Positions 1 to 49,796 of a DNA stretch of 49,796 bases are shown piece by piece. The translations under genes were made by a program, and so were the position numbers. The stretch spans positions 1 through 49,796 of the forward strand of contig NZ_CADIJW010000043.1 of the NCBI RefSeq assembly GCF_902859745.1. The letters run 5' to 3'. The number at the start of each line of letters is the position of its first letter. Positions within the stretch are counted from its first letter, which is position 1. The notes below the pieces were generated by a model, which was not told where the DNA came from, ran no database searches, and saw only the letters and a program-made list of their open reading frames with translations. This DNA is from Achromobacter dolens (GTDB taxonomy: Bacteria > Pseudomonadota > Gammaproteobacteria > Burkholderiales > Burkholderiaceae_B).

Positions 1-76
1 CCAGCAGCGGCGCCAGGCCGGCGGCGGCCGCAAAGGCGCCGCCCGCGCCCAGGAAATGCCTGCGTGTCAGTCTCAT
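1..76 (-). CDS. Tat-exported protein, N-terminus only (cut by window edge)
   Basis: Reading leftward from an ATG at 74-76, 25 codons are visible before the window ends. They begin MRLTRRHFLGAGG and run into an Ala/Leu-rich hydrophobic stretch. The TRRHFLGAG segment fits a twin-arginine (Tat) signal, so the mature protein is probably exported folded, often with a cofactor. A GAGGAG ribosome binding site lies at 82-87, five bases before the ATG. It follows the Met-repeat gene by about 75 bases on the same strand, so it may be the last member of that operon. The mature part is outside the window and the product cannot be named. Confidence 0.75.
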   Translation of the reverse strand, partial: MRLTRRHFLGAGGAFAAAAGLAPLL

Positions 77-150
77 GGGGGCTCCTCGGGAAAGCGGGCC
101 CGCGCGCGGCGCGGCCGGGGCGGCGCACGCGGGACGGTTGGCGGGCGGGC

Positions 151-480
151 TTACTTGCCCATGCTGTCCTTGCTCATGGAGCCGCCCTTGGACATGCCGT
201 CCTTGGACATCCCTTCCTTCGACATGCCATCCTTGGCCATGCCGTCCTTCTTCATGCCGTCGTGCGACATGCCGTCCTTGGACATGGAGTTCTTCGACAT
301 GCCGTCCTTGGACATGCCGTCCTTCGCCATGCCATCCTTGGCCATGCCATCCTTCGACATGCCGCTCTTGGCCATGCCGTCCTTCGACATGCCGTCCTTG
401 GACATGCTGTCGGCCGCGTGCGCGGCGACCGCGCCAAAAGCCAGGCACAGCGAGAATGCGGCGGTGGTGAGTGTCTTCAT
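151..480 (-). CDS. Periplasmic Met-rich pentapeptide MxKDx repeat protein
   Basis: This 109-residue protein has a signal peptide at about 1-22 (cleavage after AHA). From residue 26 to the end it is almost entirely five-residue units of the form M-S/A-K-D-G: about 16 units plus a partial last one. The repeat part carries 17 Met in 84 residues and no Cys. It belongs to the MxKDx pentapeptide repeat family, whose biochemical role is not generally established. GAGGAAC precedes the ATG. It lies downstream of a molybdopterin oxidoreductase and a cytochrome b gene, suggesting a periplasmic substrate or partner of that enzyme. I infer that its exposed Met residues could be sacrificial oxidant targets, as proposed for Met-rich MrpX in Azospira. 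A metal-binding or structural role is possible. Confidence 0.9.
   Translation of the reverse strand: MKTLTTAAFSLCLAFGAVAAHAADSMSKDGMSKDGMAKSGMSKDGMAKDGMAKDGMSKDGMSKNSMSKDGMSHDGMKKDGMAKDGMSKEGMSKDGMSKGGSMSKDSMGK
154..405 (-). repeat. In-frame 15-bp tandem repeat encoding MxKDG units
   Basis: About 17 head-to-tail copies of a degenerate 15-base unit fill the coding region of the Met-rich protein. Copies differ mainly at the second codon (Ser/Ala) and at third positions, and one copy has an extra codon (MSKGGS). Because the unit is a multiple of three, slippage would change repeat number without breaking the frame. Confidence 0.9.
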
Positions 481-527
481 GATGCGTTCCTCTGGTGTGT
501 CGTGGTGGGAAAAAAAGTGAAAACCAC

Positions 528-1319
528 CTAGCTGCCGCCGAACCAGTTGTAGCCCTGGTCCTCCCAGTAACCGCCCGGGTAGGTGTTGGTGACGAAAATC
601 GCCTGGATGTGCTTGGGGTTCTTGTAGCCAAGCTTGGTGGGCATCCGCAGCTTCATCGGGAAGCCGTACTCCGGCGGCAGGGTCTTGCCGTCGTAAGTCA
701 GCGCCAGGATCGTCTGCGGATGCAACGCGGTCGGCATGTCGATGCTGGTGTAGTAGTCATCGGCACACTTGAATCCCACATATTTCGCGGTCAGGTCGGC
801 GCCCACGCGCTTCAGGAAGGTCGAGAACGGCACGCCGCCCCATTTGCCGATGGCGCTCCAGCCCTCGACGCAGATGTGGCGCGTGACCTGGTCGATCTGC
901 GCCATGGCGCGCAGCTCTTCCAGCCGCCAGCGGCGCTTGTCCGCCACCATGCCGGTGACTTCCAGCCGGAAGCTCTCTTCCTCGACCTGCCGCACCTCGT
1001 CGATGCCGTAATAGGCATTGAACGGGAACGGGCGGGTGATCATCGATTCCGGGTAGGTGGGGGCCAGCTTGTTCGGATCGAAGATCCAGCCTTGCACCCG
1101 GTCGTTGAAGCGCGACACCGCGCTCAGTGCCTTTTCCACGTTTTCATCGTCGGACAGCGTGCAGCCGGACAGCATCGCCAGCCCGCCCAGCGTCAGGCTG
1201 CTGCGCAGGAAGGCGCGGCGCGAGGGCGCCTCGACCCGCTTGTCCAGGATCTTCACGGCTTCCTTCAGGATCGCCGGGCCATCCAGGCCCAGCAGCGACA
1301 GGCGTCGTTTTGCGCTCAC
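528..1319 (-). CDS. Tat-exported molybdopterin-dependent oxidoreductase (sulfite oxidase/MsrP-like fold)
   Basis: The 263-residue protein has a twin-arginine motif SRRAFLRSS at about 33-41 and a hydrophobic stretch ending in LSGC (Cys53), which looks like a lipobox. It may therefore be a Tat-exported lipoprotein held at the outer face of the inner membrane. The 33 residues before SRR make an unusually long signal n-region. The molybdenum-pterin domain starts near 95 and carries HICVEGWS, with Cys150 as the likely Mo thiolate ligand. This is the sulfite oxidase superfamily that includes MsrP (YedY) and SorA/SorT. At 263 residues it is shorter than E. coli MsrP (about 330). The cytochrome b gene ends 10 bases upstream, consistent with an enzyme plus membrane electron donor. 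The substrate cannot be read from sequence; methionine sulfoxide is one candidate given the adjacent Met-rich gene. Confidence 0.85.
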   Translation of the reverse strand: MSAKRRLSLLGLDGPAILKEAVKILDKRVEAPSRRAFLRSSLTLGGLAMLSGCTLSDDENVEKALSAVSRFNDRVQGWIFDPNKLAPTYPESMITRPFPFNAYYGIDEVRQVEEESFRLEVTGMVADKRRWRLEELRAMAQIDQVTRHICVEGWSAIGKWGGVPFSTFLKRVGADLTAKYVGFKCADDYYTSIDMPTALHPQTILALTYDGKTLPPEYGFPMKLRMPTKLGYKNPKHIQAIFVTNTYPGGYWEDQGYNWFGGS

Positions 1320-1329
1320 GTCAGACTCC

Positions 1330-2010
1330 TTATTTGCCGCGGATCATGGCGATCAGGCTGCGCGGCACCAGCGCCACCATGACCAGGTGGACCGCCACGA
1401 ACGCCACCAGCAGCGCCATGGCGAAGAAATGGATGCGGCGCGCGAATTCATAGCCGCCCAGCAGCGTGCGCAGCGTGTCGAACTGCACCGACTTCCACAG
1501 CACCAGGCCGGACAGGACCAGCACCGTGATATCCGCGATGACGAACAGGTAGGCCAGCCGCTGCACCTGGTTATAGTGGCGCGGGTCGGCATGCGACAGC
1601 TTGCCGCGCAGGGCGGCGGCCAGGTCGCGGGCGACGCCGCGCGGGCCGACCGGGAAGAACTTGCGCCACAGGCGGCCGGTGGTCAGGTTCAGCCCCAGGT
1701 AGAGCAGGCCGTTGACCAGCAGCAGCCACATGCCGGCGAAGTGCCATTGCAGCGCGCCGCCCAGCCAGCCGCCCAGGGTGGCGCCGTTGGGAAAGGTGAA
1801 GTCGAAGAACGGCGCGGCGTTGTAAATGCGCCAGCCGCTGGTCACCATGATGACCACGGCCAGCGCATTGAGCCAATGCATGATGCGCAGCCAGCCGGGA
1901 TGGACCGGGCCGCGGCTGTCGGCCGCCGGGGCGGCGGGGGCGTCTGGGGTGGCGGGCGTGGCCATCATGGCGGGGCTCCTCGGGGAGGCGGTTGTTGTCG
2001 TTGGAGCCAT
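1330..2010 (-). CDS. Cytochrome b561-like membrane protein, electron partner of the Mo enzyme
   Basis: This 226-residue protein has a Pro/Ala-rich N-terminal tail of about 40 residues and then four predicted membrane helices: near WLRIMHWLNALAVVIM, LQWHFAGMWLLLVNG, LAYLFVIADITVLVL and HFFAMALLVAFVAVHL. His residues in or beside helices 1, 2 and 4 are candidate haem b ligands. The family (cytochrome b/b6 N-terminal domain, b561-like) passes electrons from quinol across the inner membrane. It is first in the operon, immediately before the periplasmic Mo enzyme, like MsrQ with MsrP, although MsrQ is a different six-helix haem protein. The ATG at 2010 has GGGGAAG just upstream; a second start about 14 codons in is possible. 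Confidence 0.85.
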   Translation of the reverse strand: MAPTTTTASPRSPAMMATPATPDAPAAPAADSRGPVHPGWLRIMHWLNALAVVIMVTSGWRIYNAAPFFDFTFPNGATLGGWLGGALQWHFAGMWLLLVNGLLYLGLNLTTGRLWRKFFPVGPRGVARDLAAALRGKLSHADPRHYNQVQRLAYLFVIADITVLVLSGLVLWKSVQFDTLRTLLGGYEFARRIHFFAMALLVAFVAVHLVMVALVPRSLIAMIRGK

Positions 2011-2179
2011 TCTTCCCCGGGCCCGATATCGAAGTCCTCACGCAAACTTAAAATAAATGTGATAACTCGCCGGCCATGGATTGGCGACAATAGCGCTGCC
2101 GGGGGCGGATCGCCCGCGCCCGGCGTTGCCGGCCGCTGGCGGTCGGCTCACCCTGATTTCCACCCCTGACCGAGCCCCT

Positions 2180-2911
2180 ATGGATACGCCCCGCCGCGTC
2201 CTGATCGTCGAAGACGACGCCCACATCGCCGAATTGCTGCGCCTGCACCTGCGTGACGAGGGGTACGCGGTCGAGCACGCGGCCGACGGCAACGAAGGCA
2301 TGCGCCGGCTGGAGGAGGGCGGCTGGGACGCCCTGGTGCTGGACCTGATGCTGCCCGGCATCGACGGCCTGGAGATCTGCAAGCGCGCCCGCGCCATGAC
2401 GCGCTACACCCCCATCATCATCACCAGCGCCCGCTCCAGCGAGGTGCACCGCATCCTCGGCCTGGAACTGGGCGCCGACGACTACCTGGCCAAGCCGTTC
2501 TCGATGCTGGAACTGGTGGCGCGGGTGCGCGCGCTGCTGCGCCGCACCGAGGCGCTGGAGCGCAATGCCCGCATCGACGCCGGCAGCCTGCGCCAGCACG
2601 GCGTGGCCATCGACCCCATTGCCCGCACCGCCTCGGTCGACGAGCGCCGGCTGGAACTGACGCCGCGTGAATTCGACCTGCTGCATTTCTTCGCCCGCAA
2701 TCCCGACAAGGTGTTCTCGCGGCTGGACCTGCTGAACCAGGTCTGGGGCTACCAGCACGAAGGCTATGAGCACACCGTCAACACCCACATCAACCGGCTG
2801 CGCACCAAGATCGAGGCCGATCCGTCCAATCCGCAACGCATCCTCACGGTCTGGGGGCGCGGCTACAAGTTCGCGGCCGCGCCCGGCGCGCCGGCGGAGT
2901 CAGCATCATGA
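2180..2911 (+). CDS. OmpR-family response regulator
   Basis: The 243-residue protein has an N-terminal receiver domain (acidic EDD at 11-13, phospho-acceptor Asp55 in LVLDLMLPG, Lys105 in LAKPF) and a C-terminal winged-helix DNA-binding domain ending in [13 protein letters not shown] chose the ATG at 2180 because [13 protein letters not shown] is the normal receiver N-terminus; upstream in-frame codons look non-coding. It overlaps the next gene by four bases (ATGA), so the two are translationally coupled. It is divergent from the cytochrome b/Mo enzyme operon about 170 bases away, which makes that operon a plausible target, as HprSR controls msrPQ in E. coli. The signal is unknown. Confidence 0.93.
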
Positions 2912-4380
2912 AGCGCCTGACCCTGACCCAGCGCCTGTCGGCCGTGTTCGCGCTGCTGCTGCTGGCGTGCTGCGGCGCGTCGGCCTGGCTGCAGATCTCG
3001 GCCCATGCGCGTTACGAGCAGGAAGTGGTGCAGCGCCTGTCCAGCGGACTGGCGCAGCATATCGCCGGCACCAATGAACTGATGGACGCCAACGGCTGGA
3101 AGCCGGACGCAGTGCGTTCGCTGTTCTCGATGCTGATGATGGTGAATCCCGCGGTCGAGGTCTACCTGCTGGACAACGACGGACGCATCGTCGGCGATGC
3201 CGCGCCGCCCGGGCAGATCAAGCGCGACCGGATCGACCTGGCGCCGGTGCGGCGCTTCCTGGCGGGCGGGGCGCTGCCGATCGAAGGCGACGATCCGCGC
3301 CACCTGGATACGGCCAAGGTATTTTCGGCCGCGCCGGTGCGGGTGGCGGGGCGCGACGAGGGCTATGTCTATGTGGTGTTGCAGGGCCAGGCGCATGACG
3401 CGCTGGCGATGGCCGCGTCGCGCAGCGCGGTGCTGCGCACCACCCTGTGGTCGATTGCGCTGGTGGCCTTGTTGGGCCTGGTGGCGAGCCTGGCGGCGTT
3501 CGGCCTGATCACGCGGCCGCTGCGCGGCCTGACGCGCGCGGTGCGGGCCTTTGGCGACGACGACGGCCGCGCGTTGGCGGCGCTGGAAAGGCCCGCCGAC
3601 GCCACTGATGCGGGCGGCGACGAGATCTCGCTGCTGCGCCGCAGCTTCGTGCAGATGGGCCGCCGCATCTCCGAGCAATGGCGCCAGTTGACGCAACAGG
3701 ACCAGCAGCGGCGCGACCTGGTGGCGAACATTTCGCACGATCTGCGCACGCCGCTGACCTCGCTGCACGGCTACCTGGAGACCCTGCGGTTGAAGGACGA
3801 GACGCTGGACGCGGCCGAGCGCCGCCGTTACCTGGACATCGCCCTGGCGCAGAGCCGCAAGGTCGGCCGGCTGGCGCAGGAACTGTTCGAGCTGGCGCGG
3901 CTGGAATCCGGGCTGGTGCGGCTGGAACCCGAGACCTTCTCGCTGCCCGAGCTGGCGCAGGACGTGATCCAGAAATTCGAATTGGCCGCCGAGGCGCGCC
4001 AGCAGCGGCTGACCACGGCGATTGACCAGGAACTGCCGCCGGTGCGCGCCGACCTGGGCATGATCGAGCGGGTGCTCACCAATCTGCTGGACAACGCCAT
4101 CCGCCATACGGCGCCGGGAGGATGCATCGAGCTACGCCTGCGGCAGGCGCGCGACGGCGTGCAGGTGCGGGTCAGCGACAATGGCGCCGGCATTCCCGAC
4201 GCCTTGCGCGCCGGCCTGTTCACCCGCGCCTCGGTGCTGGCGGACGGCCCGCGCGATGGCGGCGGGCTGGGGCTGGTGATCGTGCACCGCATCCTGAAGC
4301 TGCATCACAGCGATATCCGGCTGGTGCAACGGCCGGAGCCGGGCGCGGTGTTCGAATTCGACCTGCCGGCGGCGCGCTGA
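2908..4380 (+). CDS. Membrane sensor histidine kinase
   Basis: The 490-residue sensor kinase is paired with the preceding regulator. Membrane helices lie at about 10-30 and 178-203, enclosing a periplasmic sensor domain of about 150 residues. A HAMP linker follows the second helix, then a HisKA dimerisation domain with His277 in NISHDLRTPLTSLHG. The ATPase domain has an N-box (LTNLLDNAIRHT) and G-boxes (DNGAGIPD, GGGLGLVIV). The periplasmic domain contains few Cys and has no recognisable ligand motif. It shares the four-base ATGA overlap with the regulator. The gene ends 50 bases before a convergent flavoprotein gene. Confidence 0.93.
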   Translation: MKRLTLTQRLSAVFALLLLACCGASAWLQISAHARYEQEVVQRLSSGLAQHIAGTNELMDANGWKPDAVRSLFSMLMMVNPAVEVYLLDNDGRIVGDAAPPGQIKRDRIDLAPVRRFLAGGALPIEGDDPRHLDTAKVFSAAPVRVAGRDEGYVYVVLQGQAHDALAMAASRSAVLRTTLWSIALVALLGLVASLAAFGLITRPLRGLTRAVRAFGDDDGRALAALERPADATDAGGDEISLLRRSFVQMGRRISEQWRQLTQQDQQRRDLVANISHDLRTPLTSLHGYLETLRLKDETLDAAERRRYLDIALAQSRKVGRLAQELFELARLESGLVRLEPETFSLPELAQDVIQKFELAAEARQQRLTTAIDQELPPVRADLGMIERVLTNLLDNAIRHTAPGGCIELRLRQARDGVQVRVSDNGAGIPDALRAGLFTRASVLADGPRDGGGLGLVIVHRILKLHHSDIRLVQRPEPGAVFEFDLPAAR

Positions 4381-4429
4381 CGCGGCGTCAGCCGCCCGCG
4401 CGCCGCCGTAGCCTGGCGCTGGCGTGCCG

Positions 4430-5587
4430 TCAGGCCGCTGTCGGCATCCTGCCGTTGAGCAGGTAGTCCATCAGCTCGCGCACGCTGCGCATGGCGTCGC
4501 CGAACGGCAGCTTCGACGCGCCGCGGAAGAACAGGCCACGGCTGACTTCGCCGCGCATGGCGGCGGCCAGCTTCAGGTCGATGCAGAACTGGCCGAAGCG
4601 CGCGATGCCGTCGCGCAGGCCGCACTGCGTCAGGCAGTCCATGCGCTGGCTGCAACGGCGTGCGTCGCAGCGGGTGCTCTCCTGCAGGGTCTTTTCCTGG
4701 CGCAGGTAGCGCGTCAGCCACGGCGTCGGCACGGCGCGCGCCGGCAGGCCGGCCACGCTGGTGAATTCGGCCAGCTTGTCGGGGTCGGCTTCCATCAGCA
4801 CGCGCTTGAAGTTCTCGTGGGCATCGCCTTCTTCGGTCACGGCGAAAGCCGTGCCCACCTGCACGCCGTCGGCGCCGTGGCCGAGCCAGTGGCGCACCTG
4901 CTCGTGGCTGCCGACGCCGCCGGCCACGATCAGGCGCGGGGCGTCGCGGCCCAGTTGCAGGTCCTGGAACAACTGGCGGCATTCGGCCAGCACGCGCTTG
5001 AAGTCGAAGCGTTCGTCGTGGATGTCGTCCAGGCGCGCGGCGCCCAGGTGGCCGCCGGCGTAGCCGGGGTGTTCGATGACCACGGCGTCGGCCATGCGGC
5101 CTTTCTTCATCCACTTTTTCAGTACGGCGGCCACGCCGCGCGCTTCCGACAGGATGGGGACCAGCGCCACCTTGGGGTAGTCGGCGGTCATGTCGGGCAG
5201 GTCCAGCGGCAGGCCGGCGCCCATGACGATGGCCTGGGCGCCGCTTTCGCAGGCCTGGCGCACCAGGGCGGGATGGTCGCGCACCGCCTTCATGACGTTG
5301 ACGGCCACCACGCCGCGCCCCTGCGCGGTGTCGAGCGCGGCGCGCACTTCGCGGTCCAGCGCGACGCGGTTGGCGCTGTCGATCTGTTCACGGTCGCGGC
5401 AGTCCTCGGTCTGCTCGATCAGATCGGGGTGGTGATGGCGCAAGTCCACACTGGCGATGGTGCCGACCGCGTTCTGGCTGGCGACCGCGCCGGCCAGGCG
5501 ATGGGCGGATACGCCGACGCCCATGCCGCCCTGGACGATGGGCAGCAATTCGCGTCCGGCGAGAGTGAGGGATTTGAACCACGTCAT
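4430..5587 (-). CDS. Nitronate monooxygenase-family FMN oxidoreductase with C-terminal Cys cluster
   Basis: The 385-residue TIM-barrel flavoprotein belongs to the nitronate monooxygenase/2-nitropropane dioxygenase family. It has PIVQGGMGVGVSAHRLAGAV at the N-terminus, GHLG near the middle, and phosphate-binding glycines in LIVAGGVGSHEQV and GADGVQVGTAFAVTEE. The ATG at 5587 (MTWFKSLTLAGREL) fits the family start; an upstream in-frame ATG at 5638 would add 17 unlikely residues. The C-terminal section is longer than in classic nitronate monooxygenases and carries Cys307, 312, 318, 322 and 335, which resembles a metal or Fe-S site. It stands alone between a convergent kinase gene and the transporter genes. 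The true substrate is not deducible; enoyl-reductase-like activity is an alternative. Confidence 0.85.
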   Translation of the reverse strand: MTWFKSLTLAGRELLPIVQGGMGVGVSAHRLAGAVASQNAVGTIASVDLRHHHPDLIEQTEDCRDREQIDSANRVALDREVRAALDTAQGRGVVAVNVMKAVRDHPALVRQACESGAQAIVMGAGLPLDLPDMTADYPKVALVPILSEARGVAAVLKKWMKKGRMADAVVIEHPGYAGGHLGAARLDDIHDERFDFKRVLAECRQLFQDLQLGRDAPRLIVAGGVGSHEQVRHWLGHGADGVQVGTAFAVTEEGDAHENFKRVLMEADPDKLAEFTSVAGLPARAVPTPWLTRYLRQEKTLQESTRCDARRCSQRMDCLTQCGLRDGIARFGQFCIDLKLAAAMRGEVSRGLFFRGASKLPFGDAMRSVRELMDYLLNGRMPTAA

Positions 5588-5722
5588 GAAATGGGAGCCT
5601 TTATTGGGAACAGTGGCTCCGAGGCTAGAGCAATGCATGACGCGCCGCCTTGCGCGGGATCAAGCGGGCGGGTGAAAGCGGGGAGAGGGAACGCGGCAGG
5701 GGCGTGGCCCGGCCGGGCAGAC

Positions 5723-5754
5723 AAAAAAGGGGCGGAGCCGGCGGGCTCCGCCCC
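5723..5754 (-). terminator. Rho-independent terminator of the transporter/mvaA unit
   Basis: On the minus strand an 11-bp perfect GC-rich stem (5744-5754 with 5729-5739) with a four-base loop is followed by six T residues (5728-5723). It lies 16 bases after the stop of the permease gene. Confidence 0.9.
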
Positions 5755-5769
5755 TGGCCAATGGTGGCC

Positions 5770-7158
5770 TTACGCCACCAGCTTGACCAGCGCCGGCACC
5801 GTCAGCACGGCGGTGTAGTAGCCCATGAACTGCACGCCGGTGTTAAAGCCGAACAGGCGCGACAGCAGGCCGCCGAACAGGCCCATGGTCAGGATCACCA
5901 GCAGGCCCAGGAACTGGCCTTCCCACACGCTGATCACGATGATCAGGCCGACGAAGGTGGCGATGATGGCCTCGTGGCTGACCTTGCGCGACACGAACAG
6001 CGCGGCGCGGCGCGCGAAGTTCATGGCGAACGGATACGACACGATCGCCGCCAGCAGCACCGCCAGCATGCCGTAGCCCAGGAACTCCCAGTGGTTCAGC
6101 AGGTTGTGCAGGTTGTGCGTTTGGCCGCTGGCCGCGTCCACCGTGAAGCGCGGCGGCGCGTTGAACAGCGGCGCGGCCGGGCCGGCGGCCACCGGGCTGA
6201 GCGGCAGGCCGAAGGCGATCAGCGGGATCAGGGCCTCGGCGATGTAGGTCGCCTCGGTGACGCCGTTGCGCGCGCTCAGCACCGTGGTCAGGCGGTGATA
6301 GGCGTGCTTGATGCGCGAGCCCACCAGTTCGCCCAGCACCACCGTCATCGCCACCGGGCTGAACACGAAGGTGGCGCTGGAGATGGTGGCGGTGGCCAGG
6401 GTCCAGCGGGTCTGGATGCGGTCCATCACCTTGAGCGGATTGGGAAAGTAGCCCGACCAGCCCTTGACGTCCGGCGCCAGCGAGAACGTGCGCACCTTGT
6501 CGCGCATCATTTTGGCGCGGCCCTGTGGCGCGATCACGGTGAACAGGTCGGCGATCAGCGGGCCGATGGCGATGCCCAGGAAGTAGCTGATGCTGAGCTT
6601 GACGCCGTATTTGGCGGTCAGGCTCTGCAGCGCCACGATCACCACCACGAACGGCACCAGCAGCGCCACGGCCGCCCAGCGGCCGGCCGAGAAATAGGCG
6701 ATCAGCACCGCCGCGGCCAGGAAGATCCACGGCGCCGACTTGGTGATGGCGCCGCCGAACGGCGCCAGCAGCACGGCGAACAGCACCGCCAGCGGCACCG
6801 CCACGAAGGCGGCGACGATGGCGCCCGACACCATCTTGCGCAGCGCGATGTGCGGCACGCCCAGCTTGCGCAGCATGTTGGCGTCCTGCAGCAGCGGCGT
6901 GGCGAGCGTGTCGCCGGGGATGCCCAGCAGCGCCGTCGGCACCGCGTGGGTCATGTGCTTGGCCACCGCGCCGGCCAGGAAGAAGGTGAAGACGCCGGCG
7001 GGCGGCACGCCCAGCAGCACCACCAGCAGCGTCAGCGGCGCCAGCGTGGTGGTCTCGTCGGTGCCGGACACCAGGCCGATGGCGGCGAACACCACCGCGC
7101 CCAGGAGGCCCATGCCGGCGGCCACCATGATCTGTTCAAGCAACACGGGATCGCTCAT
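5770..7158 (-). CDS. TctA-like tripartite transporter permease
   Basis: The 462-residue integral membrane protein has about 11-12 hydrophobic segments. The N-terminal half contains GLVSGTDETTTLAPLTLL and TALLGIPGDTLATPL, resembling the conserved loops of TctA (DUF112) permeases of the tripartite tricarboxylate transporter family, which import carboxylates using the ion gradient. It overlaps by four bases with the small membrane gene upstream, a TctB-like partner. No periplasmic binding protein gene lies in this operon. The only TctC-type protein in the window is at 15846-16838. Because a catabolic HMG-CoA reductase gene precedes it, I infer that mevalonate or a related acid could be the cargo. 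A strong terminator follows. Confidence 0.75.
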   Translation of the reverse strand: MSDPVLLEQIMVAAGMGLLGAVVFAAIGLVSGTDETTTLAPLTLLVVLLGVPPAGVFTFFLAGAVAKHMTHAVPTALLGIPGDTLATPLLQDANMLRKLGVPHIALRKMVSGAIVAAFVAVPLAVLFAVLLAPFGGAITKSAPWIFLAAAVLIAYFSAGRWAAVALLVPFVVVIVALQSLTAKYGVKLSISYFLGIAIGPLIADLFTVIAPQGRAKMMRDKVRTFSLAPDVKGWSGYFPNPLKVMDRIQTRWTLATATISSATFVFSPVAMTVVLGELVGSRIKHAYHRLTTVLSARNGVTEATYIAEALIPLIAFGLPLSPVAAGPAAPLFNAPPRFTVDAASGQTHNLHNLLNHWEFLGYGMLAVLLAAIVSYPFAMNFARRAALFVSRKVSHEAIIATFVGLIIVISVWEGQFLGLLVILTMGLFGGLLSRLFGFNTGVQFMGYYTAVLTVPALVKLVA

Positions 7159-7628
7159 GCCGGCACCTCTTCACGCACGTTGCGCGGTTGGGCCTGCGGC
7201 GCCGGCGCCGCGGCGGGCGCGGCGAACAGCTCGTACAGGTCCAGTTCCTTCAGTTCCTTGACCACCGCCGGCGGCAGGTCCGCCAGCGTGCCCAGGCCGC
7301 CCGGTTGCGCGGCCAGTTCGGCCAGCACCTCGGCGCGCCAGGCCGGATCGTGCGAGGCGCTGTGCTCGACCACTTCGCGTTTGGGCGGGAACAGGCGGGC
7401 GCAGATCACGCCCGCCAGCACGCAGCCGGCCAGGCCGGCCAGCATGGCGTAGGCGTGCGCCAGCTCGGGCGAGGCGACCTTGTCGCGCAGCCAGCCGCTG
7501 GCGGCGTAGAAGCCCGCCACGCTGACGGCGATGCCGATGGCGATGGCCCACGCCAGGTGGCGCAGGTCGACCGTGTCGTTCCATACTTCGGCCAGGCGTC
7601 CGGCGGACGCCTTGCTGTCTCTTTCCAT
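7155..7628 (-). CDS. Small membrane protein, probable TctB-like subunit
   Basis: The 157-residue protein has two membrane helices near residues 24-47 and 57-82, then a soluble Ala/Pro/Leu-rich tail containing ELKELDLYELF. I do not recognise a named domain. Its size, topology and ATGA overlap with the downstream TctA-like permease suggest the small membrane subunit of the same transporter. TctB proteins usually have four helices, so this would be a reduced version. ATG at 7628 follows a GGAGAC ribosome binding site. About 95 bases with two GC-rich hairpins separate it from the HMG-CoA reductase gene upstream. Confidence 0.7.
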   Translation of the reverse strand: MERDSKASAGRLAEVWNDTVDLRHLAWAIAIGIAVSVAGFYAASGWLRDKVASPELAHAYAMLAGLAGCVLAGVICARLFPPKREVVEHSASHDPAWRAEVLAELAAQPGGLGTLADLPPAVVKELKELDLYELFAAPAAAPAPQAQPRNVREEVPA

Positions 7629-7648
7629 GTCTGTCTCCTTGATGGACG

Positions 7649-7711
7649 GGCGGCGCGGGAGGTTCCCGGCGCCGCCTCTGTTCTTGTGCGGCCGGCGTGC
7701 GTGCGCCGGCC
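7649..7711 (-). other. Two intercistronic GC-rich hairpins
   Basis: Between mvaA and the small membrane gene two inverted repeats can be drawn: 7649-7655 with 7670-7676 (GGCGGCG/CGCCGCC), and 7690-7697 with 7704-7711 (GGCCGGCG/CGCCGGCC, six-base loop). Neither has a T-run in the minus direction, so mRNA processing or partial attenuation is likelier than full termination. Confidence 0.5.
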
Positions 7712-7722
7712 GTGCCGCGCCG

Positions 7723-9012
<1,290 letters not shown>

Positions 9013-9054
9013 GGCATGTGTCTCCATCTGGAAATCTAGGAATTGGGTGACCGG

Positions 9055-9107
9055 ATTCTAGGTAAACTGTACCGGCATTCAGAGGTACAGTTTGGACGAA
9101 CAGTACC
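9055..9107. promoter_or_regulatory. MocR operator and mvaA promoter
   Basis: A perfect inverted repeat, AAACTGTACC at 9064-9073 and GGTACAGTTT at 9084-9093, is separated by ten bases. A third, near-identical half site AACAGTACC lies at 9099-9107, in direct orientation 34 bases from the first. A minus-strand -10 candidate TAGAAT sits at 9060-9055, so the inverted repeat spans the -15 to -45 area of the mvaA promoter. Paired plus extra half sites in a divergent promoter are typical of MocR/GntR regulators; assignment to the adjacent regulator is inferred. Confidence 0.8.
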
Positions 9108-9153
9108 ATCGCACTGCACCAATTTTCGACTTTTTCCCGCTGGAAACCACGCC

Positions 9154-10584
9154 GTGGACGCCGACAATTCCCCGGGCCGCGCCCCGCGCGCCGCGCCCAT
9201 CGCCGAAAGCCTGGCGCGCCTGATCGGGCGCCAGATCGCCGATGGCGTCTACCGCCCGGGCGATAAATTGCCGTCGCTGCGCGAGCTGGCGCAATTGCAT
9301 CGCTACGCCAAGAACACCGTGGTGGTGGCGTTCGAGATGCTGGTGGCGCGCGGGCTGGTGGAGCCGCGCCGCGGCTCGGGCTTCTACGTGCTCGACACCG
9401 GGCCGGCGCGGCGCGCCGCCGATGAGGAGCCGGGACAGTTGAGCCGCGCCATGGACATCGTCTGGCTGATGCGCGAGCAACTCAAGACGCAGCCCGACGC
9501 CATCGCCGCCGGCGACGGCTTCCCGCCGGTGGAATGGCTGGCCGACATGCGCATGGACCGCTATCACCAGAAGGTGGTGCGCACCGGCCTGGGCACGTTG
9601 TTCCGCTATGGCAGCCGCTTCGGCTACGCGCCGCTGCGCGAGAGCCTGGTGCGCAAGCTGGGCGACGTCGGCATCAGCGCGGCGCCGTCGCAACTGGTGC
9701 TGACGCACGGCGCCAACGAGGCCATGGACCTGGTGATCCGCTACTTCCTGCCGCCGGGCGCGGCGGCGCTGGTGGACGATCCGGGCTACTACCCGCTGTT
9801 CGGTAAGCTCAAGCTGGCCGGCGTGCGCATGCTGGGCGTGCCGCGCCTGTCGGACGGCCCGGATCTGGCGGCGCTGGAGGCGTTGCTGCAGCGCGAGAAG
9901 CCGCGCCTCTTTTTCACGCAGTCGCTGGCGCACAACCCCACCGGTTCCGACATTTCGCCGGCCAAGGCCTACAAGCTGCTGCAACTGGCCGAGCGCCACA
10001 ACCTGATCGTGGTCGAGAACGATCCGCTGGCCGACTTCAAGCCGACCTCGGCGGTGCGGCTGTCGGCGCTGGACCAACTGGAACGCACGGTCTACATCGG
10101 CAGTTTCTCGAAGTCGTTCTCGGCGGCGCTGCGGGTCGGCTTCATCGCCTGCGGCGCGGGCCTGGCCAGCGATCTGGCGGACCTGAAGGCGCTGGTGCAC
10201 GTCAGCAGTTCGGAATACTGCGAACGCATGGTCGACGTGATGCTGCGCGACGGCCACTACGAACGCCATCTGGTGCGCCTGCGCCAGCGGCTGGAAGCGG
10301 CCACCGGCGACGCGCTGCGGGTGCTCGATTCGCTGGGCGCGACGGTCTACACGCGGCCCACCCGCTCGCTCTATCTGTGGGCGGCGTTTCCCGGCATCGA
10401 CAATTCGCTGGCGCTGGCCGAGGACCTGATGCCGGAGAAGGTCATCATGGCGCCGGGCCGCGTGTTCAGCGTCGACCCGACGGCGGCCTCGCCCTGGTCG
10501 CGCTGCAATGTGGGCGCGGTGGCGTCGCCGCGCTTTCACGCCGCGCTGGCGGCGCGCCTGGGGCGCGGCGGCGCTCAGCGGTAG
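9154..10584 (+). CDS. MocR-type regulator (GntR winged helix fused to PLP aminotransferase-like domain)
   Basis: The 476-residue protein has a GntR-type DNA-binding domain at about 15-85 (RLIGRQIADGVYRPGDKLPS, then LVEPRRGSGFYV). A fold-type I aminotransferase-like domain follows, with SLAHNPTGSDIS, VVENDPLADF and SFSKSFSAALRVGF; the Lys of the last motif is the likely PLP-linking residue. These regulators sense PLP and amino compounds. I chose GTG at 9154 because GGAAA lies 8 bases upstream and an ATG start at 9043 would place coding sequence across the operator. It faces mvaA and probably controls it and itself. Its stop overlaps the convergent nrdG end by ten bases. Confidence 0.88.
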   Translation: MDADNSPGRAPRAAPIAESLARLIGRQIADGVYRPGDKLPSLRELAQLHRYAKNTVVVAFEMLVARGLVEPRRGSGFYVLDTGPARRAADEEPGQLSRAMDIVWLMREQLKTQPDAIAAGDGFPPVEWLADMRMDRYHQKVVRTGLGTLFRYGSRFGYAPLRESLVRKLGDVGISAAPSQLVLTHGANEAMDLVIRYFLPPGAAALVDDPGYYPLFGKLKLAGVRMLGVPRLSDGPDLAALEALLQREKPRLFFTQSLAHNPTGSDISPAKAYKLLQLAERHNLIVVENDPLADFKPTSAVRLSALDQLERTVYIGSFSKSFSAALRVGFIACGAGLASDLADLKALVHVSSSEYCERMVDVMLRDGHYERHLVRLRQRLEAATGDALRVLDSLGATVYTRPTRSLYLWAAFPGIDNSLALAEDLMPEKVIMAPGRVFSVDPTAASPWSRCNVGAVASPRFHAALAARLGRGGAQR

Positions 10585-11366
10585 CTGAATTCCTCGAACC
10601 AGCCGCGCAGCAGGGCCTGCGCCTGCGCGCCCAGCAGCCGCGCCGGCGGGGTGCTGGGGCAATTGCGCGCGCCCTGCACCGCGAAGCGCTTGACGCCGCG
10701 CCGCGCCAGTTCGCGCGCCAGGCCCAGCAGCCGGGTCTCGTCGAGCCAGTCGGGATGCCAGGTGATGCGGCATTCGAAATCCACGCCCGCCGTCAGCAAC
10801 TGCGTCAGGCAGGCCTGCGCCGGGCGGTGTGAATCGCGCCGGCCGGTGATGTCGTCATAGCCCTGCGCGTCGGCCTTGATGTCCAGGCCGACCCAGTCCA
10901 GGTAGCGCAGCACGTCGGCCAGCCGCAGCGGATAGATGCCGGCCGTGTGCAGGCCGATGCGATAGCCCATGCGCCGCGCCTCGCGGATCATCGACGGCAG
11001 GCGCGGCTCGCTCAGCGGTTCTCCGCCGGAGAACACCACGGCGTCCAGCAGCCCCTGGCGGTTGTCGAGGAAGGCGCGCACGTCGCGCCAGTCGTAGCGC
11101 GCGTTGCGCGTCTGCAGTTCGGGGTTGTGGCAGTAGTGGCAGCGCCACGGACAGCCGGCGATGAAGATGACGGCGGCCAGCGTGCCGGGCCAGTCCACGG
11201 TGGAAAACGGCGTCAGCCCGCCCACCGCCGGGGAATGGCGCGGCAGCGGCTGGGCCGCCGGCCGCGGCGGCGCGGCATAGGCCATGCGCGGCGGGTGGCG
11301 GGCGGGGGCGGCCTTGCGGCCGCCGCCCGCTTCAGGCACGTTGTTCGACGAAGAAGCGGCGTTCAT
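10575..11366 (-). CDS. nrdG: Anaerobic ribonucleotide reductase activase (radical SAM)
   Basis: The 263-residue radical-SAM activase generates the glycyl radical on class III ribonucleotide reductase. The 4Fe-4S motif CPWRCHYC gives Cys72, Cys76 and Cys79; GGEPLSEP is the SAM-binding GGE motif. It is longer than E. coli NrdG (154 residues) and matches the longer NrdG-like subgroup. The N-terminal 45 residues are Ala/Pro-rich and poorly constrained, so an internal ATG at 11285 is an alternative start. The ATG at 11366 would overlap the upstream glycyl-radical gene by 35 bases, which implies coupling. The gene is third in the operon nrdD, small radical-domain gene, nrdG. Confidence 0.9.
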   Translation of the reverse strand: MNAASSSNNVPEAGGGRKAAPARHPPRMAYAAPPRPAAQPLPRHSPAVGGLTPFSTVDWPGTLAAVIFIAGCPWRCHYCHNPELQTRNARYDWRDVRAFLDNRQGLLDAVVFSGGEPLSEPRLPSMIREARRMGYRIGLHTAGIYPLRLADVLRYLDWVGLDIKADAQGYDDITGRRDSHRPAQACLTQLLTAGVDFECRITWHPDWLDETRLLGLARELARRGVKRFAVQGARNCPSTPPARLLGAQAQALLRGWFEEFSYR

Positions 11367-11514
11367 TGAATTCGCCTTGTTTGCCGGTATTGAAGGAAGA
11401 CACGGGGCGGTGGTAGCCCATGACGCGGGTCCAGACTTCGCAGCGCACGCGCTGGCTGTCGTCCAGGCGCAGCGCCTGCGGGGCGGCGGCTTCGGGAGAG
11501 ATCACGGTTTGCAT
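11332..11514 (-). CDS. Separate glycyl-radical domain of class III ribonucleotide reductase
   Basis: This 60-residue protein reads CEVWTRVMGYHRPVSSFN followed by GKQGEFNERRFF. RVxGYxRPV is the glycyl-radical motif normally found at the very C-terminus of class III NrdD, with Gly33 as the radical site. The large NrdD protein encoded just upstream ends shortly after its zinc-site Cys pairs and lacks this motif. The small gene has an excellent AAGGAG ribosome binding site 6 bases before its ATG and lies in a different frame, 64 bases beyond the nrdD stop. It therefore looks like a real separate gene rather than the debris of a single-base frameshift. I infer that it docks onto NrdD in trans, comparable in concept to the GrcA (YfiD) spare part of pyruvate formate-lyase. 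Confidence 0.82.
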   Translation of the reverse strand: MQTVISPEAAAPQALRLDDSQRVRCEVWTRVMGYHRPVSSFNTGKQGEFNERRFFVEQRA

Positions 11515-11578
11515 AACAGCTCCTTGGGGAAAGGCCGGGCGGGGATCGCCCGGGGAAAAAAGCGGTCGACAGCGGCGG

Positions 11579-13579
11579 TCAGGCCGGCGCGCAGCAAGAC
11601 GCCTGCCTGGCCAGCAATTCGGCGTCGCACTTGGGGCAGAACTCGTGGTGCCCGGCCAGATAGCCGTGGTTCGGGCAGATCGAGAACGTCGGCGTGACGG
11701 TGATGTAGGGCAGGCGGAAGTTCGACAGCGCGCGCCGCACCAGCGCCTTGCAGGCGCCGGCCGACGACACGGCCTCGTTCATGTACAGGTGCAGCACGGT
11801 GCCGCCGGTGTACTTGCCCTGCAGCGCTTCCTGCAGCGCCAGCGCCTCGAACGGATCGTCGGTGTGGCCCACCGGCAACTGGCTGGAGTTGGTGTAGTAG
11901 GGCTGGGCCTCGGTGCCGGCCTGCAGGATGCCGGGATAGCGCTTGCGATCCTCGCGGGCGAAGCGGTAGGTGGTGCCTTCGGCCGGCGTGGCCTCCAGGT
12001 TGTAGAGGTGGCCGGTCTCTTCCTGGAACTCGGTCATGCGCGCCCGCACCCGGTCCAGCAGCCGCACCGCCAGCGCGTGGCCGGCCGGCGTGGTGACGTC
12101 GTCGGCGTCGTCGCTGAAGTTGCGGATCATCTCGTTGATGCCGTTCACGCCAAGCGTGCTGAAGTGGTTGCGCAGCGTGCCGAGGTAGCGCCGGGTGTAC
12201 GGATACAGGCCCTGGTCGATATAGCGCTGCACCACCTTGCGCTTGGTCTCCAGCACGTCGCGCCCGAGGCCCAGCAGGTGGTCCAGGCGCGCCATCAGCG
12301 CCGCCTCGTCGCCGCGGCAGGTATGGCCCAGGCGGGCGCAATTGATCGTCACCACGCCCACCGAGCCGGTCTGCTCGGCCGAGCCGAACAGGCCGTTGCC
12401 GCGCTTGAGCAGCTCGCGCAGGTCCAGTTGCAGGCGGCAGCACATGGAGCGCACCATGTGCGGCTCCAGGTCGGAATTGAGGAAGTTCTGGAAGTACGGC
12501 AGGCCGTAGCGCGCGGTCATCTCGAACAGGCGCTCGGTGTTGGGATGGTCCCAGTCGAAGTCGGGCGTGATGTTGTAGGTGGGAATCGGGAAGGTGAACA
12601 CGCGCCCCTTGGCGTCGCCGGCCATCATCACCTCGATGTAGGCGCGGTTGATCATGTCCATCTCGGCCTGCAGGTCGCCATAGGCGAACGGCATTTCCTC
12701 GCCGCCGACGTAGGGGATCTGTTCGCGCAGGTCGGCCGGGCAGGTCCAGTCGAAGGTCAGGTTGGTGAACGGCGTCTGCGTGCCCCAGCGGCTCGGCACG
12801 TTCAGGTTGTAGATCAGCTCCTGCATGCTTTGCTTGACCTCGGCGTAGGTCATCGCATCGCGCCGGATGAAGGGCGCCATGTAGGTGTCGAACGAACTGA
12901 AGGCCTGCGCGCCGGCCCATTCGTTCTGCAGCGTGCCCAGGAAGTTGACGATCTGGCCGATGGCCGCCGACATGTGACGCGGCGGCGTGGCCTCGATCTT
13001 GCCGGGGATGCCGTTGAAGCCCTCGGTCAGCAACTGGCGCAGCGACCAGCCGGCGCAATAGCCGCTGAGCATGTCCAGGTCGTGGATGTGGATGTCGCCG
13101 TCGCGGTGGGCCTGGCCGGCCTCGGGCGTGAAGACGTTGGACAGCCAGTAGTTGGCGGTGACCTTGCCGGCCACGTTCAGGATCAGCCCGCCCAGGCTGT
13201 AGCCCTGGTTGGCGTTGGCGTTGACGCGCCAGTCGCGCTGTTCCAGGTATTCCTCCATGGCGCTTTCCACGTCCACCAGGGTGTGGCGCAGCGCGCGCAG
13301 GCGGGCGTGCTGTTCGCGGTAGACGATGTAGGCGCGGGCGGTGCGCCAGTAGCCGGCCTTGACCAGCGTTTCCTCGACCTGGTTCTGGATGGTCTCCACG
13401 CCGGGGCAGACGTTGCCCTCGGCGGCCAGCGCCTCGATCACCGCGCCGGTCAGCGCCTGGGCCACGTCGGCGTCCAGTTCTCCGGTGCCGCGGCCGGCGG
13501 CGGCGATGGCCGTCGCGATCTTGGCGCGGTCGAATGCGACGACCCGGCCGTCGCGCTTGAGGATGTGTTGGAGTTGCAT
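11579..13579 (-). CDS. nrdD: Class III anaerobic ribonucleoside-triphosphate reductase, large part
   Basis: The 666-residue enzyme converts ribonucleotides to deoxyribonucleotides without oxygen. It has an N-terminal ATP-cone regulatory domain (MQLQHILKRDGRVVAF, residues 1-95), then the ten-stranded barrel catalytic domain with VVTINCARLGH, whose Cys is a likely active-site residue. Near the C-terminus, CPNHGYLAGHHEFCPKC is the zinc site. It stops about 16 residues later, before the glycyl-radical motif, which is supplied by the small gene downstream. I prefer the ATG at 13579; an in-frame ATG at 13591 lies inside a NrdR box. No clear ribosome binding site is seen for either. The neighbouring nitrate respiration genes agree with an anaerobic role. 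Confidence 0.92.
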   Translation of the reverse strand: MQLQHILKRDGRVVAFDRAKIATAIAAAGRGTGELDADVAQALTGAVIEALAAEGNVCPGVETIQNQVEETLVKAGYWRTARAYIVYREQHARLRALRHTLVDVESAMEEYLEQRDWRVNANANQGYSLGGLILNVAGKVTANYWLSNVFTPEAGQAHRDGDIHIHDLDMLSGYCAGWSLRQLLTEGFNGIPGKIEATPPRHMSAAIGQIVNFLGTLQNEWAGAQAFSSFDTYMAPFIRRDAMTYAEVKQSMQELIYNLNVPSRWGTQTPFTNLTFDWTCPADLREQIPYVGGEEMPFAYGDLQAEMDMINRAYIEVMMAGDAKGRVFTFPIPTYNITPDFDWDHPNTERLFEMTARYGLPYFQNFLNSDLEPHMVRSMCCRLQLDLRELLKRGNGLFGSAEQTGSVGVVTINCARLGHTCRGDEAALMARLDHLLGLGRDVLETKRKVVQRYIDQGLYPYTRRYLGTLRNHFSTLGVNGINEMIRNFSDDADDVTTPAGHALAVRLLDRVRARMTEFQEETGHLYNLEATPAEGTTYRFAREDRKRYPGILQAGTEAQPYYTNSSQLPVGHTDDPFEALALQEALQGKYTGGTVLHLYMNEAVSSAGACKALVRRALSNFRLPYITVTPTFSICPNHGYLAGHHEFCPKCDAELLARQASCCAPA

Positions 13580-13584
13580 CACTG

Positions 13585-13634
13585 ACACCATATGTTGTGG
13601 GGTGGAAAAACTCTACCACCACATATGGTGTCAA
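13585..13634. promoter_or_regulatory. Paired NrdR boxes over the nrdD promoter
   Basis: Two 16-base near-palindromic boxes, ACACCATATGTTGTGG (13585-13600) and CCACCACATATGGTGT (13616-13631), are inverted copies of each other with 31-base spacing. Sequence and spacing match NrdR boxes, the operators of the nucleotide-sensing NrdR repressor. A minus-strand TTGACA (13634-13629) overlaps the distal box and is a likely -35. The proximal box abuts the nrdD start codon. Confidence 0.9.
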
Positions 13635-13718
13635 AGACCGGGTCGCCGAGGCGTTTGTCAGGCCGGCTTGATGCCGGTCAAACGGCCCCGGCCGGGCCGG
13701 GGCGGGCGCAATGCGGCC

Positions 13719-14069
13719 CTAGAAGCCGAAGCCGACCCCGGCGATCGAGATGACCACCGCCAGCGCCGCGGTGCGCATCGCCGGGCGCGGCGACCACGAC
13801 AGCATGCCGACCCACAGCAGGGCGCCGGCCGACAGCCAGCCGAGCCAGGCCACCACGCCTACGGTGTTGCCCCACAGGCCGACGCAGGGCAGCAGCGCCA
13901 GCAGCAACAGCAGGATGCCGGCGCCGCGCAGCACGCGCGAATGGCCGGCGGACGGATCGCGGCCCCAGACCTGGTCATAGTGGCGCGGCATCGCCAGGCT
14001 CAGGCAGGCCATGCCGGAATAGGTCAGCAGCAGCGCCATGGCGATGCCGTATGCGTCGTTCAGATTCAT
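13719..14069 (-). CDS. DUF3325 family small membrane protein
   Basis: The 116-residue protein has three to four hydrophobic helices (starting MNLNDAYGIAMALLLTYSGM, with CLSLAMPRHYDQVWG between the first two). It matches the DUF3325 family, commonly found beside PepSY-associated membrane proteins and siderophore uptake genes. It overlaps the upstream PepSY gene by four bases (ATGA) and must be cotranslated. The third common partner, DUF3649, is not present here. The function is unknown; a role in inner-membrane ferrisiderophore reduction or export is an inference from neighbours. Confidence 0.85.
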   Translation of the reverse strand: MNLNDAYGIAMALLLTYSGMACLSLAMPRHYDQVWGRDPSAGHSRVLRGAGILLLLLALLPCVGLWGNTVGVVAWLGWLSAGALLWVGMLSWSPRPAMRTAALAVVISIAGVGFGF

Positions 14070-15679
14070 GCCGTGGCTTCCTGGGGCGGGCGGGCGTTGC
14101 GCGGCGGCGGCGCCGACAACGGTTTCTTGCGCAATCGTAGCGCGGCCCAGCCGGCCGCCAGGCCGGTGGCCACGGCCGTCAGTTCGACGCCGGCGCTTTC
14201 CCAGTCGCCACGCGCGATCTGCGCCAGCGGATGGTCGCCGATCGTCGCCAGCGACAGCAGCGGCAGCAGCAGGCACAGCGCCGACAGCGTGGCCAATTGT
14301 CCGATCCACGCGCGCCGCGGCGCGCACAGCCAGGCGTGGGCCAGCGTCAGCGCCCAGACGATGAAGAAAGCGCGCAGCTCCCAGCCGGCGCGCTGCGGCA
14401 GCGCCACCGGCAGCAGGCGGTTGGCCCACAGGTAGGCGACGCAGGCGATCGCCAGGCCGGCCAGCGCGGCCACGTTCAGGCCTTCGATCAGGCGGTAGAC
14501 GCGCGCGGTGGCGGCGCCGAACTCGTTGCCCATCTTGTTGCGGCGCTTGACCATGAACAGCACCGCGCCCGTGCCCATCATCGCGGCGCCGGCCAGGCCG
14601 CACAGGAAATACAGCCATTTCATGGCCAGGCCGCCGAACTTGACCATGTGCAGGTCGGCCATCACCTGGCGCGTGAGCGGCGCGGCGCCGCCTTCGACGC
14701 CGCCGGGCGCGCGCACGCGCAGCAGTTCGCCGCTGGCGGCGGAGAATTCGGCCATGCCGGTGGTGGTGCTGATGAGGACCTGCTGGTCGGCGGCCTCGTT
14801 CCAGCCATAGACCGCGATCCGCATCGAGCCGTCTTCGGGGTTGTTGATGACGACGGCGCGGGCGGTCTGCCCGATCAGTTGTTCGGCGCGGGCCACCAGC
14901 GGTTCCAGCGGCGGCACCGCCAGCGCGGCGCCGGTCGGCGTCGGCCGGTCTTCGCGGGAGAGTTCGGCCAGGTACTGGCGCGCGGCCTCGGCGCCGCCGC
15001 CATAGGCCGCCGTGATCGGCGCGGGCATCAGCGTCAGGGCCGAGATCACGATGCCGGTGTAGGCGATCATGAACTGGAACGGCAGCGTCAGCACCGCCGT
15101 GGCGTTGTGCGCGTCCAGCCACGAGCGCTGGCCTTTTTTCGCGCGGAAGGTGAAGAAGTCCTTGAAGATGCGCTTGTGCGTCACCACGCCCGAGACCATC
15201 GCCACCAGCATCGCCATGGCCGCGAAGGCCACGATCCAGACGCCCAGCGGCTGGGCATGCAGGTTGTAGTGGAAGTCGACGAAGTGACTGCCGCCGAGCG
15301 TGGCGCGGCCGGCCGCGTGGTGCGCTTGCTCTGGCAGTTCCTGGCCGGTCTCGGGATCGAGTTCGGCGTCGGCGTATTCGCCGTTCTGGTCCAACCAGTA
15401 CGCCACCAGGCCGTTGTCGTGAAAGCGGTCGACCGGCCAGATCTCCCACATGCCGGCGCCGGGGTGATGCCGCGCCATGTACCGCACCGCCAGGTCGAGC
15501 CGGCGCGCGCGATCCACCTTGACGGGCTCGCGCGCCGCCGCCTCGGCCTCGGCCGCGTGATGCTCGGGCGTCATCCAATGGGTGATGGGTTCGGCGAATA
15601 CCGCCAGGGTGCCGGTCAGGAAGGCGGCGAACAGCAGCCAGGAAAACCACAGGCCGACCCAGGTGTGGAGCCAGGCCAT
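14066..15679 (-). CDS. PepSY-associated transmembrane protein (iron-related)
   Basis: The 537-residue inner-membrane protein has about five membrane helices. The first (WLHTWVGLWFSWLLFAAFLTGTLAVF) is followed by a large periplasmic region of about 130 residues, with the remaining helices spread to the C-terminus. PepSY_TM proteins of this type are linked to reduction of ferric siderophores, with conserved His (HTW; SHFVDFHYNLH) as possible haem ligands. The ATG at 15679 has no ribosome binding site. Upstream, in-frame LKPTFRLS continues the family-like N-terminus and a CTG at 15703 is preceded by GAGGCG, so the true start may be that non-standard codon. A Fur-like site lies further upstream. 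Confidence 0.88.
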   Translation of the reverse strand: MAWLHTWVGLWFSWLLFAAFLTGTLAVFAEPITHWMTPEHHAAEAEAAAREPVKVDRARRLDLAVRYMARHHPGAGMWEIWPVDRFHDNGLVAYWLDQNGEYADAELDPETGQELPEQAHHAAGRATLGGSHFVDFHYNLHAQPLGVWIVAFAAMAMLVAMVSGVVTHKRIFKDFFTFRAKKGQRSWLDAHNATAVLTLPFQFMIAYTGIVISALTLMPAPITAAYGGGAEAARQYLAELSREDRPTPTGAALAVPPLEPLVARAEQLIGQTARAVVINNPEDGSMRIAVYGWNEAADQQVLISTTTGMAEFSAASGELLRVRAPGGVEGGAAPLTRQVMADLHMVKFGGLAMKWLYFLCGLAGAAMMGTGAVLFMVKRRNKMGNEFGAATARVYRLIEGLNVAALAGLAIACVAYLWANRLLPVALPQRAGWELRAFFIVWALTLAHAWLCAPRRAWIGQLATLSALCLLLPLLSLATIGDHPLAQIARGDWESAGVELTAVATGLAAGWAALRLRKKPLSAPPPRNARPPQEATA

Positions 15680-15750
15680 GGAAAGACGGAAAGTGGGTTT
15701 CAGAACGCGCCTCGTTATTTTTCGACGCGGCCGCGGACCGGCGTCCTTTA

Positions 15751-15770
15751 TTGAGAATGGTTCTGATTCT
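15751..15770 (-). promoter_or_regulatory. Possible Fur box
   Basis: On the minus strand AGAATCAGAACCATTCTCAA resembles the GATAATGATAATCATTATC Fur consensus, with clear GAATC and ATTCTCA halves. It lies about 70 bases upstream of the PepSY gene, as expected for an iron-repressed operon. Confidence 0.55.
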
Positions 15771-15779
15771 AGTCGAAAT

Positions 15780-15817
15780 GGGGCCAGAGTAGGACGAAAT
15801 CCCTACGCGCTGGCCCC
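15780..15817 (-). terminator. Strong hairpin after the Bug/M20 operon
   Basis: GGGGCCAG (15780-15787) pairs with CTGGCCCC (15810-15817), with an inner GTAGG/CCTAC stem. In the minus direction it is followed by ATTTCG rather than a T-run, so termination is likely but not canonical. It lies 29 bases beyond the binding-protein stop codon. Confidence 0.55.
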
Positions 15818-15845
15818 GCGGCGCAACGCGGGGCGCCCGCCGGCC

Positions 15846-16838
15846 TCAATCCAGTTTGATGTTGGCGCGCCGGCCCACTTCGCCGAAGGTCTGCAACTCT
15901 TGCTGCATGCGCGCCGTGAAGGCCGCGCCGTCCAGGTAGACCGGTTCCAGCGCCAGATCGGTGACGGCGCGCTGCACCTGCGGATCGGCCATGATCCCGG
16001 CCACCGCGCGGTTCAGCGTGTCCAGCACGGGCTGCGGCGTGCGGGCCGGCGCCACCAGGCCGTACCAGCCCACCATCGACACGCCCGGCAGGCCGCTTTC
16101 GATGAAGGTCGGCACGTCCGGCAGTTGTGGCACGCGGTGTTCGCCGGTGACGGCCAGCGCGCGCACCTTGCCGGCCTTGACCTGCGGCGCGGCCGACGAC
16201 ACCGTGTCCACGCCCAGCGCGATCTCGCCGCCGATCAGGGCGGTGATGAACTGCGCGCTGCCCTTGTAGGGCACCGGCGTCATTTTGGCGCCGGCGGCTT
16301 CGGCGAACATTTCGCCCACGAGGTGCGGCGCCGATCCCGGGCCGAAGGTGCCATACATCAGGCCGCCGCTGGCGGTCTTGTCGCGCGCCAGCTCGGCGGC
16401 CTGTTGCGCGGTCTTTGCCGGCACGCTGTTCTGCGCCAGCAGCACCACCGGCGCCAGGGCCACGATGGCGATGTGCTCGAAGCTGCGGCGCGGATCGTAC
16501 GGCAGGTCGCGCTTGAGCGCCGGCAGCACGGTGTAGGTGGTGCTGCCCGACAGCATCAACGTGTAGCCGTCGGGCTGCGCCTGCGCCACGGCGTTGGCGC
16601 CGATGACGGTTGACGCGCCGGGCCGGTTCTCGACGATCACGGCCTGGCCCAGCTTGCCCGACAGGCGGTTGGCCAGCAGGCGGGCCACCGCGTCGGTGGC
16701 GCCGCCGGGCGTGAACGGCACCACCAGCTTGATGGCCTGTTCGGGATAGGCGGCGTGGGCGGCGGGCGCGCCCACGGCGGCTTGGAGGGCAAGGGCCGAA
16801 AGGCAGGCCAGCGCGGCGGCGCGGATTCTGGCGATCAT
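15846..16838 (-). CDS. Bug-type (TctC) periplasmic substrate-binding protein
   Basis: The 330-residue protein has a signal peptide at about 1-29 (cleavage near AHA-AYP). The mature part starts YPEQAIKLVVPFTPGGATD, the classic Bug fold. VENRPGASTVIGANAVAQAQ and GTFGPGSAPHLVGEMF line the ligand cleft. Bug proteins feed TctAB-type carboxylate transporters and are strongly expanded in Alcaligenaceae. It follows an M20 peptidase gene by 12 bases in one transcription unit, under a divergent LysR regulator. No cognate permease is adjacent; the TctA-like genes at 5770-7628 are too far away to assign. The ligand is unknown. Confidence 0.92.
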   Translation of the reverse strand: MIARIRAAALACLSALALQAAVGAPAAHAAYPEQAIKLVVPFTPGGATDAVARLLANRLSGKLGQAVIVENRPGASTVIGANAVAQAQPDGYTLMLSGSTTYTVLPALKRDLPYDPRRSFEHIAIVALAPVVLLAQNSVPAKTAQQAAELARDKTASGGLMYGTFGPGSAPHLVGEMFAEAAGAKMTPVPYKGSAQFITALIGGEIALGVDTVSSAAPQVKAGKVRALAVTGEHRVPQLPDVPTFIESGLPGVSMVGWYGLVAPARTPQPVLDTLNRAVAGIMADPQVQRAVTDLALEPVYLDGAAFTARMQQELQTFGEVGRRANIKLD

Positions 16839-16850
16839 GGTCGGGTCCGG

Positions 16851-18275
16851 TCAGGGTTGGGCAATGGTAACGGGGTTGCGGGCGGCCTGGCGCAGCGCGG
16901 CGCCCTGGTCGCCCAGGTCCCAGAACAGGCCGGCCATGATGGCCAGGCCCTCGCGCGCCACGCTGCCCAGCAGATGTTCGTTGGGGGCGTGCTGGGCGCA
17001 GGCGGGGTAGGAATGCGGCACCCACAGCGTGGGCAGGCCGAGCAGGTCGGCGAAGATGTCGTTGGGCAGCGAGCCGCCCAGGTTGGGCAGCAGCGCCGGC
17101 CGCAGGCCCGTGCTGCGCTCGATCGAGGCGGCGGCCCAGCGCGCCCACGGGTTGTCGGGCGACAGCCGGGTGGCGCCGGCCTGCATGCCGACGCGCACTT
17201 GCACGTCGCCGAAGCCGGCCTCATCGAGGTGGGCGCGCACGTGGCGTTCCAGCGCCTTCCAGTCGGTGCCGACCACGAAGCGCAACTGGCACCAGGCCGA
17301 GGCGGCCGGCGGAATGGCATTGACCGGCTTGGCCGGATCGCCGGCGCCGAAGGTCAGCACGTCCAGGCTGTTCCAGCCGAACACCTGCTCCGCGGGTGAC
17401 AGCCCCGGTTCGCCCCAGTCATTGTCGATCTCGGGATCGTCGGGGCCGCCGCCGACCTCCAGGTCGGCCAGCGCCGCGGCCACCGCGGCCGGGATGGGCG
17501 GCGGGCGCAGGCCCGGCACCTGGATGCGGCCGCGCGCGTCCACCAGCGTGGCGATGGCGTGCGACAGGATGATGGCGGGGTTGGCCAGCAGGCCGCCCCA
17601 GTTGCCCGAGTGATAGCCGCGCTCGCGGGCGCGCAGCGACAGTTCGAAGTTGACCGCGCCGCGCGAGCCCATGAACAGCGTGGGGCGGGCAGCGGCCAGG
17701 CGCGGGCCGTCGCTGGCGATGAAGACGTCGGCGGCGAGAGTCTCGCGGTGCGCCTCGCAGAACGCCGCCAGGCCCGGCGAGCCGGCTTCCTCGCCGGTCT
17801 CGATCAGCCAGGTGGCGTTGAATCCCAGCTTGCCGTCGCGCGCCCGCAGGACTTCGCGCAGCGCCGCCAGGTTGATGGTGTGCTGGCCCTTGTTGTCGGC
17901 GGTGCCGCGGCCGTACCAGCGGTCGCCCTCGACCCGCAGGCGCCAGGGATCGCGGCCGGCGTCCCATTTGGCCGCGTTGCCGCGCACCACGTCGCCGTGG
18001 CCGTACAGCAGCACGGTGGGCAGCGCCGTGGACTCGATGCGCCGCGCCACCAGGATCGGCAGATCGACCCCGGCCGGGTTGGGATGGACGCGACAGGCAA
18101 AGCCGAGTTGTTCCAGGCCCGGCGCCAGCTCGTCGCTCAGGTAGGCGTGCTGGTCAGGGGCCTGGCTCGGTTCCTCGCTTTCGGTCTGGAAGGCGACGCG
18201 GCGGGCCAGGTCGGCCTGCAAGGTGCCATCGTCATAGGCGCCGGTGGCGTGGGCTAGGGCTTGTTCGCGGGTCAC
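16851..18275 (-). CDS. M20-family metallopeptidase/amidohydrolase
   Basis: The 474-residue zinc hydrolase has the metal-ligand motifs of M20 peptidases: GHGDVV with His and Asp, GRGTADNKGQH, and ETGEEAGSPGL with the catalytic Glu; a dimerisation domain occupies the middle. Substrates in this family are dipeptides or N-acylated and N-carbamoyl amino acids. The start is GTG at 18275 (MTREQALAHATGAYDD) with only a weak ribosome binding site. It is first in an operon with a Bug binding protein and faces a LysR regulator across about 110 bases. I infer uptake and hydrolysis of one acidic or acylated compound by the pair. Confidence 0.88.
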   Translation of the reverse strand: MTREQALAHATGAYDDGTLQADLARRVAFQTESEEPSQAPDQHAYLSDELAPGLEQLGFACRVHPNPAGVDLPILVARRIESTALPTVLLYGHGDVVRGNAAKWDAGRDPWRLRVEGDRWYGRGTADNKGQHTINLAALREVLRARDGKLGFNATWLIETGEEAGSPGLAAFCEAHRETLAADVFIASDGPRLAAARPTLFMGSRGAVNFELSLRARERGYHSGNWGGLLANPAIILSHAIATLVDARGRIQVPGLRPPPIPAAVAAALADLEVGGGPDDPEIDNDWGEPGLSPAEQVFGWNSLDVLTFGAGDPAKPVNAIPPAASAWCQLRFVVGTDWKALERHVRAHLDEAGFGDVQVRVGMQAGATRLSPDNPWARWAAASIERSTGLRPALLPNLGGSLPNDIFADLLGLPTLWVPHSYPACAQHAPNEHLLGSVAREGLAIMAGLFWDLGDQGAALRQAARNPVTIAQP

Positions 18276-18332
18276 TGCGGTCTCGGGGGAAGGGGCGGAG
18301 GCACAAAGTTATTACGCTTATGGACATGCCAC

Positions 18333-18371
18333 AATTAGATAATTCGCATTTGATCGTTGCCATTAAGGCAA
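18333..18371. promoter_or_regulatory. Divergent LysR/M20 promoter region with inverted repeats
   Basis: The AT-rich gap holds AATTA-GA-TAATT (18333-18344) and TTGCC-ATTAA-GGCAA (18357-18371). Both are plausible binding sites for the LysR protein encoded immediately to the right; which one is used is not clear from sequence. Confidence 0.5.
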
Positions 18372-18387
18372 TGATTGGGGGAGCACC

Positions 18388-19314
18388 ATGATTTCGCTGG
18401 GATTGCGGTATTTCCTGGAGGTGGCGCGCTGCGGCTCGATCGCCGGCGCGGCGGCCGCGCAGCATGTGGCGGCTTCGGCCGTGAGCCGCCAGATCGCCAA
18501 GCTGGAGGAAGAGCTTGGCATTGCGCTGTTCGAACGCCAGGCGCGTGGCATGGCCTTGAGCGAGGCAGGGCGCCAGTTGGCCGCCTACGCCAACGCCGCC
18601 GCGCTGGAGGCCGAGCGCGTCACCACCGCCATCCGCCAGCGCAGCGCGCAGGGCGACGTGACGGTGCGGCTGGCCTGTACCGAGGGCTTCGCGCACCGCT
18701 TCCTGCCGCAGTGCATGGCCGATTTCAAGCGCCTGCATCCCGAGGCGCGCTTCCATCTGCTGGTGGAGCGGCCGGAGGAGGTCAACCGGCTGATCCTGGA
18801 GGGCCTGTCGCAGTTGGCGCTGCGCTACACGGTGGCGCCCGACGAGCGCCTCAAGACCGAGCTGCTGTGCCGCGCGCCGGTCTACGCCATCATGTGCCGT
18901 CGCCATCCGCTGGCCGCGCGCCGCAGCGTCGGCGTGCGCGACCTGGCGCAGGCGCCGCTGTCGCTGGGCGATCCGGGCACCACGGTGCGCGACCTGTTCG
19001 ACACGGCCTGCGCCAATGCCGGCGTGCACATCGAGCCGGCCTATGTGTCCAACCATTCGGCGGCCTTCCTGCCGATGCTGCCGGGCAGCCAGATCGTGGC
19101 GTTGACGGGCTACCTGACAGTGATCGGCCTGCTCGACAGCGCCGGCCTGGTGGCGGTGCCGTTCAGCAATCCCGAAATGCGCCAGCGCAGCATCCAGGTC
19201 GTGACCTTGCGCGGCGCCCACCTGCCGCCGCTGGCGCGGGCCTTCCTGGCGCTGCTGGCCGAACGCCTGAGCGTGGCGCCGCGGGCCCCGGAAGTGGAAC
19301 GGGGCGCGGGCTGA
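18388..19314 (+). CDS. LysR-family transcriptional regulator
   Basis: The 308-residue regulator has an N-terminal winged helix-turn-helix (residues 1-60: YFLEVARCGSIAGAAAAQHV, then SAVSRQIAKLEEELG) and a periplasmic-binding-like effector domain from about 90. ATG at 18388 has GGGGGAG 7-13 bases upstream. It is divergent from the M20 peptidase/Bug operon and is the likely regulator of it. The effector is unknown. Its end is 28 bases from the convergent end of the RND operon. Confidence 0.93.
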   Translation: MISLGLRYFLEVARCGSIAGAAAAQHVAASAVSRQIAKLEEELGIALFERQARGMALSEAGRQLAAYANAAALEAERVTTAIRQRSAQGDVTVRLACTEGFAHRFLPQCMADFKRLHPEARFHLLVERPEEVNRLILEGLSQLALRYTVAPDERLKTELLCRAPVYAIMCRRHPLAARRSVGVRDLAQAPLSLGDPGTTVRDLFDTACANAGVHIEPAYVSNHSAAFLPMLPGSQIVALTGYLTVIGLLDSAGLVAVPFSNPEMRQRSIQVVTLRGAHLPPLARAFLALLAERLSVAPRAPEVERGAG

Positions 19315-19342
19315 GGCGTCGGGCGCGGTGTGGACGGGCGGA

Positions 19343-22300
19343 TCAGGCGCGGCGCGCGCGCCAGCCCGCCACCTTCAAGCGCAGCCGCTCCAGCGCCAGG
19401 TACACGATCGGCGTGGTGTAGAGCGTCAGGAACTGGCTGATCATCAGCCCGCCGACGATGGTCACCCCCAGCGGCCGGCGCAGTTCCGAGCCTTCGCCCA
19501 TGCCCAGCACCAGCGGCAGCGCGCCCAGCAGGCCGGCCAGGTTGGTCATGACGATGGGGCGCAGGCGCAGCATGGCGGCGCGATGGATGGCCTGTTCCGG
19601 CGTCAGGCCCTCGCGCCGCTCCAGGCCGAGCGCGAAGTCGATCATCAGGATGGCGTTCTTCATCACCACCCCCACCAGCAGGAACAGGCCGAGCAGCGCG
19701 ATCAGGCTGAACTCGATATCGGCCAGCCGCAGCGCCAGCAGCGCGCCGACGCCGGCCGAGGGCAGGGTCGACAGGATGGTCAGCGGATGCAGCGGGCTTT
19801 CGTACAGGATGCCCAGCACCAGGTAGATCGCCACCAGCACGCCCAGGATCAGCCAGGGCTGGTCCTGCAGGCTCTGCTGGAAGCTGCGGGCGTCGCCGCC
19901 CAGCCGCGTCTGGATGTGGGCCGGCACCATCAGCCGCGCCATGGCGGCGTCGATGGCGGCCAGGCCTTGCTGCAGCGAGACGCCCTCGGCCAGCGAGAAG
20001 CCGACGCCGACGGCGGCGAACAGGCCGTCGTGGAACACGCGGTCATTGACCAGGCCGTGCTCGTAGGTGGCGAAGGCCGACAGCGGCACGCGGCTGCCGT
20101 CGGCCGCCACCACCTGCACCCGTTCCAGCACCTCGGGGTCCTCGGTGTAGCGCGGGTCCAGCTCCAGCACCACGCGGTATTGGTTCATCGGGTCGTACAG
20201 CGTCGCCACCTGGCGCTGGCTGAAGGAATTGCCGAGCACGCTGGCGATGGTGCGCATGTCCACGCCCAGGCGCCGGGCGGCGGCGCGATCGATGTTGATG
20301 ACCACCTGCTGGGTGGCGGCGTCGCCCACCGCGTCGACGTCGCGCAGCTCGGGGATGTCGCGCATGGCGCGCGAGATCTTGCGCGACCATTGCCGCAGCG
20401 CCGGCACGTCGCTGGCCATGATGGCCAGCTCGTGGTCGCCGGAATTGCCGAAGCCGCCCGGCATGCGAAGGTCCTGGTCGACGTTCAGGAAGAACATGCC
20501 GCCCGGCACCGGCGGGGCGTTGGCGCGCAGCCAGTCGATCACCTGGGCCGAGGATTCGCGCCGCTCGGCAACCGGCTTCAGGCGGATCAGGAACAGCGAA
20601 TTGCTGATGCCCAGGCTGCCGCCGTTGTAGCCGATCACGTCCTGCACGGCCGGATGCCTGAGCACCAGTTGGCGATAGACGTCGATCTTGGGCTGCATCA
20701 CCTGGAACGAGAAGCCGTCGTCGCCGCGCACGAACCCCATCAACTGGCCGGTGTCCTGCTGCGGCAGGAAGCCCTTGGGCGCCTGCGCGTACAGATAGGC
20801 GTTCAGCGCCACCACCGCGGCCAGCAGCAGCAGGGTCAGGCGGGCGTGGCCCAGCACCCGCGCCAGCGACGCGCCATACCATTGGTGGATGCGGGCGAAC
20901 ACCGCGCGCAGCCGCGAGGGCCGCGTTTGGGTCTCGGCCGGCGGCCGCAGCCAGCGCGCGCACAGGCTGGGAATGATGGCGACCGACACCACCAGCGAGA
21001 TCAGGATGGCGGCCACCAGCGTGATCGAGAACTCGCGGAACAGCCGCTCCACCAGCCCGCCCATGAACAGGATCGACACGAACACCACCGACAGCGCCAG
21101 CGTCATCGCCACCAGGGTGAAGCCGACCTCGCGCACGCCGCGCAGGGCCGCCTGGCGCGGACCCAGGCCGCGCTCGAGGTGGCGCGAGATGTTCTCCAGC
21201 ACCACGATGGCGTCGTCCACCACCAGGCCCGCGGCCACGATCAGCGCCATCAGCGACAGGTTGTTGAGCGAGAAGCCCCACAGGTACATGACGGCGAAGG
21301 TGGCGATCAGGCAGACCGGAGTCGCCACGCTGGGAATGGCGGCGGCGCGGGCGCTGCCCAGGAACAGCCACACCACCAGGATCACCAGCCCCACCGCCAG
21401 CCCCAGCGTGACGTGGGCCTCGCGCAGCGTGGCGTGAATGCCGGGCGAGCGGTCCAGCACCACGGTCAGGTCGACGTCGGCCGGCATCAGCGCGCGCAGG
21501 CCGGGCAGGGCCTGGTTGATGGCGGCGATGGTCTCGATGATGTTGGCGCCCGGCTGGCGGCTGACGGTCAGCACCACCGCCGGGTTGTGGTTGTGAAAAC
21601 CGCTGCTGTAGCGGTTCTCGACCGAGTCGCTGATCCGCGCCACCTGGGCCAGCCGCAGGGCGGCGCCGTCCTGGTGGCGCACGATCAGGCCGTTGTAGTC
21701 GGCCGCCGTGCGCGGCTGGCCGGGCGTGCCGACCTCCCAGCGCTGCGAGGCCGAGTCCAGTTGGCCCTGCGGACCCATGGGGGCGGCGTTGGCGATGGAC
21801 TGGCGCAGGTCGTCCAGCGCCACGCCGTAGTGCGCCAGCGCATTGGGGTTGACCTGCACTCGCACCGCCGGCAGCGAGCTGCCGCCCAGCGTCACTTCGC
21901 CGACGCCGACGATCTGCGAGAGCTTCTGCGCCAGCACCGTGGCGCCCAGGTCGTAGAGCCGGCCGGCGGGTCGGGTGGGCGAGCTGAGCGCCAGCGCCAT
22001 GATGGGCGCCTGCGACGGATTGACCTTGCGGTAGCTGGGATTGCCCGGCATGCCCGAGGGCAGCTCGGCGCGGGCGGCGTTGATGGCGGCCTGCACGTCG
22101 CGCGCGGCGGCGTTGATGTCGCGGTCCAGCGCGAATTGCAACAGCACGCGAGTGGCGCCCTGGTTGCTGGACGAGCTCATGGCGCTGACGCCGGCGATGC
22201 CGCCCAGCGCGCGTTCCAGCGGCGCGGCCACGGTGCTGGCCATGCTCTCGGGGCTGGCGCCGGGCAGTTCGGCGCGCACCTCGATGGTGGGGAAGTCGAC

Positions 22301-22411
22301 CTGCGGCAGCGGCGCCACCGGCAGCAGGCGCCAGGCCACCGCGCCCAGCAGCGTCAGGGCCAGCGCCAGGAAGATGCAGGCGATGGGCCGGTGCAGCAGC
22401 GCGCGGATCAT
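19343..22411 (-). CDS. mdtC: RND multidrug efflux permease, second subunit (MdtC/MuxC type)
   Basis: The 1022-residue inner-membrane RND transporter has an N-terminal helix ([20 protein letters not shown]), large periplasmic porter loops and a twelve-helix layout. [12 protein letters not shown] in the fourth-helix area is the proton-relay Asp motif of HAE1 RND pumps. It overlaps the preceding permease gene by four bases (ATGA). In MdtABC/MuxABC systems two different permeases form a mixed trimer with one adaptor. It is the last gene of the operon; no outer-membrane channel gene follows, so a TolC/OprM-type partner must be encoded elsewhere. Confidence 0.93.
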
Positions 22412-25400
22412 GGCGCCGGCCGGTCCGCGGGGGCGGGCAGGGCCTTGCGGCGGCCCGCGCCCAGTCGGTGGAAGAACAGGTAGACGGCGGGCGTGGTGAA
22501 CAGCGTCAGCACTTGGCTGACCAGCAGGCCGCCCACCATCACCCAGCCCAGCGGCTGGCGCAGCTCGGCGCCCGAGCCGGTGGCCAGCATCAGCGGCAGG
22601 GCGCCGAACAGCGCCGCCAGCGTGGTCATCAGGATCGGCCGCAGCCGCAGCAGCGCGGCTTCGCGGATCGCCTCGCGCGGCGCCAGGCCGCGGCTGCGTT
22701 CGGCTTCCAGCGCGAAGTCGACCATCATGATGCCGTTCTTCTTGACCAGTCCGATCAGCAGGATGATGCCGATGACGGCGATCAGGTCCAGCGGCCGGCC
22801 GGTCAGCAGCAGCGCCAGCAGCGCGCCCACCGTGGCCGACGGCAGGGTCGAGAGGATGGTGACCGGATGGATCGCGCTTTCATACAGCATGCCCAGCACC
22901 AGATACATGGTGACCACGGCGGCCAGCATCAGCCACAGGGTGTTGGACAGCGAGGCCTGGAACGCGGACGCCGCGCCCTGCAGGCGCAATTCGACGCTCG
23001 CGGGCATGGCGATGTCCTGGCGCGCCGCTTCGATGGCGGCGATGGCCGCGCCCAGTGAACCGCCGGCCGGCAGGTTGAACGAGAAATTCACGGCGGGGAA
23101 CTGCGACAGGTGGTTGACCGCCAGCGGCACGGCGCGCTCGCTGACCGTGGCCAGCGCCGATAGCGGAATCGGCTGGCCGTCCGCCGTGCGCAGGTGGATG
23201 CGTTCCAGCGCTTCGGGGCTGGCGGCCAGGCGCCGGTCCACCTCCAGCACCACGCGGTACTGGTTGGACTGCGTGAACAGGGTGGCGACCTGGCGCTGGC
23301 CAAAGGCGCTGTAGAGCGCCTGGGCCACGTCGTCCATGGTCAGGCCCAGGCGCGCGGCGGCGTCGCGCGAGACCTCCAGGTAGGCCTGGCGGCCATCGCC
23401 CTGCAGGTCCGACGAGATGTCGGCCAGTTGCGGCGCGGCGGCCAGGCGCTGGGTCAGGGCGTGGCTCCAGCGCGCCAGCAGCGCGCTGTCGGGCGAGGTC
23501 AGGGTGAACTGGTATTGGCCGCGGCTGACGCGATCCTCGATGTTCAATTCCTGCACGGGTTGCAGGTACAGCGAGATGCCCTGCACCTGGCGGGCGCGGG
23601 CGTCCAGCCGGGCCATGATGTCGGCCAGCGGCGCGCCGCGCTCGCTCCAGGGCTTGAGGTTGACCAGCAGGCGGCCGGTGTTGAGGGTGGCGTTCATGCC
23701 GTCGATGCCGATGAAGGACGACAGGCTGGCGACGTCGGGGTCTTCCAGCAGGCTTTGCGCCAGCGCCTGCTGGCGCCGCGACATGGCCTCGAACGAGGTG
23801 CTTTGCGCCGACTGGGTCACGCCTTGCAGCACGCCGCCGTCCTGCGCCGGGAAGAACCCCTTGGGCACCGCCAGGTACAGCAGCCCGGTCAGCGCGACGG
23901 TGGCCAGCATCGCCAGCAGCGTCAGGCGCTGGTGGCGCAGCGTGATGTCGAGCCAGCCGGCATAGCGCGCCTGCAGGCGGTCGAGCAGGCCGGGCGGGCG
24001 CTCGGCGTGCGGCGGCAGCAGGCGCGCGCACATCATGGGCGTCAGCGTCAGCGACACCGCCAGCGAGATCAGGATGGCCACCGCCAGCGTGATGGCGAAT
24101 TCGCGGAACAGCCGGCCGACCACGTCTTCCATGAAGAGCAGCGGGATCAGCACGGCGATCAGCGACAGCGTCAGCGAGACCAGGGTGAAGCCGATCTGTC
24201 CGGCGCCCTTGAGCGCGGCCGCCATCGGGCTGTGGCCCTGTTCGCGGTAGCGGGCGATGTTCTCCAGCATGACGATGGCGTCGTCGACCACGAAGCCGGC
24301 GCCGATGGTCAGCGCCATCAGCGTGAGATTGTTGGTGGAGAAGCCCGCCAGGTGCATCACGCCAAACGTGCCGATCAGGGACAGCGGCACCGCCAGGCTC
24401 GGGATCAGCGTGGCCGGCAGGTTGCGCAGGAACAGGAAGGTCACCAGCACCACCAGCCCGACGGCGAAGGCCAGCTCCCATTGCACGCCGCGCACGGAGG
24501 CGCGGATGCTTTCGGTGCGGTCGGTCAGCACCCGCACCTGCGCCGCCGCCGGCAGGCTGGCGGTCAGTTGCGGCAGCAGCGCCTTGACCTGGTCGGCCAC
24601 GGCGATGACGTTGGCGCCCGGCTGGCGCTGGATGTTCACCAGCACCGCCGGCTGGCGATCGACCCAGGCGGCCAGGTAGCGGTTCTCGGCGCCGTCCTCG
24701 ACCGTGGCGACGTCGCCCAGCCGCACCGGCGCGCCGTTGCGCCAGGCCACGATCAGGTCGCGGTATTCCTGCGCGCTCTGCAACTGGTCGTTGGCGTCCA
24801 TGATGACCGAGCGCACCGGGCCGTCGAAGCTGCCCTTGGGCTGGTTGGAGTTGGCCTTGGCGATGGCTTCCCGCACGTCGGACAGCCGCAGGCCGCGCGC
24901 GGCCAGCGCCATGGGGTTGGCCTGCACCCGCACCGCGGGCCGCTGGCCGCCGGCCAGGCTGACCATGCCTACGCCCGACAACTGCGCCAGGCGTTGCGTC
25001 ATGCGCGTGTCGACCAGGTCGTAGACCTGCGGCAGCGGCAGCGAATCCGAGGTCACCGCCAGCGTCAGGATCGGCACGTCGGCCGGGTTGACCTTGCGGT
25101 ACACCGGCGGCGTCGGCAGGTCGGACGGCAGCAGCGAGCCGCTGGCGCTGATGGCGGCCTGCACCTCCTGTTCGGCCACGCCCAAAGAGACGTCGAGCGA
25201 GAACTGCAGCGTGATCACCGAGATGCCGCTGCCGCTGGAGGACGACATCTGCTTGAGGCCCGGGATCTGCCCGAAGCGGCGCTCCAGCGGCGCGGTGACC
25301 GCGCGCGCGGTGACGTCGGGGCTGGCGCCGGGGTAGGGCGTCGTGACCTGGATGATGGGGTAGTCGACCTGCGGCAGCGCCGCCACCGGCAGCAGGCGCC

Positions 25401-25485
25401 AGGCAAGGATGCCCGACAGCAGCAGCGCCAGCATCAGGAACGAGGTGGCGACCGGGCGCAGGATGAAGGGGCGTGACAGGCTCAT
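22408..25485 (-). CDS. mdtB: RND multidrug efflux permease, first subunit (MdtB/MuxB type)
   Basis: The 1025-residue HAE1-type RND permease starts [21 protein letters not shown] chose ATG 25485 because longer in-frame sequence upstream only reads through the adaptor gene. [12 protein letters not shown] carries the proton-relay Asp pair. It is a clear paralogue of the downstream permease ([13 protein letters not shown] versus [13 protein letters not shown]) and lies four bases after the adaptor stop. It should work as a heteromeric trimer with the next gene product, exporting amphipathic drugs or bile-salt-like compounds. Confidence 0.93.
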
Positions 25486-25489
25486 GGCG

Positions 25490-26662
25490 TTACGGCTGGG
25501 TTTCCACGATCCGCACCTCGCGGCCGTCGTGCAGGCGGTCCACGCCCTCGACCACCACGCGTTCGGCCACGGCCAGGCCGGAGCGGACTTCGACACGGCC
25601 GGCATTGGCGCGGCCCAGCGTCAGGTCGCGCCGGGTGGCGCGCTGGTCGTCGCCGATGACGAAGACAAAGGCGCCGTCGGCGCCGTACTGCACCGCCGCC
25701 GTGGGAATCGACAGCACCTCTTCCTGCCGCGCCAGCGCCAGGCGGATATTGACGAACTGGTTCGGGAACAGCGCCTCGTCGGCATTCTCGAACAGGGCGC
25801 GCAGCTTGACCGTGCCGCTGGCGGCGTGGATCTGGTTGTCCAGCGCCTGCAGGGTGCCCAGCGCGATCAGGCGGCGTTCGTCGGCGTCCCAGGCCTGCAC
25901 CTGCAGGGCGGCGTCGCCGGCCTGCGCCTGGGCCTGGCGCAGCAGGTCCAGATGGGTCTCCGAAATCGAGAACAGCGCCGAGATCGGGCGCGTCTGCACC
26001 AGGGTGGCCAGGCCATTGGCGTCGGCGGCGCGCACGTGGTTGCCGGCGTCCACGCGCCGAAAGCCGATGCGGCCGTCGTGCGGCGCCTGGATGCGGGTCT
26101 GTGCCAGCAGGCGGCGGGCGTCGGCGACGCCGGCCATCAGGCGCTGGCGCTGCGCGGCGTAGCTGCGCGCCTGGGCCTCGGCGGTGTCCAGTTGCTGCCC
26201 GGCCACCGCTTCCTGGCGCGCCAGTTGCCGGTAGCGGCGCAGGTCGATCTCGGCATTGCCGAGCAGCGCCTCGACGCGCGCCAGCTCGCCTTCGGCGGCC
26301 GCCAGCGCCGCCTGGTAGGGGCGCGGATCGATCTCGGCCAGCAGTTGGCCGCGGCTGACCGCCTGGCCTTCGGTGTAGTGCAGGCGCTGCAACTGGCCGT
26401 CGACCTGGCTGCGCAGCACCACCTGCGCCAGCGGCGTGATGGTGCCCAGCGCATGCAGGTCGCGTGGCAGCGGACCGCGGCGCGCGGCGGCGATGCTGAC
26501 GGGCACGGGTTGCTGGGCGTAACCGGGAATGGCGGCGGCGGGCGGACCTTGCAGGGCGTAGCGCCAGATTGCCCAGCCGGCCAACGCGGCCACGGCCAGG
26601 AAGGTGGCCAGCGCCAGCCGCTGGCGCAACGCGGCGGGGCCCGCGGAAGAAGGCAAGGGCAT
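25490..26662 (-). CDS. mdtA: RND efflux periplasmic adaptor (membrane fusion protein, MdtA/MuxA type)
   Basis: The 390-residue adaptor has an N-terminal membrane anchor (about 15-35), a lipoyl-type half-motif ([20 protein letters not shown]), an alpha-helical hairpin around 100-165, the second lipoyl half ([12 protein letters not shown]) and a beta-barrel. It links the RND permease to an outer-membrane channel. It is the first gene of the three-gene operon. It lies 58 bases after the end of a LysR gene on the same strand, with an AT-rich gap that probably holds its own promoter. Confidence 0.93.
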
Positions 26663-26711
26663 CTCGGTACTGCCGGGGGATAAGTTGGGGACAGTACGGA
26701 TTCTAGCTGAA

Positions 26712-26723
26712 TAATAATTATTA
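26712..26723. promoter_or_regulatory. AT-rich palindrome before the RND operon
   Basis: TAATAATTATTA is a perfect 12-base palindrome overlapping the LysR stop codon and lying about 50 bases upstream of mdtA. In a GC-rich genome it stands out as a promoter or operator; the protein that would bind is unknown. Confidence 0.4.
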
Positions 26724-27698
26724 GCGTTTTTGTATCAGCTTATCGTCAGGTTTGATGCGGCCTCCCTTGCGCCGGTTTGCCGACGGCGCGCCCAGGCCGG
26801 CCTCGGCCAGCCGCGTCTGGATCAATTCAAGCAGCGCCCGGGCCCGCGCGCTGACCGAGTGGCGGTGGCTGTAGACACCGAGCAACTGCAGCGGCGCCGG
26901 TTGCAGGTCCAGCGGCACTTCGCACAGGCGGCCGGCGGCCAGGTCCTCCTGGCATGAGACGGCCGCCAGGATCGCGAAGCCGATGCCCTGGCGCGCGCCC
27001 ATCAGCGCCAGTTCGCCGCTGTTGACGCGGTAGCGGCTGCGCACCGGCACCTTGACGATGTCTCCGGCCGCGTCCACGAATTGCCAGGGCATGCCCTTGA
27101 GCGCGCTCAGGGTGGTGATGCAGGGCAGCGCCTTGAGCTGGCGCGCCTGGCGCGGCACGCCGACGCGGGCCAGCAGCGCGGGCGAGGCAACCACGATGCT
27201 GGGCAATATCGCCAGTTCGCGCGTGATGAGGCTGCTGTCGTCCTGGCGGCCGCGATGGAACACGATCGACAGATCGACATCCTCGCGCAGCGCGTCGATG
27301 CCATCTAGGCGGGTGTCGCAGGCCAGGTCGATGCCGGGGTGGCGATCGCAGAACTCCGCCAGGATCGGCGCCAGCAACCGTGGCGCTTCGCCCGGCATGC
27401 ACAGGTGCAGCGGCCCGCGCAGTTCCTGCCTGGCCGCGCCCAGTTCCTCTTCCGTGGCGGCCAGGCTGTCCAGCAACGGCTTGGCCCGCTGGTACAGCAA
27501 CTGACCGGCTTCGGTCATGCGCAGATGGCGGGTGCTGCGTTCCAGCAGCCGCACGCCCAGCCGCCGCTCCAGTCCCGCGACATGGCGGCTGACGTTCGAC
27601 GACGGCATGGCCAGGCGCCGCGCCGCGCCCGCGAAGCTCTGTTCATCCACCACCGCCGCGTAGACGCGAACGCTGTTCAGATCCAGGGCCTGACCCAT
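26721..27698 (-). CDS. LysR-family transcriptional regulator
   Basis: The 325-residue regulator has a winged helix-turn-helix at 1-62 (VVDEQSFAGAARRLAMPSSN, then VSRHVAGLERRLGVRLLERS) and an effector domain of the AaeR/CrgA-like group. I chose ATG 27698 (MGQALDLNSVRVYA); an upstream ATG at 27731 would put coding sequence across the operator. It is divergent from a flavin monooxygenase gene with a shared inverted repeat, so that gene is the likeliest target. Control of mdtABC downstream is possible but less supported. The C-terminus has a basic tail (NRRKGGRIKPDDK). Confidence 0.9.
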   Translation of the reverse strand: MGQALDLNSVRVYAAVVDEQSFAGAARRLAMPSSNVSRHVAGLERRLGVRLLERSTRHLRMTEAGQLLYQRAKPLLDSLAATEEELGAARQELRGPLHLCMPGEAPRLLAPILAEFCDRHPGIDLACDTRLDGIDALREDVDLSIVFHRGRQDDSSLITRELAILPSIVVASPALLARVGVPRQARQLKALPCITTLSALKGMPWQFVDAAGDIVKVPVRSRYRVNSGELALMGARQGIGFAILAAVSCQEDLAAGRLCEVPLDLQPAPLQLLGVYSHRHSVSARARALLELIQTRLAEAGLGAPSANRRKGGRIKPDDKLIQKR

Positions 27699-27715
27699 GA
27701 TTATCCCGTTTGCGA

Positions 27716-27740
27716 TATGAAAGGAACCCATTTTTTCATA
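27716..27740. promoter_or_regulatory. LysR-type operator between regulator and monooxygenase
   Basis: TATGAAA (27716-27722) and TTTCATA (27734-27740) form a perfect 7-base inverted repeat with an 11-base spacer, the usual geometry of LysR binding sites. It sits 18 bases upstream of the regulator start and about 87 bases upstream of the monooxygenase start. Confidence 0.7.
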
Positions 27741-27826
27741 CTAGTTCTCGCATCCGGCGGAATCTACGATGCGGATCCCGTGTGCGGCGTCGGGCCGGCA
27801 CGCGGGATTTGAAGCAAGGATTCAGC

Positions 27827-28981
27827 ATGGATATCGGAATACTGGGCGGTGGGATCGCCGGCCTGAGCGTGGCGCTCGCCCTGCATCGGTCGGGACATCG
27901 GCCGCGGGTCTACGAACGCGGCGCCGCGCCGGCCACGATGGGGGCCGGCGTGACGCTATGGCCCAATGCGGGTTGCGTGCTTGACCGGCTCGGGCTGCTG
28001 CCGGACGTCGCGGCGCTGGGGGGCAAGCCGGTGGCGATGCGCCGTTACGACCCCGCGGGCAATGCCCTGGGCGGACTCGACATCACCGCGCTGGATCGCC
28101 TGATGGGTTACCCGACCCATGCGATCCTGCGCCGCGACCTGCTGGCCGTGCTGCTGGCGCACACGGCGCGCGCCGGCATCACGGTCGAGTACGGCCATCG
28201 CGCGGTGGCGATCGAGCCGGGCGATGATGGCTGCGCCACGGCGCGGTTTGGCAATGGCGCCGCCATCCGGCCGGACCTGCTCATCGGCGCGGATGGCCGC
28301 ATGGAATCGGTGGCGCGTCGGTTCGTCACGGGCGACAACACGCCGGTGTACCAAGGGTTCGTGAACTGGATCGGCGTCGCGTCGGCGCCAGGCCTGGCCG
28401 ATGACATCGCCATCCAGGATTATTGGGGCGTTGGCGAGCGTTTCGGCTGCGTCGCGGTGCGGCGGGATCTGGTCTATTGGGCGGGCGCCCAGGTCCGGCC
28501 GCTGTCCGCCGCCGGGGAGGGGGCGGATCCGCGCGCGGAGGTTGCCGGCCTTTTCGCCGATTGGGCCGCGCCGGTCGCGCGCCTCATCCAGGCGACGCCC
28601 GCCGACGCCGTGCGCCTGATCGCCGTGCATGACCTGGACACGCCGGCGGTCTGGCATCGGGACAATGTGCTGCTGGTGGGCGATGCCGCGCACGCGCCGT
28701 TGCCGACCTCGGGCCAGGGCGCGTGTCAGGCGCTGGAGGATGCCTGGCACCTGGGCCAATGCCTGGCGGCCGGGCCGCGCGACCTGGAGGCGGCGCTGGC
28801 CGCCTTTACCGCGATCCGCCGGCCCAAGACCGCCGGCTTGACCGAGCTGGCCCGCGTCCATGCGCGCGGCCTGTTCGAGCGCGATCCGGAGATCTGCCGC
28901 CTGCGCGACCAGCAGGCCAGGGCGGCCGACCCGGCGGCGGCGCTACGAGGTTTGGCCAGCGCCTGGGGCGCAGGGCTGTGA
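27827..28981 (+). CDS. FAD-dependent monooxygenase (PHBH/salicylate hydroxylase type)
   Basis: The 384-residue class A flavoprotein monooxygenase has the FAD-binding GILGGGIAGLS at 4-14, a central DG motif (IGADGRMESVARR) and a C-terminal GD motif (LLVGDAAHAPLPTSGQGACQ). Such enzymes hydroxylate aromatic or heterocyclic substrates using NAD(P)H and oxygen. ATG at 27827 is preceded by AAGGA. It is alone on its strand and divergent from a LysR regulator, a common layout for an inducible single-step oxidation or detoxification gene. The substrate is not identifiable. Confidence 0.88.
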   Translation: MDIGILGGGIAGLSVALALHRSGHRPRVYERGAAPATMGAGVTLWPNAGCVLDRLGLLPDVAALGGKPVAMRRYDPAGNALGGLDITALDRLMGYPTHAILRRDLLAVLLAHTARAGITVEYGHRAVAIEPGDDGCATARFGNGAAIRPDLLIGADGRMESVARRFVTGDNTPVYQGFVNWIGVASAPGLADDIAIQDYWGVGERFGCVAVRRDLVYWAGAQVRPLSAAGEGADPRAEVAGLFADWAAPVARLIQATPADAVRLIAVHDLDTPAVWHRDNVLLVGDAAHAPLPTSGQGACQALEDAWHLGQCLAAGPRDLEAALAAFTAIRRPKTAGLTELARVHARGLFERDPEICRLRDQQARAADPAAALRGLASAWGAGL

Positions 28982-29051
28982 ACGGGGATAATACGGTTTT
29001 CCAGCCAGTTTCCGCCCCGGCGCGCGCCGGGCCGCTCATAGGGTTTCATCC

Positions 29052-29867
29052 ATGCAAGAAAATACCTCCGCCGCCGCGCTGATCGACGCGCTGCGCACCG
29101 ACCGCGCCGCGTTGCAGTTGTGGCAAACCGTGGCGCGCGAGTACCAGGGCAAGCATGCCGAGGTGCTGGCGCCGCTGGAGGTCACCGAGATCGAGCTAAA
29201 GGCCAGGCTGGTGCTCTGCTTCGACCATGCCGCCAGGCAGAAGGAGCTGACCAAGGCGGAACGTCAACTGGTGTCCGAGATCGCCGCGCAATTGGGGCAG
29301 GAGACGCTGTTCTCGATCCTGCTGGACGGCACGCCGGCCGAATGCGACGTCGAGCGCCTGAAGGCGGTCTACCGCAAGCACAGCGGTTCCGACATCGACG
29401 CCGAAGTGGCCGAGGAACGCGAGGCCGAGGCGGCCGAGATGGCCGAGATGACCGCCTCCGCGCAGGCCCAGGCAGACGCGCCCGCCACCGCCGCGACGTT
29501 CGCGCCGGACGCGCTGGCGCAGGCCGAGGCCTTGCTGGCGCTGGGGCCGGACGGGCTGGACGGCGTGGCCGAAGATAAGCTGGCGCTGGCCATTCCCGTG
29601 CTGCGGGAGCAACTGGCGGCCGTGAACCGCGAGCTGGCCGCGTTCGAACGCGACTTCAAGGCCGAATACCGCTTCGATCCGGAGCAGCCGATCGACCCGG
29701 CCGACCTGATGGAAGACCTGGACGCGGAAATCGCCGATGTGCAGGACTACATCGGCGAGCTGGAGTTCGAGCTGTCGCAGTTCGTCGACATGCAGCAGCT
29801 CAAGGCCTGGCTCAAGGCCATGAAGAAGCAACTGGAAGCGACCCGCCGGCGCGAAGCGCGCGGCTGA
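29052..29867 (+). CDS. Acidic coiled-coil protein of unknown function
   Basis: This 271-residue soluble protein has no signal peptide or membrane segment. Residues 1-110 are mainly helical (LIDALRTDRAALQLW, then a charged segment with KAERQLVSEIAAQLGQ, resembling a small helical-bundle domain). Residues 117-150 are an Ala/Glu-rich low-complexity linker. Residues 180-271 form a long heptad-like coiled coil ending in a basic tail (KAMKKQLEATRRREARG). I do not recognise the family. It stands alone between a monooxygenase gene and the convergent nnrS, 24 bases away. Codon use and GC match the neighbours, so it appears to be a native gene. Confidence 0.8.
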   Translation: MQENTSAAALIDALRTDRAALQLWQTVAREYQGKHAEVLAPLEVTEIELKARLVLCFDHAARQKELTKAERQLVSEIAAQLGQETLFSILLDGTPAECDVERLKAVYRKHSGSDIDAEVAEEREAEAAEMAEMTASAQAQADAPATAATFAPDALAQAEALLALGPDGLDGVAEDKLALAIPVLREQLAAVNRELAAFERDFKAEYRFDPEQPIDPADLMEDLDAEIADVQDYIGELEFELSQFVDMQQLKAWLKAMKKQLEATRRREARG

Positions 29868-29890
29868 TAAACGGGGCGGCCGCCCGCGCT

Positions 29891-31141
29891 TCAAGGCGCC
29901 CGGCGCGGCCCGGCGGGCACGATCTTCATCATCGGCGCCGCCGGCTTGGCCGCGGCGTCCGCGCGCGGCCGGATCATCCACGGCCAGAAGCGCCACAGGT
30001 ACAGGCCGAACCCCAGCGCCCAGGCGCCGGCCGACGCATGCAGCAAGCCCAGCGTGGCGCCGGTCGGCACCAGGGCGGCCAGGCGCAGCAGCGCCGCCAG
30101 GATCACCAGCGCATAGCTCAGCACCATGCTGCGGTCGGCGCGCAGCGGCCGCCCCAGGTGACCCATCGCCGTGCGCGTGGCCATGCCGATGATCAGCACC
30201 GAGAAACCGGCCACGCCCATGACGTGCGCCGGCCAGGCGGGCCGCGCCACGTAGCCGGCCAGTTGCGCCGCGCCCGCCAGCAGGCCGAGGCCCAGGCCCA
30301 GATAACCCACGTACAGGATCCAAAGCAGCGGCACGCGGCGCGCGGCCCACGGCTTCCAGGCCAACCACTGCGCCAGCGCCAGGATGCCGGTGACCGCGAG
30401 CAGCAGTGCGGCGGCACGCGGCGCCCCGGCCAGCAGGCCGGCAATCGCCAGCACGCCGGCGCCGAGCTGCCAATGGCCGCTGCGGGTGTGGGGCGGAATT
30501 TCCAGGCCCTGCACGGCCCGCTTGGCGAAGAACGGCAGCACCCGGCGCGCGATCAGCAGCGTCAGCACCGCCATCACCAAAAGGCCGGTGTTGAAGTAGC
30601 GCATCAGCGCCAGGTAATCGCCCGCCAGCGCGGCGCGCAGATACAGCGCGTGGGCCGCGGCCAGCGCCAGCAGCAGCAATGGCACGCCGTAGTTGCGGCG
30701 ATTGCGCGTGATCCAGACGGCGCGCGCCAGGGCAATGGCGGCGCACAGGAAGAACAGCAGGTCGGCCACGGCGGCGACGGTGAACGCCGTCATGCCGGGC
30801 GCCAGGTAGGCGCCGCGCGCCACCAGCCAGACCACACACAGCGCCGCCAGGGGAGCGCCGCGCAGCGGATTGCGGCCGGTCCAGTTGGCGCCGGCCGTCA
30901 GCAGGAAGCCGACCGCGATGGTGGCCACGAAGCCCCACAGCATCTCGTGGGCGTGCCACGGCATGGCGGTCAGCACGCCCGTCAGTCGGGCCGGCGCGAA
31001 CACCCATAGCAGCACCGACAGCAACGCCCAGGCGCAGCCAGCCAGGTACAGCGGGCGAAAGCCCATTTCGGTGAAGGCGCGCCAATTCGGCCGCGCGGCG
31101 CCGTCAGCGGCGGGTTCTTCCAGGGTGAGCAGGGTGGACAT
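29891..31141 (-). CDS. nnrS: NnrS family haem-copper membrane protein
   Basis: The 416-residue protein has about 12 membrane helices and NnrS family features: GFRPLYLAGCAWAL near the start, MPWHAHEMLWGF with clustered His, HVMGVAGFSVLIIGMATR in the third quarter. NnrS proteins contain haem and copper and protect against nitrosative stress by limiting iron-NO adducts, typically under NO-responsive control. ATG at 31141 has AAAGGTC upstream. It is divergent from narK and adjacent to the nitrate reductase genes, whose nitrite product leads to NO. A palindrome resembling an NsrR site lies 40-60 bases upstream. Confidence 0.93.
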   Translation of the reverse strand: MSTLLTLEEPAADGAARPNWRAFTEMGFRPLYLAGCAWALLSVLLWVFAPARLTGVLTAMPWHAHEMLWGFVATIAVGFLLTAGANWTGRNPLRGAPLAALCVVWLVARGAYLAPGMTAFTVAAVADLLFFLCAAIALARAVWITRNRRNYGVPLLLLALAAAHALYLRAALAGDYLALMRYFNTGLLVMAVLTLLIARRVLPFFAKRAVQGLEIPPHTRSGHWQLGAGVLAIAGLLAGAPRAAALLLAVTGILALAQWLAWKPWAARRVPLLWILYVGYLGLGLGLLAGAAQLAGYVARPAWPAHVMGVAGFSVLIIGMATRTAMGHLGRPLRADRSMVLSYALVILAALLRLAALVPTGATLGLLHASAGAWALGFGLYLWRFWPWMIRPRADAAAKPAAPMMKIVPAGPRRAP

Positions 31142-31177
31142 GATGACCTTTGACCAGTAGCCGGCGGGGTGATTTTG

Positions 31178-31200
31178 AATGTGTATTTGAAATACATATT
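31178..31200. promoter_or_regulatory. Likely NsrR box of nnrS
   Basis: TGTATTTGAAATACA (31182-31196) is a perfect palindrome around a central G, within a longer imperfect one. It matches the NsrR pattern of two ATGYATTT-like halves separated by one base. NsrR is the nitric-oxide-sensing repressor, and nnrS is a standard member of its regulon. Confidence 0.75.
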
Positions 31201-31235
31201 AATGCCTAAGAAGGCTTTCGGCCCATCGCGTGGAT

Positions 31236-31249
31236 TTGATCCCGCGCAA
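31236..31249. promoter_or_regulatory. FNR/ANR-like site between nnrS and narK
   Basis: TTGATCCCGCGCAA matches TTGAT-N4-ATCAA at eight of ten positions. Its centre is about 100 bases from the likely narK start site and about 100 bases from nnrS, so it is not in the usual -41.5 position for either gene. Confidence 0.45.
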
Positions 31250-31268
31250 ACGCGGCGGCTTTTCCGGG

Positions 31269-31340
31269 GTGACTAGTCACATCGGCACCGCCGATATGGT
31301 CGGCCGGCGAATGGTGGCGGTGGGCGCGGATGCCTAGGCT
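31269..31340 (+). promoter_or_regulatory. narK promoter with conserved three-part architecture
   Basis: A perfect palindrome GTGACTAGTCAC (31269-31280), 23 bases, then CCGGCGAATGGT (31304-31315), 18 bases, then C-TAGGCT (-10 candidate at 31335-31340). The same three elements recur with identical spacing upstream of narG. The translation start is 42 bases after the -10. The binding proteins are unknown; NarL, encoded downstream, is a candidate for one site although the classic NarL heptamer is not evident. Confidence 0.7.
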
Positions 31341-31381
31341 TGGGGCTGTCGTATTCCGTGTGCAAAAAAGCGAGAACCACC

Positions 31382-32641
31382 ATGGCATCAACCCACCCCT
31401 CGGCCAGCGCGCCCATGCGGGTCCTGGTATCCAGCACCTTCGCCTTCACCATCTGCTTCGCGGTATGGATGATCTTCGCGGTGCTGGGCATTCCCATCAA
31501 GACACAGCTTGGCCTGTCCGAGACCGAATTCGGCCTGCTGGCCGCCATGCCGGTGCTGACCGGTTCCCTGGTGCGCGTGCCGCTGGGCATCTGGACCGAC
31601 CGCTACGGCGGCCGGCCGGTGTTCTTCGTGCTGATGCTGCTGGCGGTGGTGCCGATCTGGCTGCTGTCCTACGCCACCGAGTACTGGCAATTCCTGGTGC
31701 TGGCGCTGTTCGTGGGCCTGACTGGCGGCTCGTTCTCGGTCGGCACGCCCTACGTGGCGCGCTGGTTTCCGCGCAACAAGCAGGGCCTGGCCATGGGCGT
31801 GTTCGGCGCCGGCAATTCGGGCTCGGCCATCACCAAGTTCGTGGCGCCGGCGCTGATCGCCGCCGCCGGCGGCGCCTGGGTGATCGTGCCGCAGGTGTAC
31901 GCGGTGGCCCTGCTGGTGACGGCGATCCTGTTCTGGCTGTTCTCGGCCTCGGATCCGTCGCACCGGGTGGCCGGCGGCGCCAGCCTGAAGGCGCAATTCG
32001 CGATGCTGAAGGACCCGCGCGTGTGGCGCTACTGCCAGTACTACTCGGTGGTGTTCGGCGGCTACGTGGCGCTGGCGCTCTGGATGACCAAGTACTACAT
32101 CGGCGAATACGGTTTCGACATGAAGCTGGCGGCGCTGCTGGCCGCGTGCTTCTCGCTGCCGGGCGGCGTGCTGCGCGCCATGGGCGGCTGGATCTCGGAC
32201 CGCTACGGCGCCTACAAGACCACCTGGTGGGTGATGTGGGTGTGCTGGGTGGCGTTCTTCATCCTGAGCTATCCGCAGACCCACTTCACGGTCATGACCA
32301 CCGGCGGCCCGCGCCAGTTCGACATCGCCCTGGGCCCGACCAGCTTCACCATCCTGCTGTTCATCGTCGGCATCGCCATGGCGATTGGCAAGGCCTCGGT
32401 CTTCAAGTTCATCTCGGATGAGTTCGGCCAGAACATCGGCGCGGTCTCGGGCATCGTCGGCCTGGCCGGCGGCCTGGGCGGCTTCATCCTGCCGATCCTG
32501 TTCGGCGTGCTGCTCGACCTGACCGGCGTGCGCTCCAGCGCCTTCATGCTGCTGTACGGCACGGTCTGCGTCTCGCTCATCTTCATGCATTTCAGTTTCC
32601 GGCCCGAAAGCGCCGCCACCGCGCGGCGCCAAGCCGCCTGA
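31382..32641 (+). CDS. narK: NarK-type nitrate transporter (first copy)
   Basis: The 419-residue major facilitator protein has 12 membrane helices. Conserved nitrate-porter features are present: GLLAAMPVLTGSLVRVPLGI with the helix-2 Arg, GLTGGSFSVGTPYVARWF and GNSGSAITKF (a nitrate signature), and GGVLRAMGGWISDRYGA with the helix-8 Arg. NarK1-type proteins are nitrate/proton symporters. ATG at 31382 with GAGAA upstream; earlier in-frame codons extend into the promoter. A second, different NarK follows 19 bases downstream. The pair resembles NarK1-NarK2 of denitrifiers, sometimes found fused. Confidence 0.95.
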   Translation: MASTHPSASAPMRVLVSSTFAFTICFAVWMIFAVLGIPIKTQLGLSETEFGLLAAMPVLTGSLVRVPLGIWTDRYGGRPVFFVLMLLAVVPIWLLSYATEYWQFLVLALFVGLTGGSFSVGTPYVARWFPRNKQGLAMGVFGAGNSGSAITKFVAPALIAAAGGAWVIVPQVYAVALLVTAILFWLFSASDPSHRVAGGASLKAQFAMLKDPRVWRYCQYYSVVFGGYVALALWMTKYYIGEYGFDMKLAALLAACFSLPGGVLRAMGGWISDRYGAYKTTWWVMWVCWVAFFILSYPQTHFTVMTTGGPRQFDIALGPTSFTILLFIVGIAMAIGKASVFKFISDEFGQNIGAVSGIVGLAGGLGGFILPILFGVLLDLTGVRSSAFMLLYGTVCVSLIFMHFSFRPESAATARRQAA

Positions 32642-32660
32642 TCCCCACCGGAGAACACCT

Positions 32661-34046
32661 ATGTCTTCCCATGTCCTGGCGCGCTGGGAGCCGGAAAACC
32701 CCGGCTTCTGGAAACAGACCGGCGCCCGCATCGCCAACCGCAACCTGTGGATTTCCATTCCCGCGCTGATGCTGGCGTTCAGCATCTGGATGCTGTGGAG
32801 CGTGGTGGTGGTCAACCTCGACCGCGCCGGCTTCATGCTGTCCAAGAACCAGCTGTTCTGGCTGACCGCGCTGCCGGCGCTGTCGGGCGCCACGCTGCGC
32901 ATCTTCTATTCGTTCCTGGTGCCGGTGTTCGGCGGCCGCAAGTGGACCGCGATCTCGACCGCCTCGCTGCTGATCCCGGCGCTGGGCATGGGCTTCGCGC
33001 TGCGCGACCCGACCACCTCGTTCCCGACGCTGCTGATCCTGGCGCTGCTGTGCGGCCTGGGGGGCGGCAACTTCAGCTCCAGCATGGCCAACATCAGCTT
33101 CTTCTTTCCCAAGGACAAGAAGGGCCTGGCCACGGGCCTTAACGCGGGCATCGGCAACCTCGGCGTGTCGCTGGTGCAGTTCGTGGTGCCGGTGGTGATC
33201 TCGATGGGCGTGTTCGGCGCGCTGGGCGGCGAGCCGCAGGCGATTACCGCCGGCGGTGTCCAGCGCAGCCTGTGGCTGCAGAACGCCGGCTTCATCTGGG
33301 TCATTCCCATCGCGCTGGCCTCGCTGGCGGCCTGGTTCGGCATGAACGACATCGCCGACGCGCGCGCCTCGTTCGCCGACCAGGCGGTGATCTTCAAGCG
33401 CAAGCACAACTGGCTGATGTGCTGGCTGTACGTGGGCACCTTCGGCTCGTTCATCGGTTTCTCGGCGGGCTTTGCCATGCTGACCAAGACGCTGTTCCCG
33501 CAGGTCGACCCGACCACCTATGCCTTCCTGGGCCCGCTGGTCGGCTCGCTGACCCGTCCCGTGGGCGGCTGGGTCTCGGACAAGCTGGGCGGGGCGCGGG
33601 TCACGCTGTTCACCTTCATCGGCATGATCGCCGCGGTGCTGGGCGTGGTGATGTTCCTGCCGCTGAACGGGCAGGGCGGCGACTTCAACGGCTTCCTGGC
33701 CATGTTCATCGTGCTGTTCGCGCTGACCGGCGTGGGCAACGGCTCGACCTTCCGCATGATCCCGGTGATCTTCCTGCGCGAGCGCACCCAGGCCGCGCAC
33801 GGCAAGGGCGCGGCCGCGCAGAAGCAGGCCCTGACCGACGCGGCGCGCGAATCGGCCGCGGTGCTGGGCTTTTCCGGCGCCATCGGCGCCTATGGCGGCT
33901 TTTTCATCCCGCGCAGCTTCGGCACCTCGCTGGAGCTGACCGGCAGCGCCCAGGCGGCCCTGTATTGCTTCATCGGCTTCTACGCCACCTGCGTGCTGAT
34001 CACCTGGTGGTACTACGCGCGCCGCAACGCGCCGGTGCCCTGCTGA
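32661..34046 (+). CDS. narK: NarK-type nitrate/nitrite antiporter (second copy)
   Basis: The 461-residue second NarK protein has 12 membrane helices and a longer insert between helices. Signature motifs are GGGNFSSSMANISFFFPKDK, LNAGIGNLGVSLVQF, and GSLTRPVGGWVSDKLGG. NarK2-type proteins exchange cytoplasmic nitrite for nitrate, supporting NarG with its active site inside the cell. ATG at 32661 has ACCGGAGAAC upstream. It is probably cotranscribed with the first copy. narG, 148 bases further on, has its own promoter, so the transporters and the reductase can be transcribed separately. Confidence 0.95.
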   Translation: MSSHVLARWEPENPGFWKQTGARIANRNLWISIPALMLAFSIWMLWSVVVVNLDRAGFMLSKNQLFWLTALPALSGATLRIFYSFLVPVFGGRKWTAISTASLLIPALGMGFALRDPTTSFPTLLILALLCGLGGGNFSSSMANISFFFPKDKKGLATGLNAGIGNLGVSLVQFVVPVVISMGVFGALGGEPQAITAGGVQRSLWLQNAGFIWVIPIALASLAAWFGMNDIADARASFADQAVIFKRKHNWLMCWLYVGTFGSFIGFSAGFAMLTKTLFPQVDPTTYAFLGPLVGSLTRPVGGWVSDKLGGARVTLFTFIGMIAAVLGVVMFLPLNGQGGDFNGFLAMFIVLFALTGVGNGSTFRMIPVIFLRERTQAAHGKGAAAQKQALTDAARESAAVLGFSGAIGAYGGFFIPRSFGTSLELTGSAQAALYCFIGFYATCVLITWWYYARRNAPVPC

Positions 34047-34062
34047 AGCGGGGCTGGCCGGG

Positions 34063-34134
34063 GTGACTAGTCACTCTGCCGCGCCCGCCCTGTGCCACCG
34101 GCGAATGGTCGGCGCGGCGGGCGACCACTAAAGT
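34063..34134 (+). promoter_or_regulatory. narG promoter with the same three-part architecture as narK
   Basis: GTGACTAGTCAC (34063-34074), 23 bases, CCGGCGAATGGT (34098-34109), 18 bases, then C-TAAAGT (-10 candidate 34129-34134). All distances equal those at narK, while the filler bases differ. This gives a predicted start near 34141 and a leader of about 54 bases. Confidence 0.75.
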
Positions 34135-34160
34135 GATTTTGACAGCACGGATTGCAGTAC

Positions 34161-34179
34161 GCGCCGGCCGCGCCGGCGC
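34161..34179 (+). other. GC hairpin in the narG leader
   Basis: GCGCCGGC (34161-34168) pairs with GCCGGCGC (34172-34179) across a three-base loop. It ends three bases before the GGAG ribosome binding site of narG and could shape translation or mRNA stability. Confidence 0.5.
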
Positions 34180-34194
34180 TCTTGGAGAAACGCA

Positions 34195-37100
34195 ATGAGT
34201 CATTTTCTGGACCGGTTGAAGTTCATGTCGCGGGTGAAATCCACCTACGCGGACGGTCACGGGGCAGTGGTCAATGAAGACCGCAAGTGGGAAAACGCCT
34301 ATCGCGCCCGCTGGCAGCACGACAAGGTGGTGCGCTCGACCCACGGGGTCAACTGCACCGGCTCGTGCTCGTGGAAGGTCTACGTCAAGAACGGCCTGAT
34401 CACCTGGGAGACCCAGCAGACCGACTACCCGCGCACGCGGCCGGACCTGCCCAACCACGAGCCGCGCGGCTGTCCGCGTGGCGCGTCCTATAGCTGGTAC
34501 GTCTATTCGGCGCAGCGCGTGAAGTACCCGATGATGCGCGGCCGCCTGATGGAAATGTGGCGCGAGGCGCGCAAGACCATGGACCCGATCGCGGCCTGGG
34601 AATGGATCAGCCAGGACCCGGCGCGCGCCAGACGCTACAAGTCGGTGCGCGGGCTGGGCGGCTTCGTGCGCACGGACTGGGACACGGCCACCGAGATGAT
34701 CGCCGCCGCCAACGCCTACACCATCAAGAAGTTCGGCCCCGACCGCCTGATCGGCTTTTCGCCGATTCCCGCCATGTCGATGGTCAGCTACGCCGCCGGC
34801 GCCCGCTACCTGAGCCTGCTGGGCGGCGCCTGCCTGAGCTTCTACGACTGGTACTGCGACCTGCCGCCGGCCAGCCCGCAGATCTGGGGCGAGCAGACCG
34901 ACGTGCCGGAATCGGCCGACTGGTACAACTCGACCTACCTGATGGTGTGGGGCTCGAACGTGCCGCAGACCCGCACGCCCGACGCCCACTTCTACACCGA
35001 GGTCCGCTACAAGGGCACCAAGACGGTGGCGGTGTCCAGCGACTTCGGCGAAATGGTCAAGTTCGGCGACATCTGGCTGGCGCCCAAGCAGGGCACCGAC
35101 GCCGCGCTGGCGATGGCCATGGGCCACGTCATCCTCAAGGAATTCCACTTGTCAGGCGCCTCGGCCTATTTCCGCGACTACGTGCGGCGCTACACCGACA
35201 TGCCGATGCTGGTCCTGCTCAAGGAGCGCGACGGCTTTTATGCGCCCGACCATTTCCTGCGCGCCTCGCAGCTTGACGGCGCGCTGGGCGAGCAGAACAA
35301 CCCCGACTGGAAGACGCTGGTATTCGACGAAACCAGCGGCGACCTGGTGGCGCCCAATGGCAGCATCGGCTTTCGCTGGGGCGAGGGCGCGGTCAACGGC
35401 GGCGAGAAGGTCGGCCGCTGGAACCTGGAAGCGCGCGACGGCGGCAGCGGCCGCGCCATCGAGCCGCGCCTGAGCCTGCTGGAAGGCGCGGATGCCGTGG
35501 TCGGCGTGGGTTTCCCGTACTTCGGCGCCGAGCACGACGAACTGCTGGTGCGCAACGTGCCGGCGCGCCGCATCCGCCTCGCCGATGGCAGCGAGGCCCT
35601 GGCGGCCACGGTGTACGACCTGCAGATGGCCAACTACGGCCTGGATCGCGGCCTGGGCGGCGGCAACGTGGCCGCGTCCTATGACGACGACGTGCCCTAC
35701 ACCCCGGCCTGGCAGGAAAAGCACACCGGCGTGCCGCGCGCGCAGGTGATCCAGGTGGCGCGCGAGTTCGCCCAGAACGCCCACGACACCGAGGGCAAGT
35801 CGATGGTCATCGTCGGCGCCGGCCTGAACCACTGGTACCACATGGACATGATTTACCGCGGCATCATCAACATGTTGATGATGTGCGGCTGCGTCGGCAA
35901 GAGCGGCGGCGGCTGGGCCCATTACGTGGGCCAGGAAAAGCTGCGGCCGCAGTTCGGCTGGGCGCCGCTGGCGTTCGCCTCCGACTGGGTGCGCCCGCCG
36001 CGCCAGATGAACGGCACCTCGTTCTTCTACGCCCATACCAGCCAGTGGCGCCATGAAAAGCTCAACGTACAGGAAGTGCTGGGCCCGACCGCCGACCGCG
36101 GTCGCTATGGCGACCTCAGCATGATCGACCTGAACGCCCGCGCCGAGCGCATGGGCTGGCTGCCGTCGGCGCCGCAGTTGCGCACCAATCCGCTGGACCT
36201 GACCGCGCAGGCCGAAGCTGCCGGCAAGGACCCGGTGGCGCACGCCGTCGAGCAGCTCAAGTCCGGCGAACTGCGCATGTCCTGCGAAGACCCGGACGAT
36301 CCCGCCAACTTCCCGCGCAACATGTTCGTGTGGCGCTCGAACATCCTGGGCTCCAGCGGCAAGGGCCACGAGTACTTCCTGAAGTACCTGCTGGGCACGC
36401 AGAACGCCGTCTTCGGCGACGAGGCCGACGCCATCAAGCCGGTCGAAGTCAATTACCAGGAAGACGCGGCCGAGGGCAAGCTCGACCTGCTGACGGTGCT
36501 GGACTTCCGCATGAGCACCACCTGCCTGTACGGCGACATCGTGCTGCCGACGGCCACCTGGTACGAGAAGGACGACCTCAACACGTCCGACATGCACCCC
36601 TTCATCCACCCGCTGAGCGAAGCGGTGCAGCCGCTCTGGGAAAGCAAGACCGACTGGGAGATCTACAAGCTGCTGGCCAGGAAGTTCAGCGACATCGGCG
36701 GCCCCTACCTGGGCAAGCGCCGCGACCTGGTGCTGACGCCGCTGATGCATGACACCCCGGGGGAACTGGGCCAGGCCTTCGAACCCAGGGACTGGAAGCT
36801 GGGCGAATGCGACCTGGTGCCGGGCAAGACCGCGCCCAACATGACCGTGGTCGAGCGCGACTACAACGACATCTACCGCAAGTTCACCTCGGTCGGTCCG
36901 CTGCTGGACAAGCTGGGCAACGGCGGCAAGGGCATCAACTGGAACACCGAGCATGAAGTCGGCGAGCTGGCCGGCATCAACGAGCGCGTGGCCGAAGCTG
37001 GCGTGAGCCAGGGCCGTCCGCGGCTGGACAGCGCCATCGACGCCGCCGAAATGATCCTGACCTTCGCGCCCGAGACCAATGGCCACGTGTCGGTCAAGGC

Positions 37101-37950
37101 CTGGGAAGCGCTGGGCAAGATCACCGGCCGCGACCACACCCACCTGGCGGTGGGCCGCGAGCACGACAAGATCCGCTTCCGCGACATCCAGGCGCAGCCG
37201 CGCAAGATCATCTCGGCGCCGACCTGGTCGGGCCTGGAAAGCGAAGAGGTCAGCTACAACGCCGGCTACACCAACGTGCACGAGCTGATCCCGTGGCGCA
37301 CCCTGACCGGCCGCCAGCAGTTCTACCAGGACCACCGCTGGATGCTGGACTTCGGCGAGGGCTCGTGCGTCTACAAGCCGGCGATCGACACCAAGACCGT
37401 GGCGCCGATGCTGGGCCGCTATCCCAACGGTGAAAAGGAACTGGTGCTGAACTGGCTGACGCCGCACCAGAAGTGGGGCATCCACAGCACCTATTCCGAC
37501 AACCTGCGCATGCTGACCCTGAGCCGCGGCGGTCCCCACGTGTGGATCTCCGAGGCCGAGGCCAAGCAGGCCGGGCTGGTCGACAACGACTGGGTCGAGG
37601 TGTTCAACGTCAACGGCACGCTGACCGCGCGGGTGGTGGTGAGCCAGCGCGTGCCGGTCGGCATGTGCCTGATGTACCACGCCCAGGAAAAGATCGTGAA
37701 CGTGCCGGGCGCGGAGACCAGCGGCAAGCGCGGCGGCATCCACAACTCGGTGACGCGCACCGTGCTCAAGCCGACCCACATGATCGGCGGCTACGCCCAG
37801 CAGGCCTACGGCTTCAACTACTACGGCACCGTGGGCGCCAACCGCGACGAGTTCGTGGTGCTGCGCAAGATGAAGAAAGTGGACTGGCTGGAAGGCCCGC
37901 TGGTCGAAGATCCCGCCGTCCAAACGCAACAGGAAGAGAAGCAATCATGA
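34195..37950 (+). CDS. narG: Respiratory nitrate reductase alpha subunit
   Basis: The 1251-residue catalytic subunit reduces nitrate to nitrite at a bis-MGD molybdenum centre on the cytoplasmic side of the inner membrane. Iron-sulfur ligands His50, Cys54, Cys58 (STHGVNCTGSCSWK) and Cys93 (EPRGCPRGAS) are at the same positions as in E. coli NarG, and Asp222 (YCDLPPAS) is the Mo ligand. The N-terminus MSHFLDRLKFMSR lacks a cleavable signal, as normal for NarG. GGAGAAA precedes the ATG. Its stop overlaps the narH start by four bases (ATGA). Full family length. Confidence 0.98.
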   Translation: MSHFLDRLKFMSRVKSTYADGHGAVVNEDRKWENAYRARWQHDKVVRSTHGVNCTGSCSWKVYVKNGLITWETQQTDYPRTRPDLPNHEPRGCPRGASYSWYVYSAQRVKYPMMRGRLMEMWREARKTMDPIAAWEWISQDPARARRYKSVRGLGGFVRTDWDTATEMIAAANAYTIKKFGPDRLIGFSPIPAMSMVSYAAGARYLSLLGGACLSFYDWYCDLPPASPQIWGEQTDVPESADWYNSTYLMVWGSNVPQTRTPDAHFYTEVRYKGTKTVAVSSDFGEMVKFGDIWLAPKQGTDAALAMAMGHVILKEFHLSGASAYFRDYVRRYTDMPMLVLLKERDGFYAPDHFLRASQLDGALGEQNNPDWKTLVFDETSGDLVAPNGSIGFRWGEGAVNGGEKVGRWNLEARDGGSGRAIEPRLSLLEGADAVVGVGFPYFGAEHDELLVRNVPARRIRLADGSEALAATVYDLQMANYGLDRGLGGGNVAASYDDDVPYTPAWQEKHTGVPRAQVIQVAREFAQNAHDTEGKSMVIVGAGLNHWYHMDMIYRGIINMLMMCGCVGKSGGGWAHYVGQEKLRPQFGWAPLAFASDWVRPPRQMNGTSFFYAHTSQWRHEKLNVQEVLGPTADRGRYGDLSMIDLNARAERMGWLPSAPQLRTNPLDLTAQAEAAGKDPVAHAVEQLKSGELRMSCEDPDDPANFPRNMFVWRSNILGSSGKGHEYFLKYLLGTQNAVFGDEADAIKPVEVNYQEDAAEGKLDLLTVLDFRMSTTCLYGDIVLPTATWYEKDDLNTSDMHPFIHPLSEAVQPLWESKTDWEIYKLLARKFSDIGGPYLGKRRDLVLTPLMHDTPGELGQAFEPRDWKLGECDLVPGKTAPNMTVVERDYNDIYRKFTSVGPLLDKLGNGGKGINWNTEHEVGELAGINERVAEAGVSQGRPRLDSAIDAAEMILTFAPETNGHVSVKAWEALGKITGRDHTHLAVGREHDKIRFRDIQAQPRKIISAPTWSGLESEEVSYNAGYTNVHELIPWRTLTGRQQFYQDHRWMLDFGEGSCVYKPAIDTKTVAPMLGRYPNGEKELVLNWLTPHQKWGIHSTYSDNLRMLTLSRGGPHVWISEAEAKQAGLVDNDWVEVFNVNGTLTARVVVSQRVPVGMCLMYHAQEKIVNVPGAETSGKRGGIHNSVTRTVLKPTHMIGGYAQQAYGFNYYGTVGANRDEFVVLRKMKKVDWLEGPLVEDPAVQTQQEEKQS

Positions 37951-39509
37951 GGATACGCGCCCAAATCGGCATGGTGCTGAATCTGGACAAGTGCATCGGC
38001 TGCCACACTTGCTCGGTCACCTGCAAGAACGTCTGGACCAGCCGCGACGGCGTCGAGTACGCCTGGTTCAACAACGTCGAGACCAAGCCCGGCATCGGCT
38101 ATCCCAAGGAATGGGAGAACCAGGAGAAGTGGCAGGGCGGCTGGCGCCGCACGGCGGCCGGCAAGCTGGAACCGCGCCAGGGCGGCAAGCTGCGCATCCT
38201 GGCCAACCTGTTCGCCAACCCCAACCTGCCGCAGATCGATGACTACTACGAGCCGTTCACCTTCGACTACGAGCACCTGAAGAACGCGCCGCTGTCGCAG
38301 ACGCCACCCACCGCGCGCCCGGTGTCGGTGCTGACCGGCAAGAAGATGGACAAGATCGAATGGGGCCCCAACTGGGAAGACGACCTGGGCGGCGAATTCG
38401 CCGCGCGCAGCCGCGACGCCCTGTTCGAGGGCGTGCAGAAGGAGATGTACTCGACCTTCGAGAACACCTTCATGATGTACCTGCCGCGCCTGTGCGAACA
38501 CTGCCTGAACCCGGCCTGTGTCGCCAGCTGCCCGTCGGGCTCGATCTACAAGCGCGAGGACGACGGCATCGTGCTGGTCGACCAGGACAAGTGCCGCGGC
38601 TGGCGCATGTGCATCTCGGGCTGCCCGTACAAGAAGATCTACTACAACTGGCATAGCGGCAAGGCCGAGAAGTGCACCTTCTGCTACCCGCGCATCGAGG
38701 CCGGCCAGCCGACCGTGTGCTCGGAGACCTGCGTCGGCCGCATCCGCTACCTGGGCGTGATGCTGTACGACGCCGACCAGATCGAGCGCGCCGCCGCCGT
38801 CGGCAACGAGCAGGACCTGTACCAGTCGCAGCTGGACCTGTTCCTGGATCCGCACTCGCCCGAGGTGATCGCCGCCGCGCGCGAGCAGGGCATCCCGGAA
38901 TCCTGGCTGGAAGCCGCGCGCCAGTCGCCGGTCTACAAGATGGCGGTGGAGTGGCGCGTCGCCTTCCCGCTGCATCCGGAATACCGCACGCTGCCGATGG
39001 TCTGGTACATCCCGCCGCTGTCGCCGATCCAGACCGCCGCCGAGGCCGGAAAGATGCCTCAGCGCACGCTCGGCACCAGCGCCATGATCCCGGATGTGGC
39101 CAGCCTGCGCATCCCGGTGCGCTACCTGGCCAACCTGCTGACGGCGGGCAAGGAAGCCCCCGTGCTGCGGGCGCTCGAACGGATGCTGGCGATGCGCGCC
39201 TACAAGCGTGCCGAGACCGTGCATGGCGAGCGCGATACGGCCCTGCTGGAGCAGGTCGGCCTGTCGGAAGAAACCGTGCAGGACATGTACCGCATCATGG
39301 CGATTGCCGACTACGAGGACCGCTTCGTGGTGCCCAGCAGCCACAAGGAAATCGTCGAGGACAGCTTCAACGAGAAGGGCAGCTGCGGCTTCACCTTCGG
39401 CAACGGCTGCTCGGGCGGCGTCTCGGAAGGCACGCTGTTCGGCCGCAAGCCGCAGGGCAGCGAGATCTTCATCGACATGCCGAAGTCGCGCAAGAAGGCC
39501 GCGGCCTGA
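37947..39509 (+). CDS. narH: Respiratory nitrate reductase beta subunit
   Basis: The 520-residue iron-sulfur subunit carries electrons from NarI to NarG. Four Cys clusters are visible: CIGCHTCSVTCK near residue 16, CEHCLNPACVASCP near 184, CRGWRMCISGCP near 217 (Trp in place of a Cys, giving the 3Fe-4S centre) and CTFCYPRIEAGQPTVCSETC near 244. The ATG at 37947 overlaps narG; AGGAAGAGAAG upstream lies inside narG. narJ follows 14 bases downstream. Confidence 0.98.
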   Translation: MRIRAQIGMVLNLDKCIGCHTCSVTCKNVWTSRDGVEYAWFNNVETKPGIGYPKEWENQEKWQGGWRRTAAGKLEPRQGGKLRILANLFANPNLPQIDDYYEPFTFDYEHLKNAPLSQTPPTARPVSVLTGKKMDKIEWGPNWEDDLGGEFAARSRDALFEGVQKEMYSTFENTFMMYLPRLCEHCLNPACVASCPSGSIYKREDDGIVLVDQDKCRGWRMCISGCPYKKIYYNWHSGKAEKCTFCYPRIEAGQPTVCSETCVGRIRYLGVMLYDADQIERAAAVGNEQDLYQSQLDLFLDPHSPEVIAAAREQGIPESWLEAARQSPVYKMAVEWRVAFPLHPEYRTLPMVWYIPPLSPIQTAAEAGKMPQRTLGTSAMIPDVASLRIPVRYLANLLTAGKEAPVLRALERMLAMRAYKRAETVHGERDTALLEQVGLSEETVQDMYRIMAIADYEDRFVVPSSHKEIVEDSFNEKGSCGFTFGNGCSGGVSEGTLFGRKPQGSEIFIDMPKSRKKAAA

Positions 39510-39523
39510 GACCGGAGAACATC

Positions 39524-40171
39524 ATGAGCCTTTATCGACTGCTTTCCGCGCTGCTCTGCTACCCCGAACAGGAGCTGCTCGACGCCCTGACCGAGGTCGA
39601 GGGCGCGCTGGCCACCTATCCGGAAGCCGAGGAAACCCTGCAGCCGCTGATCGGCCACCTGGCCAGCCAGGACCTGATCGCGCTGCAGGAAGCCTACGTC
39701 GCCACCTTCGACCGCAACCGCGCCCATTCGCTGCACCTGTTCGAGCACGTGCATGGCGAAAGCCGCGACCGTGGCCAGGCCATGGTCGACCTGCTCGAGA
39801 CCTACCGCCAGCACGGCTTCGAGCCGGTGGTGTCGGAACTGCCGGACCACGTGCCGCTGTTCCTGGAGTTCCTGGGCGTGATCGACCCGGCCGTGGCGCG
39901 GGACCTGCTGGACGACGCCATCCACGTGCTGGCCGCCATCGGCTCGCGCCTGGCGCGCAACGAGAGCCCGTACGCCAGCGTCTTCGTCGTGCTGCGCGGC
40001 CTGTCGCGGGTTACGCCGCGCGAACAGACCGCGCCGCCGGTGCGCGACATGGACGAGGCCATGGAGACCTTCGGCGCCGGCGCCGACGGCGTCGAGCCGC
40101 TGCTGCGCCCGTTCTCGGGCGACGGCGCGCAGGCCGTGCGCTTCTATCCCCGCGCGCCGGTCACCCGCTAA
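39524..40171 (+). CDS. narJ: Nitrate reductase molybdenum cofactor assembly chaperone
   Basis: The 215-residue all-helical chaperone of the TorD/NarJ family binds apo-NarG and supports cofactor insertion and membrane docking. Family motifs include LLCYPEQEL at 11-19, YVATFDRNRAHSLHLFEHVH and DHVPLFLEFLG. ATG at 39524 has CCGGAGAAC upstream. It lies between narH and narI as usual. Confidence 0.96.
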   Translation: MSLYRLLSALLCYPEQELLDALTEVEGALATYPEAEETLQPLIGHLASQDLIALQEAYVATFDRNRAHSLHLFEHVHGESRDRGQAMVDLLETYRQHGFEPVVSELPDHVPLFLEFLGVIDPAVARDLLDDAIHVLAAIGSRLARNESPYASVFVVLRGLSRVTPREQTAPPVRDMDEAMETFGAGADGVEPLLRPFSGDGAQAVRFYPRAPVTR

Positions 40172-40188
40172 TTTCCAGGACACGCATC

Positions 40189-40872
40189 ATGAATTCCCTG
40201 AACCAGTTCTTCTTCGGCATCTACCCCTACATTGCCCTGACGGTGTTCCTGCTGGGCAGCCTGGCGCGCTTCGAGCGCGAGCAGTACACCTGGAAGACCG
40301 ACAGCTCGCAGCTGCTGCATCGCGGCCAGCTGCGGCTGGGCAACATCCTGTTCCACGTCGGCATCCTGGGACTGTTCTTCGGCCACCTGGCGGGCCTGTT
40401 GACCCCGGTGGCGGTGTGGGACACGCTGGGCGTGTCGCACACGCTCAAGCAGACCGTCGCCATGGTGGCCGGCGGCGTCATGGGCGGGCTGTGCCTGATC
40501 GGCCTCTTGATCCTGATCCACCGCCGCCTGAGCGACCCGCGCATCCGCAAGACCACCCGGCCCGGCGACAAGCTGTTGCTGCTGTGGATCCTGGTGACGC
40601 TGCTGCTGGGCCTGTCGACCATCGCGCTGTCGGCCGGCCACATGGATGGCGAGATGATGGTGCGCCTGATGCACTGGGCGCAGCACATCGTGACCTTCCG
40701 CAGTGGGGCCGCCGACTTTGTGGCCGAGGTGCCGCCGCTGTTCAAGGCGCACCTCTTCATGGGTCTGACGCTGTTCGTGATCTTCCCGTTCACGCGCCTG
40801 GTGCACGTGTGGAGCGGCTTCGCGTCGCTGGGTTACCTGGGCCGCGCCTGGCAACTGGTGCGCCCGCGCTGA
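40189..40872 (+). CDS. narI: Respiratory nitrate reductase gamma subunit, cytochrome b
   Basis: The 227-residue membrane subunit has five helices and two b haems, and oxidises quinol at the periplasmic side. Haem-ligand His residues occur in FHVGILGLFFGH (helix 2) and in the last helix pair (WAQHIVTF, PFTRLVHVWSG). The N-terminus MNSLNQFFFGIYPYIA matches NarI. It completes the narGHJI set. A parvulin isomerase gene begins 17 bases downstream. Confidence 0.97.
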   Translation: MNSLNQFFFGIYPYIALTVFLLGSLARFEREQYTWKTDSSQLLHRGQLRLGNILFHVGILGLFFGHLAGLLTPVAVWDTLGVSHTLKQTVAMVAGGVMGGLCLIGLLILIHRRLSDPRIRKTTRPGDKLLLLWILVTLLLGLSTIALSAGHMDGEMMVRLMHWAQHIVTFRSGAADFVAEVPPLFKAHLFMGLTLFVIFPFTRLVHVWSGFASLGYLGRAWQLVRPR

Positions 40873-40889
40873 GCGGCAAGGAGGCCGAC

Positions 40890-41660
40890 ATGCCTGTGAC
40901 CATCAATGGCGTCGAACTGACCGACGCCGACATGGAACAAGAACTGCCGCTGCATGCGGACGCGCCCAACCCGATGCGCGCCGCCACCACGGCGCTGGTG
41001 CTGCGGCGGGTGCTGCTGGACGAGGCGGCGCGGCTGGGGCTGGGGTCGGAATCGGAGCCCTTGTCCGAAGACGACGCCATCGGCGCCTTGCTGGCCCGCC
41101 AGGCCCAGGCGCCCGAGGCCGACGAGGCGGCCTGCCGCCGCTACTACCAGGCCAATCCGCAGCGCTTCATCGTGGGCGAGCTGATCGAGGCCGACCACAT
41201 CCTGTTCCAGGTCACCCCCGGGGTCAACCTGGACATGCTGCGGGCCCACGCCAGCGCGGTGCTGGCGGACCTGCTGGCCGACCCCTCCGGCTTTGCCGAG
41301 GTGGCGCGGCGGCAGTCCAACTGCCCGTCGGCGGCGGTGGGCGGCAACCTGGGGCAGCTGGGGCGCGGCGACACCGTGCCCGAATTCGAGAAGGCGGTGT
41401 TCGCCTTGCCGGCGGGCGGCTTGCTGCCGCAGGTGCTGGAGACCCGCCACGGGCTGCACATCGTGCGCGTGACGCGGCGCATCGAAGGGCGCCTGCTGCC
41501 GTTCGAGCAGGTGCGCGAATCGATCGCCTCGGCCCTGGCCGCCGCCAGCCGCGACACCGCCTGGCGCCAGTATGCCCGGCTGCTGGTGGAGCGCGCCGAC
41601 GTGCGCGGCATCGACCTGGGCGGCGCCGAGGACGACCGGGTGTTCGGGAGCCCGTCATGA
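40890..41660 (+). CDS. Parvulin-type peptidyl-prolyl isomerase of the nar operon
   Basis: The 256-residue protein has an N-terminal helical segment and a rotamase domain at about 105-205 (ADHILFQV, GGNLGQLGRGDTVPEFEKAV, ETRHGLHIVRV). No signal peptide is visible, so it is probably cytoplasmic, similar to NifM-like assembly isomerases. Parvulins occur after narI in several denitrifiers, and a role in folding the large nitrate reductase subunits is inferred. AAGGAGG precedes the ATG. Its stop overlaps moaA by four bases. Confidence 0.9.
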   Translation: MPVTINGVELTDADMEQELPLHADAPNPMRAATTALVLRRVLLDEAARLGLGSESEPLSEDDAIGALLARQAQAPEADEAACRRYYQANPQRFIVGELIEADHILFQVTPGVNLDMLRAHASAVLADLLADPSGFAEVARRQSNCPSAAVGGNLGQLGRGDTVPEFEKAVFALPAGGLLPQVLETRHGLHIVRVTRRIEGRLLPFEQVRESIASALAAASRDTAWRQYARLLVERADVRGIDLGGAEDDRVFGSPS

Positions 41661-42703
41661 CACCCGCGCCCGCCCTGGCGGTGGCCCCGGCGGCCCCGGT
41701 CGCCGCCATGGCGTCCGCCGCGCCGCGGGGGCTGATCGACGGCTTCGGCCGCCGCATCGACTACCTGCGGGTCTCGGTCACCGACCGTTGCGACCTGCGC
41801 TGCGGCTACTGCATGCCCAAGGGCTTCAAGGGCTTCGAGGAGCCCGCCAACTGGCTGCGCCATGACGAAATGGCGCGCCTGGCGGGCCTGTTCGCCGGCC
41901 TGGGCGTGCGCCGCTTGCGGCTGACCGGCGGCGAGCCGCTGCTGCGCCGCGGCGTGGCCGGCCTGGCCGCCGCCATCGCGGCGCTGCCGGGGGTGGATGA
42001 CCTGTCGCTGTCGACCAACGGCACCCAGCTGGCGCGCCATGCTGCCGCCTTGCGGGTGGCGGGCGTGCACCGCCTGAACATCAGCCTGGACACCCTGGAC
42101 GCGGCGGAGTTCGGTCGCATCACCGGACGCGATTGCCTGGATGCCGTGCTGGCCGGGCTGCGGGCCGCGCGCGAGGCCGGTTTCGCGCCGATCAAGCTCA
42201 ACAGCGTGGTGCATGCCGCCACGCCCGAGGCCGACGTGCGCCGGCTGCTGGACTACGCGCTGGCGCAAGGCTTCATCCTGCGCCTGATCGAGCCGATGCC
42301 GGTGGGCGATTGCGGCCGCCGCTATGCCCATGCCGACCTCGGCGAGCTGGGCGCGCGGCTGGCGGCCGACGCCGGCCTGGTGCCGGCGCTGGTGGGGCAG
42401 GGCGCGGGCCCGGCGCGCTACTGGAGCAGCGGCGGCGGCGCGCCGGTGCTGGGCGTCATCACGCCCATGTCGCGCCATTTCTGCGCCGCCTGCAACCGCG
42501 TGCGGCTGGGCGTGGACGGCACCCTCTACCTGTGCTTGGGCCAGGAAGACCAGGTGCCGCTGGGGCGGCTGCTGCGCGAGGGCGCCAGCGACGCCGACCT
42601 GGAACGAGCGATCCGCGCCGGCATCGCCGCCAAGCCGGAACGCCACGAATTCACCACCCGGCCCGAGCGCATCGTGCGTTTCATGTCGCAGACCGGAGGC
42701 TGA
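41657..42703 (+). CDS. moaA: GTP 3',8-cyclase, first step of molybdenum cofactor synthesis
   Basis: The 348-residue radical-SAM enzyme has the N-terminal cluster VTDRCDLRCGYCMPKGF and a C-terminal cluster CAACNRVRLGVDGTLYLC binding the second 4Fe-4S. RLTGGEPLLRRG is the SAM-binding motif. The protein ends in Gly-Gly, the tail needed for activity. The N-terminal 25 residues are Ala/Pro-rich and dispensable-looking; the ATG used overlaps the parvulin stop (ATGA). Placement in the nar operon ties cofactor supply to the reductase. Confidence 0.96.
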   Translation: MTPAPALAVAPAAPVAAMASAAPRGLIDGFGRRIDYLRVSVTDRCDLRCGYCMPKGFKGFEEPANWLRHDEMARLAGLFAGLGVRRLRLTGGEPLLRRGVAGLAAAIAALPGVDDLSLSTNGTQLARHAAALRVAGVHRLNISLDTLDAAEFGRITGRDCLDAVLAGLRAAREAGFAPIKLNSVVHAATPEADVRRLLDYALAQGFILRLIEPMPVGDCGRRYAHADLGELGARLAADAGLVPALVGQGAGPARYWSSGGGAPVLGVITPMSRHFCAACNRVRLGVDGTLYLCLGQEDQVPLGRLLREGASDADLERAIRAGIAAKPERHEFTTRPERIVRFMSQTGG

Positions 42704-42706
42704 ACC

Positions 42707-43366
42707 ATGCGCGACATCGAACGGCTGGTGGACGGCTTCCAGCGCTTCCAGCATCAATACTACGAAGCGGCGCCGTCGCTGTACCGCAACCTGCGCGACG
42801 GCCAGCACCCCAGCACGCTGCTGGTGGGCTGCTGCGATTCGCGGGTCGATCCGGCCATGCTGTTGGGCTGCGACCCGGGCGACATCTTCACCGTGCGCAA
42901 CGTCGCCAACCTGGTGCCGCCGCCCGACCGCGACCAGGGCCACCACGGCGTGCTGGCCGCCATCCAGTTCGCGGTTGAGCAGTTGAAGGTCAGCCGCATC
43001 ATCGTGCTGGGCCATGCCCAGTGCGGCGGCATCCGCGCGCTGATGGAGCGGCCGGCGCGCGGCGATGGCGAACCGGACTACCTGAACCGCTGGATGGATA
43101 TCGCCGAACCGGCGCGCCAGCGCGTGTTGAGCGACATGCCGGCGGCATCGCTGGCGGAGCACCGGCGCGCCTGCGAGCAGGCGTCCATCCTGATCTCGCT
43201 GCGCAACCTGGAGGCGCTGCCGTGCGTGCAACGGCGCCTGCAGGCCGGCGACCTGACCCTGCACGGCTGGTACTTCGACCTGGTGGCGGGCGCTTTGCTG
43301 GCATACTCGGCCCGGGCGGACGCGTTCCTGCCCATTGTCTGTCCCTTGTTCACGGAGCCCGCATGA
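42707..43366 (+). CDS. Beta-class carbonic anhydrase
   Basis: The 219-residue zinc enzyme interconverts CO2 and bicarbonate. Zinc ligands are visible in GCCDSRVDP (Cys at about 42-43 with Asp44-Arg46) and GHAQCGGI (His and Cys). It has no signal peptide, so it acts in the cytoplasm. It starts three bases after moaA and overlaps mobB by four bases, so it is locked into the molybdenum cofactor/nitrate reductase operon. Why CO2 hydration should be coupled to nitrate respiration is not obvious; internal pH balance or bicarbonate supply are inferences. Confidence 0.92.
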
Positions 43367-43860
43367 CCCCCGTTTTCGGCATTGCCGGCCGCTCAGGCAG
43401 CGGCAAGACCACTCTGATCGAGGCCATGCTGCCGCTGCTGCGCGCGCGCGGCCTGAAGGTCAGCGTCATCAAGCACAGCCACCACGACTTCGAGATGGAG
43501 CCGCCCGGCAAGGACAGCGCGCGTTTCCGCCAGGCCGGGGCGCAGGAGGTGATGGTGGCGTCGCCGTTCCGCTATGCCATCGTGCACGAGCTGCGCGGGG
43601 CGCCGGAGCCGTCGCTGCAAGAGCAGTTGCTGCGCCTGGCGCCGGCCGACCTGGTGCTGGTGGAGGGTTTCAAGCGGGCGGCCATTCCCCGCATCGAGGT
43701 CTACCGCCCGGCGCTGGGCAAGCCGCCGCTGCATGCCGAGGACGCCGGCTTCCTGGCGATCGTGACCGACGCCGCGCTGACCACGGACCTGCCTTGCCTG
43801 CCCCTGGACGACCCGGCCGCGGTGGCCGATTTCATCGTCCGGGCGGTGCGGCAGGGTTGA
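43363..43860 (+). CDS. mobB: Molybdopterin-guanine dinucleotide biosynthesis adaptor
   Basis: The 165-residue GTP-binding protein has the P-loop [15 protein letters not shown] at about 7-21, the [20 protein letters not shown] signature of MobB, and [19 protein letters not shown]. It assists MobA in forming the MGD cofactor of NarG. I chose ATG 43363, which overlaps the carbonic anhydrase stop; longer in-frame sequence upstream is shadow of that gene. A hairpin-containing gap of 100 bases separates it from narX. Confidence 0.94.
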
Positions 43861-43882
43861 GCGGAACGACTACACTGGAGTC

Positions 43883-43916
43883 TGCCAGCCGCGCGGCGTG
43901 CGCCTCACGGCTGGCA
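43883..43916 (+). other. Hairpin between mobB and narX
   Basis: TGCCAGCCG (43883-43891) pairs with CGGCTGGCA (43908-43916) around a 16-base loop. There is no following T-run, so it is more likely a processing or attenuation structure than a full terminator. narX starts 45 bases later. Confidence 0.55.
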
Positions 43917-43960
43917 ACCGCCCAACCCGCTTCAGGCACGCTCGCGCGCAAGCCCAGTCC

Positions 43961-45898
43961 ATGACCACACCCGATTCCCCTTCCGACGCCCAGGGCCTGC
44001 CGTCGCCACGCCACCGGCTGTCGACGCGCATCGTCGCCAGTTCGCTGGTCGCGTTGATCGTGGTGCTCGGCATGATCGGCCTGACGCTGTGGCTGTCGTG
44101 GCAGCTGGAAGGCGCGGGCGCGGCCATCAACGACACCGGCAGCCTGCGCATGCGTGCCAATAGGGTGGCGGTGGAGCTGATGCGGCCCGAGGCCGGGCGC
44201 CAGGCGCGCACCGAAGAGCAGGTGCAGTTGATGGACGACACCATCGCCCGCCTGGCGCGCGGCAATCCGGCCCGGCCGCTGTTCATTCCCAACGATCCGA
44301 CCATCCGCCAGCATTGGCTGGGCGTGGCCGACTACTGGCGCGACATCATGCGGCCGGCGGCAATGCGCGCCATCGCCCGCGAGGACGCGGCCGAATACCT
44401 GGAGACGCTGCCCGATTTCGTTGCCCGCGCCGACGAGCTGGTGCGCATGATCGAGCAGGACAACGCCGGCAAGACCACCTCGCTGCGGCTGTCGCAGGGC
44501 GTGCTGGCGGCCATCGCCAGCGCCGGCACCCTGGCCATGATCTACCTGCTGTACCTGTGGATCATCGCGCCCGTGCTGCGCCTGCGCGACGGCCTGCAGC
44601 GCATGGCGGCGCGCGAGTTCAGCACCCGCCTGCCGGTCGAGAGCCAGGATGAATTCGGCGTGCTGGCGCGCGGCTTCAACCGCATGGCCGACGAATTGCA
44701 GAGCCTGTACACCGGCCTGGAGCAGCGGGTGGGCGAAAAGACCGCCCAGCTCGCGGCGCAGAACCGCGATATTGGCGCGCTGTACGACATGGCGGCCTTC
44801 CTGAACCAGCCCAACGAGATCGAGGCAATGTGCCAGGGCTTCCTGCGCCGCGTCATGCTGCAGTTCGACGCCGAAGGCGGCAGCATCCGCGCGCTCGATC
44901 CCGACAACGAAAAGCTCAACCTGGTGGTGTCGGTGGGGCTGTCCGAGGAACTGGTCGAATCCGAGCACTGCATGCGGGTCGACGACTGTTATTGCGGCGT
45001 GGCCACGCGCCAGGCCGGCGTCGTCGTGATCCAGGATTTTCGCCAGGCGCCGCCGCAGATGGACCTGAACTGCCAGCGCGACGGCTTCGCCAGCGTGGCG
45101 GTGTTTCGCATCGTCACGCGTGACGAGGTGCTGGGCTCGTACTCGCTGCATTTTCGCAGCCAGCGCAAGCTGGCGCCGTCCGACTCGCAACTGCTGGAAA
45201 CCCTGGGGCAGCACCTGGGCGTGGCGCTGGACAACCGCCGCCTGAGCGCCCAGGCGCGCCAGCTGGCGGTGGTGCAGGAACGCGGTCTGGTGGCGCAGGG
45301 GCTGCACGACAGCCTGGCGCAGGGCTTGAACTTCCTGAACCTGCAACTGCAGCTGCTGGACGCGGCCGTCAAGCGCGGCGACCAGGCCGAGGTCGAGGAA
45401 ATCCTGCCGCTGCTGCGCACCGGCGTGGACGAAAGCTACAAGGACGTGCGCGAGCTGCTCACCAACTTCCGCGACAAGCTGGGCCAGGGCGACCTGAAGA
45501 CCGCCATCCAGGACACGGTCGAACGTTTCCGCCGCCAGACCGGCACGCGCACCGAGCTGGCCTTCAGCCAGGGCGTCGGCGCGCCGCTGGCCCCGGAGCA
45601 GCAATTGCAGGTGCTGTTCATCCTGCAGGAAGCGCTGTCGAATGTGCGCAAGCATTCCGAGGCCGACCGCGTCGACGTGGTGGTGCGCAACGACCGCGAT
45701 TTCAACCTGCTGATCGCCGACAACGGCCAGGGCTACGATCCGGACGAAGTGGCGCAGCGCGGCGAGGCCCACGTCGGCCTGCACATCATGCGCGAACGCG
45801 CCGCCCGGATGCATGCCTTGATTACAATGAAGTCCCGGCCCGGCGGCGGCACGCGCATCGCGTTGACCCTGCCCGACGCCGAACGCCAGGCCGCCTGA
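43961..45898 (+). CDS. narX: Nitrate/nitrite sensor histidine kinase
   Basis: The 645-residue sensor has helices at about 24-48 and 185-208 flanking a periplasmic helical nitrate-binding domain. Its P-box NDTGSLRMRANRVAVELM corresponds to the conserved ligand-binding helix of NarX. A HAMP domain, a GAF-like central region with Cys (HCMRVDDCYCGVATR), a HisKA_3 domain with His449 (VAQGLHDSLAQGLN) and an ATPase domain (DNGQGYDPDE, HVGLHIMRERA) follow. I chose ATG 43961 (MTTPDSPSDAQG). narL follows 12 bases downstream. The product phosphorylates NarL in response to nitrate. Confidence 0.96.
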   Translation: MTTPDSPSDAQGLPSPRHRLSTRIVASSLVALIVVLGMIGLTLWLSWQLEGAGAAINDTGSLRMRANRVAVELMRPEAGRQARTEEQVQLMDDTIARLARGNPARPLFIPNDPTIRQHWLGVADYWRDIMRPAAMRAIAREDAAEYLETLPDFVARADELVRMIEQDNAGKTTSLRLSQGVLAAIASAGTLAMIYLLYLWIIAPVLRLRDGLQRMAAREFSTRLPVESQDEFGVLARGFNRMADELQSLYTGLEQRVGEKTAQLAAQNRDIGALYDMAAFLNQPNEIEAMCQGFLRRVMLQFDAEGGSIRALDPDNEKLNLVVSVGLSEELVESEHCMRVDDCYCGVATRQAGVVVIQDFRQAPPQMDLNCQRDGFASVAVFRIVTRDEVLGSYSLHFRSQRKLAPSDSQLLETLGQHLGVALDNRRLSAQARQLAVVQERGLVAQGLHDSLAQGLNFLNLQLQLLDAAVKRGDQAEVEEILPLLRTGVDESYKDVRELLTNFRDKLGQGDLKTAIQDTVERFRRQTGTRTELAFSQGVGAPLAPEQQLQVLFILQEALSNVRKHSEADRVDVVVRNDRDFNLLIADNGQGYDPDEVAQRGEAHVGLHIMRERAARMHALITMKSRPGGGTRIALTLPDAERQAA

Positions 45899-45910
45899 CC
45901 CATCGAGACC

Positions 45911-46582
45911 ATGCCCATCCGTATCCTGCTCGTCGACGACCACACCCTGTTCCGCTCGGGGATGCGCCTGCTGTTGCAGCGCCAGCCCGATTTCGAGGTC
46001 GTGGCCGAGGCCGGCGACGGCGTCGAGGGCCTCAAGCGCGCCAAGGAACTCAAGCCCGACGTGGTGCTGCTGGACCTGAACATGCCGGGCCTGTCGGGGC
46101 TGGAGACGCTGCAACTGCTGACCCAGGATCTGCCTTCCTGTGCGGTCATCATCCTCACCGTGTCGGAAGAGGCCGACGAACTCGGCCAGGCGTTGCGCGA
46201 CGGCGCGCGCGGCTACCTGCTCAAGAACATCGACGCCGAGGCGCTCACCACCGCCGTCCGCCGCGCCGCCGGCGGCGAGCCGGTCATCGCCGAAAGCATG
46301 ACGGCCAAGCTGGTCGAGCAGTTCCGCGGCCAGGCCAGCCTGGCCGCGCAGGCGCCGGCGGGGCAGGCCGAGCGCCATCGCCTGACGGCGCGCGAACGCC
46401 AGATCGTGCAGTGCCTGGCGCGCGGCGCCAGCAACAAGGTCATCGCGCGCGAACTCGACGTCAGCGAAAGCACGGTCAAGATCCATGTGCAGAACGTGCT
46501 GAAGAAGCTCAACCTGACCAGCCGCGTGCAGGTGGCGGTCTACGCCGTCGAACACGGGCTGCACGGCGACGACCCGGTCTGA
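45911..46582 (+). CDS. narL: Nitrate/nitrite response regulator
   Basis: The 223-residue NarL-family regulator has a receiver domain (DDH at 9-11, phospho-acceptor Asp55 in VVLLDLNMPGLSG, Lys near 105) and a C-terminal LuxR-type helix-turn-helix (LTARERQIVQCLARGASNKV, then DVSESTVKIHVQNVLKKL). It forms a two-component pair with the upstream NarX and probably controls the nar promoters in this window. No strong ribosome binding site is visible, so coupling to narX is likely. Confidence 0.96.
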   Translation: MPIRILLVDDHTLFRSGMRLLLQRQPDFEVVAEAGDGVEGLKRAKELKPDVVLLDLNMPGLSGLETLQLLTQDLPSCAVIILTVSEEADELGQALRDGARGYLLKNIDAEALTTAVRRAAGGEPVIAESMTAKLVEQFRGQASLAAQAPAGQAERHRLTARERQIVQCLARGASNKVIARELDVSESTVKIHVQNVLKKLNLTSRVQVAVYAVEHGLHGDDPV

Positions 46583-46615
46583 CGGCGCCGCGCCGGCTCG
46601 CGCTGGCCGCGCGGT

Positions 46616-46657
46616 TTGATCTGCGACAAGGCCACGGGCCGCGCCGGCCCCTAGACT
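46616..46657 (+). promoter_or_regulatory. FNR/ANR-dependent ubiU promoter, probably leaderless
   Basis: TTGATCTGCGACAA (46616-46629) matches the FNR consensus at eight of ten positions. TAGACT (46652-46657) is a -10 candidate. If transcription starts seven bases after it, the FNR centre is at about -41.5, the class II activating position. That start would coincide with the ubiU ATG at 46665, and no ribosome binding site precedes it. Confidence 0.7.
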
Positions 46658-46664
46658 GGCCGGC

Positions 46665-47681
46665 ATGCAAATCCGAACCACTCCCCTGGAACTGGTGGCG
46701 CCGGCCGGCAGCCTGGCCGCGCTGAAGGCGGCGGTCGAGGCCGGCGCAGACACGGTCTACCTGGGCCTGAAGAACGCCACCAACGCCCGCAACTTCGCCG
46801 GGCTCAATTTCACCGAACGCGACATCCGCGCCGGCGTCGAACTGGCGCACAGCCGCCAGCGCAAGGTGCTGTTCGCCATCAACACCTTCGTGCAGGCCGG
46901 CCGCGGCCAGGAATGGCGCGAGGCGGTCGACGCCGCGCACGGGCTGGGCGCGGACGCGGTCATCATGGCCGATGCCGGCCTGCTGGCCTACGCCCGCGAC
47001 CGCTATCCCGACCTGCGCCTGCACCTGTCGGTGCAGGGCTCGGCCACCCACACCGACGCCATCGAACTGATGAAGGAGCAATTCGGCATCCAGCGGGTGG
47101 TGCTGCCGCGCGTGCTGACGCTGGCCGAGATCGCCCGCATCTGCGCCAACGTCAGTGTCGAGGTCGAGGTGTTCGGCTTCGGCAGCCTGTGCGTCATGGC
47201 CGAAGGGCGCTGCCTGCTGTCGTCGTACGCCACGGGCGATTCGCCCAACAACAAGGGCGTCTGTTCGCCCGCCGGCGCGGTGCGCTGGGTCGAGCAGGAC
47301 GGCCGCCTCGATGCGCGCCTGAACGGCATCCTGATCGACCGCTATGGGCCTGGCGAAGCCGCCGCCTATCCGACGCTGTGCAAGGGGCGCTTCGAGGTCG
47401 AGGGCCACGCCGACCACGCGCTGGAGGAACCCACCAGCCTGAACGCCATCGGCCTGTTGCCCAGACTGGCCGAGATGGGCGTGGCGGCCATCAAGATCGA
47501 AGGGCGCCAGCGCAGCCCGGCCTACGTCACGCAGGTGGTGTCCACGCTGCGCGCCGCGCTCGACAGCGCCCACGGCGACCCCAATCGCTACTCCCCCCGT
47601 CCCGAATGGAACGCCATGCTGGCGCGCCATGCCGAGGGATCCCAAGTCACGCAAGGCGCATTCGAACGTCCATGGAAATGA
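46665..47681 (+). CDS. ubiU: Oxygen-independent ubiquinone hydroxylase subunit (U32 family)
   Basis: The 338-residue peptidase-U32-like protein works with UbiV to hydroxylate the ubiquinone ring without oxygen. Motifs include [20 protein letters not shown] and the iron-sulfur Cys set in [20 protein letters not shown] and PTLCKGRF. The ATG at 46665 lacks a ribosome binding site, which agrees with a leaderless mRNA. Its end overlaps ubiV by ten bases. Together with NarGHI, which uses ubiquinol, it supports nitrate respiration. Confidence 0.94.
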
Positions 47682-48568
47682 AACCCAAGGCTTTCCGCAT
47701 CTCGGTCGGACCGTTGCTGTACTACTGGCCGCGCCAGCGCACGCTGGCGTTCTACGCTGAACTGGCCGACAGTCCGGCCGATATCCTTTACGTCGGCGAA
47801 ACCGTCTGTAGCCGGCGCCACGAATTGCGCGCCGACGACTGGCTCGACCTGGCGCGCGACCTCGCGGCCGCCGGCAAGGAAGTGGTGCTGTCCGGCCGCA
47901 CCCTGATCGAGACCGGCGCCGAGGCCTCGGCCCTGCGGCGCCTGTGCGAGCAGCAGGATTTCATGGTCGAGGCCGGCGAGGCCGGCGCCATGCGCCACCT
48001 GGGCGGCCGGCCGTTCGTGGCCGGTCCGCACATGAACGCCTACCACGGCGGCACGCTGGAATGGCTGGCCGCGCGCGGCGCGACCCGCTTCGTCGCGCCG
48101 CTGGAAATGCACGTCAATGCGCTGGCGCGGCTGCTGGCCGAGCGGCCGGCCGGGTTGCAGGCCGAGATCATGGTGTGGGGCCGCATGGCGCTGGCGTTCT
48201 CGGCGCGCTGTTTCACCGCGCGCCACTTCCGGCTGAAAAAGGACGAGTGCGGCTTTCGCTGCATCGAGCATCCCGACGGCCTGGACATGCGCACGCGTGA
48301 ATCGCGCGAGTTCCTGGCGATCAACGGCATCCAGGTGCAGTCGGCCGCCTGTCTCGACCTGCTGGACCAGGCCGCATACCTGGCCGACATGGGCGCCGAC
48401 GTGCTGCGCGTCAGCCCGCAGTCGGCCGGCACGCTCGAAGCCATCGCGGCGCTGGACGCCGCGCGCGGCGGCCGCGCGCCGGAAGCGGTGCAGCCGCCGG
48501 CCGGCATCGGCCGCTGCAATGGCTATTTCCATGGACAGGCGGGGATCGCCTGGCAGGAGGCGCTATGA
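47672..48568 (+). CDS. ubiV: Oxygen-independent ubiquinone hydroxylase subunit (U32 family)
   Basis: The 298-residue U32-family partner of UbiU has an N-terminal segment [33 protein letters not shown] with the first Cys ligand, and [20 protein letters not shown] plus RCIEH with three more Cys, matching the four-Cys 4Fe-4S site of UbiV. ATG at 47672 overlaps the ubiU end; a second ATG two codons later (47678) is nearly equivalent. ubiT follows with a four-base overlap. Confidence 0.93.
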
Positions 48569-48999
48569 GCGACAGCCGATTCGCCGTGCCGGGTCTGGTC
48601 GCGCGCCTGGGCCGGCGGCTGCCCGCGCCGCTGGTGTCGCTGCACTTCGTCGCCGGGCTGGAGTTGGCGCGGCGTTTGAACTGGCTCAGCCCGCCGCCGG
48701 AACTGGAGGGCCGCAGCTTCGCCATCACCATCGAGGACCTGGGCCTGTGCAGCCGCTTCACCGTGCGCGGCGGCGTCTTTCGACCGATGTGGAACCGCGA
48801 GGCCTGCGAGCTGGAGCTGGGCGCGGGCGTGGCGGAACTGCTGGCCCTGATGCGCGGCGAGACTGATGCGGACACCTTGTTCTTCCAGCGTCGGCTGCGC
48901 ATTTCCGGCGACACCGAACTGGGGTTGATCGTCAAGAACTGGCTGGACGCGGCGCCGCGTCCGGCCTGGCTGCAGCGGCTGGGCGCAGGGGTGCAATAG
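48565..48999 (+). CDS. ubiT: SCP2-domain ubiquinone biosynthesis accessory protein
   Basis: The 144-residue SCP2-like lipid-binding protein ([54 protein letters not shown]). UbiT replaces UbiJ as the lipid-carrying scaffold when ubiquinone is made without oxygen. Start ATG overlaps the ubiV stop (ATGA). It is the last gene of the ubiUVT unit, ending 38 bases before the convergent permease gene. Confidence 0.92.
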
Positions 49000-49037
49000 G
49001 CGTGGCCGCGAAGGCGGCACGCGCCCGGCCGCGGATC

Positions 49038-49796
49038 TCAGGACGCCGCCGGTCCTTCCATGCGCCGCGCCACCCGCGACAGCGCCAGGCTGGCGCCGAA
49101 GTACAGCAGCGCCACCGCCAGGTAGACCTCGACGTGGTACGGTCGCCAGTCGGTGCCCGCCACCACCGCCTTGGCCGCGCCCAGGACGTCGAATACGCCG
49201 ATGATGCTGACCAGCGAGGTGTCCTTGACCGCGCCCACGAACACGCCCAGCGCGGCCGGCGCCGCGATGCGGCGGGCCTGCGGCCAGATCACCGTCCAGT
49301 AGGCCACTGCCGGGCGCATGCCGAGCGCGCGCGCCGCCATCATCTGGCCCGGCGGAATCGCCTGCAGCGCGCCGCGCAGCACTTCGGCCAGCAGGCAGGC
49401 GGTATGCAGCGTCAGCGCGGCCAGCGCCATGCCGAACTTGGACACGCCGCCGCCCAGCAGCAGCGGCAGCACGAAGGATGCGAACAGCAATTGCGTCACC
49501 AGCGGCACGCCGCGCACGGCCTCGATCAGCGCGGCGGCGGCGAGCGACCCGCCCGGGCTGCCGCCGCGTCGTAGCAGCGCCAGGCCGAAGGCCAGCGGCA
49601 ACGCGGCCAGCAACGCCGCGATCGCCAGGATCAACGTCACCAGCAGGCCGCCCCAGCGCAGCGGGCCGATGGCGCTGCCGCCCCACGGCCAGCCGCCCAG
49701 CGCGGCCGCCGTGACGGCGACCATCAGTGCGATCCACGCCAGGCGCGGGCGGGCCGCGAGCCGACCCACCCCCAGCGCGACCGCCACGGCGGCGAG
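49038..49796 (-). CDS. Amino-acid ABC transporter permease (5' end beyond window)
   Basis: This membrane protein has at least six helices and the polar amino acid uptake signature: LIEAVRGVPLVTQLLFASF and the EAA loop MAARALGMRPAVAYWTVIWP. It is the HisM/GlnP/AapM type of permease, importing amino acids with an ATPase and binding protein. The frame stays open to the window edge (LAAVAVALGVG), and a GTG at 49787 has no supporting ribosome binding site, so I treat the gene as partial. Partner genes are not visible. It is convergent with ubiT. Confidence 0.88.
   Translation of the reverse strand, partial: LAAVAVALGVGRLAARPRLAWIALMVAVTAAALGGWPWGGSAIGPLRWGGLLVTLILAIAALLAALPLAFGLALLRRGGSPGGSLAAAALIEAVRGVPLVTQLLFASFVLPLLLGGGVSKFGMALAALTLHTACLLAEVLRGALQAIPPGQMMAARALGMRPAVAYWTVIWPQARRIAAPAALGVFVGAVKDTSLVSIIGVFDVLGAAKAVVAGTDWRPYHVEVYLAVALLYFGASLALSRVARRMEGPAAS

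Follow-up and report, generated by a model that had tools for sequence, protein, structure and literature searches.

In E. coli, MsrPQ, a molybdoenzyme of the SUOX fold with a membrane haem partner, is controlled by the two-component system (TCS) HprSR. Another arrangement, yedYZ-mrpX-sigF-nrsF, was reportedly described from perchlorate islands by Melnyk in 2015. The gene content of these islands combines a Met-rich peptide with the putative methionine sulfoxide reductase genes yedYZ, and in the islands of P. militaris MP and D. hydrogenophilus LT-1 the products of msrA and msrB are predicted to be exported (PMC4623255). Likewise, bcrXQP combines a MXKDX protein with a putative methionine sulfoxide reductase system and contributes to HOCl resistance (PMC8315932). 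Judged by sequence, the closest characterised relative of the locus studied here is OrhK/OrhR of uropathogenic E. coli CFT073 with C3566-C3567-C3568, for which the published work describes an inverted repeat TCACA-N15-TGTGA upstream of the c3566 -35 box, binding of the regulator to the c3566 promoter region, a TCS-dependent induction by peroxide and the peroxide sensitivity of mutants in the system (PMC8550376).

The window, that is, the whole stretch of 49,796 nucleotides of Achromobacter dolens DNA that was analysed, starts at the end of contig C43, and this edge hides part of the system (Table 1). All five genes named in the preliminary description, encoding a Met-repeat protein, a molybdenum (Mo) enzyme, a cytochrome b, a response regulator and a sensor kinase, are in place, and the operon runs from the cytochrome b561 through the Mo enzyme and the MxKDx protein to an MsrB, cut at base 1, and an MsrA, both predicted to be exported. 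The remainder of MsrB and the MsrA are the opening genes of contig C25 of the same genome, with matches to SelR at C25:66-407 (164.7 bits, cut-off 24.9) and to PMSR at C25:602-1060 (195.6 bits, cut-off 23.7), and the MsrB reading frame fits across the ends of the two contigs. By comparison with contig C25 and with the intact relative at locus L049, the fragment at the window start is read as MsrB; its N-terminus resembles an export signal, scoring 21.8 bits with TAT_signal, just below the cut-off of 22.7, and the MsrB of L049 scores 23.8 bits. The truncated MsrB, the MsrA of the same operon and the DNA box between regulator and cytochrome gene had all gone unreported in the preliminary description. 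In the open-licence PMC literature, as far as its accessible text extends, no paper tying exported MsrA and MsrB to a TCS of the OrhK/OrhR type was found.

Table 1. Features of the locus, with positions in the window, strand and basis of assignment.
Feature	Position	Strand	Basis
MsrB N-terminus, Tat-type, first 25 codons, cut by the contig end (read as MsrB)	1..76	-	Comparison with intact relative L049 and contig C25
Met-rich MxKDx repeat protein bearing a signal peptide; candidate oxidant sink	151..480	-	TIGR02953, Met count
SUOX-fold Mo oxidoreductase, a Tat lipoprotein with C-V-E-G-W as in MsrP; proposed Met sulfoxide reductase	528..1319	-	PF00174, alignment
Membrane cytochrome b561; proposed quinol-to-Mo-enzyme electron donor	1330..2010	-	PF01292
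Putative response-regulator box TCACATTTATTTTAAGTTTGCGTGA, read toward the cytochrome gene; extended form 2035-2065	2038..2062	-	Pattern comparison, PMC8550376
OmpR-family response regulator, OrhR-like	2180..2911	+	Domain match; 58-62% to E. coli
Sensor histidine kinase, OrhK-like, with periplasmic sensor region	2908..4380	+	HAMP-HisKA-HATPase; 46% to E. coli

As in CFT073, a divergent OmpR-type TCS faces genes for a cytochrome b, a Mo enzyme and then a Met-rich peptide, with the same kind of inverted-repeat box, and the components are homologous, the identities to the E. coli system being 56-61% for the Mo enzyme, 58-62% for the regulator, 46% for the kinase and 58% for the cytochrome (intact plasmid copy, L157). 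Independent invention is ruled out by this homology to OrhK/OrhR and C3566-C3568 (PMC8550376), and since the same module also occurs beside ECF sigma and NrsF genes elsewhere, the earlier claim that the locus represents an independent version is not upheld. Unlike the Achromobacter operon, the E. coli stretches L157 and L159, which end soon past the peptide gene, carry no msrB or msrA, and their peptides contain cysteine and score 38.8 and 35.2 bits with TIGR02953, just under the cut-off of 41. With MsrPQ/HprSR the locus shares a SUOX-fold Mo enzyme with a membrane haem partner under a TCS, but it has a b561 cytochrome (PF01292) instead of MsrQ, a lipobox, and a Met-rich protein in the operon. 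The perchlorate-island system is under ECF sigma/anti-sigma control, in contrast to the TCS found here, and bcrXQP differs in its MsrQP-type partners and its control by the ECF factor BcrS (PMC8315932). A search of 399 genomes of the order for the chlorite-dismutase family gave a match in 13, and in the two with long, high-scoring matches no Mo enzyme, cytochrome, MxKDx, Msr, ECF or NrsF match was found there.

The MxKDx protein comprises 109 residues with 18 methionines (16.5%), and the 20% stated previously is correct for the mature form, which holds 17 methionines in about 86 residues after inferred signal cleavage. Past the signal region the spacing is exactly 5 in 15 of 16 Met-to-Met intervals, and because the protein scores 102.2 bits with TIGR02953 (NCBIfam), against a curated cut-off of 41, it is a member of this family and a chance repeat is ruled out. 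The Mo enzyme (263 residues; PF00174 at 106.8 bits, cut-off 24) has twin arginines 34-35 and a lipobox cysteine 53 that are invariant across all 19 relatives aligned, as is C150-V-E152-G-W154, which carries the MsrP motif C-V-E-x-W in the same columns as the genome's own MsrP and whose cysteine we take to be the Mo ligand. In the cytochrome (PF01292 at 88.5 bits, cut-off 30.1), His 45, 90 and 140 are conserved in 25 of 25 rows and His 194 and 208 in 24, and no MsrQ or ferric-reductase family is among its matches.

That these partners belong together was borne out from both sides. Among order-level genomes with an MxKDx protein over the family cut-off, this Mo enzyme lies within about 2 kb of its gene in 19 of 24, regional sequence having been compared for 34 of the 38 other genomes that the order-level search had picked out by a match. 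Eighty loci found by the Mo enzyme carry the cytochrome in 77 cases and the MxKDx gene in 76, the latter missing at L121, L134, L146 and L152, of which L121 and L152 stop 292 and 45 bases past the Mo gene. A lack of linkage between MxKDx genes and such enzymes, named in the preliminary description as evidence against itself, is therefore not what these genomes display.

The box, which the divergent TCS faces, reads TCACA-N15-CGTGA, one base off the right arm of the published repeat, and since it is unique in the genome when up to 3 mismatches are allowed, the TCS looks dedicated to the operon, as had been proposed. With a TCS alongside, 25 of 26 loci carry a box ahead of the cytochrome gene; at L080, the exception, the TCS is present and the pattern is not matched. 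A loose form of the pattern was matched in 28 of 74 module rows lacking an adjacent TCS, namely 24 from Pseudomonas, one from genome G133 (L038), the second copy in L081, and L042 and L155, whose matches, confined to the fixed ends, look like chance. In surveys of hand-chosen rather than randomly drawn genomes (16, then 23), the box occurs exactly twice per genome in 8 of 8 Pseudomonas tested, once before the cytochrome-Mo-MxKDx genes and once before MsrB. The latter adjoins the TCS and has MsrA close by, on a different contig, which in draft genomes is no proof of distance. The box is absent from 8 of 8 tested genomes without a close regulator (best regulator match 41-44%), five of the ECF/NrsF type and three classed as having none. 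Because the 31-base pattern was derived from the members, its recovery in them is partly circular, which does not apply to the number of sites per genome or to the absence elsewhere. In one genome of the same genus (Achromobacter group) the TCS and the box were lost together and the enzymes kept. The box tracks the TCS, an observation that is new here.

Since in other bacteria the same enzymes adjoin genes for an ECF sigma factor and NrsF, the TCS and SigF/NrsF appear to be alternatives for the control of a single module. At the present locus, ECF and NrsF queries found no match (E 1e-3), neither across the full window nor within the opening 8 kb of C25. Automatic sorting of the 80 loci gave 20 with a TCS, 25 with the box only, 22 of the ECF/NrsF type and 13 with none, the last class including loci that stop near the module (L138, L139 and L150 upstream, L152 downstream). 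Correction by hand gave 21 with a TCS and 24 with the box only, the latter all Pseudomonas, because at L081, which does have a TCS, the tandem second copy had been scored. On one quick tree with 39 open branches, two is the fewest controller changes.

We consider it likely that the system serves as a periplasmic sink for methionine oxidation with its own repair, controlled through the box by a TCS of the OrhK/OrhR type. This TCS would sense oxidation in the periplasm and turn on the single operon, and the exported MxKDx protein would absorb the oxidant as Met sulfoxide; hypochlorite would be one candidate for this oxidant, the CFT073 results being for peroxides. The cytochrome b561 would hand electrons from quinol to the Tat-exported, lipid-anchored, MsrP-like Mo enzyme, which may reduce Met sulfoxide both in the MxKDx protein and in further proteins of the envelope. 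The exported MsrB and MsrA would use cysteine chemistry to reduce the R and the S form, respectively. What the sequences themselves show is the gene content, N-termini resembling export signals, the box with its tie to the regulator, and the joint conservation of the parts. The earlier interpretation keeps its partner linkage and its dedicated-looking TCS, loses its independent origin, and had overlooked MsrB and MsrA.

The activity of the Mo enzyme on Met sulfoxide, suggested here by its motif and its neighbours, might be replaced by one on another oxidised small molecule (some other sulfoxide, an N-oxide or a chlorinated amine), with MsrA and MsrB left to repair methionine. We regard this as unlikely, even though the enzyme scores 82.6 bits with the MsrP equivalog profile NF003767, below its curated cut-off of 207, the genome already encodes an MsrP (477.3 bits, 28% identical to the Mo enzyme), MsrA plus MsrB would suffice for both forms of Met sulfoxide, and the two enzyme sets lie on different contigs in the 8 tested Pseudomonas genomes. 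Within 8 kb, however, MsrB is absent at 70 of the 80 loci and MsrA at 50, some loci stopping at contig edges, the Met-rich gene adjoins the Mo enzyme at nearly all of them, and the C-V-E-G-W motif agrees with MsrP. The same motif speaks against a sulfite dehydrogenase passing electrons to the cytochrome, since the genome's own SorA has C-S-G-N at this place. The enzyme is moreover below the cut-offs for SorA (51.3 vs 600), SoxC (41 vs 420) and SorT (13.3 vs 570), no second Pfam domain was found beside PF00174, among solved structures the best match by sequence is 1xdq, presumably E. coli YedY/MsrP (3.5e-13; the next 2.3e-6), and the partners are Msr and Met-rich proteins. Fold comparison of an AlphaFold2 model (mean pLDDT 69.2, pTM 0.60, the Mo-ligand stretch 151-154 under 50) leads to the SUOX fold, by which MsrP and sulfite oxidases are indistinguishable; a sulfite dehydrogenase nevertheless appears extremely improbable.

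Met-rich proteins of the periplasm are able to bind Cu(I), and the MxKDx protein could be a sponge for copper or silver, in which case the operon would be a metal response; we hold this to be very unlikely. The TCS shows a sub-threshold similarity to heavy-metal regulators, and Caulobacter sigma F, which controls a YedY-type gene, acts in the chromium and cadmium response (PMC3511200). However, the scores of the TCS lie far below the cut-offs of the heavy-metal profiles TIGR01386/01387 (147.8 vs 292.55 and 169.3 vs 279.2), and the two-promoter regulon of Pseudomonas contains Msr and Mo/cytochrome genes. The absence of metal genes is weakly tested, because after clustering of the neighbour families Pfam put a name to just three of the unknown clusters (ECF sigma, NrsF and a methyltransferase).

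Extending the sink-and-repair reading, we tentatively suggest, as a possibility we still find somewhat doubtful, a closed periplasmic Met-redox circuit under one TCS and one or two promoters, in which the Met-rich sink would draw on two separate electron sources for its recharging, namely quinol, by way of cytochrome b561 and the Mo enzyme, and a source of thiols, by way of MsrA and MsrB working without a resolving cysteine. The kinase may itself read Met oxidation, and the whole would be a portable module whose controller, TCS or ECF sigma/NrsF, was swapped on more than one occasion. OrhK/OrhR of uropathogenic E. coli, mrpX-yedYZ of perchlorate islands and the exported MsrA and MsrB, formerly described apart, are brought together here as a single module that has a defined DNA box, for which cases are supplied where box and regulator are kept or lost jointly. 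This provides a map of an envelope oxidant-defence regulon for Achromobacter, Variovorax, Pseudomonas, Serratia and E. coli, and the putative role of the Met-rich protein as a sink becomes testable with purified parts. A close relative of the module, with the same DNA switch, is present in Pseudomonas and in E. coli of urinary infections.

The most likely operon order, as read from sequence, is cytochrome b561, PF00174 Mo enzyme, MxKDx (a Met-rich repeat protein), msrB and msrA, with an assembly break between contig C43, which shares its first base with the window, and contig C25 of the same genome. This order is drawn from the SelR and PMSR domains found at the start of C25, from an in-frame Ala codon that would consist of the final C43 base and the two opening bases of C25, as in a relative, and from locus L049 of a genome of the same genus (G138), in which MxKDx is followed by MsrB with a Tat signal and by MsrA with a signal-peptide-like start; gene order is the same in L059 (G237). 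The compared ends of C43 and C25 display no overlap.

Features of the locus and of the contig that would continue it (window coordinates unless C25 is given)
Feature	Position	Strand	Remark
Cytochrome b561 gene	1330-2010	minus	first in transcription order
PF00174 Mo enzyme	528-1319	minus	second
MxKDx gene	151-480	minus	third
Tat-type protein, first 25 codons	76-1	minus	fourth, at contig start
Response regulator	2180-2911	plus	faces away from minus-strand genes
Histidine kinase	2908-4380	plus	faces away from minus-strand genes
Candidate regulator box	2038-2062		TCACATTTATTTTAAGTTTGCGTGA
HMG-CoA reductase	7723-9027	minus	PF00368, 372.8 bits
SelR domain of MsrB	C25:66-407		same genome
PMSR domain of MsrA	C25:602-1060		same genome

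The preliminary description proposed an independent version of MrpX/YedY1-type periplasmic oxidant scavenging, with a two-component system (TCS) instead of SigF/NrsF; its gene observation stands, and its interpretation only in part. The system is a variant of the OrhKR/mrpX kind. According to PMC8550376, the E. coli CFT073 TCS activates c3566-c3568 upon peroxide exposure, its regulator binds in the promoter region of c3566, probably at the inverted repeat TCACA-N15-TGTGA, and deletion mutants show poorer growth and survival in tert-butyl hydroperoxide. Over the CFT073 stretch compared, which extends up to c3568, identity to the window is 56% for the Mo enzyme, 58% for the regulator and 46% for the kinase; an intact E. 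coli plasmid copy reaches 61%, 62% and 46%, respectively, and 58% for the cytochrome. In the E. coli MxKDx relatives (L157:3870-4118 and L159:3748-3990) Cys residues lie in MCKD units, whereas the one Cys of the window protein is in the signal region. The CFT073 cytochrome gene (L159, 2352-2950) is annotated as frameshifted in the record, while PMC8550376 treats c3566 as working. Of 5426 complete E. coli genomes, 356 contain a match to the Serratia module, 69 of them over 80% or more of the query length, and 76 of the 369 places lie on plasmids, such as L157, so the module seems to be mobile in E. coli.

The candidate box is unique in the window's genome, allowing up to 3 mismatches. Of the 26 rows with an adjacent TCS, 25 have TCAC-N17-GTGA upstream of the cytochrome, as do 28 of the 74 rows that lack an adjacent TCS, 24 of these 28 being Pseudomonas; in 21 hand-picked rows pairwise identity is 81% for the 25-base box, 8 positions of which are fixed by the search pattern, and 35% and 46% for the flanks. 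All eight box-carrying Pseudomonas genomes without an adjacent TCS encode the regulator on a different contig (74-77% identity), and no close regulator was found in eight box-less genomes (best match 41-44%). In each of the eight Pseudomonas genomes this TCS is divergent from an MsrB, also preceded by the box, that is 59-61% identical to the L049 MsrB in alignments from residue 1 or 3 of the latter, and MsrA either adjoins it (5/8) or lies 1.7-1.9 kb further on (3/8). With at most 2 mismatches, a 31-base form of the box has exactly two sites in each of these eight genomes, one in each of six TCS-type genomes and none in the eight box-less genomes, and the reversed pattern has none in 23 genomes. 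The new point is that MsrB and MsrA probably belong to the same regulon as the OrhKR/mrpX-kind module.

Two sites of the 31-base form are also found in Bordetella genomosp. 2, where the locus has a tandem copy: the cytochrome-Mo-MxKDx-MsrB-MsrA set occurs twice with a period of 4837 bases (L081, approximately 3571-11576); both copies have a box of their own, and the TCS is single. The Mo enzyme is encoded in 42 of the 43 genomes of the genus, the exception being 57% complete, and 35 of the 43 match the 31-base form. Six of the seven genomes with enzyme and without match possess the TCS plus a box whose left arm is changed; the remaining one, G439, keeps cytochrome, Mo enzyme, MxKDx, MsrB and MsrA, with box and TCS absent at the locus (L231) and no close regulator anywhere in its genome (best match 42%), a joint absence that is a single event. 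Past a gap upstream of the L231 cytochrome, nitronate monooxygenase and TctA-type genes were recognized by eye, as beyond the window TCS; in the window, the HMG-CoA reductase gene is near genes of these two kinds.

Among 300 genomes of the order, the MxKDx family search gave matches in 39, 24 of them above cut-off. The preliminary description had named a co-occurrence survey, and linkage is indeed frequent: the Mo enzyme lies within about 2 kb of MxKDx in 19 of the 24, a count that takes in L039, where it is a piece only. In three (L045, L054, L056) an MsrB whose start looks Tat-like by eye, alone or accompanied by MsrA, lies within about 1 kb, one (L051) has an ECF sigma factor and NrsF, and in another (L057) no Mo enzyme, Tat-like MsrB or ECF/NrsF was found nearby. 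When named genomes were scanned with the Mo enzyme alignment, the 80 best relatives out of at least 588 included Achromobacter deleyi as the closest (97%), which makes an Achromobacter the most likely host. The 80 loci contained the cytochrome in 77, MxKDx in 76 and, within 8 kb, MsrA in 30 and MsrB in 10. ECF sigma factor and/or NrsF is near the module in 22 of these best 80, Pfam matches in example loci comprising NrsF (248.7 bits) and sigma-70 regions, and from gene position we infer ECF/NrsF control there. As the states "box" and "ECF" need at least two changes on a quick Mo enzyme tree, one and the same effector module seems to have been combined with more than one kind of controller. Earlier reports describe, for two perchlorate islands, MsrA/MsrB with predicted export together with yedYZ-mrpX-sigF/nrsF (PMC4623255), an MXKDX protein and MsrQP controlled by an ECF factor in a HOCl context (PMC8315932), control of Msr genes by the ECF factor EcfF (PMC3420878), and a YedY-type gene under sigma F, with msrA homologues not responding there (PMC3511200).

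The window Mo enzyme is the third protein of its fold in the genome, beside a true MsrP (477.3 bits against a cut-off of 207) and SorA (688.6 bits against 600); it scores below the MsrP cut-off (82.6 bits) and carries C-V-E-G-W as in MsrP, not the C-S-G-N of SorA. The genome has an additional MsrB (C73) and MsrA (C20). Serratia bockelmannii has, some 5 kb away from its main module, a second pair of more distantly related Mo enzyme (61%) and cytochrome (50%) genes (L151, 803-2168).

In the best-supported reading, an oxidant-sensing TCS would switch on a Met-rich sink and its reductases; electrons would pass from quinol to b561 and on to the Mo enzyme, with probable reduction of Met sulfoxide and a putative sink role. 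The GCFW Cys is the sole Cys beyond the first 27 or so residues in 25 of 25 MsrA sequences and the only one in the genome's own exported MsrA, and all 18 MsrB sequences have four paired Cys, presumably a zinc site, plus the catalytic one (two have one extra near the N-terminus); given this inventory, no resolving Cys is seen in these MsrA or MsrB sequences. In the kinase sensor region Met 77 is invariant in 33 of 33 sequences, as are many further positions, and is a candidate sensing residue.
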